Below, one piece after another: positions 1 to 64,000 of a DNA stretch of 64,000 nucleotides (within the stretch, counting starts at the first letter, position 1; each line of letters starts with the position of its first letter). The position numbers and the translations under genes were made by a program. Below the pieces are notes generated by a model, which was not told where the DNA came from, made no database searches, and was given only the letters and a program-made list of their open reading frames with translations. The DNA comes from Zasmidium citrigriseum (lineage: Eukaryota; Ascomycota; Dothideomycetes; Mycosphaerellales; Mycosphaerellaceae), in NCBI GenBank assembly GCA_002786025.1, contig NHNW01000002.1, positions 1,116,001 to 1,180,000 of the forward strand, in the 5' to 3' direction.

Positions 1-27
1 CATCATTCTAATAGAGACTGTTTCTAG

Positions 28-1053
28 TTCGGCTATGGACAATCAAACCCAACATACCTCCTCACAGATGCGTCTGGCAACAAATATGTCATGCGCAAGA
101 AGCCTCCGGGCAAGCTGCTCTCCAAGACCGCCCATCAAGTCGACCGCGAGTTCCGGATAATAAAGGCCATGCAAGACACCGACGTGCCTGTTCCTAAAGC
201 AATGTGTCTCTGTCAAGACGACAGCGTGATTGGAACTGCCTTCTACATCATGTCCTTCCTCAACGGCCGCATCTTCGCCGACCCAGCCATCCCCGACGTC
301 TCCCCCGACCACCGTAGCAAGATGTGGAAATCAGCAGTCACGAATTTGGCTAGGTTCCACCGAGTAAAGCCCAAGAGCGTTGGAATGGAGGACTTTGGCA
401 GACCGAACAACTTCTACAACCGCCAGCTCAAGACCTTCGCTACGCTGTCCGTGGCCCAGGCCGAGACAAAGGACATCGAGACAGGCGAGAAAGTCGGCAA
501 GATCCCGCACTACGACGACATGGTGAAATTCTTCTCGAACCCTGAGACGCAACCAAAGGATCGAGGAACTTTCGTGCATGGAGACTACAAGATCGACAAC
601 ATGGTCTTCCACCCAACAGAGCCCTACGTCATTGGTATTCTGGACTGGGAGATGGCAACGATCGGCCACCCGCTCTCGGACATCGTCAACCTCACAGGCC
701 CCTACGCAGCAGCTAATAACCCCCTAGCCGCCGCAGCAGGCCGAGCAAACGCTGCCTTCCAAGACGGTGCAACGCCTGGACTGCCAACGAAGGCGCAGGT
801 CTTGGAGTGGTATCACGAAGTCGTGGATTACAAGATCACGCCGCAGGAGTTGACTTGGGGAGAGGCGTTTGGTATGTACCGCGGTGCGATTATCTGTCAG
901 GGTATCGCAGCTCGGTATGCCGTGAGGCAGGCGAGCAGTGAGAAGGCCATGGAGTATGGTAAGGCGATGAATCCGTATGGTGAGCTTGGATGGCAATTTG
1001 TGCAGGATGTCATGAGGCAGTATCAGGAGCAGAAGGGGAAGTCGAAGCTATAA
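28..1053 (+). CDS. ACAD10/11-like phosphotransferase (APH/choline-kinase fold), 5' partial
   Basis: This is the 3' part of a gene that begins left of the window. The frame is closed by a TAG at 25-27 that reads as an intron acceptor (TTTCTAG), so the visible exon starts at 28 with a glycine-rich nucleotide-loop-like stretch (FGYGQSNPTYLL). The protein has the small-molecule kinase signature: HGDYKIDN near 577-600 (catalytic Asp and Asn) and LDWE near 640-651 (metal-binding Asp). These motifs and the segment after them (IGHPLSDIVNL) match the phosphotransferase domain found at the N-terminus of acyl-CoA dehydrogenases ACAD10/11. In fungi this domain is often a free-standing protein, and the stop at 1051-1053 shows no dehydrogenase domain follows here. 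The substrate is unknown; a hydroxyacyl-CoA-type substrate is inference from the ACAD10/11 family. Confidence 0.85.
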   Translation, partial: FGYGQSNPTYLLTDASGNKYVMRKKPPGKLLSKTAHQVDREFRIIKAMQDTDVPVPKAMCLCQDDSVIGTAFYIMSFLNGRIFADPAIPDVSPDHRSKMWKSAVTNLARFHRVKPKSVGMEDFGRPNNFYNRQLKTFATLSVAQAETKDIETGEKVGKIPHYDDMVKFFSNPETQPKDRGTFVHGDYKIDNMVFHPTEPYVIGILDWEMATIGHPLSDIVNLTGPYAAANNPLAAAAGRANAAFQDGATPGLPTKAQVLEWYHEVVDYKITPQELTWGEAFGMYRGAIICQGIAARYAVRQASSEKAMEYGKAMNPYGELGWQFVQDVMRQYQEQKGKSKL

Positions 1054-1356
1054 GGGGACCTCGAGATTTACGAGTTGGCATGAGAATCACCCATTCCTGC
1101 TGCTTTCGACATTCGATTCACTTCCATTCTTGTATTGGATAGCGTGGTCTCATCACTGAGATGGCGAGAGAGGCAAGTCAAACACCCGACTCCGTCCTTG
1201 CGTGCATATCGTTATGTTGCCCTGAGACCCATCGCTAATATTACAATCCCACTCTGTCATCAGATCGTACAATCATCCCATCCAACTCGGTCATACATAT
1301 ACCATGCCCTTACGCACCTGCAAACTTCAGCCCTCCTTGTTCCCGTCCAGGAAGCC
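1054..1356. other. Intergenic region between convergent genes
   Basis: Short convergent spacer holding the 3' ends of the phosphotransferase (plus) and the Gly/Pro-rich gene (minus). The 87-codon plus frame starting in it shows no recognisable features. I see no other gene. Confidence 0.5.
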
Positions 1357-2082
1357 CTAGATCCCCAACGGATTCGAAGCACTCCCCTTCCCCGCTGACC
1401 TAACAGCATTCGTCGGCTTCTTCTCCGACATATTCTGCGAACTGCCCTGTCCCGCCAGACCCAAAGGATTTCCTCCCGTGGCGACGCGAGGTCCGCCTAC
1501 GCCGACGGCGTCTTTGATGTTGTTCCCGTAGCCGGCGACGCCTTGGCCCCAGCCGCGGGTTGTGTTGGTGATCCTACAGTACAAGATCCGTCAGCTTGTC
1601 GGTCGTGGATTGTTGGTGCTGGTGGGAGAAGGGGGCGGGTCCTTGAGTTTACTGTCGTAGACTCTAAGGATTCTGTATTTGCCTCTTTCCTGGGATGGTA
1701 GGAGGGTAGAGTGGACATACGTATTCCCAACCCCCTCCCCAACTTTATTCACACCTCCTCCCACACTATTAATCAGTCCACCGACATAACTCCCCGCGCC
1801 TGCGACACTGTTCTGCACCGCTTGGTTCAGCCAGTTGCCTTCTTTGGCTGGAGCTGCTGCTGGCTTTGGGGACGTTGGCTTGCTCGCGTTTGTCACGGCT
1901 TTGGTCCCTGACGGTGGATTCCGCGGTGTTGGACGAGCTGTCGAACCGGCGGGTTTATTTGGCGCGGAGGGCGATTTGGTCGGTTGTTTTATGGCTGGGG
2001 AGGGTGTGGAGGAGGGGTTTTTGCGGATTGGGCCGGTGGATTTGTTGGTTTGGGAGAGATTCTTGGCTCTGGGGTTGGACAT
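1357..2082 (-). CDS. Conserved-looking Gly/Pro-rich hypothetical protein
   Basis: Two exons on the minus strand: 2082-1721 and 1573-1357, separated by a 147-nt intron (GTATGT donor at 1720, CTGTAG acceptor ending at 1574). Splicing joins the frames without a stop and gives about 192 residues. The first 85 or so residues are low-complexity, rich in Ser, Pro, Lys and Ala. The second half is glycine-rich, with patterned small residues (VAGAGSYVGGLINSVGGGVNKVGEG) that continue across the splice into GWGQGVAGYGNNIKDA. The coherence of the motif across the intron is the main support. There is no signal peptide, membrane helix or enzymatic motif. The alternating Gly/hydrophobic pattern could be an amphipathic membrane- or lipid-associating segment, but that is inference. 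Confidence 0.7.
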
Positions 2083-2565
2083 TTTCGTTCGTTCTTATCC
2101 GTGATGATGTTGTAGTTGTGAGGTTGGCACTAAAGAAGTGAATAGGTCGATGGTCGAACCTTGAATGTCGTTAGACGTGAGCAACGCATTTACCCTGTTT
2201 CGTTACCGCGACGTCGATGTCGATCTTGTTACATCATCTTGCAGGAGGTGTGGCTGTGCGGGTCTGCCATACGATGGAGGTCCTTGTTTCAGCACGATCT
2301 TTGTAATGTTAGTTGGGGACCAAGATCTTACATCCTGAGCCACTCGTTGCTGTCGTCAAGAAGTCGATGGTGCTGAAGCTGGAGAAGAGGATTGATCAGC
2401 AAGGAGTGGCAGTGGGTTTGTTGTGACAACGAGGAGATCAAGGAGGTATACGAGGTCGATTATTGCAACAGAGAGTAGCATGCATATTAGAATTCATAAA
2501 CACTGAACCTGCCGCGATAACAATCCTGCGAGCTCGAGCGTACGAATTCACCAGGTTGCTGCTTT
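2083..2565. other. Intergenic region, no gene seen
   Basis: Spacer between two minus-strand genes: the promoter of the Gly/Pro-rich gene and the 3' end of the SDR gene. A 71-codon plus frame here has no family features. Confidence 0.5.
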
Positions 2566-3430
2566 CTAGCTCTGGGCCATCGCCAGTGTACCGCCGTTAG
2601 CAGGGACTTGATTGCCTTTTCAAGATCAGCTTTGCCCGAGCTCTTGCTCGTAACCACAATGACATGGAGAACTCACCATTGATCCATCCCGACGCAGGAC
2701 TAGCAACGAAAGCAACAATATCCGCAACCTCCTCTGGCTCGGCAATCCGATGGAGCGTGCTCAGTGCCGTGGCGAACTGAATGAATGCATCTTGATCCAT
2801 TCCCTCCATACTGCTGCTGGAATTTGCGTAGAACATATCCGTCTTTGTCACTCCGACGGAGATTGAGTTGACCGTGATGCCTTTCGAGGCCCCATATTGC
2901 ATGCCAAGGTTTCTCGAGACAGTGTCCATGGCTGCTTTGCTCGCGGCGTAATGGAGCATGTTTTTACCCATGGCCATTCTGGAGGCACCGGAAGAAATCA
3001 TGATGATTCGTCCACCTTTAGGCATGACTTCTGCGACTTTCTCTGACATCTCCAGGGAGACCCACGCGTTCCCGTGCATGAACTTGTCAAATTCGGCTTT
3101 GGTATCTCCGTAGCCCATGTAAGCGGCGTTCAGTACGAGGATGTCGATGTGGTCGACCTGTAAATCCGAGAGCGTTGTGTTGAGAACCTTTTCGGAGAAG
3201 TCGGGATCTAGTAGGTCGGCTTTGATTGCCGTCGTTTTGATGGACGAATTGATCTTGCGGATGTCGTCCATAGTTGCTTCGGCGCCCTCTTTCTTCGAGG
3301 TGTAGGTGATGCTGATGTGAGTGCAGCCTTGCTCAGCGAGCTTCCGGGCGATACTGGCACCAATGCCACGGCTGCCGCCAGTGACTATAGCGACTTTGCC
3401 GGCGAGGGGAGCAGGGATTGTGGTGGCCAT
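2566..3430 (-). CDS. Short-chain dehydrogenase/reductase (classical SDR)
   Basis: Two exons: 3430-2677 and 2615-2566, with an intron from 2676 (GTGAGT) to 2616 (AAAAG). The spliced product is about 267 residues, normal for a classical SDR. The NAD(P) loop TGGSRGIG is at residues 17-24, an NAAYMG version of the NNAG motif follows, and the active site has a Ser near 146-147 and YAASK at 161-165. The second exon restores the usual C-terminus (GWINGNQVPANGG). Reading through the intron would instead give an Arg-rich tail unlike the family. It is probably a soluble NADPH-dependent ketone or alcohol oxidoreductase. The substrate cannot be read from the sequence and the neighbours do not form a pathway with it. 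Confidence 0.9.
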
Positions 3431-4327
3431 CGTTTGTAATCCGGTATTCGAGGATGGTGAGAGTGTAAGGCAGTCTCCTACCGTGTGATGCTGAATCGAT
3501 GGTTCGGTCCAAGCCTTTTAAATACCGTCCTCTGCTATGGTCAGTGATCAATCCTTTTTCCAAATGCATTCCGGTCCCGATTGTCATCCTCCAGGGCTGG
3601 CGATCCTTCGACACCGTCAAATAGCTGAATGATCAATCAGTGGCCTACACTGTTCGCGAGGCGCTCCGAGGCTGAACTCGCGCTCACTCGCGTGGTCATC
3701 CTGGAGCCTACTCCGTGGCTTTGTGCGTGCGATTCCTGCAAGCCGTTGGTAATACGGTGTTGGAGAGTGCCTATACTTGTGAAACACCACCTACCGCATT
3801 GGGCATATGGCTCGTTTTGTTGCTATAGCATGAGTCTCCATCATTACCAAGCAATAGCCTTGAGAAGGATCACGGTGGCTGTCCAGTGATCTTGGCGCAG
3901 CTGAACGTTCATCCGTCCGCCGATTTTGTGCTACCTGTACCTGCGGTGAGCGGAAGATAGATCTTATCCCCATGGCGGCGAGATTCGAATCGTGAGGGCG
4001 GACGAAAGGAGGCAACGTCGTGATCCAGCCGGGACCGGATTTTCAGAAAACATGCGAGCTGCGAGAGAGCACTGAAGAGTCGGACAGACTCCACACCCCG
4101 GAGATAGATGCCTCGCAATTGAGGGATGGTCGGGGTGAAAGTGAAAGACGTGGCACTCATGAAGATTGGGGACGTGAATGCGCCTGTCTATTAAGGTTCA
4201 ACGCTAGTCCCACCTTCCCTGCGCGGAGATTGCCAAGACTTGACATCACCTCCTTCGCGCCTGGCTTCACGTCGCGTCACCCGCGATTCGATGATCCAAC
4301 CACGCGCCGATAGAGCGCTCTACGACA
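3431..4327. other. Intergenic region with divergent promoters
   Basis: About 900 bp between the divergent SDR (minus) and Scm3-like (plus) genes. Small frames here (86, 74, 83 and 97 codons) overlap one another on both strands and show no conserved motif. I read this as promoter and 5' UTR sequence only. Confidence 0.5.
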
Positions 4328-7300
4328 ATGGACTTGCGCCGCCGTCGCGAGGAGTCGGACGACGAGGAGTCAGAAGGCGACGACCTCCGTCAGCTCGAGC
4401 TGGACCGCAATCACAATGATCAGAAACTCAAAAACCGATTCGAGCACATCTTCCGCAAGTACGGGCACGACTTCGAGGGGGTCGGGGACGAGATCGAAAT
4501 CGCGTCCGGCGACATTGTGGTCGATAATGGTCATATCCAGCACATGCGGCACGAAGCCGACCCGGGAAAGAGTGCATCATCCCGGTTTGTGAAGACCTTC
4601 AAAGAGAAGCTTGGATACGAAGATGAGAGCTCCTCTGAGGACGAGGAAGATTCGGACGAGGACACTGAGGACGACCAAGAGGACGAAGAGTCAAATGACG
4701 ACGATGCATCGGAGACCCCGGAGTACAGGGCTGAGCGTGGATCTGGGCCTTCTCGACCGAAGCACAATGCGCACTTATCTCCTCGTCGAGCTATGAATGC
4801 TTTCGGAGATTTGGCGCGGCCTGCTCCCAGACTGGCACATCTACTAGTTGGTCAAGAGACTCCTCAGCCTGCCGCATCCATGATCACAGACGGCGGCAAC
4901 CAAGATGATTCATCTGTTGAGAGCACATCCGGCACGTCGACACCAACAAACATTCTCAGCAGAATCCCTGGACTACAGGACTCGATGCGTGCTCTACAAC
5001 CACGTGCTAAGCGCTCAGCTGTGGACCACGAGGCCATTGAAGCTCTTGGCGTCAGTATCGCAAATCAACTGGCACAGCTAATGGCAGGGCCATCAAAGAG
5101 TAAGCACAAGACGAAAGAGCGATCAAAGGTGAAGAAGAATGCCAAAGAGTCTGTTTGGGACTACCCTGAATTGGGAGCAAAGCCACGAAAGAGACGCCGA
5201 CGAAGTCAAAGTCCAGTGGAACAGCCCGCTCCGTCATCGCCCTCTCCTGGCTCGCCCGGAGCAGAATCTCTGTGGGCTCCAGAAGGTTCTGTTCGCCCTT
5301 CGAAACGTTTACGACGCGGAACGGAAGAGACACCAAGCCATCGCACGCCTGCAGTGACGAGAACCACACGATCGCATCTTCCATCTTCAGGCAATGGCAC
5401 GAGCAAGAAGGATGTGAAACGATGTTGGAACTGCAGTCTGACATCCACTCCAAGCTGGCAGACAGGTCCTCACGGACAAGATTTGTGCGAGTCATGCGCA
5501 AGGTACTATTTGCACCATCGGCGCATGAAACCTTTCGATTCGCCGACTCCATCCGTCACTAGTGGAGACGATGAGGAAGGACGTCAGCCTGAGAAGGCTG
5601 TGAAGGATGTGCACAGGCATTCACGACGCCAGCCGAAGCCTGGAAATGTCGCAGAGCCTATAGCGGAAAGCTTTGAAAGTCAAGCGCAGGGCGAGGAAGA
5701 GCTGGACGAGACCGATGTGCCTCGATACGCCCAGGTGCCGGAGCGATCAAGGCCCTACTTCTATCGACCGATACCATCACATGTTTCACGTGAGCAGGCC
5801 TCCATGGAATCAGCCGCTCCTGCACCGGTTTCGCCATCGCGAGTTATTAGCCGCGAACCGCCTGTGCACCCAACGGAGCCTTTTTCAGCGCCGCAGCCAT
5901 CGCAAAACGCCCGTTACAGTGACACTGCGACTCAACCTTTGACCTCTCATCGTGATCGCCGTGAACCTGAGCCACAGAATGAGCTCTCTCGTCCCGCTGC
6001 CCACCAGAAAGCCGCGCCTCAACCTTGGGACCTCCAACATCGCCACCAAGTGGTTCGCCCCCAAGGTACACCACACGACTTGCAGACACCAGCTCCAAAT
6101 GAGGCTACGGGACCTGCAGAGCCACGTGGTGTGGTTCATCCTGTACCAGGCTATTCAGCAAATACATCGCGAACATTGATCACTTCTCCTACGAATCAGG
6201 CCAAAGGGCTCTTCGCTTTGGGACGATTCACTCTGGAAGAAGATGCACTCATCATAAGGTTGAAGGAGCGGGAAAAGATGACATGGGATGCCATCACGCC
6301 ACACTTCCCGCATCGAAGTCCATACGCTGTATCAGGTCGATATAGTAGGGAGCTAAAGTTCGGTCGGACCCCAGGTCGCGACTACTTGGAGGCTCAGGAG
6401 GCGGCAGAAGCTCAACAATACGATGTTACCGATGATGACGAACACCCAGGCGATCCTGAGGACGATCCAATCCTCAGACAAGACTTGGCCTGGAATGAAC
6501 ACCAGGATGAGTTGCTCCTCGAGCTCCGTGAGGACCAGGAACTCGAGTGGGACGAAATCGCAAGTCTTCTGCCGGGTCACTCTCCGGAAGCTGTTGAGAA
6601 ACGGTATGAGCTTCTTGCGGAGCGAGGAATAGAGCAGCATCACGAGAAACACCACCCTGCCGCCATCGAGCCAGAAGATCTCGCTTTGGATGAGAGACGA
6701 GTGAGAAAACAGCCCAGATGGTCGGCTGACGAAGATGCGTTGATAGTGAGGCTCAAGGAAGTCGATCAGCTCATGTGGTCTCAGGTTGCTTTGAGCTTCC
6801 CCAACCGGCCTTTGCATTCGCTCCAAAAGCGTTACTCCCAAAGGCTTGCCCCTAACGTTCGCAAAGTGACGCGTACGGAGAAATGGGATATGATCTCTGG
6901 CACGATGGAAGATCGCATCATGGCTGCCGATCCCAAGTTGGCTGGAGCTGCGCCGTTCACTCCGCAAGAAGACCAATCTATCCGGAGAATGAAAGATGAA
7001 GGACTTCCATGGGACGATATGGCCCATCGGCTTCCTGGGAGAACAGCGAAAGCAATTCAGCACCGTTACGAATTCAAGTTCGCGACACCAGTGGAACCAC
7101 CTCCGCCTAAAATCCCGACTCTTTCTCTACCACCAAAGGTTGCCCACTTACCTGGTATGGCTGTCGAGCAGTGGGATCCTCCGCCGCTGCGGGCTACTCA
7201 ACCGGTTTCGCCGATGGTCGTTCACCAGAATGTCGCTGCCGCCGCTCATTCGCCGCCGATCCCAGCCCTGCCCCCGTCGCCACCAAAGGCTTCCAAGCCG

Positions 7301-9655
7301 GGTCCTGGCTCACGTACTCCGTTCACGCAGGATGAAGACGATGCGATTCTGCACCTGCGGGAGATGCAAGGGGCATCTTGGGAAGACATTGCTCTAAGAC
7401 TTTCCGGTCGTAGTGTGAACTCAATCTCTTCTCGGTATAAGGAAGTCCTAAGACCACAGCGAATCTCGCGCATGAGAGCAGATGTGCAGCCTCCGCCTGC
7501 ATTCCTCCCTAGCTCTGCGCAGAGTTCTATGCACCCGGCGGTACAACGGTCAATTCCAGACCGAACCGCTGGACATGCTCAGCAAGCGAGCCCTGCCACT
7601 CCGCCTTCTCTTCCACCAGTGCCTGCCAGACCGATTTCACAAGCGTCTACGAAGCGCCCACGATCAAGCCTGCCAGCGAGCTTGCCGTCTGCATCTCGAT
7701 CGCAGAATCCACTCCTCCGGAAGGCCTTGGACAACAGTACACGTCGACGCTCGGACCTTGATACAGTACGCAACGTGAGCTCTTCCAGTGACAACGCAGG
7801 AAGCCAAGGGAGGAAAAGATATTCACAGGATCCAGAGGCGCCGTCACAGCAACTTTTCCGAGAAATGGAGATGTCTCTTCGAACGCCCTCTCCAACAGCT
7901 CGACTTGCTAAGAGCAAAGAGCAGAGAGCACAGAACGACAGCGAGACTTTGCAAAAGCTCATGTATGCTGCCACCAAGTTCGCTATCCAGCAGAAGAATC
8001 CCGCTCTGTTCAACCGCGTCAAAGAGATTCATGACAAGAACCCGAACGATCCACGCCTCCAACAGCTGCTTGAAGTCACTTCGAACAGCACGATCAGCCC
8101 GACTGACGTACTTAATGCCTTCGAAAGTATCGTCCCTGCTCCGGGGCCGAGTCGGAATCACGAATCTGTTCAGTCGCCTGTCGCGGACCGGACTCTCAAG
8201 ATTGAGGGCGGGTGGAAGGTTGCAACTGACCAACCACTCTTTGGTGTTCTCTATCCGAGCCCCAATCAGCTTTCCTGGACGGAACCCTCAACACCCGCCA
8301 ATCGAAGCTCAGAATCATCTGCTAGATTGCAGACACAACGACAGAGTGGCAGCGCGGCCCAGCCGATGCACGAGTTTAAGACTCATCAGGAGACTCATCA
8401 AACAGAGCCAGATCCCGGCAGGAGTGCGCCGCCCCAATTGAGTCCAAGAAGGTCTCGGCGAGCTGCCTCCGTCAATGCTTCGCGCAAGAATGCTGAGCTG
8501 TTCGCGCTGCCTGTAGATGACCTTAAGGAGGCTGATTCGGTTCCTGCAACGACGAACACCACACAGTCGGCAGCTGGACGCGATTCCAATGGTGATGCGG
8601 CCAACACAGATGAGGAAGAGTCTCCATCTAATAGCGATGAACACGAGTCGCGCGGCAGGCTTGATCGTGCTCCATCGCCACCAGAGTTGGTCCGCCAAGC
8701 TTTCCATTCGAAAGCCGATCGGGCAATGCCCGTGCAAGACATCTATGCATTGATCGAGGCTGATCATGATTTGCATGGCAATTGGAAGAGCAAGATTCGT
8801 GCAGAATTAAGTGCAAATCCATCATACAAGAGAGTTATCGCCGAAGACGGACGTCCCGTATGGCAGCTGGTCGACAGTGTTGATGGAACATCACCTGTAC
8901 AGCTCTTGGGCGGAGAAGAAGGGCTTTCCAATAACCAACCCACCGGACGCAACTCTCGCCATACAAATACAAAGGTTACGATTGACGGCCGGGACGACGA
9001 ATCCGAAACCACATCTGTTGGCGACGAAGATAACGCAATCATGGTCAGAGTTGGACCCAAGCAGCGAAGAATTGTGTCAGGTACAGCCGGGGGCAGTTCG
9101 AAAGATGTTTCGAGAACGAAAGCTAGCTCAGACAAGGACACGATGCCTGCAAAGCAGACTGAGCCTCGCCCTACTGAGATCGCGAATAGCAGCGATGCCG
9201 AAGAGGAGCTTCGTCTTGGTTCTTCTCCAGAGGAAGTCGATGAGCTGGAGCTGCCCACGGAACGTCCTTCCAGCAGAGCATCTAGGGAGGCTCTGACTAC
9301 TTCAGACATCGACCGCGATCCCCTTAGCTCTGATGAGACTGTTCCGAGTGCCATCAAGCCCAAGTCTCAATCCACTGAGAAGACGAAGGCCAAGGCGTTG
9401 CCGTCTAGCTCTCCGATATTCATGAAGCCGCGTACCCCAGCCAGTGCCCTCAGCAGAAAGCATGTTACGCCAAAGCCTTCTTCGAGGCGACTGTCGCAGC
9501 TTAGACAGGAGACGCCAGTCAGGAATCGGTCCCCCGCATCAATTCTTCGGCGATCGTCTTCGGTGGCCAGTTCGAAGCGTGTGAGTTTTGGAAAGAGAAT
9601 CGTCGAGACGTCTGTTCGGGAGGTTGATTCTGACGAGGATGAGTTGGCTTTGTAA
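4328..9655 (+). CDS. scm3: Scm3/HJURP-family CENP-A chaperone with GATA finger and five Myb/SANT-like repeats
   Basis: Intronless 1775-residue protein. Residues about 33-75 carry the fungal Scm3 signature (RFEHIFRKYG, then VGDEIEIASGDIVVDNGHI), the region that binds the centromeric histone H3 variant and deposits it at centromeres. An acidic tract follows (about 98-130). A zinc finger with exact GATA spacing lies at C366-X2-C369-X17-C387-X2-C390. Five Myb/SANT-like repeats start near residues 633, 721, 796, 876 and 998; each has the first Trp or Phe, an acidic DE cluster and a closing RY. The rest is low-complexity and charged. The C-terminus holds SILR (1738-1741) and RVSF (1751-1754), possible phosphatase docking motifs. 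Filamentous fungal Scm3 proteins are known to be fused to assorted DNA-binding domains, which fits. The family call rests on the short N-terminal motif. If that is wrong, it is still a large Myb/GATA nuclear protein. Confidence 0.8.
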   Translation: MDLRRRREESDDEESEGDDLRQLELDRNHNDQKLKNRFEHIFRKYGHDFEGVGDEIEIASGDIVVDNGHIQHMRHEADPGKSASSRFVKTFKEKLGYEDESSSEDEEDSDEDTEDDQEDEESNDDDASETPEYRAERGSGPSRPKHNAHLSPRRAMNAFGDLARPAPRLAHLLVGQETPQPAASMITDGGNQDDSSVESTSGTSTPTNILSRIPGLQDSMRALQPRAKRSAVDHEAIEALGVSIANQLAQLMAGPSKSKHKTKERSKVKKNAKESVWDYPELGAKPRKRRRRSQSPVEQPAPSSPSPGSPGAESLWAPEGSVRPSKRLRRGTEETPSHRTPAVTRTTRSHLPSSGNGTSKKDVKRCWNCSLTSTPSWQTGPHGQDLCESCARYYLHHRRMKPFDSPTPSVTSGDDEEGRQPEKAVKDVHRHSRRQPKPGNVAEPIAESFESQAQGEEELDETDVPRYAQVPERSRPYFYRPIPSHVSREQASMESAAPAPVSPSRVISREPPVHPTEPFSAPQPSQNARYSDTATQPLTSHRDRREPEPQNELSRPAAHQKAAPQPWDLQHRHQVVRPQGTPHDLQTPAPNEATGPAEPRGVVHPVPGYSANTSRTLITSPTNQAKGLFALGRFTLEEDALIIRLKEREKMTWDAITPHFPHRSPYAVSGRYSRELKFGRTPGRDYLEAQEAAEAQQYDVTDDDEHPGDPEDDPILRQDLAWNEHQDELLLELREDQELEWDEIASLLPGHSPEAVEKRYELLAERGIEQHHEKHHPAAIEPEDLALDERRVRKQPRWSADEDALIVRLKEVDQLMWSQVALSFPNRPLHSLQKRYSQRLAPNVRKVTRTEKWDMISGTMEDRIMAADPKLAGAAPFTPQEDQSIRRMKDEGLPWDDMAHRLPGRTAKAIQHRYEFKFATPVEPPPPKIPTLSLPPKVAHLPGMAVEQWDPPPLRATQPVSPMVVHQNVAAAAHSPPIPALPPSPPKASKPGPGSRTPFTQDEDDAILHLREMQGASWEDIALRLSGRSVNSISSRYKEVLRPQRISRMRADVQPPPAFLPSSAQSSMHPAVQRSIPDRTAGHAQQASPATPPSLPPVPARPISQASTKRPRSSLPASLPSASRSQNPLLRKALDNSTRRRSDLDTVRNVSSSSDNAGSQGRKRYSQDPEAPSQQLFREMEMSLRTPSPTARLAKSKEQRAQNDSETLQKLMYAATKFAIQQKNPALFNRVKEIHDKNPNDPRLQQLLEVTSNSTISPTDVLNAFESIVPAPGPSRNHESVQSPVADRTLKIEGGWKVATDQPLFGVLYPSPNQLSWTEPSTPANRSSESSARLQTQRQSGSAAQPMHEFKTHQETHQTEPDPGRSAPPQLSPRRSRRAASVNASRKNAELFALPVDDLKEADSVPATTNTTQSAAGRDSNGDAANTDEEESPSNSDEHESRGRLDRAPSPPELVRQAFHSKADRAMPVQDIYALIEADHDLHGNWKSKIRAELSANPSYKRVIAEDGRPVWQLVDSVDGTSPVQLLGGEEGLSNNQPTGRNSRHTNTKVTIDGRDDESETTSVGDEDNAIMVRVGPKQRRIVSGTAGGSSKDVSRTKASSDKDTMPAKQTEPRPTEIANSSDAEEELRLGSSPEEVDELELPTERPSSRASREALTTSDIDRDPLSSDETVPSAIKPKSQSTEKTKAKALPSSSPIFMKPRTPASALSRKHVTPKPSSRRLSQLRQETPVRNRSPASILRRSSSVASSKRVSFGKRIVETSVREVDSDEDELAL

Positions 9656-10068
9656 GTGGGTTGCTTGACTTGAAGGCTTTGGATTGCTGGTGAGATGTTA
9701 CGGGTATGTGATATGGTACTGCTTATGATGATAGTGCTCGAAATTGCTCTGCAAGTCTCCGCGAAAAGAGTCTTCGTCTCAAGTTTGTTGTCATCATGTC
9801 TGGGCTGAGTCAGGCTCTCATACGACTGGGAATCCTGGGTCAGTCCATTATCGATCACATGGATGGTGATTTCAGATTCCTGGTCTGACCTCGCAGTCCC
9901 TGCAAACTCGAGTTGAAATCGGAATTCAACTTCCGCTCTTTCCACGTCTCACCGGTATAGATATCAATACTTGTCTATCACACGTCCGAGGAATGGATGC
10001 AAACGACCGCAGCAAGGCTTCTCTAACACCTGGTTTCACAAACAATTCTTCTACAGCAATCCGCCAAA
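9656..10068. other. Intergenic region upstream of the GRF cluster
   Basis: Spacer after the Scm3-like gene. An ATG at 9993 opens a 31-codon frame ending near 10088 that could be an upstream ORF or part of a 5' exon of the next gene. No other gene is supported. Confidence 0.45.
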
Positions 10069-10590
10069 ATGGGACTAACGTATCATGACTGTGAGTCGAT
10101 TTGCAACGTGTCGAAGCTCGCAATATGCTCACCAAAGGCAGTATTGTTGATCGCAGGATTCGCAATGATCGCAAACCCGCCGAAAATGTCTCCACCGGTC
10201 ATTACGAACCGCCCATTGCACGATGTGCCTCGTTGTCGAGAATGCGGCACTCCAGCGACCCGCCATGTCACCGGTCAGGAGAACCCGAGCGGTAATGCTA
10301 GAAGACCACACTGGCTTTGTTCCAGTGAATCCTGCATCCGCAGGCGAAGAGCTTGGGTATGTTCGGGCGACGAAATAGGACTTGATGCTCATAATCCGAC
10401 TTGTGATTGCGGTGTGCCTAGCCGATTGACGGGCATGGGCTACAACACTAGCAGGCCCGGACTAGGGTTCTGGAGTTGTGCGCATGGGAGATGTCGGTAC
10501 TATTCCGAAGATGAGAGAGGCGCTACGAGGTCTGAACTGGAAGAGCTGGGAAGAAAATGCATTTGGTTCAAACATCCTTGGTATTTGTGA
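10069..10590 (+). CDS. Twin GRF-like zinc-module protein, copy A
   Basis: First of four related genes. My model is ATG 10069, exon 1 to 10090, an intron at 10091-10141 (GTGAGT...GCAG, 51 nt), then exon 2 to 10590, giving about 156 residues. The intron contains no stop and is a multiple of three, so an unspliced 173-residue form is also open; ATG 10165 or 10186 could also be used. The protein holds two cysteine modules. Module 1 is C-X2-C, a Gly/Asn/Arg stretch, then HWLC and a last Cys. Module 2 is CDCG, then a Gly-rich stretch, GFWSC, C and YY. Module 2 resembles GRF zinc fingers (CxCG...GR.F..C....C.[FY]F), which bind single-stranded nucleic acid in proteins such as APE2 and TOP3A. No catalytic domain is attached, and function here is unknown. 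Confidence 0.7.
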   Translation: MGLTYHDCESICNVSKLAICSPKAVLLIAGFAMIANPPKMSPPVITNRPLHDVPRCRECGTPATRHVTGQENPSGNARRPHWLCSSESCIRRRRAWVCSGDEIGLDAHNPTCDCGVPSRLTGMGYNTSRPGLGFWSCAHGRCRYYSEDERGATRSELEELGRKCIWFKHPWYL

Positions 10591-10860
10591 GGGACCAGGG
10601 TGACCTTTGAAGAGACATCCTTTGCCGACCTTCATGCCCAACACATGGATCCCGAAGTCAAATCGCAAATCAGACCGTACAGTCCCTGGACTTCAAGTGA
10701 ATGGCTAGGTGAGCTTCCCCTCTCTTTGGAACTCTCCGTGGCTGACCGTTCCAGATATCAACAGCAGCAGCATACGCACCGTTTAAAAGGATAGCAAGCA
10801 CCGCAGCGGAGGCTTCACTATCTCGAGTTGTTAGCAAGCTTTCAGCAGCAAGCTTCTAAG
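10591..10860 (+). other. Possible small spliced ORF or 5' exon between copies A and B
   Basis: ATG 10600 or 10645 opens a frame. A good fungal intron lies at 10709-10754 (GTGAGC donor, GCTGACC branch-like motif, CCAG acceptor, 46 nt). Splicing gives a short product ending about 10 codons later. It may be untranslated leader of copy B or a remnant exon. I cannot assign a product. Confidence 0.3.
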
Positions 10861-11416
10861 ATGTGGGCAGCCGCTGAAGTGGTCGCGATCAAGCATGAGC
10901 CAGAGGAACATAAACGTGAGTGATCTCATGACGGTTCACTGAAATACATACTTAAGCATGTTAGCATTCTCTTTCTATGGCATTCCTAGTCCCGACACCA
11001 AGCCGTCGATACCTATCATGCCCACTTTCCCTCTAAGTGAACCGCCTCGCTGCCGGTCGTGCCGCTCGTGCGTCACCCCAGCCAAACGACGCATTACCGG
11101 CGATGAGAACGAGAACGGTTACGCCGGAAGACCTTTTTGGAGATGTCTTGACGAGGAATGTGAACGTCGAGACACGACTTGGATATGTTGGGACGATGAC
11201 ATTGGCATTTCGCGGGAGAATACCCTATGTGACTGCGGTTTGATCAGTCGACGAACAAGAAAGAGCAGGACAAGTCGTATGCCCGGGACGTATTTTTGGA
11301 GTTGTGTGATAGGCCAGTGTGGCTACTATGAGAACGATACCACGGATTACGCGTTCAGAGAAATTGGGATGGAAGAGAGGAGGTATGGGTGGTTTGGACC
11401 AGCGCGGAAGTTGTGA
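10861..11416 (+). CDS. Twin GRF-like zinc-module protein, copy B
   Basis: Exon 1 is 10861-10915, the intron is 10916-10964 (GTGAGT...TTAG, 49 nt) and exon 2 is 10965-11416, giving about 168 residues. The frame is preserved across the splice. An alternative is translation from the internal ATG at 11018 (MPTFPLSEPP), just before the first module. Module 1 is rich in Cys with a GRPFWRC core; module 2 is CDCG, a basic stretch, TYFWSC, then QCGYY. The linker WICWDDDIGIS is nearly identical to that in copy C, showing common descent. The exon-1 peptide contains IKHE, a match to the sumoylation consensus. The gene is tandem with copies A and C on the same strand, with the same gene structure (one short intron before the zinc modules). 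Confidence 0.75.
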
Positions 11417-11758
11417 TGGCGGTGGTAGGCGTTTATTGGTCTTTTGCATGCACGGCTCGAGATGACATTGACGATACTCCTCACAGGTTCGTCAAAGATC
11501 TCTCAGGTCTAAGGATTCGGTGAGTCGCATTGCTGCCCTTCGTGCTACACCAACCATTCTGACTTCGTACAGACACCCCTGAACCTCACCTCCGAGCATG
11601 GATGAGCTGGCCCCGCCAACGACGTTTCTCGAACCCAGTGGAAGTCGCTATTATTATAAGAGAGAGAGAGAGCTGCTGCCTGAACGGGCCTTCTTGGACT
11701 TTCTTTCCACCCGCCCTGACCTACCACGTGACCGGAATCAGGCCAATTCGACACAACC
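11417..11758 (+). other. 5' leader of copy C with intron
   Basis: Spacer between copies B and C. It contains a convincing intron at 11521-11573 (GTGAGT donor, CTGAC near the 3' end, TACAG acceptor, 53 nt) with no joined reading frame into copy C, so it is probably a 5' UTR intron. A short GA repeat lies near 11661-11671. Confidence 0.5.
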
Positions 11759-12400
11759 ATGGCAATGTCAAGTCCGCCCAGCTTCCCTCTGAGAGCGCGC
11801 CCTCTTTGCCGCCACTGCCAGGATATCGGTGTCCGCAAGATCACAAGCGAATTCAATCCCAACGGCAATGGAGGAAGACCCTACTGGGTCTGCCCTGATC
11901 GCGAACTGTGTCCACAGTACAACATGAGCAGGCGAGACTGGATTTGCTGGGACGACAACATAGGCCTTGCCGATGGCAATCCTCCGTGCTTCTGTGGGAT
12001 GTCTAGCCGACGTACGAGAATGGGCGTCAGATCGAAGACACCCGGCCGCGACTTCTTCAGCTGCGCTGTTGGACAGTGTGGCTACTACTCTGTGGACTGG
12101 CGAGATGTTGCATCGGAATCACCAAGAGCACAGAAGGCGCCGTATCAAGCCCGCAGCATGGAAGTGTCTGAGATTTCACGATTGGCCTACTTTATCGTCG
12201 AATACTGGAACAAATTTGTCGATGATTCATCGAAGTCCCCAAGAGCACAGACGAGGTCGTATCAAGTGCTACGATTGAAGTACTCCGAGATGTCCACACA
12301 AGAACTACTCAAAGAGTGCTGGCGCTTAATCTTCAAACTCGCCGACATCCTAGGCCTCGATCTCAAAATCGACCGCTTCAGCCTCTACCCCGAGCTCTGA
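11759..12400 (+). CDS. Twin GRF-like zinc-module protein, copy C, with helical C-terminal extension
   Basis: Intronless 213-residue coding region, the longest of the four. Module 1 is LCRHC then NGNGGRPYWVC; the linker WICWDDNIGLADGN matches copy B; module 2 is CFCG then TPGRDFFSC and QCGYY, the best GRF match of the set because it has the Gly-Arg-x-Phe core. After the zinc modules comes an extension of about 95 residues that the other copies lack. It contains a duplicated element: SPRAQKAPYQ... and, about 117 nt later, SPRAQTRSYQ..., each followed by an SEIS/SEMS motif. The 3' end overlaps the convergent secreted-protein gene by 16 bp. The extension may be a dimerisation helix, which is inference. 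Confidence 0.8.
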   Translation: MAMSSPPSFPLRARPLCRHCQDIGVRKITSEFNPNGNGGRPYWVCPDRELCPQYNMSRRDWICWDDNIGLADGNPPCFCGMSSRRTRMGVRSKTPGRDFFSCAVGQCGYYSVDWRDVASESPRAQKAPYQARSMEVSEISRLAYFIVEYWNKFVDDSSKSPRAQTRSYQVLRLKYSEMSTQELLKECWRLIFKLADILGLDLKIDRFSLYPEL

Positions 12401-12792
12401 CACCAATACGGCACCCCCAAATTGAATCTCAACGTCGCAGTACCCGGTGGGTAATCGCCCGAAATGGTATAATCATGGTCCTTGGTCTGGCCACGCGCAC
12501 AAAGACAAACGCCCGTCCCGCCGATGACTTCTCCCCTCGAGCTCAGGCTGCCCATCGACTCCGTCAATTCAGTTCCACCGATACCTTTGCAGGCCTGGTC
12601 CAGCCAGCGCAGGACGCCGGCCTCGTCGCAGGGCGTTTGTGAGCAGTAGTATTCGAATTGGCCGGGTTTGTTGTCGCCGCGGGCGAGGGCGAGGGGTGTG
12701 AGGGCCATCAGGGCGGGAACGAGGGAGAGCAGCTCTGTTTGGGTTGTCAGAGGGCGTTGTTTGGAGTTGTGAGAGTGGCTCGGCTTACGCAT
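12385..12792 (-). CDS. Small secreted cysteine-rich protein (candidate effector)
   Basis: The first exon is only four bases (12792-12789, ATG plus C). The intron is 12788-12735 (GTAAGC donor, CTGAC branch-like motif, ACAG acceptor, 54 nt) and exon 2 is 12734-12385. The spliced product is 117 residues and starts with a clean signal peptide (MQLLSLVPALMALTPLALA, cleavage after about residue 19). The mature part has six cysteines at 32, 37, 50, 78, 80 and 113, enough for three disulfides, and no membrane helix. Without splicing there is no ATG in this frame upstream, which supports the tiny exon. I recognise no family. Size, secretion and cysteine content resemble fungal apoplastic effectors, but that is inference. 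The gene sits inside the GRF cluster and overlaps the 3' end of copy C. Confidence 0.7.
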   Translation of the reverse strand: MRKPSHSHNSKQRPLTTQTELLSLVPALMALTPLALARGDNKPGQFEYYCSQTPCDEAGVLRWLDQACKGIGGTELTESMGSLSSRGEVIGGTGVCLCARGQTKDHDYTISGDYPPGTATLRFNLGVPYWCQSSG

Positions 12793-12810
12793 TGTTGCTT
12801 GCTGAGACAC

Positions 12811-14319
12811 GTTGGAATTGAGATTGGATTCTTAATGTTTTGAAGGGCTGCATTCACGGAACTTATCAACGAGGTTGCTTGACGCATTTTATACTCCTCA
12901 TAATAGCGGCAATGTGTTCTAGGTCTTCAGCCCTTTGACCAAAGTCGTCAAGGCTTCGCCTGGCGCCAATCTCTTGTGTCGATATTCTCGACATGTCGTT
13001 GGTGATGTCTTGCGTAGTAAGCCGGCTTATCAAAGGCATTAGAAATGCGAGGTAGGCCATAGCTTTCTGTCTTGCCGGCAACGGTATAGCATATCTTAGT
13101 ATGAAGATTACTGTACGAGCAGGTCGGTAACCGACGGTTTTCGACTACGGACTCATGATGCCAATTGAGCAGATCGATCAGCTTTCTACCCAGTTCGTAG
13201 AATTCTTCTTCTCGTGCCCTATGTCGACTAGCCGCAAAGCGGTGAGACAACGCTGGCGAGAGATACCGGACGCTGCTTCTCTTGGGGTCTTGGTGGCGAT
13301 GGCTACTGCCTGTCTTCACTCGCATGACTTTTCAAGATGACTGGCGACCTAGAGTCTGAATCAGAGCCACAGGTAGGGAGGACAATTCCATCCAATGTCC
13401 TTCCGTTCTCCTTCCCACGCACCGAGGCTCCCACAACCTGAGGCCTCACCATTGAGCTCAACCCAGCATCCTCAAACAGTGCCTGTGACAGTATCAGCAG
13501 ACTGAAGTCATCCCACCAGATCGATAACCTAACCTCGAGATTGGCTTTCATAGCCTGCCCCTATTTGGCCATCGCCAAGTCGTTGCAGAGCAGGGCTTGT
13601 TGCTTACTAGCTTTCCTCTTTGCCTCCTTACAGGCTGTCCCAACTTCCAAGCACCTTACAACCACGCTACAGCTAGACCCTGAGACTGTTCTGAGACTGG
13701 CCTGTCATGTATCAGAATGCCGTCACGGTTTCATCAGATGCTGCTGTTTTCGATGTCTTTACAGTCCCGAGGCAAAGAGACATCTTGAGAAGATGAAGTT
13801 GTCAGTGTGGTCCCGAGACTGAATCCAATTCGTGGGGAGACATTGCTATCACCATTCACTAAGAGCAGCTCCTCGGAGGCATCGTCCCAAACCTCAGCAA
13901 GCCAGCAAGGATCCCAAAACGCCCAACCGAGACGCCTATTGTACGGCTTGGCGCCCAACCATGGATCCGCTGCTGGACCGATGGTCTTCCGATACACTTC
14001 ATCTATTGAGATGTTTGGGAGATAAGGAGCAGCGTGAGGCATCGCTGGGTCGTCCCAGAGATGTTGCGAGTAGTGTGTGGGGTAGTGAGATGGCAAAGAG
14101 ATATTAAAGGGGAGGCGGTTTGTCTTGATGTTTGGGCTTTTGTGTGGCAAGGAGACTCAACTTCTTCTTGATTTTGGTCCTTTTTGGTTCTTCTTCTTGC
14201 CTTTTTGGATGCATCGATTCTTGGACGTCAGTGCTGGACACTGGCGGATGCATGCTATTGGTGAGACGATATGGAGACGTTCAAGCTGTGTTTGAGCACG
14301 GCTCCTACCATTTACAGTG
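12811..14319. other. Gene-poor stretch with unassigned ORF fragments
   Basis: No gene here can be supported firmly. On the minus strand, a frame at 13325-12948 can be joined to one at 13081-12866 across a weak 46-nt intron (GTACAG...CAAG, ACTAAG branch-like), giving a helical, motif-free product. Another minus frame, 14150-13734, has a protein-like Trp-rich stretch (GWAFWDPCWLAEVWDDASEE). A further minus frame at 13551-13303 lies beyond it. They could be parts of a decayed or multi-exon minus-strand gene. I list them together because no continuous model emerged. Confidence 0.3.
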
Positions 14320-14377
14320 GTAAGATCATGAACTTACTCCTGGAAATTTAAACTGGCTTGCTGACCTCGCAATAGAT

Positions 14378-14824
14378 ATGCCGCTTCCGGACATGTTGGA
14401 AAGTCCGGAAACGCCATCTCCAGTACAAGCCAAAGAAGAAGAGCATCCCTGCACCGCATGCGGCAAGCAGCGTTCACGCAGAGGATCCGTGGCTTCATCT
14501 CCTGTGCAGGCCAACGCGGGACGTACATACTGGCCATGTACGAACGCTCGTTGCCGCAAAGGCAGCGTGAGGTTGATGCAGCGGGACTTCGTCACTTGGG
14601 ATGCCCACGGCGAGAATCCGAAGTGTGATTGCGGTCTTCCAAGTCGGCAGGGCCGGATGGGCAAAGACGATGCAAAGCCTGGATATGGATTTTGGGAATG
14701 CGCTTTTGGAAGCTGCAAATATTACTCCAGGGATCGCAAGGGTCGATCGATTGGTAACGGCGAGGTCAAAGTGGAGGATGTACAGTATTTCATACCCTGG
14801 TTGGTATATTCGCATTCGAAGTAG
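14378..14824 (+). CDS. Twin GRF-like zinc-module protein, copy D
   Basis: 148 residues from ATG 14378, which follows two bases after a 5' UTR intron at 14320-14375 (GTAAGA donor, GCTGACC branch-like motif, AATAG acceptor, 56 nt). It is separated from copies A-C by about 2 kb and is the most diverged copy. Module 1 is CTACG, a basic stretch, then NAGRTYWPC and a Cys. The linker keeps only TWDAHGENPK. Module 2 is CDCGLPSRQGRMG, then GYGFWEC, C and KYY. Order and spacing of the two modules are the same as in the other copies, so this is a dispersed member of the same local family. Likely nuclear or cytosolic: no signal peptide or membrane helix. Confidence 0.75.
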   Translation: MPLPDMLESPETPSPVQAKEEEHPCTACGKQRSRRGSVASSPVQANAGRTYWPCTNARCRKGSVRLMQRDFVTWDAHGENPKCDCGLPSRQGRMGKDDAKPGYGFWECAFGSCKYYSRDRKGRSIGNGEVKVEDVQYFIPWLVYSHSK

Positions 14825-15308
14825 GAGGCATTGGTGGCATTTCTGGCGTGGCATTGCATTGCGTATGTACTATGTACTATAGCGTTTCTTTCATGTCAGG
14901 ATATACTCATACAGGCAAGACATACATTTTCTTGGAATGCGTTCTTTCGCGCGCCGCTGCATCACTCCGAATGGCCATCGATTCCGTTTTGACAATGGAA
15001 AAAACGTAGCTGACAAGCATGTGATCAGCTGCTGTGTCCTTCGACTCATTTGCCATTGATCATGTGTTGTTGTTGTGATGGAAGAAGTGTAATTGAGAAA
15101 GGGGCGATCAGTGGAGCGACCAAGCCGTTGCTGCCTCAGGCTCAACTTTGCTCGTGACTCGCGCGCGCCAAGACTTGCCCACCGACGTCGAATCTGCGAA
15201 GTCTGCCGACTTTGGAAGCGACAACATCCTTCTCTTCATCCACCCGCTCTTACCAACAACCACACCACCGCCTTAAAACCCAGACACCCTATACCGTGCG
15301 TAGACACT
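14825..15308. other. Intergenic region, promoter and leader of ribosomal P0
   Basis: About 480 bp between copy D and the P0 gene. The part next to P0 is pyrimidine-rich. No separate gene seen. Confidence 0.5.
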
Positions 15309-16315
15309 ATGGGGGGCAAGAGCGCAACCAAGGCCGGCTACTTCGACAAGCTCAAGGGCTTGCTCGAGGAGTACAAGTCCATCTTCATCGTCACCGTCGA
15401 CAATGTCTCGTCGCAGCAGATGCACGAGATCCGCCAGTCCATGCGCGGCGACTCCGTCGTCCTGATGGGCAAGAACACCATGGTACGCGCGACAAGAGCA
15501 AGAACTGCATGTGATGGGCGGGATACTAAGACATGATACCACAGGTCCGCCGTGCCCTCAAGACCTTCATGGCCGACTCGCCCGAGTACGAACGCCTCCT
15601 CCCGCACGTCAAGGGCAACGTCGGCTTCGTCTTCACCAACTCCGACCTCAAGGAGACGCGTGAGAAGATCCTGAAGAACCGTGTTGCGGCCCCTGCCCGT
15701 GCCGGTGCGGTCGCTCCTGCCGATGTCTACGTCCCAGCTGGAAACACTGGTATGGAACCCGGCAAGACCTCTTTCTTCCAGGCTCTCGGTGTCCCCACTA
15801 AGATCGCTCGTGGTACCATCGAAATTACCACCGATCTGAAGCTCGTCGAGGCCGGCAGCAAGGTCGGTGCTTCCGAGGCCACCCTGCTCAACATGCTCAA
15901 CATCTCTCCCTTCACGTACGGTATGGGTATCTCCCAGATCTACGACCAGGGTCAGACCTTCGACTCGAGCGTGTTGGACATTGAGGAGTCCCAGCTCCTC
16001 AAGGCCTTCTCCTCGGCCATCACCGCCATCGCCTCCATCTCTCTCGCCCTCAACTACCCAACCCTGCCTTCGGTCATGCACAGCCTTGTCAACGGCTACA
16101 AGAACGTCATCTCCGTCGCCCTCGAGACCGAGTACGAGTGGGAGGCCATCTCCGAGCTCAAGGACCGCATCAAGAACCCAGATGCCTACGCCTCTGCTGC
16201 TCCAGTTGCGGCCGCTGCCCCAGCTGGCGGTGCTGCCGAGGCACCAAAGGAGGCCGCGAAGGAAGAGGAAGAGGAGCAGTCCGACGAGGACATGGGCTTC
16301 GGTCTGTTCGACTAA
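15309..16315 (+). CDS. RPP0: 60S acidic ribosomal protein P0 (uL10)
   Basis: Exon 1 is 15309-15482 (58 codons), the intron is 15483-15544 (62 nt) and exon 2 is 15545-16315, for 313-314 residues, the normal P0 length. P0 forms the base of the ribosomal stalk, binds 28S rRNA and P1/P2 dimers, and contacts elongation factors. The N-terminus ([20 protein letters not shown]) and the ARGTIEI region are typical. After an Ala/Pro-rich hinge the protein ends in the acidic stalk tail [14 protein letters not shown], the conserved motif shared with P1/P2. Codon use is strongly C-ending, as expected for a highly expressed gene. Confidence 0.97.
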
Positions 16316-16755
16316 ACGCAAGTCAACAGTACCGAGCATTGGTAGACGCTAGCGGCTGTCGACGAATGAAAAGAGTTGCGCCCGCCAGATACATGCTGCG
16401 AGACGAGATGCCACATGTGATGTCGTGACCGTCGAGGTTGACGCGACCCATCACTGCAAAAGGTACGTTACTACATTTTCCTTCCTTTGACGCAACCATC
16501 ACCCTGCAATGATGAGAGATTTTTAACCCTGAACATCCATGTGGTTAATAAAAAGCAACACACTCTATATTTTTTTCTGACACCCAACCATCATCTATCT
16601 TTGTTCAGACAGCATATCAGCTTTGAACCTAGACTGACATTGAATACAGATCCCTCCCACAACCATTGTTGCACGACATGAAAGTCATGCTGCCGGTAAA
16701 TGCCTTGCACGTCCACCCTTCGATCCGCCCATTGCCGATCTCTGAGGAGACTGCG
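16316..16755. other. Convergent 3' region
   Basis: Spacer between convergent P0 and the GNAT gene. An AATAAA at 16547-16552 could serve as a poly(A) signal for P0. No gene seen. Confidence 0.5.
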
Positions 16756-17793
16756 TCAGCTCTCAATCACGCTCAAGTCCACCCTCAGCCAATACGTGTC
16801 CCATTCGCTCTTCCCACCCATGCTGTTACTAACTCCAACACTCGCCGTATTGCCCTTGATCACATAGTCGTGCGCCAAACGTGGCATGCCCTCCTCCCAA
16901 AACATGTCCATCTTATCTCTGAACAACTTGATCGTGATCTGCTTCGCCAGTCCCTTCCCTCGCCACTCTGGCTCTACATGCAACGTGGTAAGAGATCCAT
17001 CCAAACCCACAAACGCCCAAGCCACAGGATCCGGATCTGAATCCTCATAAGAAGCAGGAAAGATCCCAACATTCGGCAACTCCGCCAACGTGCGATCCTG
17101 CCTGGGAATTTGTGTTCTCGATCTCACCAGAGCGAAGTGTTTGTACTTCAACTCTCCCCATCTTAAACCCTCTGGCAAAGCATCCACGTTTTCCCGAGTG
17201 AGTAGATTCGATAGAGGTGGTTCATCCAAATTGAAAATGAATTCATGATTCGGCACCATTCCCGCGACAAAGAGATGTTTGATTAAACCTGTCCTCTCGA
17301 ATACGGGAAGACTCTTCTCGTGAATCGCGCCACAGAGGAGCAGGGTGGGCGAGAGCATGTGTGCTGTGTAGTCGGCGCGAGAGATGCCTGCGTGGTCTTT
17401 TTCGGCGTCGTTTGCTAGAAGCGTGCTCTCATGAATGGATGTCGGGAGTGGTGAGGTCTTGATTTGCTTGAACAGGTCATAGAGCAATGCATCAATGATC
17501 CTCTCCTCAGTCAGTGAAGGGGTGGTGATTTGGGATTCCCAAGATCCAAACATCCAGACCTCTGTTTCGGGGCGACATGTTCGGTCCAGGAAGGCTATTA
17601 GCCATGGTCCCTCATCTTCTTCTGACAGGCTAGGTAAGGAGGTGAGCAGTTGCGTATCCGGAAAGAAACGACCGAATTGCAGGCGTCGGTAGAGCGGGAT
17701 TGATGTGGGCAGGTGCGGACGGAGGATGGCCAGGGCGGATTGGATGGTGGCGGCGCTGGAGGGGCCTGTGAGGGGATGGGTTGTGATTGTCAT
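16756..17793 (-). CDS. GNAT-family (FR47-like) N-acyltransferase
   Basis: Intronless 345-residue minus-strand gene. The C-terminal part carries a GNAT acetyl-CoA-binding region: AWAFVGLDGSLTTLHVEPEW leads into RGKGLAKQI, the pyrophosphate-binding R/Q-x-x-G-x-G/A motif. The N-terminal part is poorly conserved, as in glycine N-acyltransferase-like and FR47-like fungal proteins. The late position of motif A, with a C-terminal VIKGNTASVGVSNSMGG segment, matches that group. The acyl acceptor is unknown. No signal peptide or membrane helix is visible, so a soluble cytosolic enzyme is expected. Confidence 0.75.
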   Translation of the reverse strand: MTITTHPLTGPSSAATIQSALAILRPHLPTSIPLYRRLQFGRFFPDTQLLTSLPSLSEEDEGPWLIAFLDRTCRPETEVWMFGSWESQITTPSLTEERIIDALLYDLFKQIKTSPLPTSIHESTLLANDAEKDHAGISRADYTAHMLSPTLLLCGAIHEKSLPVFERTGLIKHLFVAGMVPNHEFIFNLDEPPLSNLLTRENVDALPEGLRWGELKYKHFALVRSRTQIPRQDRTLAELPNVGIFPASYEDSDPDPVAWAFVGLDGSLTTLHVEPEWRGKGLAKQITIKLFRDKMDMFWEEGMPRLAHDYVIKGNTASVGVSNSMGGKSEWDTYWLRVDLSVIES

Positions 17794-18473
17794 GATGCCC
17801 TGTTTCTTCGAATTCAGAGCTGAGATTGTTCCTGGGGGAGCTGGGAGCTGGTGGTGCTTGAAATCCTCAGAATGTTACTGGAGACCTGAAGTTGCAGATA
17901 TTTACGATATGCCCTATTCGTCGCCCTATGCCAGCCAGGGCGTCAAATGTCTTCTTGAGTCACAATGGAGGATTTCCGGGGGAACGAAGTTCGGAGAGTG
18001 GAGAATGAAGTGTCGTTGGGAATGCCTCAAATAGGCAGGAGCGAAACTCTAGTCGCTTCGTAGTCAGCAACATCATCTTCATCAGCAAAGAATGAAAGAA
18101 TGATTTGACCCAAGTAAGAGTACTTAAACAGACAGTAGTTACCTCTCTACGGACCTGAACTATCCTACCCTACTCGCACGCCCCAACGCCCAAAGCCGCA
18201 TTGCACGGCCATGAATGCTCGTGGTAAAAAGTACAGCGTGTGACATGCTCGCAATAATGGAATCGTTCCAAACAATGAGCCAATTCTATATCGTGCTGGG
18301 TATCAAGCGGCTTGGGACCGAAAAGTTGATGTGATGCAACCCCGGCCTTGCTCTTCTCCCCGTCACCCCGTTTATTCACGCATGAGCGCATGGCTGTCGT
18401 ATCATTCACTCATGCTCGAACCCTTCTTTCCTCATTTCGTCGTGTTGTGGCAATGGCAGCATCTCTTCTTCTT
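17794..18473. other. Intergenic region, no gene seen
   Basis: About 680 bp between two minus-strand genes. It holds the promoter of the GNAT gene and the 3' UTR of the Hsp40 gene. Small frames on both strands lack features. Confidence 0.5.
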
Positions 18474-19799
18474 TTACTGCGACGCGCACTGTACTCTCTC
18501 ACCACCGGCGTGCATCTCGTCGTCATCCTCGTCGGTTGCACCTCTTGCGCGCTCGCCTTCCCGCATGGGGTCGACCTTTTCTAGCGAGTAGTCTTCGGTC
18601 ATGGCGTCTGGTGGTGGGATGTTTTGTGGCATGCGTGGTGGAAGGACGGACTCGAGTGCCTTGATCTGCTGGGGTTGGAGAGGTGTTGGGTAGCCATCGG
18701 CGTCTGGTGGACCTTGGAGGCGCTCGGGGAACTTGACGTCGAATTGCACGTAGAGGTTGCCGAAGTCGTGGTGTCGGTATGAGGGCATACCTTGTCCGCG
18801 AATGACCTTGATCTCGCCTGAGAATCATGTTAGCTTCGAACTCAGAACCAAATTTGAAACGATATGGTTACCTGGTGAAATGACCTCGCCTGGAATAATC
18901 TCGACAGTCAACCACCGCTCGTCGAGGTGCTCAATGTAGATGGCACCGCCGGCAAGCGCAGTCAGGAGATCGATTTCGGCATGGTAGAAGAGGTCGTCGC
19001 CCTTGCGCTGGAATCGAGGGTGTGGCTTCGTCTCAATCTCAAACTGCACATCACCGGGCTGCACACCCGGCATCTGGTCACCCTCGCCGCGGAAGTCGAT
19101 CTTGGTGCCGTTCTGGACACCACGGTCCACGTGAACGTGGAGCACTTTCCGTTCGATGACAGTCTTCTTGCCATTGCAAGCCTTGCACTTGTCCTTCTCC
19201 CGGATCGACTCACCCTCGCCATTGCAGTCGGGGCAGACGGTCTGGAATCGCTGAATCATGGGACCCATCTGGCGCATCATCGTCTTCATACCCTGGCCAT
19301 TGCAGCCGGCGCAAGTCTTGACAGCGCCTTCCTTTCCTCCACGACCTTCACACTTAGAGCAGATAACCGACTTCTGAAGGGCCAGCTTAGAAACCTTGCC
19401 GCGGTAGATATCCTCGAGCGAGACCTTGTGGACGTGGTGGATAGTTCGTGCCTTCTTTGGACCTTGATCTCTCATGCCTCCGCCGAACATGCCACCAAGG
19501 CCACCACCGCCACCGAAGAATTGAGCGAACAGGTCCTCAGCGGCCATACCACCGCCGCCCATTCCTCCTTGCTCGAGGCCTTCCTCACCATACTGGTCGT
19601 AGAGCTGGCGCTTCTGGGGATCTGAGAGGGTCTCGTAGGCGTGTGAAATTTCCTTGAACTTCTCTGCGGCCTCGGGGTTGTGGGCGTTCTTGTCGGGGTG
19701 GTGCTTGAGGGCGCCTTTGCGGTATGCGGTCTTGAGCTGAGATTCGCTGGCGTCCGGGGGGACGCCGAGCACGTCGTAGAACTTGGTGTCTTTCACCAT
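18474..19799 (-). CDS. YDJ1: Type I Hsp40 co-chaperone (Ydj1/Mas5-like DnaJ)
   Basis: Exon 1 is 19799-18872, the intron is 18871-18818 (GTAACC...TCAG, 54 nt) and exon 2 is 18817-18474, about 423 residues. The J domain is at 1-70 with HPD at 34-36, which stimulates Hsp70 ATPase activity. A Gly/Phe-like region (GGMGGGG...) follows, then four zinc-binding repeats ([32 protein letters not shown]; the last is slightly degenerate), then two client-binding beta domains. Splicing restores the conserved [17 protein letters not shown] segment. The protein ends in CASQ, a CaaX box identical to yeast Ydj1, so it is very likely farnesylated and attached to the cytosolic face of ER and mitochondria. It should act in protein folding and import. 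Confidence 0.96.
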
Positions 19800-20603
19800 G
19801 GTGGATGTGGGAGAGTGGGGTGGGGGGCGCGGATCGAGGTGGTTGCTACGAGGCTGCTATCGCCGAGGTGCGGTGGATGCGGGTAGTCGAGTTGTTTCCA
19901 GGTGGTGAGGTCAGAAGGGGAGGCGCTGTGAGGAAAGGGTCAGCTGGCGGAGCTCAAATAGTAGTAGTAATGGCAGGCAGGCAGGCGGCGTCAGAGGGCG
20001 AAGGCTGACGATTGTCTGGCGACGGAGGGCGGGCACGGCGCGACTGTCAACGGCGCGCTGGCGGGGAGACGTTGCACTCACCTCTACCTGAGAACGGCAG
20101 CGGGCGCTGTGGTGAATACGGCGGTACTGGGTGTTGAGCGGAGAGAGATAAAGGTGATTGTTGGAGCAGCTGAAGATACAACGACCGAATTTCTGTTCTT
20201 ACAAACTACGTCGCCGTCAAATGCGCGGACCCTGGCGCTTTTCTTAGCCGGTTGCGATTCGATGGAAGCTGATGGAATCTCGACACTTTCTACAGCCTTT
20301 CGCATACCAACAACGATACCGACAGACTCACTATAATCACAACCAATACACTGGGCCGTCGTCATTCACGTCCCTCAATTTCACATGTCTGCGACCAATA
20401 CTGCGACTTTGATGGCGGTCTTGGCGTGTCTTCACTTGCCACTAGGACGGATCTGAAACGGCAAGCAACCTTATTTAATCCTCCGATACCCGGTCAATAC
20501 CCGGCCCGTTGCTTTCCAGCAAAAGTTATGCTGGAAATAGACGATTCTCATGTTTTCCAGAACGTATCCATCACACAACCTGACCTGATCGCGCCTTGCT
20601 GGC
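19800..20603. promoter_or_regulatory. Divergent promoter region, Hsp40 / Trm82
   Basis: About 800 bp between the divergent Hsp40 (minus) and TRM82 (plus) genes. I searched for clear tandem heat-shock elements (alternating GAA/TTC) and found none I would defend. It likely contains both 5' UTRs. Confidence 0.4.
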
Positions 20604-22160
20604 ATGCTGCACCCATATCAATGCCTTGCCACCGTGCAAGCAGAGGGCCAGAAAAGTTTGCTGCTGGCCGCATGTGGCCCCAAAATTCTGTCACTGGACT
20701 TGGAGAGCAAGACATTGGTCTCGGAATGGGCTCCTGAGGAAGCGGTAAGTTTGAGGCATTGAGGTGCTCCTGGACGATTAATGGCGTGTTGAAGTCTCGA
20801 GATTCGTTTATACTGACTGCACCAGACAGCAGCACCAAAGAAAGACCAAGATGAAGGCAATGGCGAACGACCTGCCAAGAAGCAGAAGACGAACAACGCT
20901 CCACCAAAGGCATCCAACGTGATCAAGCTTACTGTGTCTCCTGGCAAGCGGCATGTGATTGCCGTCACCGACGACAAATGCCTGCGTGTATTCGAGCATG
21001 ACCATGGCAAATTGACGGAGGTCAGCCAGCGAGTGATGCCAAAGCGTCCATGTGCCGTTCAGATCACTCCAGACGACGCCACCATTCTCGTTGGCGACAA
21101 GTTCGGCGACGTCTACTCATTGCCGCTTCTTCAATCTGAAGAACAAGACGCCTCATCAGGAGCTCAAGAGGAAACGCCACAGCCAGAGAATCAATTCAAA
21201 CCATCCGCAACCAACTTGACAGTTCACAGCAAGCGCAATCGAGATGCCTTGGCAGCACAAATGCAGCAGAAGAACTTTACGCCACGGAAAGAAGCTCTGA
21301 AGTTCGAGCATAAACTACTGCTTGGCCATGTCTCGATGCTTACAGACATGAAATATGCCTCATGTCAAAACGATGTCCAAAGCAGAGGGTATATCATCAC
21401 GGCCGATCGAGACGAACACATTCGGATTTCGAGAGGGCCACCGCAAGCTCACATAATCGAGGGCTTCTGCCTTGGACATACAGAATTCATCAGCAAGATC
21501 TGTCAGGTCGGGCAAAGTAACCTGCTAGTATCTGGCGGTGGTGATCCGTGGCTGGGCGTGTGGGAGTGGTGGCCGGAGCCTAAGCTACGAAGGAAGATCA
21601 ACATCCTCGAAGAAATGAAGGTCCTTTTCGACTCGAATCCGAACCCATCCATGGCAATGTACGGCATCTGGAGTGGAGGGATCGAGACCGAATCAGGAAC
21701 CGAAGACGTTATTGTTGTCGCCAGCGAGAAGGTGAAGGGACTGCTCATCGTTGACCGCTCCTCTCTTGAAAAGGGAGGAGTTGATCAGTCACTGGGTACT
21801 TGCGTTGAACTCGAGCACAACCCACTGGATGTGGCCTTCGGCGACAATACTCTACTCGTCTCGCTTGACGCTCGTGAGGAGTCAGGAGAATCAGGTCGGC
21901 AGCGCATCCAATCCATTCGTATCAGCAAGAAGAATGGAAATCTTGAGACTGTGGTGGAGAAGGAAGATGCGAGCCTCAAGCCACTCAACGAACTCACTGG
22001 GTCAACAAGCGCCAGCCAGAAAGAACTCGACGACTTGCTGTACGGCGTTGCAGACTTACGAAAGCGAAGAGACCAAGAAGCACACGAACGCGACCAAGAA
22101 GACGGTGACGCCACAGCAGCAGACTTGGAAGCATCGACCACTGCTATTGATGAAGCATAA
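20604..22160 (+). CDS. TRM82: tRNA (guanine-N7)-methyltransferase non-catalytic WD40 subunit
   Basis: Exon 1 is 20604-20744 (47 codons), the intron is 20745-20825 (GTAAGT...CCAG, 81 nt) and exon 2 is 20826-22160, about 491 residues. Trm82 is the WD-repeat partner that stabilises Trm8 for m7G46 formation in tRNA. The sequence shows the family pattern: N-terminal ILSLDLESKTLVSEW, a Lys-rich linker (PAKKQKT), VIKLTVSPGKRHVIAVTDDKCLRVFE, the RDEHIRISR blade, and LGHTEFISKICQ followed by SGGGDPWLGVWEW. The C-terminus is an acidic, charged tail (EEAxxx-type, with RKRRDQEAHERDQED). Exon 1 lies outside the long continuous frame and was recovered from the splice site and the conserved start of the first propeller blade. 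Confidence 0.92.
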
Positions 22161-22234
22161 TAGTCAACAGAGCTGAGATTCCAAACGCAATCGAGCGGAG
22201 ACTCTACCAACCCATCAGCCATCCATCCTCATCC

Positions 22235-23244
22235 TCACGCCACCGGCAACTCCTGCGCCGCACTCACATCCGCGCCCCCCTGCTGCTGCAACTTCCCACT
22301 CCTCCGCATCCCCTCAAAACACCTCCGATACGCCTCATGAATCTCCGGAACCTCCAGATCCTGCCCCTCGGCCCGATACCCCTTCACCGTCTCCACCAAC
22401 TTGCTACTATCCAGCGCACAATTACTCCTCTCCGCCACAATAACCCCCGCCTGCTCCTCCAGCGTAAAATTCCTCCACTCATAACTCGGATCCACAATCT
22501 CCTTATACAACCCCAGCACCTCGTTATGACTGATCGCCCCTGGGTTCGTGAAGTTGAAGACTCCTGTCTCTTCGTGCTCCGCCATGGCGATCACGACCGG
22601 GAGGAGGTTGGGGAGGAGGGAGTGCGAGTTGGGGATGTTGACGACTTTGGCGTATTTGAGGATTTTGGTGACGAAGGAGCGGGGGTGCAGGTCTGAGGAG
22701 ACGGGCATTCGGAGGCGGAGGATCAGGGTTTGGGGGTAGTGTTTTAGGAAGGTTTCGATGGGGGCTTTGGTTAGGGAGTAGAAGGAGCCGGTGAAGTTGG
22801 GGGCGTCGAGCTCGGTGAAGGGCTTGGATGTTAGGGTGCTGTTGTCGGGGGTGTATTGGGAGGTGTAGATGCCTTCAAACCATCATGTCAGCATCTATCA
22901 AGGGGGGTAGAGGAGGAGGAAGACTGACACCCCGTCGCCATGACAGTACAATGCACGCCCCTCTTCTCACACTCATACGCCACCATGTGCATTCCCAGCC
23001 CATTGCTCTCCATCGTCTCGAGCTTGTGGCTCTCGCACCAATCGACGTTGGGACGGCCTGTCTTGCCAGCGCAGTTGATGACGTGGGTCGGTTTGATCTG
23101 GTCGAGGACCGCGCGGACTTGGTCTTGCTCGTGCATGCGGGCGGTTGTGCCGTGGACTGTTTTGCCTTGAGATTTAAGGAGTTCGATGATTTGGCTGCCG
23201 ATCCAGCCCTGGGCGCCCCAGACGAGGAAGACTGGAGAAGCCAT
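22235..23244 (-). CDS. Nucleotide-4-keto-6-deoxyglucose 3,5-epimerase/4-reductase (NRS/ER type)
   Basis: Exon 1 is 23244-22929, the intron is 22928-22873 (GTCAGT...TGAAG, 56 nt) and exon 2 is 22872-22235, giving 317 residues. The extended-SDR fold starts with VWGAQGWIG (dinucleotide loop). Splicing regenerates the ATGC motif at the exon junction, followed by TELDAPNFTGSFYSLTK (active-site Tyr and Lys) and LRLRMPVSSDLHPRSFV. The C-terminal half has VVNIPNSHSLLPNLLP and GVFNFTNPGAISHNE, all typical of plant NRS/ER and fungal homologues. These enzymes turn UDP-4-keto-6-deoxyglucose into UDP-L-rhamnose using NADPH. It is two genes from a matching 4,6-dehydratase, so a shared pathway is strongly suggested. 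Confidence 0.9.
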
Positions 23245-23477
23245 GATGGAGTTCGAGGTGAGTTGGTTTGGTTGAGGGTGATGTGAAGATTTTTGGGAGA
23301 TGGATAGGAAGTAAATGAAATAGGGAGCACTTGGAGGCTCTCTTGTAAAGTAATATGTCTTTCGAGAAGAGGCCGTGAGTCACATCCCTTCTTCATTCAT
23401 AGCAAGGGGTCTCACAATCGGCACGTCCACTGCAGCAAGGAGACACCAACCCCTCGTGCCCCTCTCTTGACTCGTCT

Positions 23478-24860
23478 TCACTTCCTTGCCTTAGCTTCCC
23501 TCTGTGTAACGTACGAGTATCTATCGGAATCACGGACCAGTCAGCATATCAAATCCATCCGAAGTCACACAACGTAGCTCAGAGGTCATAAGAACTTACG
23601 AGATAATCCCTCCTACAGCCAACACAACACCCAACAAACTCCCATCCCGCAACTGCTTCCCACTGACGATCCAACCCATGGCAATGATCGAACAAGTCTT
23701 GAAGTGCCCGACAACAGTGCTGCTCACAGGGCCGGCTTCGCTGATGATGAGGAATTGGGAGAGATTGATGAGGCAGGCCAGAGCGCCGCTCTGCATCATA
23801 ATTGTCAGTAAGAAAGAAGATCGTGTTGGAAGGGGGGAAACTTACGATCGAAATCAATCCCCAATCACCCAAAGCCGTCGTGTTGAAAGCCGTGATATCG
23901 TCCGTGAAGGGAATCACGTAGATCATCACTGCGACGCTGACCTATCCCAACCTCATCCGTTAGCAAACACACCTTCCGCATCCTCAAGCATGAAGGAGAA
24001 AACTTACCGGCGCCTGATTCATCAACAACTGCATACTCCCACACTCCAACTTCCTATGATACCAGCCAATCCAAACCGTATGCACCGCACTCGCCCCCAA
24101 CCCAAGAAACGCAAAAACCACCCCCAACCCACTCGTCTCCTTCCCCTCCCCAGCACCCACCGCATCAAACCAACTCACAACCGCAACGCCCACACACACC
24201 GGGACCAGCATCATCGCCGCCTTGGCCGGTATCGTCAAGCCGTAGAGCACCAGGTTGAGTAAAGCGACGCAGGGCGTGAGGAGGACCCGGACGATCTGGT
24301 AGAACTGGATGCTGGAGTAGGCGAGTGAGGCGTTCATGAGGACGACGTTGAGGATCATTGCTGTTGCGAGCGGGAGGATTGTTAGGGGTGGGTAGAATTT
24401 GGAGGTGAAGAGTTGGATTGAGGTTGAGGGGCGGGAGGTTAGGTAGAGGAAGAGGAAGGTTATTGTCTATCGAGAGGAGCTTGTTAGTGGGTTTGGTAGG
24501 AGTTTGGGGTTGGGGAGGCGACTCACGAAGTGGAAGGCTGCGAAGGTGACTTGACAGTGTCGGAGGGACGGGTTGGTGAAGATGGATTTGTTGACGAAGA
24601 CCTGGTGTTGCTTGTCAGTCCTGCCTTCGATCTTTGAAAGAGGACTTTTTCCTCACGATGCCAACCGTCGCCGCCGAATTGACCGCCCCGGCGATCCAGA
24701 AGCGTTTCGAGAGGCCTTGATTCGATGTCTTGATTGCCGGTGGAGGAGACGTCTGCTTCTCTTCATATTCTTCCTCATCTTCTTCCTTGATGTCCACCAG
24801 GAAAGGCCTCGCCTCGAGGTAGGTCAAGTCGTTTGAATCTTTCTTTTCGTCGTCCGACAT
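23478..24860 (-). CDS. TPT/nucleotide-sugar transporter family protein
   Basis: Six exons: 24860-24657, 24601-24527, 24466-24008, 23941-23846, 23790-23600 and 23520-23478. All five introns have GT-AG ends and the joined frame has no stop, giving 355 residues. The N-terminal 50 residues are acidic and cytosolic. About ten hydrophobic helices follow, with VFVNKSIF and VTFAAFHFTITFLFLYL near the start and SQFLIISEAGPVSSTVVGHFKT late, all characteristic of the triose-phosphate/nucleotide-sugar translocator superfamily. The last exon gives a basic tail ending KARK. It is probably a Golgi antiporter exchanging a UDP-sugar for UMP. It is flanked by two enzymes of 6-deoxy-sugar nucleotide synthesis, so UDP-rhamnose is a reasonable substrate guess, by inference from context only. 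Confidence 0.85.
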
Positions 24861-25184
24861 TGTGCTTGAGTATTGGGGATGCTGCGAAAGATCTCGATGG
24901 TACGTCCGGTGCTGAGAGCGAGTGTATGCTCTCTGTGATCAATTTTTTGTAACCCATATCTTCCTCATCGGCTCCATATGTCTCTCAGAAAATTTCTCAA
25001 ATCCCATTCCATCACAAGTCTCACTCGCGTCACGCGTAAACGAGCATTCCATCGCACAAGAAATGCTTCACAATGATCCCTTGCGCATACCAACTCCTGG
25101 CCAGACCCTCAATCACGTCGTCAAAATGAACTCTTCATCCAACAATCAAACCCGTCCGGCATCATTGTCTAAACGCAAAGGACA
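24861..25184. promoter_or_regulatory. Divergent promoter, transporter / 4,6-dehydratase
   Basis: 324 bp separate the start codons of the transporter (minus) and the dehydratase (plus). This is short enough for a shared bidirectional promoter and supports co-regulation of the sugar-nucleotide group. No specific binding site was identified. Confidence 0.55.
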
Positions 25185-26793
25185 ATGGCGGCCGACGGTG
25201 CAGTCTGGGCGTCCAGCGGTAAGTCAGGACCCAACCTGGTAATCGATGAACTGTTGCTGACAGACGTCTTTCGTGACCAGGAGGCAGTCTCGAATCCCGC
25301 TTCTTCATCGACGACGGCATCTGGCGCGACGCACCCCTTCTAACCGGCCAGTCCTCATTCGAGCCACTGCCTGATGTGAAGAACATCCTCGTGACCGGCG
25401 GGGAGGGCTTCATGTTCGTAATCATCCGCCTGTCTTCCATTCATCCAAGAAAGTACTGACCTCGCAGCGCCTCCTGGCTCGTCCGCCACCTCGTCGTCAA
25501 ATATCCCAACGCCTACAACGTGGTCTGCTTCGACAAACTCGACTACTGCTCCTCCCTCAACAACTCCCGCATGCTCGAAGGACGACCCAACTTCAAATTC
25601 TTCCACGGCGACCTGCTCAAGCCCGGCGATGTCCTTCGCTGTTTGCGAAAATACAACATCGATACGATTTTCCATCTCGCCGCACAGTCGCACGTCGATC
25701 TGAGTTTTGGGAATAGCTACAGCTTCACGTATAATAATGTTGTGGGGACGCATGTGTTGTTGGATAGTGCGGTGGCCGTCAAGACGATTAAGAGGTTTTA
25801 TCACATTTCGACGGATGAGGTAGGTCTTAAGAACGACATATGAGAGTGTTGACTTACGTTTGTGTGTAGGTGTATGGCGAGGTCGAGACGGACGCGGCAG
25901 ACTTGGCCGAGCATACTGTGCTCGCCCCAACGAACCCCTACGCCGCCAGCAAAGCAGCCGCAGAGCAGTTCGTCACCGCATACGTGCAGTCGTTCCGCCT
26001 GCCGGCCGTCATCATCCGCCTGAACAATGTCTACGGTCCGCACCAAGTAAGTCTTCGAGGCACCGCATGAGCTCACAGCAGCAGAAACTGACAGCTCACA
26101 CAGTTCCCTGAAAGTTCGTGCCGTGCCACAGTAACCACGCCCAAAGTTCGGTGATGCTGATGAAGGCTTGCAGAGATCATCCCGAAATTCATCAACCTGC
26201 TTCAACGCAATAAGCCCCTGTACATCCACGGCGACGGACACAACACCAGGCGCTTCCTCTACGCCGGGGACGCGGCTGATGCCTTCGACACCATTCTGCA
26301 TAGGGGCGAGATTGGGGGCATTTACAATGTCGACTCGCGCGACGAGATCTCGAACCTGGCGCTTGCCGAGAAGCTGCTGGGCATGTTTGGCGTGGCGGAC
26401 GTAAAGGGGTCGATTCAGCATACCAAAGATCGTCCCTTCAACGATAAGCGGTATGCAGTGGATGGTTCCAAGTTGAGACAGTTGGGCTGGAAGCCGCACG
26501 TGTCATTCGAAGAGGGCCTGGCCAGCACGGTGGAGTGGTATGGGAAGTTCTCGACCTGGTGGGGCTCGATTGACAGTATCCTAAGTCCGTTCCCAGAGGT
26601 CAAGAAGAAAGAGGAAGTCGATGTCGAGAGCACAGGAATGAGGTCCAAATCGAGTGAAGGCTCTCTGCAGGCTGATGTCGGCGCTGAGATCAAGGGCTCC
26701 GGTAAAGCAGCGCCAACATGCGCGAATGGCAAGACGAATGGTCTGAATGGGCAGGGCAAGAAGAGGAAGGCAGACGCTATGGATGATGAGTAG
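25185..26793 (+). CDS. NDP-glucose 4,6-dehydratase (UDP-glucose 4,6-dehydratase-like)
   Basis: Six exons: 25185-25218, 25281-25413, 25468-25819, 25870-26046, 26104-26113 (10 nt) and 26174-26793; 441 residues. The frame works only with the 10-nt microexon, which encodes FPE(K) of the conserved HQFPEKIIPKFI. Motifs are [15 protein letters not shown] (Rossmann loop), [29 protein letters not shown] (catalytic Thr-Asp-Glu), [11 protein letters not shown] (Tyr and Lys), [10 protein letters not shown] and [12 protein letters not shown]. The enzyme dehydrates NDP-glucose to the 4-keto-6-deoxy sugar using bound NAD+. The C-terminal 80 or so residues are a low-complexity extension with a KKRK cluster, absent from bacterial RmlB. 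The partner epimerase/reductase is 2 kb away, which favours UDP-glucose as substrate. Confidence 0.93.
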
Positions 26794-27613
26794 CGACGTA
26801 CCTAGGCGATGACGGTGTTACGAGGCAGTGCGAGTGGATGGGGTCCTGATACAGCCAGCATAGTCGATTATAGCCCGCCGGCATTGGGATCCTTTCAGGC
26901 GTTCTCCGCGAGTAATTGGTCGTTCGTCCAGAGTCATGGTAGCGTTCGGGCACATTCTTTTTTCGGCGAGATAGAACGTGGTTGCGGTGCACGAAGGGCT
27001 GTCACTTCCAATCACTGGGTAGTGCAAGGTGCGTCATGTCACGATGGTTGACTTCAGAACCAGTCCCACCCACGCCGAAGGGACGGTAGCTTGTCATGTG
27101 CAGCGACCCGGAGGGGCGAGTGGGTTGAGCGACTCGAGGGCACACTTCGAAACGCGGCTGTGTGTTCATTCAGGGTCTTGTATGTGCTTCCCTGGATGAG
27201 CTTGTTCCTTCGCACAGGACAGCCATGCTCGCGGGCTCGCGATGATGATGCTGATGATGATGTGGAAGGTCGTTCTTTTGATTTATTCCGGGAAACATCC
27301 ATTCTTGCTGTTAGATGACGTCTCGGGGATTCCGCACCCAATGAAGCGGCACGTCGACCACCTCCACCACGACAATGCAAACACCGGTCTGTCGTCGCGC
27401 CCCCGGTCTGCTGTCGTCGCCGGTCGGACTCGGGCGTGTGCTTCTCACGTGTGTGTGCCGGGATGGGTGTCCACACACGTGCCCGCAATCAAAAGAATTG
27501 TCGTGTGGTCGAGCATTTGACAGGGAGTGGTTGCGTGGTCAAAAAGGTGCGACGTTCCACCAACCACACGGCTCCAACAATCAAAAGCAGCATGCGCGTC
27601 GTCGTCATTTGTG
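26794..27613. other. Intergenic region left of the retrotransposon
   Basis: 820 bp with normal, GC-rich composition and several overlapping small frames on both strands, none with recognisable features. A short GATGAT microsatellite lies near 27241-27262. I see no gene. Confidence 0.5.
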
Positions 27614-27618
27614 TGCCC
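27614..27618. repeat. Target-site duplication, left
   Basis: TGCCC directly before the left LTR, repeated exactly at 34904-34908 after the right LTR. A 5-bp duplication is the usual size for Ty1/copia integrases. Confidence 0.9.
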
Positions 27619-27728
27619 TGTTGAAGATTATGAGCGATACATTGTCAGCCGCTATCTAGGTGATACGACTAACTAATATAGGTGAAGGATCGCTACCCTG
27701 TTGATGACACGTTATTCAAACGTTAATA
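27619..27728 (-). repeat. Left LTR (3' LTR of the element)
   Basis: 110 bp, beginning TGTTGA and ending TTAATA (probably TCAACA before mutation). It differs from the right LTR at six positions, all C/T or G/A differences in a CpA/TpG-to-TpA context. One of the six mutations is in this copy, and five are in the right copy. Confidence 0.93.
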
Positions 27729-27829
27729 CTCCTACTCGATCCGAACTAATATTTTGTGTAATTCCTAAGCGCCTAATTATTAACGCCTTTCTTAAATTAA
27801 ATCCTACTACTATTAAAAACCCTCTATAA

Positions 27830-28940
27830 GGGAAAAGGTATAGCGTTATTATCTTCGAGAGCCCTCTCCTTTCTACGGGCTCGTATTGCCTATTCTAATC
27901 CCTATTTCCTTTAGCCGTAGGATTATCTTTATCTTTACTACCTTCGAGTATTCCCTCCGACTATATACTATCTAGATTTTATAGGCGTTGTTTCTTTCGT
28001 ACTAGATTGTGTAATATAAGCGTAGCGTAGTAGCGTAGAGTATCTTAATTAAGTTGTCGTTTCGCTAGCGCTAAACTTCGACGTCGAATTATCGCTAGTT
28101 ACTCCGAAGGTCGTTAATATTATAGTTAATCGAGTAATCGTTAGTAAAACGTAGATCTAGTACTACTCCTATAAGGATCTCTAGGTACTCTCTTCCTAAT
28201 TCCTCTACCTAGTCGCGAACTCTAGTAATCTAGTCTAGTAGGTTATCGTAATTCTTATCTAACTTTACTACTAACGGCGGGTTAAAGCTACCTAGCCGTC
28301 TAAGGTCCGTATTAACCCTACCTATTATTAATCGAGCTACTCTTATTATCTCTCGGTCCTACTACTTAAACCTTAATTCCTCTATAATATCCAGGTATCG
28401 TTCGTCTAAGAATTAAGTTCCCTTATCCGTTCCCTTATTAATCTCTTTCCGAATAGTTACTATAAGGATTAAAGGGGTATTAATCTCGTATCGGTGCTCG
28501 CGAACTCGAGGCTTTAAGTAGCCTACTAAATCTTCCTCTTACGGTAGTCGAGATTCGAAGAATTCGAGATATCGGTTATAGGCGGTACTAGTATACTACC
28601 GCTTTCTCGGAGAGGCGATTTTAATCGATAGTATAATAGTAGATCCGGGCGTAAGTTATCTAATAGTCTATAAGTCGGAGTCGGTTATCGTCGTATCGTG
28701 TTCGGGCTACTTCGCGCGCTTCTTTAATAGCGTCTTAGGGGGATTTATCTTATAGAAGGTATTAGGGTAAATTTCTTTAAGTTTAGAGTATCGTCGTCGC
28801 TACGGAGGTATATAGTACGAGTTTACCTAGGCTAGAGGTGTAAGTAGAAACTATACTATTCTTTTAATTAATAAATTAATAAGAGATTAGTATAGGTAGT
28901 AAGTGCGGAAGTAGATACGTAGTACTTTTAACGTCTTTAC
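27830..28940 (-). pseudogene. Decayed reading frame between RNase H and the 3' LTR
   Basis: Past the RNase H end, the same minus-strand frame stays protein-like for roughly 350 codons. Interruptions are nearly all TAA/TAG at places where CAA, CAG or TGG would be the unmutated codon. Recognisable protein-like stretches include YNRYLEFFESRLP (about 28.56 kb), ERYLDIIEELRFK (about 28.39 kb) and YLEILIGVVLDLRFTNDY (about 28.16 kb). I do not recognise a family. It may be a C-terminal extension of the polyprotein or an accessory protein. The exact ends are uncertain because mutation has removed start and stop signals. Confidence 0.5.
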
Positions 28941-31900
28941 GTAGTAGACGGTTAAGTAGTGCTACTTTATCTCCGCCCCTCCTTAACTAGTAGGTTCCTT
29001 ATTAATTAATCCGAGCGCCGCCGCTTATCGGTAGAACTCTAATAGCGTAAGCGCTTTAGTAAATATATCCGCTAGTTAGTAATATCCGGGAACGTATTCT
29101 AGATTAACGGTCTTCTCTTCGAGTAGCTAGCGAATAAAGTGGAATTAAACCCGAATATACTTAGTACGGTTATAGTACTCTAGATTCTTTGCAATTCGAA
29201 TAGTACTCTAATTGTTAACCTTAATTAGTACTAGATTGTCCGCGTATAGTAACTCGAAGAATCGAAGGATATATCGTAACTAAGCTACTTCCTTTCTAGC
29301 GTAGTAAAGTACTATGTACTCTACTTCCGCCGTCGAGAGTACTACCGTAGTTTGTTTCTTACTTAACTAGCTAACAGCCGCTCCTCTAAGCATAAATGTA
29401 TAGCCTCTAACTAACTTACTTATAAATAGATCTCTAGCGAATTCGGTATCCGTATACCCTATAAATTAGTTTGTCCTATCGAATTTTAGTATAAAGTAAG
29501 TAGTGCTCTTAACGTACTAGAGTATCCTCTAAACTAACTCGGTATATTGTTTAGTCGGGTTATAATAGAATCGGCTTACGACTAATACCGTATAGGCGAG
29601 GTCTAGGCGAGTTCTAAGTATCGTATACATTAGTAAACTAACGGTAGATTAATACTACTTCCTCTCTTCTATTAAGTAGACATAGTCGGCTAGTAGTATA
29701 TCGTACTTAATATCCGTTCGAATCGGGGTAGCCTATAGATTCCCGGTAACTTTAAAGCGTTCAAGTAGCTTCCGGAGGTAGGTTTCTTAACTAAGGATAA
29801 TTTAGTTACCGTTTCGAATAATTTTAATCCCGAGGAAGTGCTAGTAGATACCGAGATCCTTTATATCGAACTCCTTTACTAGTTGCTACTTAATTTCGGT
29901 AATTTAATTAATGTCGGGCCTAGCTACTAGTAGATCGTCGACGTACACTAGAATAAAGGTATCGTCTTTCTTAAATATAGCCGTATCGTTCTTATAAGGG
30001 GTAAAGCTATACTTCTTAAGTGCCTTTTTTAATATAAGGTACTAGATCCGTAGAGCCCGCTTAAGTCCGTAGAGAGCCTTGTTTAACTTGTATACCTTTC
30101 TAGGTTGTTTATAGCTAGGCGGTAGTTAAACGTATATCTCGATGTCGATATCTCCGTAGAGGAAGGCCGTCTTAACGTCTATTTAATAAACCTCCTATCT
30201 ATAAATAGAGGCTAGCGCGAATAGCGTCTTGTAGCTTATTAGCTTTACTACCGCCGTAAAGGTTTCTTTAAAATTAATCCCTTCTTCTTGTTTAAAACCT
30301 CTTACAACCTAGCGTAACTTAAACCGGTTTACGTTTCCTTTAGCGTCGCACTTTAACTTGTATACCTATTTCCTAGTAAGTACTAGTTTGCTATTAAGGG
30401 TGCTTTTATCGACGAGTGTCTAGGTTACGTTCTTAATTAGCGAGTCGTACTCTTCGTCTATTAATACTTGCTATTTATCTCGATTAGGACACTTGTCGCT
30501 CGTAGCGTCCTTATATAATTTCGGTTCGACGGCGTCTTGGACCGAGAGCTTTATATATACGCTAGTAGGTTCGTCGGTAGAGCCTAGCTCTATTCGTATA
30601 TAGACATACTAATCTAGATCTTCTAAATTAATTATTAGCGTGTTGCTCGCGTTAACGTTAATATTAGAGGCCCCGTCTTAGTTATGCTTAGCTTGTCGTT
30701 ATAGTAGTATACGAAACTTCGGTAAATAGTCCCTCGTAAAGTACATATAGTCGTTTTACTTAAGGCGTATAAAACTAGGTCCCTAGGAGCCTAGTTAGCC
30801 GTTACTCGATCGTTAGCGCTTCTCCGGCGGTTCCTTTAGTAGTAGATTGTCTAAGCTATTACCGAGCTAGTCGTTACTTTAATTCTCCTACTCGGCGAGT
30901 GTGTTAGCGAGTTCGTCGAAGCTAGGTAGGTCGCCGTACTTATTACCTATATTAATGTCGGTCGGAAGAAGGTTATCTACCGTCGTTTCTCTACGTAGAT
31001 TAGCGGATCGCTTTAGATATTAGATATTTGTTACCGAATTGTCTAGCTTTGTGTCCTTATAAAAAACGACTTCCTTCGCGCGCTCGATCTTTCCGGTAAA
31101 AGGATTCTAGAGCTAGTAAAGGTAAGTGCCGTTATAGCCTACGAGTACGCGCATTTTAGCACGGTTATCCTACTTCTTAAGTCTTATCTTAGCCTTCGGG
31201 TACAGTTTAAAACAAGTGTAACCTAACCGCTTTATCTAGTATAGGTCCGGCTTACGGGTAGTAAATGCTTCGAAAGGAGTTATCTAGTTTAGAAGCGCCG
31301 ATATTAGTCTCCTATTAATTAGGAACACGGCGGCTTTAACTAGTTCTAGCTACAATTTTGGTTTAAGATTACCTTTAACCTTTAAGTAGCGTATAATGTC
31401 CTATATCTCTCTATATCGGCGTTTAGCAACTCTATTTTAGTCCGGTTAATATAGAGCCGTTAGCTCCTACTCGATGCCTATTTCCCTCGCTAGTTAGGCT
31501 ATAATTTAATTAAACTCTAGTCCGAGGTCTAAGCGGAAAGCCTTAACTCGCTAGCTAGTTTTTCTTTTAACGCGTTTAATAAAGTCGCGAATATGTATTG
31601 TAATCTCCGGCCTATCCTTTAATTTCGTAGTATAGATCTAGGTGTATCTAGTAAGGTCGTTAACTAGTATAAGGTAGTACAATTCGCCCGATTCGGCTAT
31701 TAGTCGTTTATCGCTTTGTCGTTTTATAGGTCCGTAGAGGTCTATATAAATTAGGCCGAGTCGTTCTTCGTATCGTAAAGGTTAATTCTTAAGAAACGTT
31801 CGTATAGCTTTACCGCGGACGTATACCGTATAGTCGAAAGATTTATCTTAAAAGTTAGTACCTATTAATTAAAGTAGCTTACGGTAGGCCGGCAAGTTAA

Positions 31901-34780
31901 GATGTCTAAGTCGTTAGTACTATACTCTAAGTAGTAGCTTAGGAGTCGTACGTAAATTAATAAAGGCGCGCGTAAGTCCTATTAACGGGTTAGCGATTCG
32001 TTATAAGTAGCCGTTCTACTAGTCCTTATTAATTAAGTGTCTAAGGGCAATGTTTAGTAACTATAGGTTTCCGACCTAGGTACCCTTCGTAACAAGCTCC
32101 TTAGTTTCTCGGTCTCTAAACTCGTACTATCCTATATCCGAAGTATAGGTAAGGCCGCCTTCGTATATTATTGTAACCGAAAGGAGGTTAACTCTTATCT
32201 ATAGCACGTAGAGTATATACTTTAGTTCTAGCGTCTAAACTCCGTTCGCTTACTTAACGGTTAGTCGTACTAATCTAGACCTAATTACGTAAAAGCCCGT
32301 ACCGTATCTATCTATCTTAACCTTCCGTTTAAACGCTTTATAACTTCCCTACACAAACATCTCCTTCTAATAGTAGATATGTTACTCGTAACTACTATTA
32401 ACAATCTAGTCGAGTTTACCTAGTTCTAGTATACGTATATCGACGTCCGTCGTCTTAGGTTTAATTACCGAATAGTTAGATAGGCGGATAGTCGTTAGAA
32501 GTCGCCGTCGCCCTACTAGTTATTCTAATAGCGCTAGTAAATACCCTTTTAGTACGGAGACAACTCGAACATTCGACTTCGCAAATCTAGCGGTAGTTCG
32601 AACGACTATCGTATCCTCTTCTACTTGTTAATTATCTTCCTTATTATCCTATTAAGCTAAGTATACACCCGCTCGTCTATTAGGCCTACTATTTCCTCGT
32701 AAAGCGTTAAACTATCTTGTCTGCCCGTTAGCTTACTTATATGCCCGCTCCCCGTTATATATCTATACTTCGCGAGTATCTAGCTTATAGTAGGAGCGTA
32801 AATAAGGGTATTAGTTTCGACATTCTCCGTTCGTATAAGGCGTCCTTTTATAGTTAGGTAGTCGATATTAGCTTACGAATAGTCCTTTAAGTTTAGCTCT
32901 TAGATAAGGTCTTTTAGCCGAGTAAATAACCTACTTTAGGTCCTATTTATAGTTACTTAAATATCGGCCTAGTCCGTTACTAAACGACCGCTTTTAGCCG
33001 CTAAATCTTCCTATACCTCTAGTAGCGAAAGCTCCTACTATTATTTAATCCCCCTATTCCTACGACTATATTCCTTTAAACTCGTGCCGTACTAATCGTT
33101 TAAAGTCGTTAAATAAAGTCTTAGGTCCTCGTCTAAAGCTAGTAATATTACTTAACTAAAATTGTATCTTCGTCTAGTTACGGAAGTTCGGACCTAGATT
33201 CTTTAAGAGAAGTAGCGTCTATTCGCTCTCGGATATCTTAAAATTAGCGTTTAACCGATTCTACTCTAGGATGTTTTACTTAAACTTCTTAATAAATTTC
33301 TCGTAGGGCTTATCCTCTACTATAAAATCCGGTAACTTGTAATTATACATTACGTCGTAAATTAGGAATCCTATAAAGGGATTTAATAAAGTATATTTAT
33401 CCCTTAGGCGGTCTATAACCGCCTTTACTATATATATATCCTTTAGTAGTTCGCCGAGTAATAGTTTGTATCGAGAGATAATATTAGCTAATAGGATTTT
33501 ATTCGCCCTTTCCTACATAGCGAGTAAGATTATTACTTCGTTATACTTCTCTACGGAGACATTCGCTTTAGGTTCCCTCGGAGGGTCGTTTTATATAGTC
33601 CGCTACTACGGACCTAGTCTACCTATTTAAGCGGCAATACCGCATTTACTTTGAAAATTAGTCTAATTTAATGCGCCTTATAGTTTAGGTACTAATTTTT
33701 TCTATAACTTTCCTATATCCTTTACTTACGCTATAGCGGTAAAGTAATCGGTACTCTACCGAGTAATCTTCTTTTCTACCTTTAGAGGTATAGTTAAATA
33801 CTTCCGAGGATTCCTCGGTACAACGTTCTTAAAAGCGTTATTAATATAACGCTAAAGGTTATTAAGTAAGTCGTTTTTAGTAGTAGCCGTAGGCTCGTTA
33901 GGTAGCTCGTTTACGTCTTCGTTAGATAACGTTTCTTCTTCTTCTTCGTCTAATTAATAACCGAGTTCGCCTTAGTCTAAGGCTTAAGGCTCCTTTAGTG
34001 TTAAATCGTAATTCTTATTAAAAGGAGCCTAGTAGACGGGAGTAGATTTTTTGTTAGGGAGTATAGTCTTAATACTACCTTACTCCCCTTCCCTAGGGAA
34101 GCGCTTTAGGGTCTCTAGGTTAGTATTTTTATTAGCTAATAGTTTAGCTTTCTTCTTCTTTAGCTTATTAGCCTTTCGTTTCTTCGTAGGCTAGTTATTA
34201 AGTGTTAATAAGCTTAGTTGAATCTCCTCTAGTATTCTTTAAAAGTTAGTATTTTAAAAAGGTTAGCGTTATGCCCTTATTTTAATTACTTCGGTAATAT
34301 TACGCTTATAATCTTCTTTAAATGTTCTCTTATTCGCTTACGATTTAAGACTTTGTTAAAGTAGCGTTACTTAGCCTTCGCTTCGCGGTTTTGCAATCTT
34401 CTACGATCGTATTCTTCTTATAATTAACCTAGTTTAGGTCCTTTAGTAGTAGGTATATTCTTTAATTTAATCTCGTAGTTATTAAAAAGGAGAATTATTA
34501 AAAACTCTAATATTAGCTTTCGGATTTAGACAGTCCGCGTAGGGACTATCCTAGCCTTAGCTAATTAACTTTTCCGTCTTAACACTTATATCTTATAATC
34601 GATCGTTATTAATTTTAAGGGGAGTTTAAAGACTCCGCTTATCCGTTGTAGTCTTAAAGACTTCTCTTGTAATGCTAAGTGCTCGTAGCGGAAGGTTAGT
34701 TGATTCATAAGGTAGTTGACATTAAATGAAAACATTAAATAATCGCTTATAGTATCGTTATTATGTCTATTTGCGCATTC
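28940..34780 (-). pseudogene. Copia gag-pol relic (Gag, protease, integrase, RT, RNase H)
   Basis: Remains of the polyprotein. Integrase: IYIDLYGPI with its Asp codon at 31742-31740, LILVNDLTRYT at about 31.65 kb, then a diverged FRLDLGLEFN and ELTALY at about 31.5 kb. Reverse transcriptase: KKYSFTPYKNDTAIF leading into VYVDD (minus strand, 29948-29934), the catalytic YVDD box. RNase H: NRTKYIRV-stop-FHFIR at about 29.12-29.17 kb, where the stop replaces Gln, then EEKTVNLEYVPGYY-stop-LADIFTKAL. Upstream of integrase (about 32-34.7 kb) should lie protease and Gag, but I could not align them. Many in-frame stops make the gene non-functional. Confidence 0.88.
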
Positions 34781-34793
34781 TAGGCTTATAACC

Positions 34794-34903
34794 TATTAAA
34801 GATTATAAGCGATACATTGTTAGCCGCTATCTAGGTAATACGACTAACTAATATAGGTGAAGGATCGCTACCCTGTTGATGACACGTCATTCAAACGTTA
34901 ATA
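34794..34903 (-). repeat. Right LTR (5' LTR of the element)
   Basis: 110-bp partner of the left LTR and the more heavily mutated of the two (five of six differences are TpG-to-TpA or CpA-to-TpA changes here). As the 5' LTR of a minus-strand element it would hold the promoter. Confidence 0.93.
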
Positions 34904-34908
34904 TGCCC
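34904..34908. repeat. Target-site duplication, right
   Basis: TGCCC immediately after the right LTR, identical to the left copy. Confidence 0.9.
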
Positions 34909-35730
34909 GCCCGGTCGATGCAACCCTGTCGGCGCACCCACTCTGATGTTACATCAGCTAAGGAAGGCGCTCCGGGTCTCTGATTGGGCGGCAGGCGCGG
35001 TCTACAAAAGCAGGGCAGGTGCCAGCGGGGCATCCTTGCGCAAGGGTGATCGGCGCGCCACTGACCTCAATCGACATGGAGTTGAGATATGGCTGCGCTG
35101 GCGTGCGGCGTGGCTTGCCAGACCTCACTGCTTCTCCTGCTGCTCCGATGAAGGGGTCATGCACCTACCGAGGTGTTGTGCTGTGTGCTGCTGGTCTGCA
35201 TGCAGCTGTCGGTAGAGCTCGCAGCCTGATCGGCGTGAGCTGAGACAGCTGTATACCAGCAGACTGTGAAGATGGAGTGAGGATGGTAGAGGTAGGCTGT
35301 TGTTGAACGGTGTAAATTATCATTGCTAAACATTTCGTCGCCATTGCTCTCGAGGCCATCATGCCTGACATAGTGTACATAGCGAGCGCGCTGATAGCGA
35401 CCGTACAAAGATTCCACTGGACTTTTAGCTGCCGTGCATATGTAAATTCGTCTCTTCCAACGAGACGTTGAGGCATACTAGCCCGTAAATCCCATACTCA
35501 TACAGGCCTGCACTGTACTGTGTGCGGCTATCCAGTACTCCTCTAAACGCCGTGCAAGCAAGCTGTGGTCCAAGAATCTTTCCACTGCCGAAATTGGGGT
35601 ATCAAGTCGAAGTAAGCGATCGTCGTTGAAACAAATCCAGAACCGTACGCCTGTCGATCAATGCGCAATACCGCTTGCGCGCTGTACAAAGCGTTTCGAA
35701 AATTCGTATTACAATCAGATAGTCGTTGAA
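34909..35730. other. Intergenic region right of the retrotransposon
   Basis: About 820 bp with ordinary composition that returns abruptly at the element edge. It carries the 3' region of the FlbC-like gene. Short frames on both strands show no motifs. Confidence 0.5.
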
Positions 35731-36905
35731 TTACTCCTCGTCGTCCTCAGGTGATGGGTGGTCACGACCCTCGCCCTTGTGGACCTTGCGATGTCTTCGC
35801 AGGTTGGAGACAACGGAGAAATGGCGGCCACAGCCTTCAACATCACAGGCGAATGCTACAAAATATTAGTCGATGTTCATGCTTTAGGATCCTCAATCAA
35901 CTTACGCTTCTCGCCGGTGTGGCTGTACATATGGGTTTGGAGCGAGCTTGGTCGTGTAAATCGCTTGTCACAAATCTTGCACTTGTGCTTCTTTTGCGAG
36001 CTCGACGAAACCTTGGAGCTGAATTGGCCCATCATCGATTGTGGTGCCGGGGGCAGAGTGCCACCGATCAGACCATTTGGTCGGGGAAGCGTTCGCGATG
36101 GCATATCGACAGATTCGCTGGCAGAGCTGTAGTCGCCAACAGATGCTTCGCTGACGGAGCTGTAATACGACGTCGGGTACGTGCTCGCTGAGGAGATCGA
36201 CGAGTGCGATGAGTGTGCGGATGGAAAGCCGTACGAGTCGGTCGAGCTTCGCCCTGAGGCTTGTCCACCGTAGATGTTTCTTGGAGTGATGTCTGACTGG
36301 CTCATGGCGACCATGCCACGGCTTGCGTCAAGAGCATCACTAAAGCTTTGGCGCTCAGCTTCTGAAGCCGAAGCCATCCTGTCGCTGAAGTCAATTAATG
36401 AACTTTGGCGAAACTTCTGGACCTCAATTGGGTCGCCCATGAACATGGTGGATGGTACTGACGGGTGCGACGAGCGCCGGTCATACTGAGGATACGCAGC
36501 AGCGTACTGAGGCGCTGAGGTTGGCGCGAATGATTGTTGAGGTGGGCCAGATGTGTATGGTGCACCATAAGGCCGGGGAGCGTTCATCCCATCTTCAGCG
36601 AATTGTAAGCTACCCTGTTCGAAGAGCTCTGGGTCCACTGGAATGATACCTGATGCCATGGCAGGTGCGGAGATGTGTTGGCCACCAGCGTACGCCGCCG
36701 AAACATTGGGTGCCTGGACGTATCGCGCATCGCCGCCGACAGTAGTCTGTGGCATTGAGGTCGCGTACATCTGGCCATGATTGCTGGATGGCGCAGACAC
36801 CCAAGGGTTCGTGAACTGCGGCGCAGCCTGGGGGTATCTCATCGCATCGTAGCCCATGTTGCTGAACTGGTGATGCTGTTGGCGGGAGTCGACGGCCATT
36901 GCCAT
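35731..36905 (-). CDS. flbC: C2H2 zinc-finger transcription factor, FlbC-like
   Basis: Exon 1 is 36905-35906, the intron is 35905-35856 (GTAAGT...TGTAG, 50 nt) and exon 2 is 35855-35731, giving 374 residues. The first 300 residues are low-complexity (Ala, Gln, Pro, Ser, Tyr), typical of an activation region. Near the C-terminus are two adjacent C2H2 fingers. The first is HKCKICDKRFTRPSSLQTHMYSH. It is followed by the TGEKP linker, which is created by splicing. The second is CDVEGCGRHFSVVSNLRRHRKVH and is almost entirely in exon 2. This two-finger block and its C-terminal position match FlbC of Aspergillus, which promotes asexual development. An acidic tail (SPEDDEE) closes the protein. Orthology to FlbC is by motif; other C2H2 regulators share similar fingers. 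Confidence 0.8.
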
Positions 36906-39900
36906 TGCGGGCGTTGTGAGGCGGAATGGAAAGATGAAGTCGTTGTAGTCGTGGTCGACAGCAGTTGAAACAGTAGCAGTATTAGCCTTGCGGCCACGCG
37001 TGAGGTGATCAACGCTGGAGAACGAGCTTCAGAAACGTGGAGAGACGATCGATCTTGGAGGATGTGCGGGATCAGCGTGCTTAAGTGCTCCGTCCCTCGA
37101 GGCTGGGAGTATCCGAAGACCAGAAGGCAGTGACACCCCCGGACGGGCAGTGATCAGAGAGACCGGTGGCTCCTGGAGGGAGGCGCGAGGCTGTCAATGG
37201 CCAGCGGTCAGACCCCTATGCAACTAGAGGGCCGGGTTGAGAGCCGTCGTCGAGAGCGGGTGCGGTGTTTCAGGCGGTGCAGGTTCCTGACGCAGGTTTG
37301 CAGCGTTTGCGACAGACGGGCGGGCTGGCGAACGGTGGACGACGAACGCAGTAGGGATGTGCGGCGATTGAAGTAGACGACGCAGCGGTGCAGCACGACA
37401 GGGCGAAGCGGTTGGAGCCCAAGATAACGCGGGTGCTGAGTGGAAGTAGAGAGTCAATCTTTAGTGGAGCGGTGCTGATCTTTCACCGACACGGCAGCGC
37501 GCTCTTGATATGTGTTCGGCGGTGCACGCTCCCTCGCACAGGATGACGGCACTGACGCTGTGGAGTGCGCCTGAAGCTTGCGAAGGGTCTGTGAGCGCCG
37601 CTGAAACGCTGCAGATTCGTGGGGTCCGCACTGGCTCGACAGGGATGCTGGGATGAATGTGCGATCGCCTAAAGTGCCTGGCGCCGTCTAGCGCCAAACC
37701 CTGCGTCATCCGGACAGGGGCGTCTGCTTGTTCCCCGCCGGCCAGCAGAGCCCATCACATCACTCGACATCACGTCCGATGGGGGTGCAGCATCAAGAAG
37801 AGGAGTCTGCACAGCGGTCGGACTGCTTCACTGTGAAAGCACCTCTTTTGCCGTGGCGTTGTCTACTCCTCACCATCCCCTCCCACCTGATGTTTATCTG
37901 GCTGTCTAATTAGCTTTGCGCTGCCCGGAATACCTCGACCCGAGCCAGCTTCTCGCCCCCCATCCATTCCCATCCCCTCGCGACCCAGCACCGCTGGTGG
38001 CCTGCTGGAGCGTGACCATTCCAGCTTCTCGTCCAAATTGCTCGCAGCCTCGCCTGCCAACGTCTGCGAAGATGTCTCGCATGGTCATTTCGCACCGCGC
38101 AGGAATAGCAACTCGCCCAACGGCCAGCCAGCCAGCGCCAGCCGGCTGATCAGTGCAGCCTCGTCCGCCAGTCCACCACCACCGACCGCCCTCCTCCCAC
38201 TGGTCCTGCGCCTGGACGCCTCCAACGAGTGCAATCTGGGGCTCTCATCGGTCGCGCTAACACTCATTCACTTGAGGGTGGGTCCGCTGGGAATAAGCGA
38301 GAGAAAGCCGAAGCCATTGCTGGGCCTCTCCAGCATCGCTAGCCTTCAAAGCGCGCCCCCTCCCGCCCAATCGCCTCATTTGCACCCTTTGCTTGCGGTA
38401 TCTTGCGCACGCTGCTTTTCAGCTCTTCTTACTCGCGTTCTGCCTCGCGCATTCCCATCCCATGTCCGCACGCCTCGGGTATTTCTCTATCCTACCCTCT
38501 TCTCTCTCCTCGCCCCCTAGCGCGCCACTGTCTCGCTCTCGGCCAAGGGACCATTCACGGCCGTCCACGGTCTGCAGGTGCAAGCCATGGGCGGACGCCT
38601 CCTCTGTTAAGCTCGCTCCTCCGGCATCGCGTATCCGATCAGCCAAGTCTTTGCCCAAGTTGGCGCAAAGCCATCGCGCGCCTGCCAGCCACTGGCCCTT
38701 ATGCTTAAGGAAAGCGCGAACCTTAAAGACTTACTGTTGACGACAACAGATTGGCGCTGCAACCTTCCTAATGCGACGCTGCGACCTCAGCTTTGCCGAA
38801 TGGTGAATGCGCTTTTTGTTCCTCCTACTTGTCGCGATGGCGCCGAGTCCAGCAAGGCTTGCGGAGCTGCTTCTTCACGATGCGCCTGCTTTCCCATCTG
38901 ACCCGGTTATCGATCGCATCGAGCCGCGGCTTTTTGCAGAGGTGCATCCCGATCTTTGTTGGCCCACCCGCGCCTGTCAGCATGGCGGCTCTTTGATTGA
39001 GGAAGCCTCCCGTCGAACCTTGACTACGCTATCGGATTTGGCGTCTGCGCACTGTGCTGGCAGCAGGCAACTGGTGAAGGCTTCTTGACTCGGGTGCACT
39101 GGAGAGAGCCGAGAGCCTATTACCTGCTTAGTCTTCCTCCCACGGTGGCGAACGACCCGAGAGCAACAGTCGCCGTCGACAGGACTGTCGGTCATGACCG
39201 CAAGGAGAACTTGCAACACGTGCAGCGATTTGCACTGCGCGTCCGTGTGCTCGGCACGCATCTTCTCGGTACAGGTTTCACTCCCATACAGCAAGCAATT
39301 CTCCTTCTCCTATGCGACAGAAATGAGCAGTGAGCAAGCAGATTCTGTGTCTGCCCAAGCAGCTTCGGTGTCCGGCTCGCACCACATCGACGATTTACGC
39401 TCCACACTCCACCGCAGACGGGAGGCGTCTGTCTGCAAGCCTTTGCCGTTGAAAAGCACACCGAAATACCTCAACCTCAGAGTCTCACCCTGCACGAGCC
39501 CCCGTTCCTGCACGATTTCGAAACTCTGTCCCGGAGGTGCACGGCGCCACTATCTGGAGAGTTGCTCTCGGTGGGACGCCACCAAAGGTAAGCCTCGGAT
39601 GGGCGCTGTTTTTGGAGGAGAACAAGGAGAAGGCCCGAGCATGCAACGGCTGCTAGAGACATGGTGCGACAAACGATAGCTTTTCACGTGATGGCTTCTC
39701 GCGCCGAGGTGAGTCTTGCAAGATGCAGTTGGCAGAGTCGGTATGTGGAGATTGCGCTTTGGTATTTTCGTTTTTGTTGCTTGGTTCTTTTGCTTGGGGG
39801 AGGTTGCCAAGAGTTGTTGGTATACGAAGTGAAGTCCGTTGCTTTTTGGCGTGGGAAGGAGATTGATCACATGCTGTTTTTCTTTTCGCGAGATTGCATT

Positions 39901-40491
39901 CGATCTCACTTGCAGAGATTCTTCTGTTTGATTTCTCCATCAGTCAAAATCCCTCGTCGAAGGAGCCTATCAATCACATACCGGTACCTAAAAATAACAC
40001 TCCTTCAACAAGATTGAAATTCATCTCCAGAGTAGTACGTACTCATACAAACAACGCGAACCATCGCCGTGTCATGAGAAACCAAGGTCTCGGTAAGTTG
40101 GGTTTCCATCATTTGGTTCGAGGTCCCACCAGGAGAAAATTTAGAACAAAACTTTGGGACTGGCACCGCGAGCCAGAGCCAGAGGCAAGAGACTCACACC
40201 AGTGGTTTGCGGAACCAAGTCCGTGGGTTTGAGGTTTGTTGAGACGACATGTCTCCTTGTTCGTTTTTGGTCGACTTTTCTCCTGCGTTACGTGGCATGG
40301 TGGGGAGTATGTGTCTTCTTCGACACGGACGGGAAAGAGTAATGTGTCTTCTTTGATGTTGTAACTTCGTGTGGGCAAGAAAGAAGTGAGGAGGGAGGAG
40401 CAAAAGTCCAAGTCCGTTCGATGAGCAAAAAAAAAATCGAAATATATTTTCCTCAACCACAACACAAAAGGACCAAAAAGAATGCTCGTAA
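36906..40491. other. Long region without protein-coding genes, upstream of the FlbC-like gene
   Basis: About 3.6 kb. Many overlapping frames of 60-160 codons exist on both strands, but they are compositional (GC-rich, Ser/Pro/Arg-rich) and lack motifs, signal peptides or consistent splice models. Long 5' regions with upstream ORFs are common for developmental regulators, so this could be promoter and leader of the FlbC-like gene, or hold a non-coding transcript. The last part borders the tRNA gene. Confidence 0.4.
40475..40479 (-). terminator. Pol III terminator for the tRNA-Gly gene
   Basis: TTTTT on the minus strand, 12 nt after the tRNA discriminator base. Its position fits RNA polymerase III termination and supports the tRNA being a real transcription unit. 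Confidence 0.7.
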
Positions 40492-40680
40492 TGCATCGGC
40501 CGGGACTTCGACAACCGTCAGACTCTGCTCGTTCGCCTCCAGAAGAGAGAAATACTCACATCGAACCCGGGGCTCGTCGAGATTCAGCAGAATGGCAACG
40601 ACGACTTATTTTGAGGTCAGCGAATGTTCTAACAACTCAAGAATCGTTTAACGGACATTTTACCACTAAACCACCAATGC
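40492..40680 (-). tRNA. tRNA-Gly(GCC) split by three inserts, two of them GT-AG type
   Basis: Mature 71-nt parts on the minus strand: 40680-40657 (acceptor GCATTGG, TG, complete D arm), 40604-40593 plus 40580-40560 (anticodon arm, variable loop, 5' side of T arm) and 40505-40492 (rest of T arm, acceptor CCGATGC, discriminator A). Joined, every stem pairs: acceptor 7 bp with one G-T, anticodon stem CGTCG/CGACG around loop TTGCCAT, T stem CCGGG/CCCGG around TTCGATT. The D arm and anticodon loop equal those of yeast tRNA-Gly(GCC). Inserts: 40656-40605 (52 nt, GTCCGT...AATAAG), 40592-40581 (12 nt, canonical position 37/38) and 40559-40506 (54 nt, GTGAGT...GAAG). Both long inserts contain CTGAC 10-15 nt before the AG. 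The T-loop insert splits the B box. A processed-tRNA test is needed to call it functional. Confidence 0.75.
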
Positions 40681-41353
40681 CATTGTAATCAGAACAAACG
40701 ATTTGTACTTGATTCGATGAGGTTGGCAATTTTGGTTTGTGGTATAAAGCTTAAACCGGCTTAGGTGAATGAAAGATTTTCCGGCAGTCGGGCCGGCACA
40801 AGCATTGAGCACGAACACAAGAATTGGATAAGCTAAGCAATGTGTTGTGCAGCGAAGATCACTGGTTTGAGATTGACGAGGTGTTTGAGATGGGAAGTTC
40901 TGGACGAGTCTTTTGGTATGGAGTCCGCGGAGCGTGGAATCGGGTATCGGCAAGCCGAAAGGCTTGACTGGACTTCACAAACAGGATTGAATGGATGAGG
41001 TAAGCGGGTATGGCGGATCTGGAGAGTGCTTGTGTTGGATAAGGTGTTTGGGGTTGTGGAACGTCAGGTTTTTGATATGGGAAAGGGAGAGGAATTAGCA
41101 CCACGAGATCGTATCTTGGTTCTGCTCGACCTCGACATTGATGGTACGAGCAAAAGGGAGAGGAGGGTTTTGATGGCGTATCGTATCCATGCTTCAGTTA
41201 ACCCACGAGCTGATGAAGAACGCAGTGGCTTTTTGGCGGGTAGAGGTGAGTTCCGCATTGTATTGCAGAAGAGGTGGGTTCTGCGTTGCATTTCATAGAG
41301 CGGCGAGATTCAAGTCGTCCTTCGGGGTACGCTCATCTCGAGACACAACTCCA
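40681..41353. other. Intergenic region, no gene seen
   Basis: Spacer between the tRNA gene and the 3' end of the cysteine synthase-like gene. Small overlapping frames only. Confidence 0.5.
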
Positions 41354-42792
41354 TCAACCCTTCCCTTCATTGAAAATCTCCTCAAGCCTCACATCCCCCT
41401 CCTCACCACCAACATCCCCCGCCAACCTCCAAAATTTACTCAAATGCCTCGTCCCCGAATCACAAAGCACAGTAACAACCCTACATCCACTTCCCATCTC
41501 CCTCGCAACCCTCGCAGCAGCAACACAATTCACGGCGCTACTCGCCCCGACAAACAGCCCTTCTTTCTCGACCAACCACCTCGCCATCTTCATCGCCTGC
41601 TCATCAGTCACTTTCACCGCGTCGTCGACAAGGTGTAATCCTGCTGTCATGTTGGCTGTGAGGCGATTGATCCCGATCCCCTCAACGACGCTGTCGACTT
41701 GATGCCTTCGTCGTGTTCCCTCGGCTTCGGTCGGACTGAACATAACGCCGTATTTGATTTTGTTGTACAACCCCGAACCCTGCGGATCAGCGAGGACGAC
41801 TTTCAAATTCGGCAAGAGAGGTTTCAAAGCGAGCGCTACACCCGAGAGCGTGCCTCCCGTCCCAGCGCCAGCGACGAAGGCATCGAGTTGGCCGCCGGTT
41901 TGGGAGTAGATTTCCGGACCGGTGGTTTCTTGATGGGCGAGGTAGTTGGCTGTGTTTTCGAATTGGTCGGCGAAGAAACCTCTGCCGGGTTTGGAGGGGT
42001 CGGAGGTGTGTTCTTGGGCGCGGCGACGGGCGGTGTTGACGAATTGGTTTTGGTCGACTATGGAGGCTGGGCGGACTCTTTCGACTGTTGCGCCGAGTTT
42101 GAGGAGGAGGTCGCTTTTTTCGGTGGCGACGTCGGAGGGCATGCAGCTAGAAGAAGGGGTCTTAGAAGATGGTCGAGAAAGTAATGTATTTGATGTGCTA
42201 CGTACATATGAGCTTTGTAGCCTCGTGCTCGGGCTACAGAGGCGAGGGAGATGCCTGTTGAACCAACAGTCCCTTCATAGATAGTATCTCCTCGATCAGG
42301 CTTGAGAAGACCATCTTCCTCAGCATGAACGATCATAGACAGAGCGACTCTATCCTTCGGTGAGTTTCCAGCGCCATTGAGAAACTCGGCCTTCGCCAGA
42401 ATCTCACAGCCTGTAGCTTCAGACAGAGACCTCAGCTTGATGAGTGGCGTATTCCCAATCAAGCCCTCGACACCAACACTGATCTCCTCCTGCGGCATAA
42501 CAGAGCCCAGCTTGGGCGGACCATCCCCGCTGACAGTAGGGAAGATGGAAGACTTCCGCCTCGTATGGTCTTCTAACCGCACATAATCCGACTCCCCAGG
42601 TCGCGGATGAGGCGTCCCTCGCAACTGCCGCACCCGCCTTCGATAGGCGAGCTCGAGGTCGGGGTACAGATCCTTGAATCCAAGGGTCACGAGAATGCCC
42701 AACAGAAACCCTCCGGTGGCCGTGAGCTTGTGGCGGTTATCGATGATGCTGTCCCAGATGCGATGCCATACGTCAGTGAAGATGGAGGCCAT
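41354..42792 (-). CDS. Mitochondrial cysteine synthase-like PLP enzyme (Mcy1/Cys2 type)
   Basis: Exon 1 is 42792-42206, the intron is 42205-42147 (GTACGT...TCTAG, 59 nt) and exon 2 is 42146-41354, giving 459 residues. The N-terminus has a single hydrophobic helix (TATGGFLLGILVTLGF, about 25-40), as in yeast Mcy1, which is anchored in the mitochondrial outer membrane. The fold-type II PLP domain follows: GNTPLIKLRSLS, the PLP lysine in NSPKDRVAL, the substrate loop EGTVGSTGISLA, the conserved CMPSDVA created at the splice, and the phosphate loop GAGTGGTLSG. The C-terminus carries VTVLCDSGTRHLSKF. The family makes cysteine from O-acetylserine or a related acceptor. Whether this member is a true cysteine synthase is less certain than the fold. 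Confidence 0.9.
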
Positions 42793-43083
42793 TGCGGTGA
42801 TGAGTGGATGAGGATCTGCCTTGTCCGTTCACCGCAACTCCATCGCTTCGAAGGGGGATTTGGAATTACGGACGCGTGGACAGGAGGCAATGGCAGGGTC
42901 GGTTGGGTTGATGTCGGTTGTTATCAGATTTGGCGGCAGACGTCAAAGACGAAGATCATAGACTTTGGAGCTGTTTCAGAAAAGTGGGGCCTTTCACGTG
43001 CCAAGCTCTTCTCCGACAGTTCTCCGCAGAGTGAGAGCACCACCGCCCGACCGCACGTCGCCAGCTGCTGCTGTCGCGCGCCC
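42793..43083. promoter_or_regulatory. Divergent promoter, cysteine synthase-like / NDUFAF7
   Basis: 291 bp between the two start codons, so probably a bidirectional promoter serving two mitochondrial proteins. The plus frame extends upstream through it (to 42607), but that part overlaps the opposite gene and lacks family similarity. Confidence 0.5.
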
Positions 43084-44559
43084 ATGGACTCGGTTCTGGT
43101 CAATCGCCTGTTCCGGTCACTGGCTACCCACCGCTTCTGCCAACATGCCCCGAAGCCCGCCATTCGCGCGCAATGGCAGTGCCAGACAAGATACTCCTCT
43201 GGCCAGCCATTGAAGAGGGACAAGGAAAGCTCATGGCAGCAACGAACCGACCACTTCCCTTCCGACAAGGCTGAGGAATTCAAACGATATCCCAATGTCA
43301 CCGCCGACCAGCTGCGAGGGAGGAGGCAGAGGCCTAGAAGGGTGAAGATGTTGATGAGGGACTTCATCGAGGATAGCTTGTACAATCCACACTATGGCTA
43401 CTTCAGCAAGAACGTCACCATCTTCTCGCCTGGAGACCCTTTCGACTTCAGCAAGATACGGGATGAGCCGGAGTTCTACAGCTTGTTAGGGGAGAGATAC
43501 ACACAATTTGAGGATGAGCTGGACGAGAAGGAGTACAACGATGCGCGGCAGCTATGGCACACCCCAACAGAGCTCTTTCGTCCATACTACGGCGATGCAA
43601 TAGCAAGATACATGGTGGCCAACTACAAACTGACCGAGTACCCCTACCACGACCTCGTCATCTACGAGATGGGCGCCGGAAACGGTACGTTGATGATGAA
43701 CATCCTCGACTACATCCGCTACGCCGAACCCGACGTCTACGCCCGCACCAAATTCCGCATCATCGAGGTCTCCAGCGCATTGGCATCCCTCCAAGCCCAG
43801 AAACTCCAAGCCACCGCGGCGAGTAAAGGCCACTTCAACAAAGTCGAAATCATCAACAAATCCATCTTCGACTGGGACCTCTACGTCCCGACTCCCTGCT
43901 TCTTCCTCGCCATGGAAGTCTTCGACAACTTCGCCCACGACGTCCTGCGCTACGACCCCTTCACCGAAGAAGTCATGCAAGGCTCCGTGCTGATCGACGC
44001 CGAAGGCGATTTTTACGAGTTCTACTCCCGGACTCTCGACCCCGTCGCCGCCCGCTTTCTCCGTGTTCGAGACGCCGCGTGTCAGAACAGGCCATACCCT
44101 CATCCCCTCCGACAACCGCGCTTCCTCCGCAACCTCCGCCACCGCCTCCCCTTCTCCCCCAACCTCTCCCTCCCGGAATACATCCCCACGCGCTTAATGC
44201 AATTCTTCTCCATCCTCAGCACAAAATTCCCCGCCCACCGCCTCATAACCTCCGACTTCCACTCCCTCCCCGACGCAATCCCCGGCTACAACGCCCCCGT
44301 GGTGCAAACACGCTACAAACGACGCACGGTCCCCGTCACCACACCGCTGGTCCAGCAGGGGTATTTCGACATCTTATTCCCGACGGATTTTGCGGTGATG
44401 GAGGATATTTATCGCGCGGTGACGGGACGGTTGACGAGGGTTATGACGCATGAGGATTTCTTTGTGAGGTGGGCTTATGTGGAGGATACGACGATGAGGA
44501 GTGGGGAGAATGCGTTGTTGGGGTGGTATAAGAATGCGAGTGTTATGGTTACTGTGTAG
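43084..44559 (+). CDS. NDUFAF7: Protein arginine methyltransferase NDUFAF7 (complex I assembly)
   Basis: Intronless. I chose ATG 43084 because it gives a mitochondrial-type presequence rich in Arg and lacking acidic residues (VNRLFRSLATHRFCQ). An upstream extension of the frame overlaps the divergent gene. The product is 491 residues. Family motifs are MRDFIEDSLYNPHYGYFSKNV, the TPTELF segment, the SAM-binding VIYEMGAGNGTLMMNIL, and FFLAMEVFDNFAHDVL. NDUFAF7 dimethylates an arginine of the NDUFS2 subunit early in complex I assembly in the mitochondrial matrix. The fungal protein has a longer insert between the N-terminal helix region and the SAM motif than the human one. Confidence 0.92.
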   Translation: MDSVLVNRLFRSLATHRFCQHAPKPAIRAQWQCQTRYSSGQPLKRDKESSWQQRTDHFPSDKAEEFKRYPNVTADQLRGRRQRPRRVKMLMRDFIEDSLYNPHYGYFSKNVTIFSPGDPFDFSKIRDEPEFYSLLGERYTQFEDELDEKEYNDARQLWHTPTELFRPYYGDAIARYMVANYKLTEYPYHDLVIYEMGAGNGTLMMNILDYIRYAEPDVYARTKFRIIEVSSALASLQAQKLQATAASKGHFNKVEIINKSIFDWDLYVPTPCFFLAMEVFDNFAHDVLRYDPFTEEVMQGSVLIDAEGDFYEFYSRTLDPVAARFLRVRDAACQNRPYPHPLRQPRFLRNLRHRLPFSPNLSLPEYIPTRLMQFFSILSTKFPAHRLITSDFHSLPDAIPGYNAPVVQTRYKRRTVPVTTPLVQQGYFDILFPTDFAVMEDIYRAVTGRLTRVMTHEDFFVRWAYVEDTTMRSGENALLGWYKNASVMVTV

Positions 44560-45813
44560 ATATGTACAGAAGATATAAGTGTACAGAGGCCACCGATGGC
44601 GGCGTGTGAATCTCCACTAGCCTTGTTCAAGCCTGACGTTCCCCATCCCGTCCCTGCGAGAAGATCAAGCTCTAGGCCAACGAGGCCCATCGTGAGGTCT
44701 TCGGAATGGGATTATGCTCTGATCCTCTGCATCGATCACATCAGATCTCGAATTTCCATCCCCGCTACAAATGCACCGTCCAGGCTCATAGAGCGAGCAG
44801 TAGAAGCTCTGAAAATTAACCCATTCCTGGGGATATTAAGTGACTTGTCCCTTTGCCTCTCTCCTGTCCTGAGGACTGTAAAGCCAAAGACTAAGTCCAA
44901 GTGAAATTAGAACAAAGCCCCGAACAGAAGTGAGAACAAGGTAAAACTGAATGGAGAGGTCGAGTCGGGAGTAAGTTAATAGGTGGCTGGAGGTGAAAGT
45001 CAAGAAATGGAGTTTTAGGTGTTTAAGGTGAACTTGGAACAAGCTAAAAGTGAGCCTAGAACTGAAGGGAGAGGCGGAGTCGAAATAAAGCCAGAAGTAA
45101 GTTCAAAGGTGAAGTCTAGACGAGGTCTAAGTGAAGTCAAAAATGGATTTCCAAATGTTTGAAGTAAAGTTAGAACAAGCTAAACCTGAACTTAGGAGTG
45201 AAGGGAGAGGTCAAGTCGAAATCAAGCTAGAGATGTAAGTCGAACTAAAGCCAGAAGTGAGTTAGGAGGAAGCTGGAGGTGAAGCCAGAAGTAAAGCCAG
45301 AAGTGAAGCCAGAAGTGAAGCCAGAAGTGAAGCCAGAAGTGAAGCTAGAAGTGAAGTTAGAAGTGAAGTTAGAAGTGAAGTTAGAAGTGAAGTTAGAAGT
45401 GAAGTTAGAAATGGATTTTAAAAAGTTTGAAGTGAAGTCAAGGTACCTTTAGGGAAGCACAAGCTTAAGAATCTAGAAGGTTCCCCACGGGCAACTATCT
45501 CCGCGACATTACAGCCGACCACGCCCTCGATACATGCCTCGAAGACTTTTGTGGACATCGAGAAGGATGGAGATGGCCATCGTGTGAGATATCAAACCTC
45601 ATTTTTCATACAAAGCTATCTTATCTTGCGGCGCGCACAGCGCTAACCGCGTGATACTACTAAACTACAGTTACGCTCAAGTTTCACTCATGGGTATCTT
45701 TCACGCCCATTCCCAATGCTGTGTGATGCTTTCCTGCTTTTCACCCAATAGAACGCCCTTATCATCTGTGTTGCATGCTGAATCGTTGTAAAAGCAAAGT
45801 CAAGTTATGCGCC
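44560..45813. other. Convergent intergenic region containing a complex minisatellite
   Basis: 1.25 kb between the ends of NDUFAF7 (plus) and the Ste20-type kinase (minus). Most of it is the repeat listed separately. The rest shows no gene; frames through the repeat are short and composition-driven. Confidence 0.6.
44930..45434. repeat. Complex minisatellite: ~140-bp units with an embedded 12-bp array
   Basis: Purine-rich DNA. Three diverged copies of a larger unit begin near 44930, 45029 and 45167. They share ordered motifs: AGAACAAG-CTAAA, AAGGGAGAGG, AAGTCGAAAT, AAATGGA-TTT and GTTTGAAG. In the third copy a 12-bp array replaces a short stretch: about 11 units of GAAGCCAGAAGT, changing to GAAGTTAGAAGT, at about 45281-45410. 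The variant shift along the array (CC units first, TT units later) shows local expansion by slippage. It is not coding: frames through it are short. Confidence 0.85.
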
Positions 45814-48800
45814 TCAATCTCCACCTGGAGAGCGGCTACGAGGGACGTTGCGACGTGCGGTGAGGAACGTCTCGGGCGTGCCTTCGTCCTCGGTCGCGGT
45901 GTCTTTGCTGCTCTCGAAGCCGCTCTCGGTGTCGGAGGGCTGCTCGTCGTCCACATCGTTGTCGTCGACGTTGGTGTACTGGCGGAGAGCTGCCTCCATG
46001 CCGGAGAGGGCCGTGGTGAGGTCGGCGAGGGTGTGGCCCAGCTCATCCTCCAAGAGGCGAGGATCGGCGTCCTCTTGGAGAGCGTTTGGATCTGGTGCGA
46101 CGATGTCGGGGAAGTCGACCTCGGGACCTGGTGGCTCGGCGCTGGGCTCGCGGGAGCGAGAAGAGAGGCCATTGGCGCGGAGGTTGGCGTCGTTGTTGTA
46201 GCTCTCGTTCATCGAGGCGAAGGTCGGAAGGAAGTTCGAATTTCCTCCATCGAAGCTATCGAAACGGGTGAAGTTCGGCCAGGGATTGCTGGCGCTGATG
46301 TTGTTGTTGTTCTGCTGTGGGAGCATGTCGCTCTCGAAGACCTCTGACGGTGGCATGAGCTCTCCCAAGTTTGGAGCTGACGAGGTCATTTCTTGATTCT
46401 CGATGCCAGAGCCGGTGCTGGAAAGGCTGATGCCGCGGGTATGGGTCTCCATCGCCTTGCGACTCTCTCTCTTGCGAAGAGTCTCCGACTGCCATTGCTT
46501 GTGGTACGAGAAACGGTCGCGGTCAATCTGGTTCTGGATTGGATCCTCCTCAAGGTCGAATGGATTGCCAGAAGTCATGTCGGTCATGGTGGAGCCCGTG
46601 TTAGAGCTGGCGGTCGATGGCCGAACAATGTCAGCCGGATCGTCAAGGTGACGAGGTGGATCAGCGAGGCCCATGTCGAGATCGATCATGGAAGTTACAG
46701 ACTGGCGTGCTGGAGATGCAGCAGCTGAGCCCATGTCATGCGAGAAGTCCCTGAAATGGCCAATGGGCTCGGTCGCGGTATGCTTCAGACCTGGACGAAA
46801 TCCCGGTGGAAGGTCACCGCCGCCGCCAAAAGATGGAAGATCCATTGAGTACTCTGGCTCGTCAGGCGTGGGCTCGGCGGTAGAGAAAGACCAGTCCATC
46901 GTGCCACGCTTTGGCTGAGGTGCCTCGCTTGAGGGGAACGTCCATGCCATTGTGTCACGCTTGGTGCCGGTGTCCTCTTGCTCGCCGAATTGAAAGTCTT
47001 CATCTTCATCATCGTCAAAGCCAGTCTTGCGTGGCGCCGGCTTGATCGTGTTGTCGTTCATGGCATTCATGTGCAGAGCGAATGTCGAAGTCGCCGTCTC
47101 ATTGACACCAGCCTCGTCGAGGTCAATCTCAATCATGCTCTCACGAGTCGGTGCATTGCCAGTGAAATTGCGCAGAGGCAAATCAGAAGGCGGTGGCGCC
47201 AAAGTCGGTGGTGGAGTCGGCTCCGTAGGAGGACTGCTGAGCTGATAGCCGGCCTCGTCGCCAGTGTTGAAGACACGCGCAAGCGAGCGCTCTCCACGGT
47301 TTGCAGAGAGCTCACTGTGCTCGCGCTTGATGCGCTCGGCGACACTGAGGTCCTTGGTGTTGATTTGTGGAAGGCCCGGTGGAAGTCCAGCACCTTCAGG
47401 CGCTTGGAGATAGCCCAAGTCACCTTGTTGGTAAGCAGGCATCTGACTGATGCGCTTGTCGAACTCCTCGGACGTGCTGAAGTTCCATCCCTCATTGTCA
47501 TCATCATCCTTCTCTTTGTTGGCCTCATCATCATCATCTGAAGTTGGCTTTGCAGCATCAGAAGGCGCGGCCAGCCACAACGATGCTCGCGAACCTCCAC
47601 CATTCTCCCAGATCTTGTACTTCTCGATGAGCTTCACCAAGTTGCTGGTCGGGTATTGCTTGCTCGTGTTGGCAACGAATGGATGCTTGAGAATGGCATC
47701 TGCAGTGGGCCGAGCCTTGGGATCCATTGGTGTGCAGTATGCCACAAGGTCGCACAGCTCGGCCGAGTACTCCGCTCCCTCGAGGCGCGGCGGGCCTTCA
47801 GCAAGCGCTACCTGCAGGATGTCGGGAACTCTCTTTGCGCGCGAGTAAGGCGCGGCGCCCGTGGCCATCTCGTAAATGGTGCAGCCAAAGGCCCAGATGT
47901 CCACCTCAGTGCCGTAGCCTTTCTCAAGCTTCTCATCTTTCTCCAGCTTCTCCATCAATTCCGCAGACATGTACTGAGGAGTGCCAATGACCGTCTTGCG
48001 CTTGGAGTTTCCGTCGTCGATGACACCAACGATACCGAAATCACCAACCTGAATCTCTCCGGTCTCGGTAATGTAGATATTCGCACTCTTGATGTCTCGG
48101 TGGATGATGTGCATGTCGTGGAGGCCCTTCAGTGCGACCGCGACCTCGCGCGCGATGGGAACGATGAAGTGCTCTGGTAATCCGTGAGCTTTTCCGCGCA
48201 CTTCCCATGCACGCAAAAGAGTGCGGAGACTGCCTCCCGTGCAGTAGTCGGCAACGATCCAGAGTTGCGAGTGGAGATCAAAAGCGTCATGGATAAGGTT
48301 GACGTTCTTGATGTTGTTGCTCTTGAGTTGCTGCAAGATGCTCACTTCTTTCTGGAAATCTTTGACCGTCTCCTCGAAGCCGAATTCGTCATCGACAGCG
48401 GCGATCTTGATGGCGACAAGGTTACCATTCCTCTTGTCACGAGCTTTGTATACGAGACCGAAGGAACCCTTGCCGATGAGCTCCAAGAAGTCGTAAGGCG
48501 GCATGGGCGTGCCTGTACGCTCAGCTTTCCGAGATACGGCTTCAAACATCTCCTTCGCCTCTTGAACTCGCTTCTGCTTGTCCTTCGCATCGGCCCCGAG
48601 GCCGGAGCCTGGGGTGAGCAGTGATGAGTCCATCTGAAATCTGGGCAGGGATCCAATGACCTCGCGGGATCCCTCGGATATCGAAGACAAGCGCGGGTGG
48701 AATCCAGGGCGGAAATCAGTGCCTGGCGGAGAAGTAGGAGAGCGGCCACTGTTCAGGAAGTCGGAAATGTTGCGCTCTCTCTCAGCAGCGTCGCTCTCTC

Positions 48801-49692
48801 TCTGTTGCTGGGCCTGGCTCTCGGAAAGGTTCCAGAACTTGTTGAGCTTGTTGGTCTCGTCCTTCTCTAAAACGTCTGGACGGAGGGGTCTCGAATAGCC
48901 CTCGCGTGCAGATCTCTTCTTCTCGTTCTTGCTCTTGAAGTAGGGTACGAAATCGGTTGCCTTCGAGAGAACTCGACCCGATACGTCTCCAACCTCTGCA
49001 GTGCTGTCAACAAGAAGTCCAGGAATGGAAGTCGCAGACTCCTGGTCGTGCGGGGAATGCGCAGAAACAGCACTCTCCTGCTCGCTCGTGTTCTCAAAGA
49101 ACTCGTCAAGATCGCTGAGACTCAAAAGCCCCGCAGGTGAATGCGGGGACAGATCAGAATGCGTTGACGGTGAGGTCACGGCAGGAGATGGAAGTGCAAA
49201 GGGGTACCGCTCTTGAGCCGAATCGAGTTCAACAGACGTACGGGCCGCACTTGCGCACGAGCCTGCCGATCCTGAGACTGATGTTGTGGGCTTTGTAGTC
49301 ACTGCGGTCGGGATACTGAGGGACCTATGGTGAGTGCCTGGCCGTCCAGAGGGGGTCTTACTTGCGATGGCGGATGAAGCGCGAGAGCGAAATGGAGTCG
49401 TCGAGCGGGTGCTGGCGCCAGGCTCGGAGTAGGCGCCGAAGCTGCCGTCGGCGCTGAGCGGTGGTGGTGGTGACGAAAGCGGTTGCGAGTCGGCGCGACG
49501 ACTGTCAGAGCTACCAAAGCTGCCGAAGAGTCTGCCGAAACTGCCTGTGCGAGCAGAGTGAGTTTGCTGGCCTTCGCTGCTTGTGCGAGTGTCGGTGCGG
49601 GTGAGAGGTGGTTGTTGTTGGTGAGTGCCGTCGTCGTCAGACGGTGGGTCGCTGCCGGAGCGGCGCCCGTGCGTCTTCGAACTGCTCGACAT
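45814..49692 (-). CDS. Ste20-family serine/threonine protein kinase, large
   Basis: Intronless 1292-residue protein. The kinase domain is central (about 397-680), not N-terminal: glycine loop GKGSFG at 407-412, catalytic Lys 429 in VAIKI, HRDIKSANI with Asp 533, DFG with Asp 551, then GTPQYMSAELM and DIWAFGCTIYEMATG. The activation-segment pattern is that of germinal-centre/Ste20 kinases. The N-terminal 390 residues are Ser/Thr/Arg-rich and the 600 after the kinase are acidic and low-complexity, with no PAK-type CRIB domain visible. It probably acts in polarity, septation or a MAP-kinase cascade, but I cannot assign a specific orthologue. A downstream C-terminal helix (DELGHTLADLTTALSGMEAALRQY) may be an interaction surface. 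Confidence 0.88.
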   Translation of the reverse strand: MSSSSKTHGRRSGSDPPSDDDGTHQQQPPLTRTDTRTSSEGQQTHSARTGSFGRLFGSFGSSDSRRADSQPLSSPPPPLSADGSFGAYSEPGASTRSTTPFRSRASSAIASKTPSGRPGTHHRSLSIPTAVTTKPTTSVSGSAGSCASAARTSVELDSAQERYPFALPSPAVTSPSTHSDLSPHSPAGLLSLSDLDEFFENTSEQESAVSAHSPHDQESATSIPGLLVDSTAEVGDVSGRVLSKATDFVPYFKSKNEKKRSAREGYSRPLRPDVLEKDETNKLNKFWNLSESQAQQQRESDAAERERNISDFLNSGRSPTSPPGTDFRPGFHPRLSSISEGSREVIGSLPRFQMDSSLLTPGSGLGADAKDKQKRVQEAKEMFEAVSRKAERTGTPMPPYDFLELIGKGSFGLVYKARDKRNGNLVAIKIAAVDDEFGFEETVKDFQKEVSILQQLKSNNIKNVNLIHDAFDLHSQLWIVADYCTGGSLRTLLRAWEVRGKAHGLPEHFIVPIAREVAVALKGLHDMHIIHRDIKSANIYITETGEIQVGDFGIVGVIDDGNSKRKTVIGTPQYMSAELMEKLEKDEKLEKGYGTEVDIWAFGCTIYEMATGAAPYSRAKRVPDILQVALAEGPPRLEGAEYSAELCDLVAYCTPMDPKARPTADAILKHPFVANTSKQYPTSNLVKLIEKYKIWENGGGSRASLWLAAPSDAAKPTSDDDDEANKEKDDDDNEGWNFSTSEEFDKRISQMPAYQQGDLGYLQAPEGAGLPPGLPQINTKDLSVAERIKREHSELSANRGERSLARVFNTGDEAGYQLSSPPTEPTPPPTLAPPPSDLPLRNFTGNAPTRESMIEIDLDEAGVNETATSTFALHMNAMNDNTIKPAPRKTGFDDDEDEDFQFGEQEDTGTKRDTMAWTFPSSEAPQPKRGTMDWSFSTAEPTPDEPEYSMDLPSFGGGGDLPPGFRPGLKHTATEPIGHFRDFSHDMGSAAASPARQSVTSMIDLDMGLADPPRHLDDPADIVRPSTASSNTGSTMTDMTSGNPFDLEEDPIQNQIDRDRFSYHKQWQSETLRKRESRKAMETHTRGISLSSTGSGIENQEMTSSAPNLGELMPPSEVFESDMLPQQNNNNISASNPWPNFTRFDSFDGGNSNFLPTFASMNESYNNDANLRANGLSSRSREPSAEPPGPEVDFPDIVAPDPNALQEDADPRLLEDELGHTLADLTTALSGMEAALRQYTNVDDNDVDDEQPSDTESGFESSKDTATEDEGTPETFLTARRNVPRSRSPGGD

Positions 49693-50358
49693 TGCGGGCA
49701 GCGACGATAGACGTCGGACGGGTTGGTGTTGATGCGGTGGTGTTGAGGTATGGGGGTGGAAGTGGAAGGGTGTTTAGGCAGCAAGCTCACCTCGTCAATT
49801 CACTGCGTCGCTGTCTGATAGCGCGCGACGTCTAGTCCATCGTGCTCAAAAGTTGGGATTCTCGAAGATTTCGAAGAGATGCATGTCCTCCCGCCACTCC
49901 CCCGAATGCCCCCCAGGAGCCCGGCACGGTCGCAAAATCCCTTCCCATCCAGTGAAGGGCTACCAGATGGTCATCAAGTGCATCTGCCAGCCACTTTGCC
50001 CCGTGTTATCTGCAATAGGACGCCGTTCAACAAAGACGCCAAAAGCTTTCCATCTCTTGAGCATCGAGTGAGGTCTCGATTCCGAAGCTCGCTTGGCTCG
50101 AAGGTTACGCTAAAAAGCGGGCCGCGCCGAAGCAGCGCAACCCGCCACGCTGGGCGACATGTCACGTGCTCACGATCGGTCTTGACAGTGATGAAGTCCA
50201 ATAAAACGTTCTGTCCTGTTACTCCATATGTACTGTCATCTAGCTGCTACATCCAATTTTGGCCCAAAAATACCGCTGGGTATCGCTGTCGAACACTCAT
50301 ACATGGAATTAGACACAACTCATTCTCATCCACGGCAACTGATCATTGCTCGATCATC
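49693..50358. other. Intergenic region, no gene seen
   Basis: About 670 bp between two minus-strand genes. A long plus frame (49879-50877) runs across it into the next gene but is an antisense shadow with no family features. Confidence 0.5.
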
Positions 50359-52201
50359 TCAATCTTGTGCTTCGGCACCGGCACCATCACTACGCATGGC
50401 ACCATAGTCAGAGCGCTTTACGCCCTTCGCCCGTCCAGTGATGTCTTGCCAAGTAGCACCGAAGCGACGTCCAGTGCTGGCCAACAAGCCTTCCTCTTCC
50501 TCCTCGCGGAGATCCTCGTCCATCTGGTCTTCATCCAGCTTCGGCACTCTGAAGAGTGTGACGATGAAGACGATAATGAAGATGCCGAGGAATGCAAATT
50601 GCGCATAAAAGTCCACAACGCCAAAGTACGGGAAGTTGGCCGTGATTCTGTTGAGGAATGTGCTAAGCACGGTTGGAGTGCACACCATCTTGGCAATGGG
50701 GTTGTCGGTTCTTTCGGAGCACGGCTTGACCGCGTTATGATGCTTGCTGCAATCCGGCTGCAGGTCCGGGGTATGCGAGGGCCTATCGCAGAACGTCTGT
50801 GGACCGAAGGTGGCGTAGGTCGGCGCCACGATCATCGCCAAACTGTAGTTCAGTGCGAACACCATCAGGGTAAGTAAGACAGTTGCCATCAGCATGGCGT
50901 TCGGTGTTGTGTGCCCCTTGCGGATACGGAATAGGATGACCCAGAGGAAGCGGATGCCGATGGTGCCCAGGCCAACCACACTGGCGCAGAAGAAGAGTAA
51001 GGTAAGGAGCAGGAAGATGATGTAGTCGATCGGAAACACGCGGGCTGTGTAGGTGAGCAGCGCATTGACGGGCTGGAAGATCTTGGTCTTGCCAAGCAGG
51101 TAGCCGCATGACGTCTTGCACACCGAGTTCTTGATCTTGTCGACCATGGTGATGACCATGCTTGCAAAGATGATCAATGCGATGATCAGTAGAAGCCATC
51201 CGAAGATCAGCTTCAGAGGTCGGAAGACGGCCTCCAGCTTGATCCAGGCACGGACGAAGAAGTTGCGACCCTCGCCAGTGTTCTCGGCAGCCAGTCGTTC
51301 ACGGCGTCTCAAAGTTCGTTCCTCGCGGACGAGAGCTTCGAGCTCACGGCGGTCACGAGGGTCCAGTCCACCTTCGCGTCCCTCACTACGGCCTTCGAGC
51401 TGACGCTGGCGCTCCTGGTTCTGGGCGAGCTGGCTGGAGGTGGTCTCCGCAAGCTGAGGTGCCGAAACACCCGGCGCAGACTTGATTAGGGACACGGGGA
51501 GTAGCGCAAGACCAGGGCCAGTATACAGACAGTAGATAATTGTTCCAATGAGAATGAGCACGCCAATGGCGAAGGTTAGTGCACGCTCGCCATCTACACC
51601 AGAGTCAGCATACAACTAGAAAGAGGTATGGCGTAAAGAACTTACGATTCTCAGTCAGTAGGTCCTTGAAATAGTCCAAGTCTCTGTGCTCGTCCCTTGC
51701 CTTCTTAGCCACGGGGACGAAGAAGCCTACAAGGAACAGAACGACACAGAGCAAGATGAAGGCAATGGTCCACTTGAAAGCTCCCCAGAGTCGGCTCAAG
51801 ACGGTTTGCTGCCCTTCCTCACTTGCAACCTCGTCATACTCCTCGTAATAGAAGTATGCAAAGGGCACGACAAGCAAACACAGCACAGCATCCAGGCTGT
51901 AAAGTGTGTAGTAGACGATCTTGAGGGTGTACAGAGTATCATCGACTTTGTCCGGTGTAGCCCAATCCTTCTTTCTCCCCAGCTTTCGATTTGTTGTTGA
52001 AGATACCAGCGCAACATCCACTGGCATCAGGAGGACTGTCGCGAGCAGCGCGAGCATCGTGAGCCAACATATTATGGTGACGCCGAAGGTCCGCTCGCCA
52101 GGCTTCTGATAGACGAAGACGAAGATGGCGGAGATGAAGAAGAGGATGCCCAGGCAGACCGCGTAGGCGACCCAGATGAGGGAGGTCTCGATGAGCGCCA
52201 T
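50359..52201 (-). CDS. Probable lysosomal/vacuolar cobalamin transporter (LMBD1-like)
   Basis: Exon 1 is 52201-51646, the intron is 51645-51594 (GTAAGT...TGTAG, 52 nt) and exon 2 is 51593-50359, giving 596 residues. It is a polytopic membrane protein with about nine helices: [31 protein letters not shown] forms the first, and a charged cytosolic loop (about 225-290, Arg/Glu-rich) separates two helix groups. The conserved [15 protein letters not shown] is produced by splicing. LMBR1/LMBD1 proteins occur in vacuole or lysosome membranes; the human member exports cobalamin. Most fungi do not use cobalamin, so the true cargo here may differ. The acidic C-terminus ([12 protein letters not shown]) may be a sorting signal. 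Confidence 0.9.
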
Positions 52202-52590
52202 AGTTGTGGTGTGCGGGTGTGAAAGTCGAGTCGAGTCGAGCTGGTGTTTCTGCTCCCGCGCTGCGCCGGAGCGCTCTCCGCTTGTTGATGTGAGTGATCG
52301 AGTGTCGCCGCCTTGAGTTTCGCCTCTTTCTACGAAGCTTCAGTCCCTTACACGGTTTTCAGCACTGCCTCCACGTCGCCAAAGTGTGGTAGTTTGTGTG
52401 AAAGAGGAGGTGGGTAAAGAGGGGAAGGAAACAAGGCAAGAGCTGTAGAGTTTGAGTGACGTCTGAACGCATTGCCCTTTCTGGGTGAGTCGGCGGCGCG
52501 TTGGAGCTTTGCAGCTCATCCACACTCCCGATCGACGATCCGACAAAGGCGATGAGGATGAAATACTGCTGATGAAGAGGCAGATTCAAG
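52202..52590. promoter_or_regulatory. Divergent promoter, LMBD1-like / CFT1
   Basis: 389 bp between divergent start codons; presumably bidirectional. No defined element recognised. Confidence 0.45.
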
Positions 52591-55500
52591 ATGCAGTGCT
52601 ATACTGAGCTGGTCCCGCCCACCGCCGTCACCCACGCCGTCGCTCTGCCGTTTCTGGACCCCAATGCCAACAACCTGGTCGTCGCGAAGACCTCGCTCCT
52701 GCAGGTCTTCGATGTCACGCGACCGCGATCAGAGAATGCCTCGGAGAAGCTGGTGCTGGTTGGCGAATACCAGCTGGCGGGGACCGTCACCGCGATAGCC
52801 CGCATCAAGTCCATCGAGACCAAGACAGGGGCAGACGCATTGCTGCTGGCTTTCAAGGACGCGAAGCTCGGTTTGGTTGAATGGGATGAAGAGAATCACC
52901 GGCTCAGCACCATCAGTATCCACTACTACGAAGGCGAGAATGTCATCACCCAGCCTTTTGGACCCAGTCTCGCCGAATGCGACACCATCTTGACTGTCGA
53001 CCCCAACTCGCGATGCGCCGCTCTCAAATTCGGCGCGAGACATCTCGCGGTACTGCCATTCAGACAATCAGGTGATGATCTGGTGGGCGAGGAAGAGGAA
53101 GGGTACGATGCGGAGCCTATATCAGCCAATGTCAAGAGGCGAGAGTCGACGTTTCCGAACGAGCAGGGAGAGACGCAGGAAACACCATACAGGGCTTCGT
53201 TCGTTGTGCCTCTCACGTCTTTGGACCCGAGTCTGAGCCATACAGTGCACCTGGCCTTCCTTCACGAATACCGAGAAGCTACATTGGGTATACTCTCGTC
53301 GCAGGTCGAGGCCTCCACAACCCTTCTGGCAGAGCGCAAAGATGTCCTCACCTACAGCATCTTCACACTGGATTTGGACCAACGAGCATCCACAAACATG
53401 TTTACTGTCAGCAAACTGCCATCAACACTGTGGAAGGTCGTGCCACTGCCATTGCCCATTGGTGGAGCTCTTTTGGTTGGCACGAATGAGGTCGTTCACG
53501 TTGACCAGAGCGGGAAAGCAAATGCGACAGCTGTCAACGAGTTCGCAAAGCTAGAGAGCGACTTTGGCATGCTTGATCAATCCCACTTGAACCTCAAGCT
53601 CGAAGATTGTGCTGTCGAAGTTCTGGACCCAAAGACTGGAGAATTGCTTCTGGTACTGAGAGATGGGTCGCTTGCGACGTTGCAGTTTCAAAAGATGGGC
53701 CGTAGCATCAGCGCGCTGAATGTGTCGCGAGTGACGAGAGAGAATGGTGGCGAGGTCATTGAAGCACCGCCGTCCTGCATCGCAAGAACAGCAAATAGCA
53801 GCATTTTCATTGGCAGCGAAGATGGAGCTTCGTCATTGATGGGCTGGACACGACCTACTGCTTCGCTGAGTCGCAAACGCTCCCACGCAAAGATGCTGGG
53901 GCAGGAACCTGAGGAAGAGGACGAAGAGTCAATCGAGGAAGATGACGACGATCTCTACGACGCTGAGCCCGAGACGAAGAAACGAGCAATGTCCGCAGGA
54001 GCCGGTATTGCCGACGCCGCTGCCACATTTGATGTTCGAGATGTCCTCCCGTCGATAGCGCCCACCAACGATATATCCCTCGGCCGCACGAAAGACACCT
54101 CCATTGACAGACTACAACTCGTTCTAGGATCTGGACGAGGCCGAAGTAGCAAATTGTCTTGCCTCAATCGGGATCTCGTCCCTGCAAACGTTCGTTCGAG
54201 CACATTCGAAGGAGCAAAGAATGCGTGGGCTATCCATGCTTCATCTTCCTCAGACGACGAGCCCGAATTCGACAATCTGCTTTTTGTGTTCGATGGCACA
54301 GATACGAACGTGTACGATATCTCACAATCACCCGACGATGAGACTGGCTACACCGAGAGATCTGCACCGGAGTTTGAACGTGAAGGCGAGACTATCGACA
54401 TGCGGACTTTGGCTAATAACTCGATCGTCGTCCAATGCCGACGGACCGAGATCAGAACCTACGATTCGAATCTCGCCTTGAGTCAAATCATACCCATGAT
54501 GGACGATGAGACGGACGCGGAGTTCAGCATCGTACATCTCTCTTTCTGCGACCCATACCTGCTCGTGATTCGCGACGACAGCAGCGTTCAAGTGCTCCAG
54601 GTTCAAGGCAAAGAGATCGAGCCATTGGAAGGTGAAGGAGCTGTGTTTGAAAAGAAATGGCTGAGTGGATGCATTTACTCAGGCGCTCTCACCAAGGATG
54701 AGCCCGCGCTGTTCCTGCTCGATGCCAGTGGCAACATGCAAGTTCTCAGCCTTCCAGATCTTCGACCGATCTATTCGCCACCATCACTAGCGCAGCTGCC
54801 GCCAGTCTTGTCATCGGAAGCCACGCAACGGAGAGCTGGTCCCAAAGAGACATTGGCGGAGCTGCTGGTCACGGATCTTGGCCAGGATGACTCTACACTG
54901 CCGTATCTCATCGTTCGAACAGCTGTTGATGATGTGGTCCTATACGAGCCCTTCCACTACCCTCAGCCCAAGACCTCCGATTCATGGCCTTCCCATCTTC
55001 GATTCAGAAAAGTGCCCTTGTCATACATTCCGAAGTACAATGACACGTTGGCCGAAGAGGAGAGCGGACGATCACCACCCTTGAAGCCTATCAGAGTCGG
55101 GTCTTACTCTGCGGTTACCATTCCAGGTGCACCGCCTTTACTGCTTCTCAAGGAACCGTCAAGTCTGCCGCGAGTGCTGGAAGTCAGACCCTCAAAAGAT
55201 TCCAACCAAATTTGGAGCTTATCACCAATCCATCGCCAAGGGTGCGAACGAGGCTTCTTATTCGTTGCACCTGTTGGACACCTGCAGGAATGTCAACTTC
55301 CGTCAGACACTTGGTACGGAACCGGTTGGAGTATACAACAGATCGATCTTGGGGGTGAGGTACGACATCTGGCCTATCATGAATCCAGGGGTGTGTATGT
55401 GGTTGCGACCTGCAAGCCGGTCGACTTCTACTTTGCGACGGAAGACCACAGGCACCCCGAGCAAGATGGTAAGTCCCTTCCCTTCGTGTGAGAGTGCATG

Positions 55501-56836
55501 CATCGCTAGCATAACGTCCTCCTTAACATCTGTGGGGAGAGGCGTCTACAGTGGATGCGAAAGTGAAACTTCCTTCCTATTCAGCCTGCCCATGTACTTG
55601 GTTTGGGTTCGTGCTTTATTCCAAAGGATACATCTAAAGCCGCTCAGACTTGCTTGTGGAACTCAGTACTGACTTGTTGCAGAAATATATCTCCGCCCAC
55701 AAGTGCCACAATACAGCATACACCTCGTCTCGTCAAAAACTCACAGGATTATCAACTCCATCGACTTGCCATTCCTTGAGACGGTCAATGCGCTCAAGGT
55801 CATGCGTGTTGAGGTATCCGAGAACACGCATGAACAAGACCTTCGGATCGTCGTGGCGGCAGCAGCTCAGCGTGGAGAGGACATGCCAGCAAAGGGGATA
55901 ATCACAGTATTCGACATAATCGATGTTGTGCCGGAACCTGGCGTACCAGAGAGCGACATCAAGCTGCACCAAGTCGCCCGAGAGGAAGCCAGAGGAGCAA
56001 TCACAGCGCTTGCATCCTTCCCTGGCGGCTTCATTGGCACGGGCCAAGGCATGAAAGTCATGGTGCGAGGCATGAAAGAGGACGGCTCTTGTCTGCCTAT
56101 CGCTTTCCTGGATGCGCAGTGTCATACTCATACCATGAAGACGCTTGGTGGAACCGGCATGTGGCTCACCGGTGACGCTTGGAAGGGACTGTGGTTTGGT
56201 GGCTTCACCGAGGAGCCGTACAAGATCACGGTGCTTGGCAAGACCCCGAAGACGCACATGGAAGTCATGGCTGCGGATTTCCTGCCCTTTGATGGGTCGC
56301 TTTTCCTGCTGATCATGGACGCTAACCTGGACCTTCACGTTCTGCAGTATGACCCGGAGAACCCAAAGACGATCAACGGCCTCAGACTGCTACACCGAAG
56401 CACTTTCCATGTCGGACACTTCCCTACCAGCATGACGCTCCTACCGAGTACGCTCGCGCCTTTCCAGCAACAGCAACAAATGACTAATGGCGCTGGCGAG
56501 GGAGACGAAAGCCCTCCGAACCAGCTGTTCCACGTCCTCACCACTTCCCTTTCTGGATCCATCGGCCTGGTCACGCCCCTGGACGAGGCAGCGTATCGAC
56601 GACTCTCGGCTCTGCAGACTCATTTGACCTCTATTCTGGAGCATGCGGCTGGGCTCAATCCGAGGGCTTACCGTTCGACTGAGGCTCTGGGCGTTGTAGA
56701 TGGAGGAATTGTGCGTAGGATTGGCGAGCTGGGCGTGCTGAGACGTGCGGATGTTTTGAGTCGGGCGGGGACGGATGCTTGGGGGTTGAGGAGCGATTTG
56801 GAGATTATTGGGGGTGGTGGGTTGGGGTATCTTTGA
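52591..56836 (+). CDS. CFT1: Cleavage and polyadenylation factor subunit CFT1 (CPSF160)
   Basis: Exon 1 is 52591-55468, the intron is 55469-55682 (GTAAGT...TGCAG, 214 nt) and exon 2 is 55683-56836, giving 1343 residues. Cft1/CPSF160 is the triple beta-propeller scaffold of the poly(A) machinery; it helps recognise the AAUAAA signal. The N-terminus (MQCYTELVPPTAVTHAV) and NLVVAKTSLLQVFDV are typical. A middle region has an acidic insert (EEEDEESIEEDDDD). The C-terminal CPSF_A region is intact in exon 2 (VPQYSIHLVSSKTHRIINSIDLPFLE, then FNP-like GLRLLHRSTFHVGHFPT). The intron is much longer than others in the window. The protein is a little shorter than typical fungal Cft1 but covers all three propellers. 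Confidence 0.93.
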
Positions 56837-57271
56837 GCGTGGTGGTGGTATGCAATGGCTTGATACTGGACGCAGCCTTCCGGCGTCATGGCCGCCATCC
56901 ATGAGCTACTGATGTCTGGGCACATCCCCGAAACGTTGCGAGACCACATTGCACTGGTATGCCAGTATACCAATCGAGCTATTCAATCACAGTCTTCATT
57001 TGCACTACAGGAGAGGGCGAAGAGTGTCCAAACACCGAGCCGGACTGGAACCAGGCTTCGAGGAGACACAATCCATCTGCGGCTTCCCGTATCGTGCGAC
57101 ATTTGGAGGCAACCTCATTGCCACTTTCGTGACTGACAACCACGTCAGCTTTGTGCTTTAGATAATCAGGCTTTGAGAGTTCGTACTCGAGCTGGAAGCG
57201 CTTTGGTCGGCCGACCGTCTTCGAGCTCACTCCTTCAGCATTTCCTCTCGCCGCTATACCAGAAGGACATC
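56837..57271. other. Intergenic region and 5' leader
   Basis: 435 bp between CFT1 and the STAND/ankyrin gene, both on the plus strand. The downstream frame stays open upstream to 57173, but the family-like N-terminus begins at ATG 57272. No other gene seen. Confidence 0.5.
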
Positions 57272-60200
57272 ATGGCCAGCGTGGGAGATGTCATCGCCAT
57301 TGCAGAGGCTGCGCATGCTCTTTTCAAACTCTTCGACAAGGCCAAAAATGCGCCCGAAGAATGGGAAGCTTTGAGGAGAGAAGTCGTGGCGTCCAGGAAC
57401 ACTCTCAGCGGCCTGGATGCACAGCTTCAGTCCAAATCCTTCCAGACACAAGATGCGCAAAACATCATTCAGCCCCTGTTCTCGACAGACGGTCCGATTC
57501 GTGAGCTGGAAGGAGCATTGAGGAAGATTCAAGCCGGACTCGACGTACCCAAAAGTAGGTTCGAGGAGATTGGACGGGTACTGAAGTGGCCCTTTAAGGC
57601 TTCCGAAATCGAGGAGCTGCTTCGCCAAATGCAGAGAGCGCAGAGCAATGTGCAGACGACCTTGCAGCGGACAAACATTTACCTGGGGACGGAGATCCGG
57701 AACGATTTCAAAAGTGCTGGCTTCGACAAAATTGTTGACTCGGTATCCTCGGATGACTTTCTAGCCATGCAACAGTCAAAGCGGAAGAAAGCGCTCCCAG
57801 GCACCATGAGATGGTTTCTGGACAATGTGCATTTCCAGGGATGGGCCGAAAATCGGACTGCTGCCATATTGTGGTGCCATGGCATGGCAGGAGCTGGCAA
57901 GACGGTGTTCGCATCGTGTGCATTTGATGAGCTCAATGTCAAGTACACAGGGCGAAATGTGGCAATACTGATCGCCTTCTGCCTCTTTGACCGAAGGGAA
58001 ACGCAAAGCACCACAACGGTACTTGCTGCGTATCTCAAGCAGGCTCTGCTGCTACAGCACAAAGTCTCCACACAAACCCAGGCATTATACAGCAATCATA
58101 GGGCCAGGTTGCTTGTTGATGCAGACAAGGTTTGTGAGGCTCTGGCAGCAGAGTTGCAGAACTTTGAGAAAGTGTTTCTCATTCTAGATGGCTTGGACGA
58201 GATGAATGCAACGGAGAGATACTCGCTACTTCGAAAGTTGGAAGGCATTGTGCCTTGTCCCAACCTCCTCGTCACGTCTCGAAACCTGCCTGAGATCCAG
58301 CGGTGGTTCTACGAGGAAGCGTCCCATGGCAAGTACCGCATAGAACACAAGGAGGACCTGAAGCGGCCTGAACATAAAGATCCGCATTATCGCCGAGAAC
58401 GCTGCGACCAAGGACGGAAATTTCGCCACAATCGTTCTCTTTCTGACGAGTGGTGGAAGTACGAAGTCTGCTACTGCTGCACCACATGCAATAGTCGCAT
58501 CTGTGTGTGCTGCTACGACTCCAGCGAGACATGCTTCAACTGTCAAGAACAGAAGTCTCTTCACACCTGGGTCCACCAAGCGACTATGCCCGTTGCGTTT
58601 GACTATATTGACATCCACAATGTCGTGCGCCAATACATCGATGCAAACAGCGACCTCAACAGGAATGTTGAGGAGGCAGACAAGGCCGGGGTTGACCTCC
58701 GTGACCAGATAGCGGCGAAGGTCAGAACCAATCGTCAAAATACGTGAGCAGTCTCCATGGTCCATATCACAGCTGTGCTCTAACAACGGAACTAGCCTTC
58801 AGCTCGTCATTCATCAATTGGACTTTTTGGCTCGACATGCCTCCCCTAGAAGATTGATGAATGCCCTCGATAACAGTCTTCCTACGGGAATGGAGCAGGT
58901 CCATAGCCTGATTTTGTCGCGCATAGGAAGCCTCGCTCAAGATGACATATCTGCTAACATTGCGAACATGATAGCTGTGATAGCGAGCGCGCGGCGACCT
59001 TTGAAGTTGAAGACGCTTGAGCACGCACTCTCTGTGTCCGTCGACCACAATGACATTGATTGGCTGAGCATCCCTGACGCCGGGCGTTTGATATCTCAAG
59101 CGGAGGGCCTGGTCGTGTTAGACAAGCAGAATGCCGCTCGACTGGCCCATGCAACTACAGCTCACTACGTTAAAAATCACGCCCAGGATATCCCGAGCGG
59201 GGATAAGTTTTTGGCTGTCGCGTGTATCGCATACCTGCAGCGTGTTCCTTTCCATAAGCCGGAAACCATCGAGGATGAATACGACGATCTCGAAAGGAAG
59301 AAGGAAGAATATCCTTTCCTCCAATACGCCTCGACGTACTGGGGGTTCCATGCTCATAGGATCCCAGGTGGGTATTTGGAAGGCGTCATCCCTTTGCTCG
59401 AGGATGAAGACTCCGTGAGAAGAATAGCGATTTTGATGTGGCAAAGTACCGATATTTGTACAAGCGGATGGGATGCGACACAAGATGTCCACGGGCTACA
59501 TCTAGCCGCCTACGCTGGTCACACAAGCGCCGTCGCCCACTTCATCGAAAACGGCACCGATCCAGACATTCTCGATGATTTCGACACAACGCCATTGATG
59601 TACTCCGCAATGACGGGAGAAGTGGATGCCGTTGCCGTGCTTCTAAGGGCTGGAGCCGATCCATCGCGAACATGCACAAGAGGAAGAACGGCACTCCACC
59701 GAGCATGTCAAAACCATTATCCGGAAGTCGTAAAAGCTCTTTTGCTGTCGACGAAAGACATTGCTGTTGATGCCATCGACGTACCGTACGATCGGACTGC
59801 GCTTGCGTGGGCAGTCGATCTTTCTCCTGATTCCGTGGAAATTATGCGACTTTTACTTTTTCACGGTGCCATTGATCCAACTCGGGCTGTGTATAAGCAT
59901 CGGCATAATCATCCTCTGATACGTGCCGCATTCTTGGAATACTGGAGAGCCCACTTGGAGTTACTCCTTGACGATGGGCGATTCCCGGTGAACGCAACTG
60001 ACCACAACGGTGCCACGGCATTGACAGGGGCATGCTATGGTGAAAACTTCTCTGCGATTAAGCTTCTGCTCGAGAAGGGAGCTGATCTGGAGGACCGAGA
60101 CGACCAAGGCAACACGGCACTGTTGTTCTCAGCTCGCGCAATGCCAACCGATACCGTAGATCATTTACTACAACAAGGAGCAAATATAAGAGCTGTGGAT

Positions 60201-61487
60201 GATGCTGGACAGAATGTACTACACAAGTGTGCAATCCGGAATTCCTACAAAAGTCGTCCGTTGTCCGATTTCCTTAGTCATGTTGATTGCCCAGATGTCA
60301 ACGCACAAGACAGCAGCGGTGCCACTCCGTTGCACCTTGCAGTCGAAGGCAATAAGCAAAACGCGGTCGAATTACTGCTACGATTCGGCGCTCGTAGTGA
60401 CATTGCAGCAAACACAGGCTTTTCTCCATTGGACGTGGCATTTGAAACGAGTCGACGCAGTTTGTGGCCCATTTTGAAAGCAGGGATAACAGGGAAAGCC
60501 CGGGAAGATCAAAAACAATCCGCCCGGATGCCAGAGACAATTGCAGAACACCCAATGGAGGATGGACACCATCGCATAGACACAACTGACAAGGGCATGT
60601 CGATTCGGGATGCGGTCATGGAAATGGACGCTCAGCAGCTTGCCTCGTACTTGAACAGTCGCGATCCAGGATGTCCTGATTTTGATGCGCAAGACGGCTA
60701 CTTTGGGCAGACCGCTCTCCACGTCGCCATCGAAGCAGCGAGTGACCAGCACTCTCGTATCCTTCTCGAAAGAGGCGCCAGATTCGATATTGCTGACCGA
60801 GACGGCTACCACGCCCTTCATGTGGCCGTGAAGAAGCGGAATCTTGAGCTGGTTGAGGAGCTGGTTCATCGTGGAGCAGATGTCAATGCCGCACAAGCTG
60901 ATGGACCTCAACCTCTAGAAATTGCGGTCGTAACACGGCCCTACGCCAAGGTTGCATGCTTTCTTGTCAAAAATGGCGCTGATATCGATAAGGACATCAC
61001 CGGGATGGTAAGGCTTGTTGCTTTCGCGGCAGAACTAGGCGAAATGGAGGTTATTCGAAGAGCCGTTGAGGCAGGGTTGCCATTTGACAAGCCCGACCAA
61101 TCTTTGCCCCATCTTGAGCCTCGTAGAGTGGCTCAGACTTGCAAGCATGATGAGATTGTCAGGTATCTCTTCGTACAAAAACAGCGAGAGTGGAAGCTGA
61201 AACGGGGGTCGAGACCCCGCAGGCGCATGAAGACTCGGTTGCTGGGGAATGGAGAAGAAATAAACAGAACTAAGCTGTACGGGATCAGATCGAATCCAGA
61301 AGAAGCTGATACTGTAGCTGGTGCGAACGACCCGCGATGCCAGGTCACCGAAGCTGAGCCGTGGCGAAAGAGGGTGTTTGGGCAAGTCGCAGGACTTCTG
61401 GAGCTGCATACCGTTACGCTCACGACCCGAGATTGGATCGGTACTTTCATCATCATTGTTTTGGCTGTGCTGCTTTGGAAGCCCTAG
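57272..61487 (+). CDS. STAND (NACHT-type) ankyrin-repeat protein with zinc insert and C-terminal membrane helix
   Basis: Exon 1 is 57272-58743, the intron is 58744-58795 (GTGAGC...CTAG, 52 nt) and exon 2 is 58796-61487, giving 1387 residues. A helical N-terminal signalling-type domain (about 1-130, starting MASVGDVIAIAEAAHALFKLFD) precedes a P-loop NTPase: Walker A GMAGAGKT at 204-211 and Walker B LDGLDE at 305-310. A Cys-rich insert beginning at C400 (CYCCTTC, ICVCC, CFNC) looks like a ZZ-type zinc finger. After a winged-helix-like region come about a dozen ankyrin repeats (for example GLHLAAYAGHTSAVAHFIENG). The last 20 residues form a hydrophobic helix (WIGTFIIIVLAVLLW). Fungal STAND proteins act in incompatibility and innate-like immunity. 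What this one senses is unknown. Confidence 0.88.
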
Positions 61488-61528
61488 GCGGGATCCATTG
61501 CTCGACTAGCTGATCTATACACTCACTC

Positions 61529-63254
61529 TCAATCCCACAAAATCCCCACAACCTTCTCCCACCCCTTCTTCACCCTCTCCGGCTCCTCCGGCTTCCTCTC
61601 AATCTCCTCCAAAACCTCCCTCAGCGGCACCTCCTCCAACTTGACAAACCTCGTCTTCTTGAAAACCTTCCAAAGCACAAACGCCGTCAACACAAGCGGA
61701 ATATCCAGATAACTCGACACAAACCCACTCGTGCTCCAATTGCCCCTAGTGAAATTCTCAAAACCCGCCGTGAACAATATAATGACACACATTACTAACG
61801 CGATCGGCGTGGAGAATCTCGTCCAGGTGTTATGCCAAGGGAGGGAGCTTAGGGGGATCGATTGGACTTTGAAGGCGAGGAGGAGGCGTTGGTGGTTGAT
61901 CAGGATGGAAATCCAGGAGATTAGCACGCCGCAGGCTGTCAGGTCGACGAACCACCAGAAGACTGTTAGGGCGCTGGAGGAGAGGGACATGAAGGCCAGG
62001 AACATGAATGTCGTTTGCACGATGACGCAGACGTAAGGGACGCCCCAGGGTGTCGTGCGGAGGAGGATTTGCGGGGCTTGTTTTTTCAGGGCCAGAGCGT
62101 AGAGGACACGGGTTCCGGAGAGCAGGGCCTGGTTTGAGGAGGACCAGGCGGAGGTTATGACTATGGCGTTGACGATTGAGGGGATCGCTTTGATTCCTGC
62201 TTCGGAGGCGGCGATTACGAAGGGGGATTGGGCTGCTGTGCCGGATTGGTCGTCCAGACGGGGGTCTTGGCTTGAGACGAGCATGCCGACGACGAGGACG
62301 GAGAGGATGTAGAAGATTGCGACGCGGAAGAAAACGCGCTTGCAGGCTTTGGGGATTACTTGGCGGGGGTTGCGGGTTTCTGCTGCGGCCATGGCGACGG
62401 ATTCGGTCCCGGCGAAGGAGAAGACTGCTGAGCTCATGCAGGCCCAGTAGCCTAGGAATTGGCCCCAGGAGCCAGATCCGATGTATTCCACGAATGGGCC
62501 GGGTGCTTTCCAGTAGTGGAAGCCCAGGCGAGGGACTCCAGGAATTCCCCCAAGGTTGATGACCAGTCCCAGAATAATCAAAAAGATTATAAAAAGGATC
62601 TTGAGCAGAGCAAACCAAAACTCCACCTCCCCATAAACCCTCACAAATGCAATTCCCACGACAAAAGTCATAGCAATGACCAACAAAATCCAGACACTCG
62701 AATTGACATCCGTCCAGTACTGGAACAGCACACAGATGGCGGAGATCTCGGCCGGGATGCTGAGCCAGTTGCCGTAGACGATGTTCCAGCCGATGGCGAA
62801 ACCCATGGCGGGATCGACCAAGAATTCGGCATGCCGGACGAAGGACCCGGTTACGGGGAGGAAGGCGGTGACTTCGCCGAGGGCGAATTGCACGGCGCAG
62901 ACGATGAGGCCGACGGTTGCGTAGCCTAGGAGAGCGCCCAAGGGGCCGGCGGTTTGGATTGAGGAGCCGAGGCCGAGGAAGAGGCCTGATATTGTCAGAC
63001 AGAGGTGAGAGTGATTATGGTGTGGACATACCTGTTCCGATTGCTCCAGCGATGGCAATGAGAGAGATGTGTCTTTGCTGGAGGCCGCGATTTAGGTCGC
63101 GATCTTCATTCTCGGTGACGAAGTCGCCTTCGTGGTCATTCGATCGAGAAGGTCCAGCAACGCCGTTGAAAGTGTTGTAGTCCTGTGTGACTTCGACGAC
63201 CGGGCCATCGTGCTTCGATTTGCCGACGGTGGCAAGGCCGTCTTGTTCGGCCAT
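61529..63254 (-). CDS. Amino-acid permease (yeast amino acid transporter, APC superfamily)
   Basis: Exon 1 is 63254-63032, the intron is 63031-62986 (GTATGT...ATCAG, 46 nt) and exon 2 is 62985-61529, giving 559 residues. A hydrophilic N-tail (about 50 residues) leads into LNRGLQQRHISLIAIAGAIGTGLFLGLGSSI, the conserved first helix with the GTG substrate loop, which is complete only after splicing. About twelve helices follow, including FSFAGTESVAMAAAETRNPRQ in helix 6 and its loop, a hallmark of the YAT group. Plasma-membrane proton-coupled amino-acid import is expected. Substrate preference cannot be read from sequence. The gene is convergent with the STAND/ankyrin gene, 41 bp away. Confidence 0.92.
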
Positions 63255-63761
63255 GTCTATTCGATGTCTTCAGTTGTCACCGAGATTTCATGTTACGCCT
63301 GGTAGGAGGAACGAAAGACAAGCTTCGTGAAAGCTTGAGAGGGATAAGACAGCCATGGTGGTATTAGGTGATGTCGAACAAATGGCGTGCTGTTATCTTG
63401 CCGAAGAGGATTCTGTTAGTTCCCGTCGAGCGGGTGCACCTGCCCTTTTCGCTACTGCCGCAAATGGCAGGCCATCTACAATTATGTGCTGAGTAGGTCC
63501 TCAGAAACGCTTTAGTCTCGAGAGCATTGAGCAGAAAATACGTATGAGATTAAGTAGAAGGAAGTGGAGGAGAATTGCGGTGTCGCAGCATGGTCACATA
63601 AGTTGGTGAATTCCTGGCTATCAAAGGGCTTGGACCTTTTCCCTCACTCAATTGTAATCCCCATGCGGACTCATGTCTGAGCCCACTCCGTTGACGCCAT
63701 GCTTCCTTTTCGTAGATGCAACACCCACACCATACCCCTTCCCGACGCTGCGATCATGCGC
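63255..63761. other. Intergenic region, no gene seen
   Basis: About 500 bp: promoter of the permease and 3' UTR of RPS13. No gene features. Confidence 0.5.
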
Positions 63762-64000
63762 TTATGCGACGAGGGTGCTGGCAGTGGCGCTCTCGTATCT
63801 CCAGGTTGGTGGGAGGGCACCGACGGTCTTGTAGTAGCGGGAGAGACGGTGGATGCGGGACTCGATCAGAATGAGGCGGAACTTGCTGTCCTTGTCCTTG
63901 CGGTTGCGCTCGAGATGCTTGCGGACAGCGACGGCCTGAGGGAGCCATGTCAGTAAACAATGTCCAGGCCCCTCTTCTATACAAGTGTGTTTTTATGACG
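63762..64000 (-). CDS. RPS13: 40S ribosomal protein S13 (uS15), last exon, 5' partial
   Basis: Only the final exon is in the window: 63935-63762, 58 codons including TAA, in phase 0. An intron occupies 63936 to at least 64000 (its acceptor is CCCTCAG). The encoded end, [20 protein letters not shown], then [25 protein letters not shown] and a terminal ASTLVA, is the conserved C-terminus of eukaryotic uS15, a small-subunit protein that binds 18S rRNA. Strong C-ending codon preference fits a ribosomal gene. Confidence 0.95.

Follow-up and report, generated by a model that had tools for sequence, protein, structure and literature searches.

How can a tRNA gene interrupted by inserts resembling mRNA introns, one of them within the T loop, give rise to a tRNA, and which machinery would remove these inserts? 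The question is raised by a tRNA-Gly(GCC) gene carried on the minus strand of a 64,000-nt stretch of the Zasmidium citrigriseum genome (hereafter the window; G000:C61:1116001-1180000, G000 being the 44.4 Mb assembly of 148 contigs). A sequence-only reading of the window had proposed three possibilities: processing by spliceosomes, excision of ectopic introns by the tRNA endonuclease, or invasion of a gene that is now dead. tRNA introns and mRNA introns are usually viewed as separate worlds, handled by separate enzymes. From the comparison of sequences, we consider it very probable that the window gene and others like it are live nuclear tRNA genes invaded by U2-type spliceosomal introns, which the spliceosome removes.

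The split gene occupies positions 40680-40492 of the minus strand, as defined by reading of the sequence and by ARAGORN on the spliced form. Exon 1 (40657..40680) includes tRNA positions 1-25, the acceptor 5' strand and the D arm. A 52-nt spliceosomal-type intron, GTCCGT...CTGAC...AAG (40605..40656), separates positions 25 and 26 and contains a branch-site-like CTGAC at 40616..40620, with its A at 40617. Exon 2 (40593..40604) carries the 5' part of the anticodon arm up to A37, with the anticodon GCC, and is followed at 37/38 by an ordinary 12-nt tRNA intron of the tRNA endonuclease type (40581..40592). Exon 3 (40560..40580) is composed of the 3' part of the anticodon arm, the variable loop, the 5' strand of the T stem and the T loop as far as position 59. 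Between positions 59 and 60 lies a 54-nt spliceosomal-type intron, GTGAGT...CTGAC...AAG (40506..40559), whose branch-site-like CTGAC is located at 40517..40521 (A at 40518). Exon 4 (40492..40505) completes the molecule with the T stem 3' strand, the acceptor 3' strand and the discriminator A. The sequence-only reading had described both inserts by their motifs (GTGAGT, CTGAC and AG in the T loop, 40559-40506; GT, CTGAC and AG between the D and anticodon arms) and had noted a downstream TTTTT tract, present at 40479-40475 and probably a Pol III terminator; all of this is borne out. Its proposal that excision of 40656-40605, 40592-40581 and 40559-40506 leaves a perfect 71-nt tRNA-Gly(GCC) is exact in its coordinates. 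ARAGORN agrees: given the gene without its two GT-AG inserts, it calls tRNA-Gly(gcc) of 71 bases, all of whose stems pair, and places a 12-nt intron in the anticodon loop. The spliced form has the cloverleaf, the conserved bases and the anticodon GCC. The unspliced window gene receives no ARAGORN call and no Rfam match at the gathering threshold.

The A box of the gene is whole, while the B box is broken between positions 59 and 60. The claim that the T-loop insert disrupts this promoter element stands with a nuance: going by the consensus of the 11-nt box, the insert in this gene replaces just the final three bases. The combination of GT, CTRAY at the observed distance and AG was found in 39 of 1,150,920 stretches of 50-58 nt (window, both strands). 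A chance origin of the window inserts was rejected because each of four further Gly(GCC) copies in the genome also has a pair of them. Self-splicing introns of group I or II, whose ribozyme core takes some hundred nucleotides, were discarded as well: the inserts measure 50-58 nt and nothing in the window matches Rfam at the gathering threshold.

Five Gly(GCC) copies were found in the genome (the window copy, L002, L003, L004 and L065), each with two GT-AG inserts. Three of them were retrieved by BLAST with the window locus and the fifth (L065, or Gly5) by a pattern placing a donor in the T loop. Both intron sites, 25/26 and 59/60, are common to copies 1-4, and the T-loop site is common to all five. 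The first intron of copy 5 lies elsewhere, in the D loop (GTGG|GTCGGT...CAG|TAAAAT). Copies 4 and 5 (L004 and L065) are devoid of the canonical 37/38 intron, so that the inserts vary independently. The mature sequence is identical at 71 of 71 positions in copies 1-4 despite their differing introns (pairwise identity of 59-80% for the first intron and 57-89% for the second). Copy 5 differs from the others by four changes in the anticodon stem, which make up two compensatory pairs. These conserved paralogue exons argue against the dead-gene option of the sequence-only reading. More generally, they oppose the idea that split genes are pseudogenes or relics while other tRNAs do the work, to which we give almost no credence.

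A genome search for other tRNA-Gly(GCC) genes, suggested by the same reading, thus gave split copies in every case and no intact 3' half. The exon preceding the T-loop intron has five exact copies genome-wide, each then running into an intron, and a sixth match with one mismatch, located in the conserved TTC; the reversed control gave one match. With the joined T arm and acceptor start as query, no uninterrupted Gly form was found in the assembly within 3 mismatches, and two matches to this pattern belong to Val-CAC and Pro-CGG. With no uninterrupted Gly(GCC) 3' half found, these searches of the assembly yielded no intron-free Gly(GCC) gene, a result which, with the T runs retained downstream, also weighs against the split genes being relics.

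The phenomenon spans many genes of the genome and is not limited to one odd gene. Nine further split nuclear tRNA genes were identified: three Lys-CTT, Arg-CCT, Arg-ACG, Val-CAC, Val-AAC, Leu-CAG and Pro-CGG. In total, 14 split genes carry 24 inserts, represent eight different anticodons and include up to three inserts per tRNA. The insertion sites are distributed between the D loop, the junction of the D and anticodon arms, the variable region, the T arm and the acceptor stem. Two Lys-CTT genes (L078 and L080) are interrupted in the T arm at 54/55 and in the acceptor 3' strand, the third (L082) in the acceptor 3' strand only. L082 is contiguous through the T arm, where it matches the L078 and L080 sequence after insert removal. 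Within 3 mismatches, the joined Lys end was found only in L082 itself, with the intron directly after, and in a lone T-arm fragment. Arg-CCT (L075) possesses three introns (acceptor 5' strand, 53/54 and acceptor 3' strand), and Arg-ACG (L058) is split in the T loop at 58/59. Val-CAC (L034) carries its insert, mistaken by ARAGORN for an anticodon intron, in the variable loop; Leu-CAG (L073) in the variable arm; Val-AAC (within L083) in the D loop. Pro-CGG (L110 and L108) has inserts in both the D loop and the variable loop. Canonical anticodon-loop introns occur in several of these genes: 12, 19 and 18 nt in Gly, 9 and 10 nt in Lys L078 and L080, 28 nt in Pro, 30 nt in Val-AAC and 32 nt in Leu.

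Once the GT-AG inserts are removed, ARAGORN gives the expected tRNA and anticodon in all 14 cases. With the inserts left in, it is silent for 9 of the 12 genes tested and misplaces the intron in Val-CAC and Leu. Some blemishes accompany the spliced predictions: four G-U pairs in the acceptor stem of Arg-CCT, a T-T mismatch in the Lys L078 and L080 anticodon stems, and an extra acceptor pair in Arg-CCT, Lys L082 and Leu. In Arg-ACG and L082, moreover, all or most of the anticodon intron is drawn as an additional arm.

Several features were observed beside these genes. The three Lys loci share a near-identical trailer, some 40 nt long, in which a hairpin precedes the T run; the hairpin reads CTGTC-AAA-GACAG, or CTATC-AAA-GATAG in L082, a two-sided change. 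This trailer may aid splicing of the acceptor-stem intron or be another small RNA. A solitary copy of the Lys T arm and acceptor lies at about position 2443 of L082 (G000:C105:705725) with no tRNA body ahead of it. The minus strand of L087, close to its D-arm match, carries a sequence resembling a tRNA whose T arm is intact but in which the 5' acceptor strand was not located; it may have an intron near its 5' end or be a pseudogene.

Fifteen other nuclear tRNA genes were read and contain no GT-AG insert: Gly-TCC, three Ser, two Ala, three Thr, Glu, two Tyr, Phe, L033 (of unsure isotype) and L017. For two loci our reading of the anticodon stem departs from the ARAGORN assignment. L011, called Ala, reads as Thr(AGT), and L017 (G000:C115:88560-88649), called Asn(gtt), reads as Arg(ACG) with an intron at the canonical site. 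If L017 is indeed an Arg(ACG) gene free of spliceosomal-type introns, removal of the insert need not be obligatory for that anticodon. This seemingly unsplit gene, together with the 9 of 12 genes that ARAGORN overlooks before removal, is what can be set on the side of the relics.

The manner in which genes were collected bears on these counts. Gly5 and Arg-ACG came from a donor-containing pattern with 39 matches (100 in the reversed control), of which 37 were read, that is all but L048 and C118:33053; they comprised five tRNA genes, three of them already known, and the Gly copy on C64 falls outside this pattern. The other eight split genes were reached by routes that include no intron motif: the Rfam tRNA model, a pattern for the D arm, that for the joined Gly T arm (which gave Pro) and flanking sequence. 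The Rfam model, which is biased against split genes, gave 35 matches (63 of 1309 candidates scored). Of these, 17 lie on C41 and C51, contigs whose small size goes with a presumed mitochondrial origin, and a single one lies on C49; when these are set aside, the remaining 17 include 4 split genes. One D-arm pattern gave 46 matches (68 in the reversed control). Among the 17 read, which include L011 and L016, all 7 exact matches and one mismatched match are tRNA genes, and 3 of these 8 are split; among the 29 unread matches is one with an identical D arm, at C127:338983. A further D-arm pattern gave 30 matches versus 41 in the reversed control, and the one read was the known Gly-TCC gene. Sampling being biased in this way, the 14 split genes give no genome-wide fraction. 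On contig C49, an 11-kb AT-rich-looking sequence, a 163-nt tRNA-Ser-like match (L031, G000:C49:1634-1796) is probably degenerate.

The inserts are strikingly uniform. All 24 have GT-AG ends and a length of 50-58 nt, and 23 contain CTRAC with its A 10-12 nt before the end, a placement of CTRAC seen in 427 of 48,000 shuffled introns (0.9%). The exception, the T-loop insert of Gly5, exhibits by eye CTGAT with the A 11 nt before the end. Their 3' ends are CAG (18), AAG (4) or TAG (2). The mature product permits between 1 and 6 equivalent boundary placements per insert (mean 1.6). None of the 24 is located at 37/38, the TSEN-type site. Five canonical introns of these genes, 9-19 nt long, were tested likewise and show neither GT-AG nor CTRAY signals. 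It is this contrast that favours the spliceosome among the three possibilities proposed initially, its action being deduced from the motifs.

The same contrast opposes a view in which the tRNA splicing endonuclease cuts the inserts out and tRNA ligase seals the exons, the inserts being ectopic tRNA introns like those of the red alga Cyanidioschyzon merolae and of Thermoproteales archaea. tRNA introns at several positions are documented in these groups (PMC4033280 and PMC9602550), and PMC4033280 gives C. merolae as the eukaryote with multiple tRNA introns. The resemblance thus extends to several introns per tRNA and to non-canonical sites. Here, GT, CTRAY and AG recur with fixed spacing in each of the 24 inserts. 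To our knowledge the tRNA endonuclease has no need of such signals; introns of C. merolae and Thermoproteales are removed by this enzyme at bulge-helix-bulge structures. A search for these structures in 22 inserts (the two Pro introns left out) found at least 3 of the 4 central pairs in 15, compared with 42% of random placements, but 8 of these 15 are Gly copies and not independent. The full 4-bp helix appeared in 2 of 22, versus 6.2% of 5000 random placements, and so is roughly as rare as chance would give. The five canonical controls form 2-3 pairs, not above background, and since these positive controls fail it too, the helix test is weak. In view of the splice signals, we regard endonuclease removal of the GT-AG inserts as very unlikely.

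Removal by the spliceosome predicts likeness to other introns of the genome, and the inserts resemble in size and signals those of U6 and of the DnaJ gene. The U6 model gave three matches, all under the gathering score, each with GGCC|GTAAGT at one site (L107, G000:C72:164880-165040; L109, C59:490940-491115; L118, C117:112075-112190). In L107 (56 nt) and L109 (58 nt) the intron is complete, GTAAGT...CTAAC...AG, and was read through to AG|CCTGCACTAAGG. L118 was read on the donor side only (5' exon and part of the intron), with ACTAAT downstream. In the window, the minus-strand DnaJ intron (18818..18871, 54 nt) reads GTAACC...CTRAY...CAG with the A 12 nt before the end; it was chosen among in-frame candidates as the one that keeps the DnaJ protein continuous. 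The signal is weaker or absent in two other window mRNA introns, that of P0 (62 nt, CTAAG by eye) and that of a cysteine synthase (59 nt, no CTRAY). The tRNA introns are therefore more uniform than these two.

Uniform length might also point to recent introner-like elements copied across the genome, and PMC4457414 documents such elements, and with them spliceosomal intron gains, in related Dothideomycetes. The word tRNA is absent from the main text of that source. In our genome search, 22 joined introns gave, at E values up to 10, 15 matches, all in their own tRNA loci; diverged copies would escape such a search. No dispersed copies of the tRNA introns were found in it, unlike what introner-like elements would leave, and we judge an introner origin improbable. 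A plasmid collection contained no match to the window Gly locus, and the split Gly T arm was not found in viral contigs. The Gly exon-intron word does occur in seven IMG/VR contigs (L111-L117), which were rejected as unrelated leader-like sequence with no ARAGORN tRNA; they share a conserved leader-like word that matches it by chance.

Transcription of the split genes is a further question, the B box being interrupted in 9 of the 14 (the five Gly, Arg-ACG, Arg-CCT and Lys L078 and L080). An interrupted B box should lower TFIIIC binding, so either TFIIIC tolerates the break or upstream elements carry the promoter function. Upstream stretches look alike by eye in split and unsplit genes, and TATA-like and CAATCA-like words are present in some. 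Within 75 nt downstream, a run of at least 5 T was seen by eye in each of the 13 split genes read (Pro left out) and likewise in all 15 unsplit genes. The inserts contain one TTTT in 1287 nt, where about 3.6 are expected at the window rate, and no TTTTT, which fits Pol III although only about 0.8 would be expected. An avoidance of T runs in the introns is only suggestive.

The broken B box has a different reading, in which Pol II transcribes the split genes, the spliceosome still acts and the tRNA is cut from a longer spliced transcript. Splicing is coupled to Pol II, which gives this reading some appeal. The T runs after all 13 split genes read and the introns free of TTTTT speak against it, as does U6, which is transcribed by Pol III in other fungi and bears the same kind of intron here. 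We hold Pol II transcription to be unlikely, if less so than the other alternatives. The precursor would rather be transcribed by Pol III, the 50-58-nt GT-AG introns excised by the spliceosome and the separate anticodon-loop intron taken out by tRNA endonuclease and ligase, while end-trimming would yield a normal tRNA; this order of steps is presumed. Since no uninterrupted gene was found in the assembly, Gly(GCC) and the acceptor 3' strand of Lys(CTT) would have to rely on the spliceosome for intron removal.

Known systems share some of these features. According to PMC5832005, U3 introns are normal spliceosomal introns, and U3 and U6 were then the sole known cases of small structured RNAs in which introns are frequent; a study cited there deals with repeated gain of U6 introns in fungi. 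The likeness is that of a short GT-AG intron with a branch site inside a small structured RNA gene; the hosts here, however, are tRNAs of eight anticodons, with up to three introns each in many arms. Canonical 37/38 introns, processed by TSEN and ligase, coexist with the inserts in several split genes, whereas the 24 inserts sit elsewhere and bear mRNA splice signals. Spliceosomal introns also occur in ascomycete nuclear rRNA genes, another case of mRNA-type introns in structural RNA, but rRNA is a Pol I transcript. Among the matches listed in the open-access literature, a scope that leaves most subscription papers outside, we recognised none that describes nuclear tRNA genes with spliceosomal introns, nor do the excerpts of PMC6461891, PMC4494063 and PMC4090602 contain anything on them.

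It is likely, in our opinion, that the spliceosome has become essential for tRNA processing in this lineage, with a large share of nuclear tRNA genes split in almost any arm and with transcription no longer dependent on an unbroken B box, perhaps thanks to upstream TATA-like elements. Spliceosome activity would then directly limit translation capacity, and intron gain, the evolution of Pol III promoters and the access of the spliceosome to folded RNA could be studied together. Should a eukaryote require both machineries for many of its tRNAs, the boundary between them is not fixed, and tRNA finders under-count such genomes.

Two minor observations concern the remainder of the window. The region 28001-36000 is AT-rich, with a GC content of 0.39-0.41 versus 0.53-0.58 elsewhere, and is perhaps a repeat region altered by RIP. 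A GNAT-family protein encoded in the window has its nearest matches in a metagenome protein (70% identity) and in two Zasmidium cellare proteins (68% and 65%), with those of other Mycosphaerellales next.
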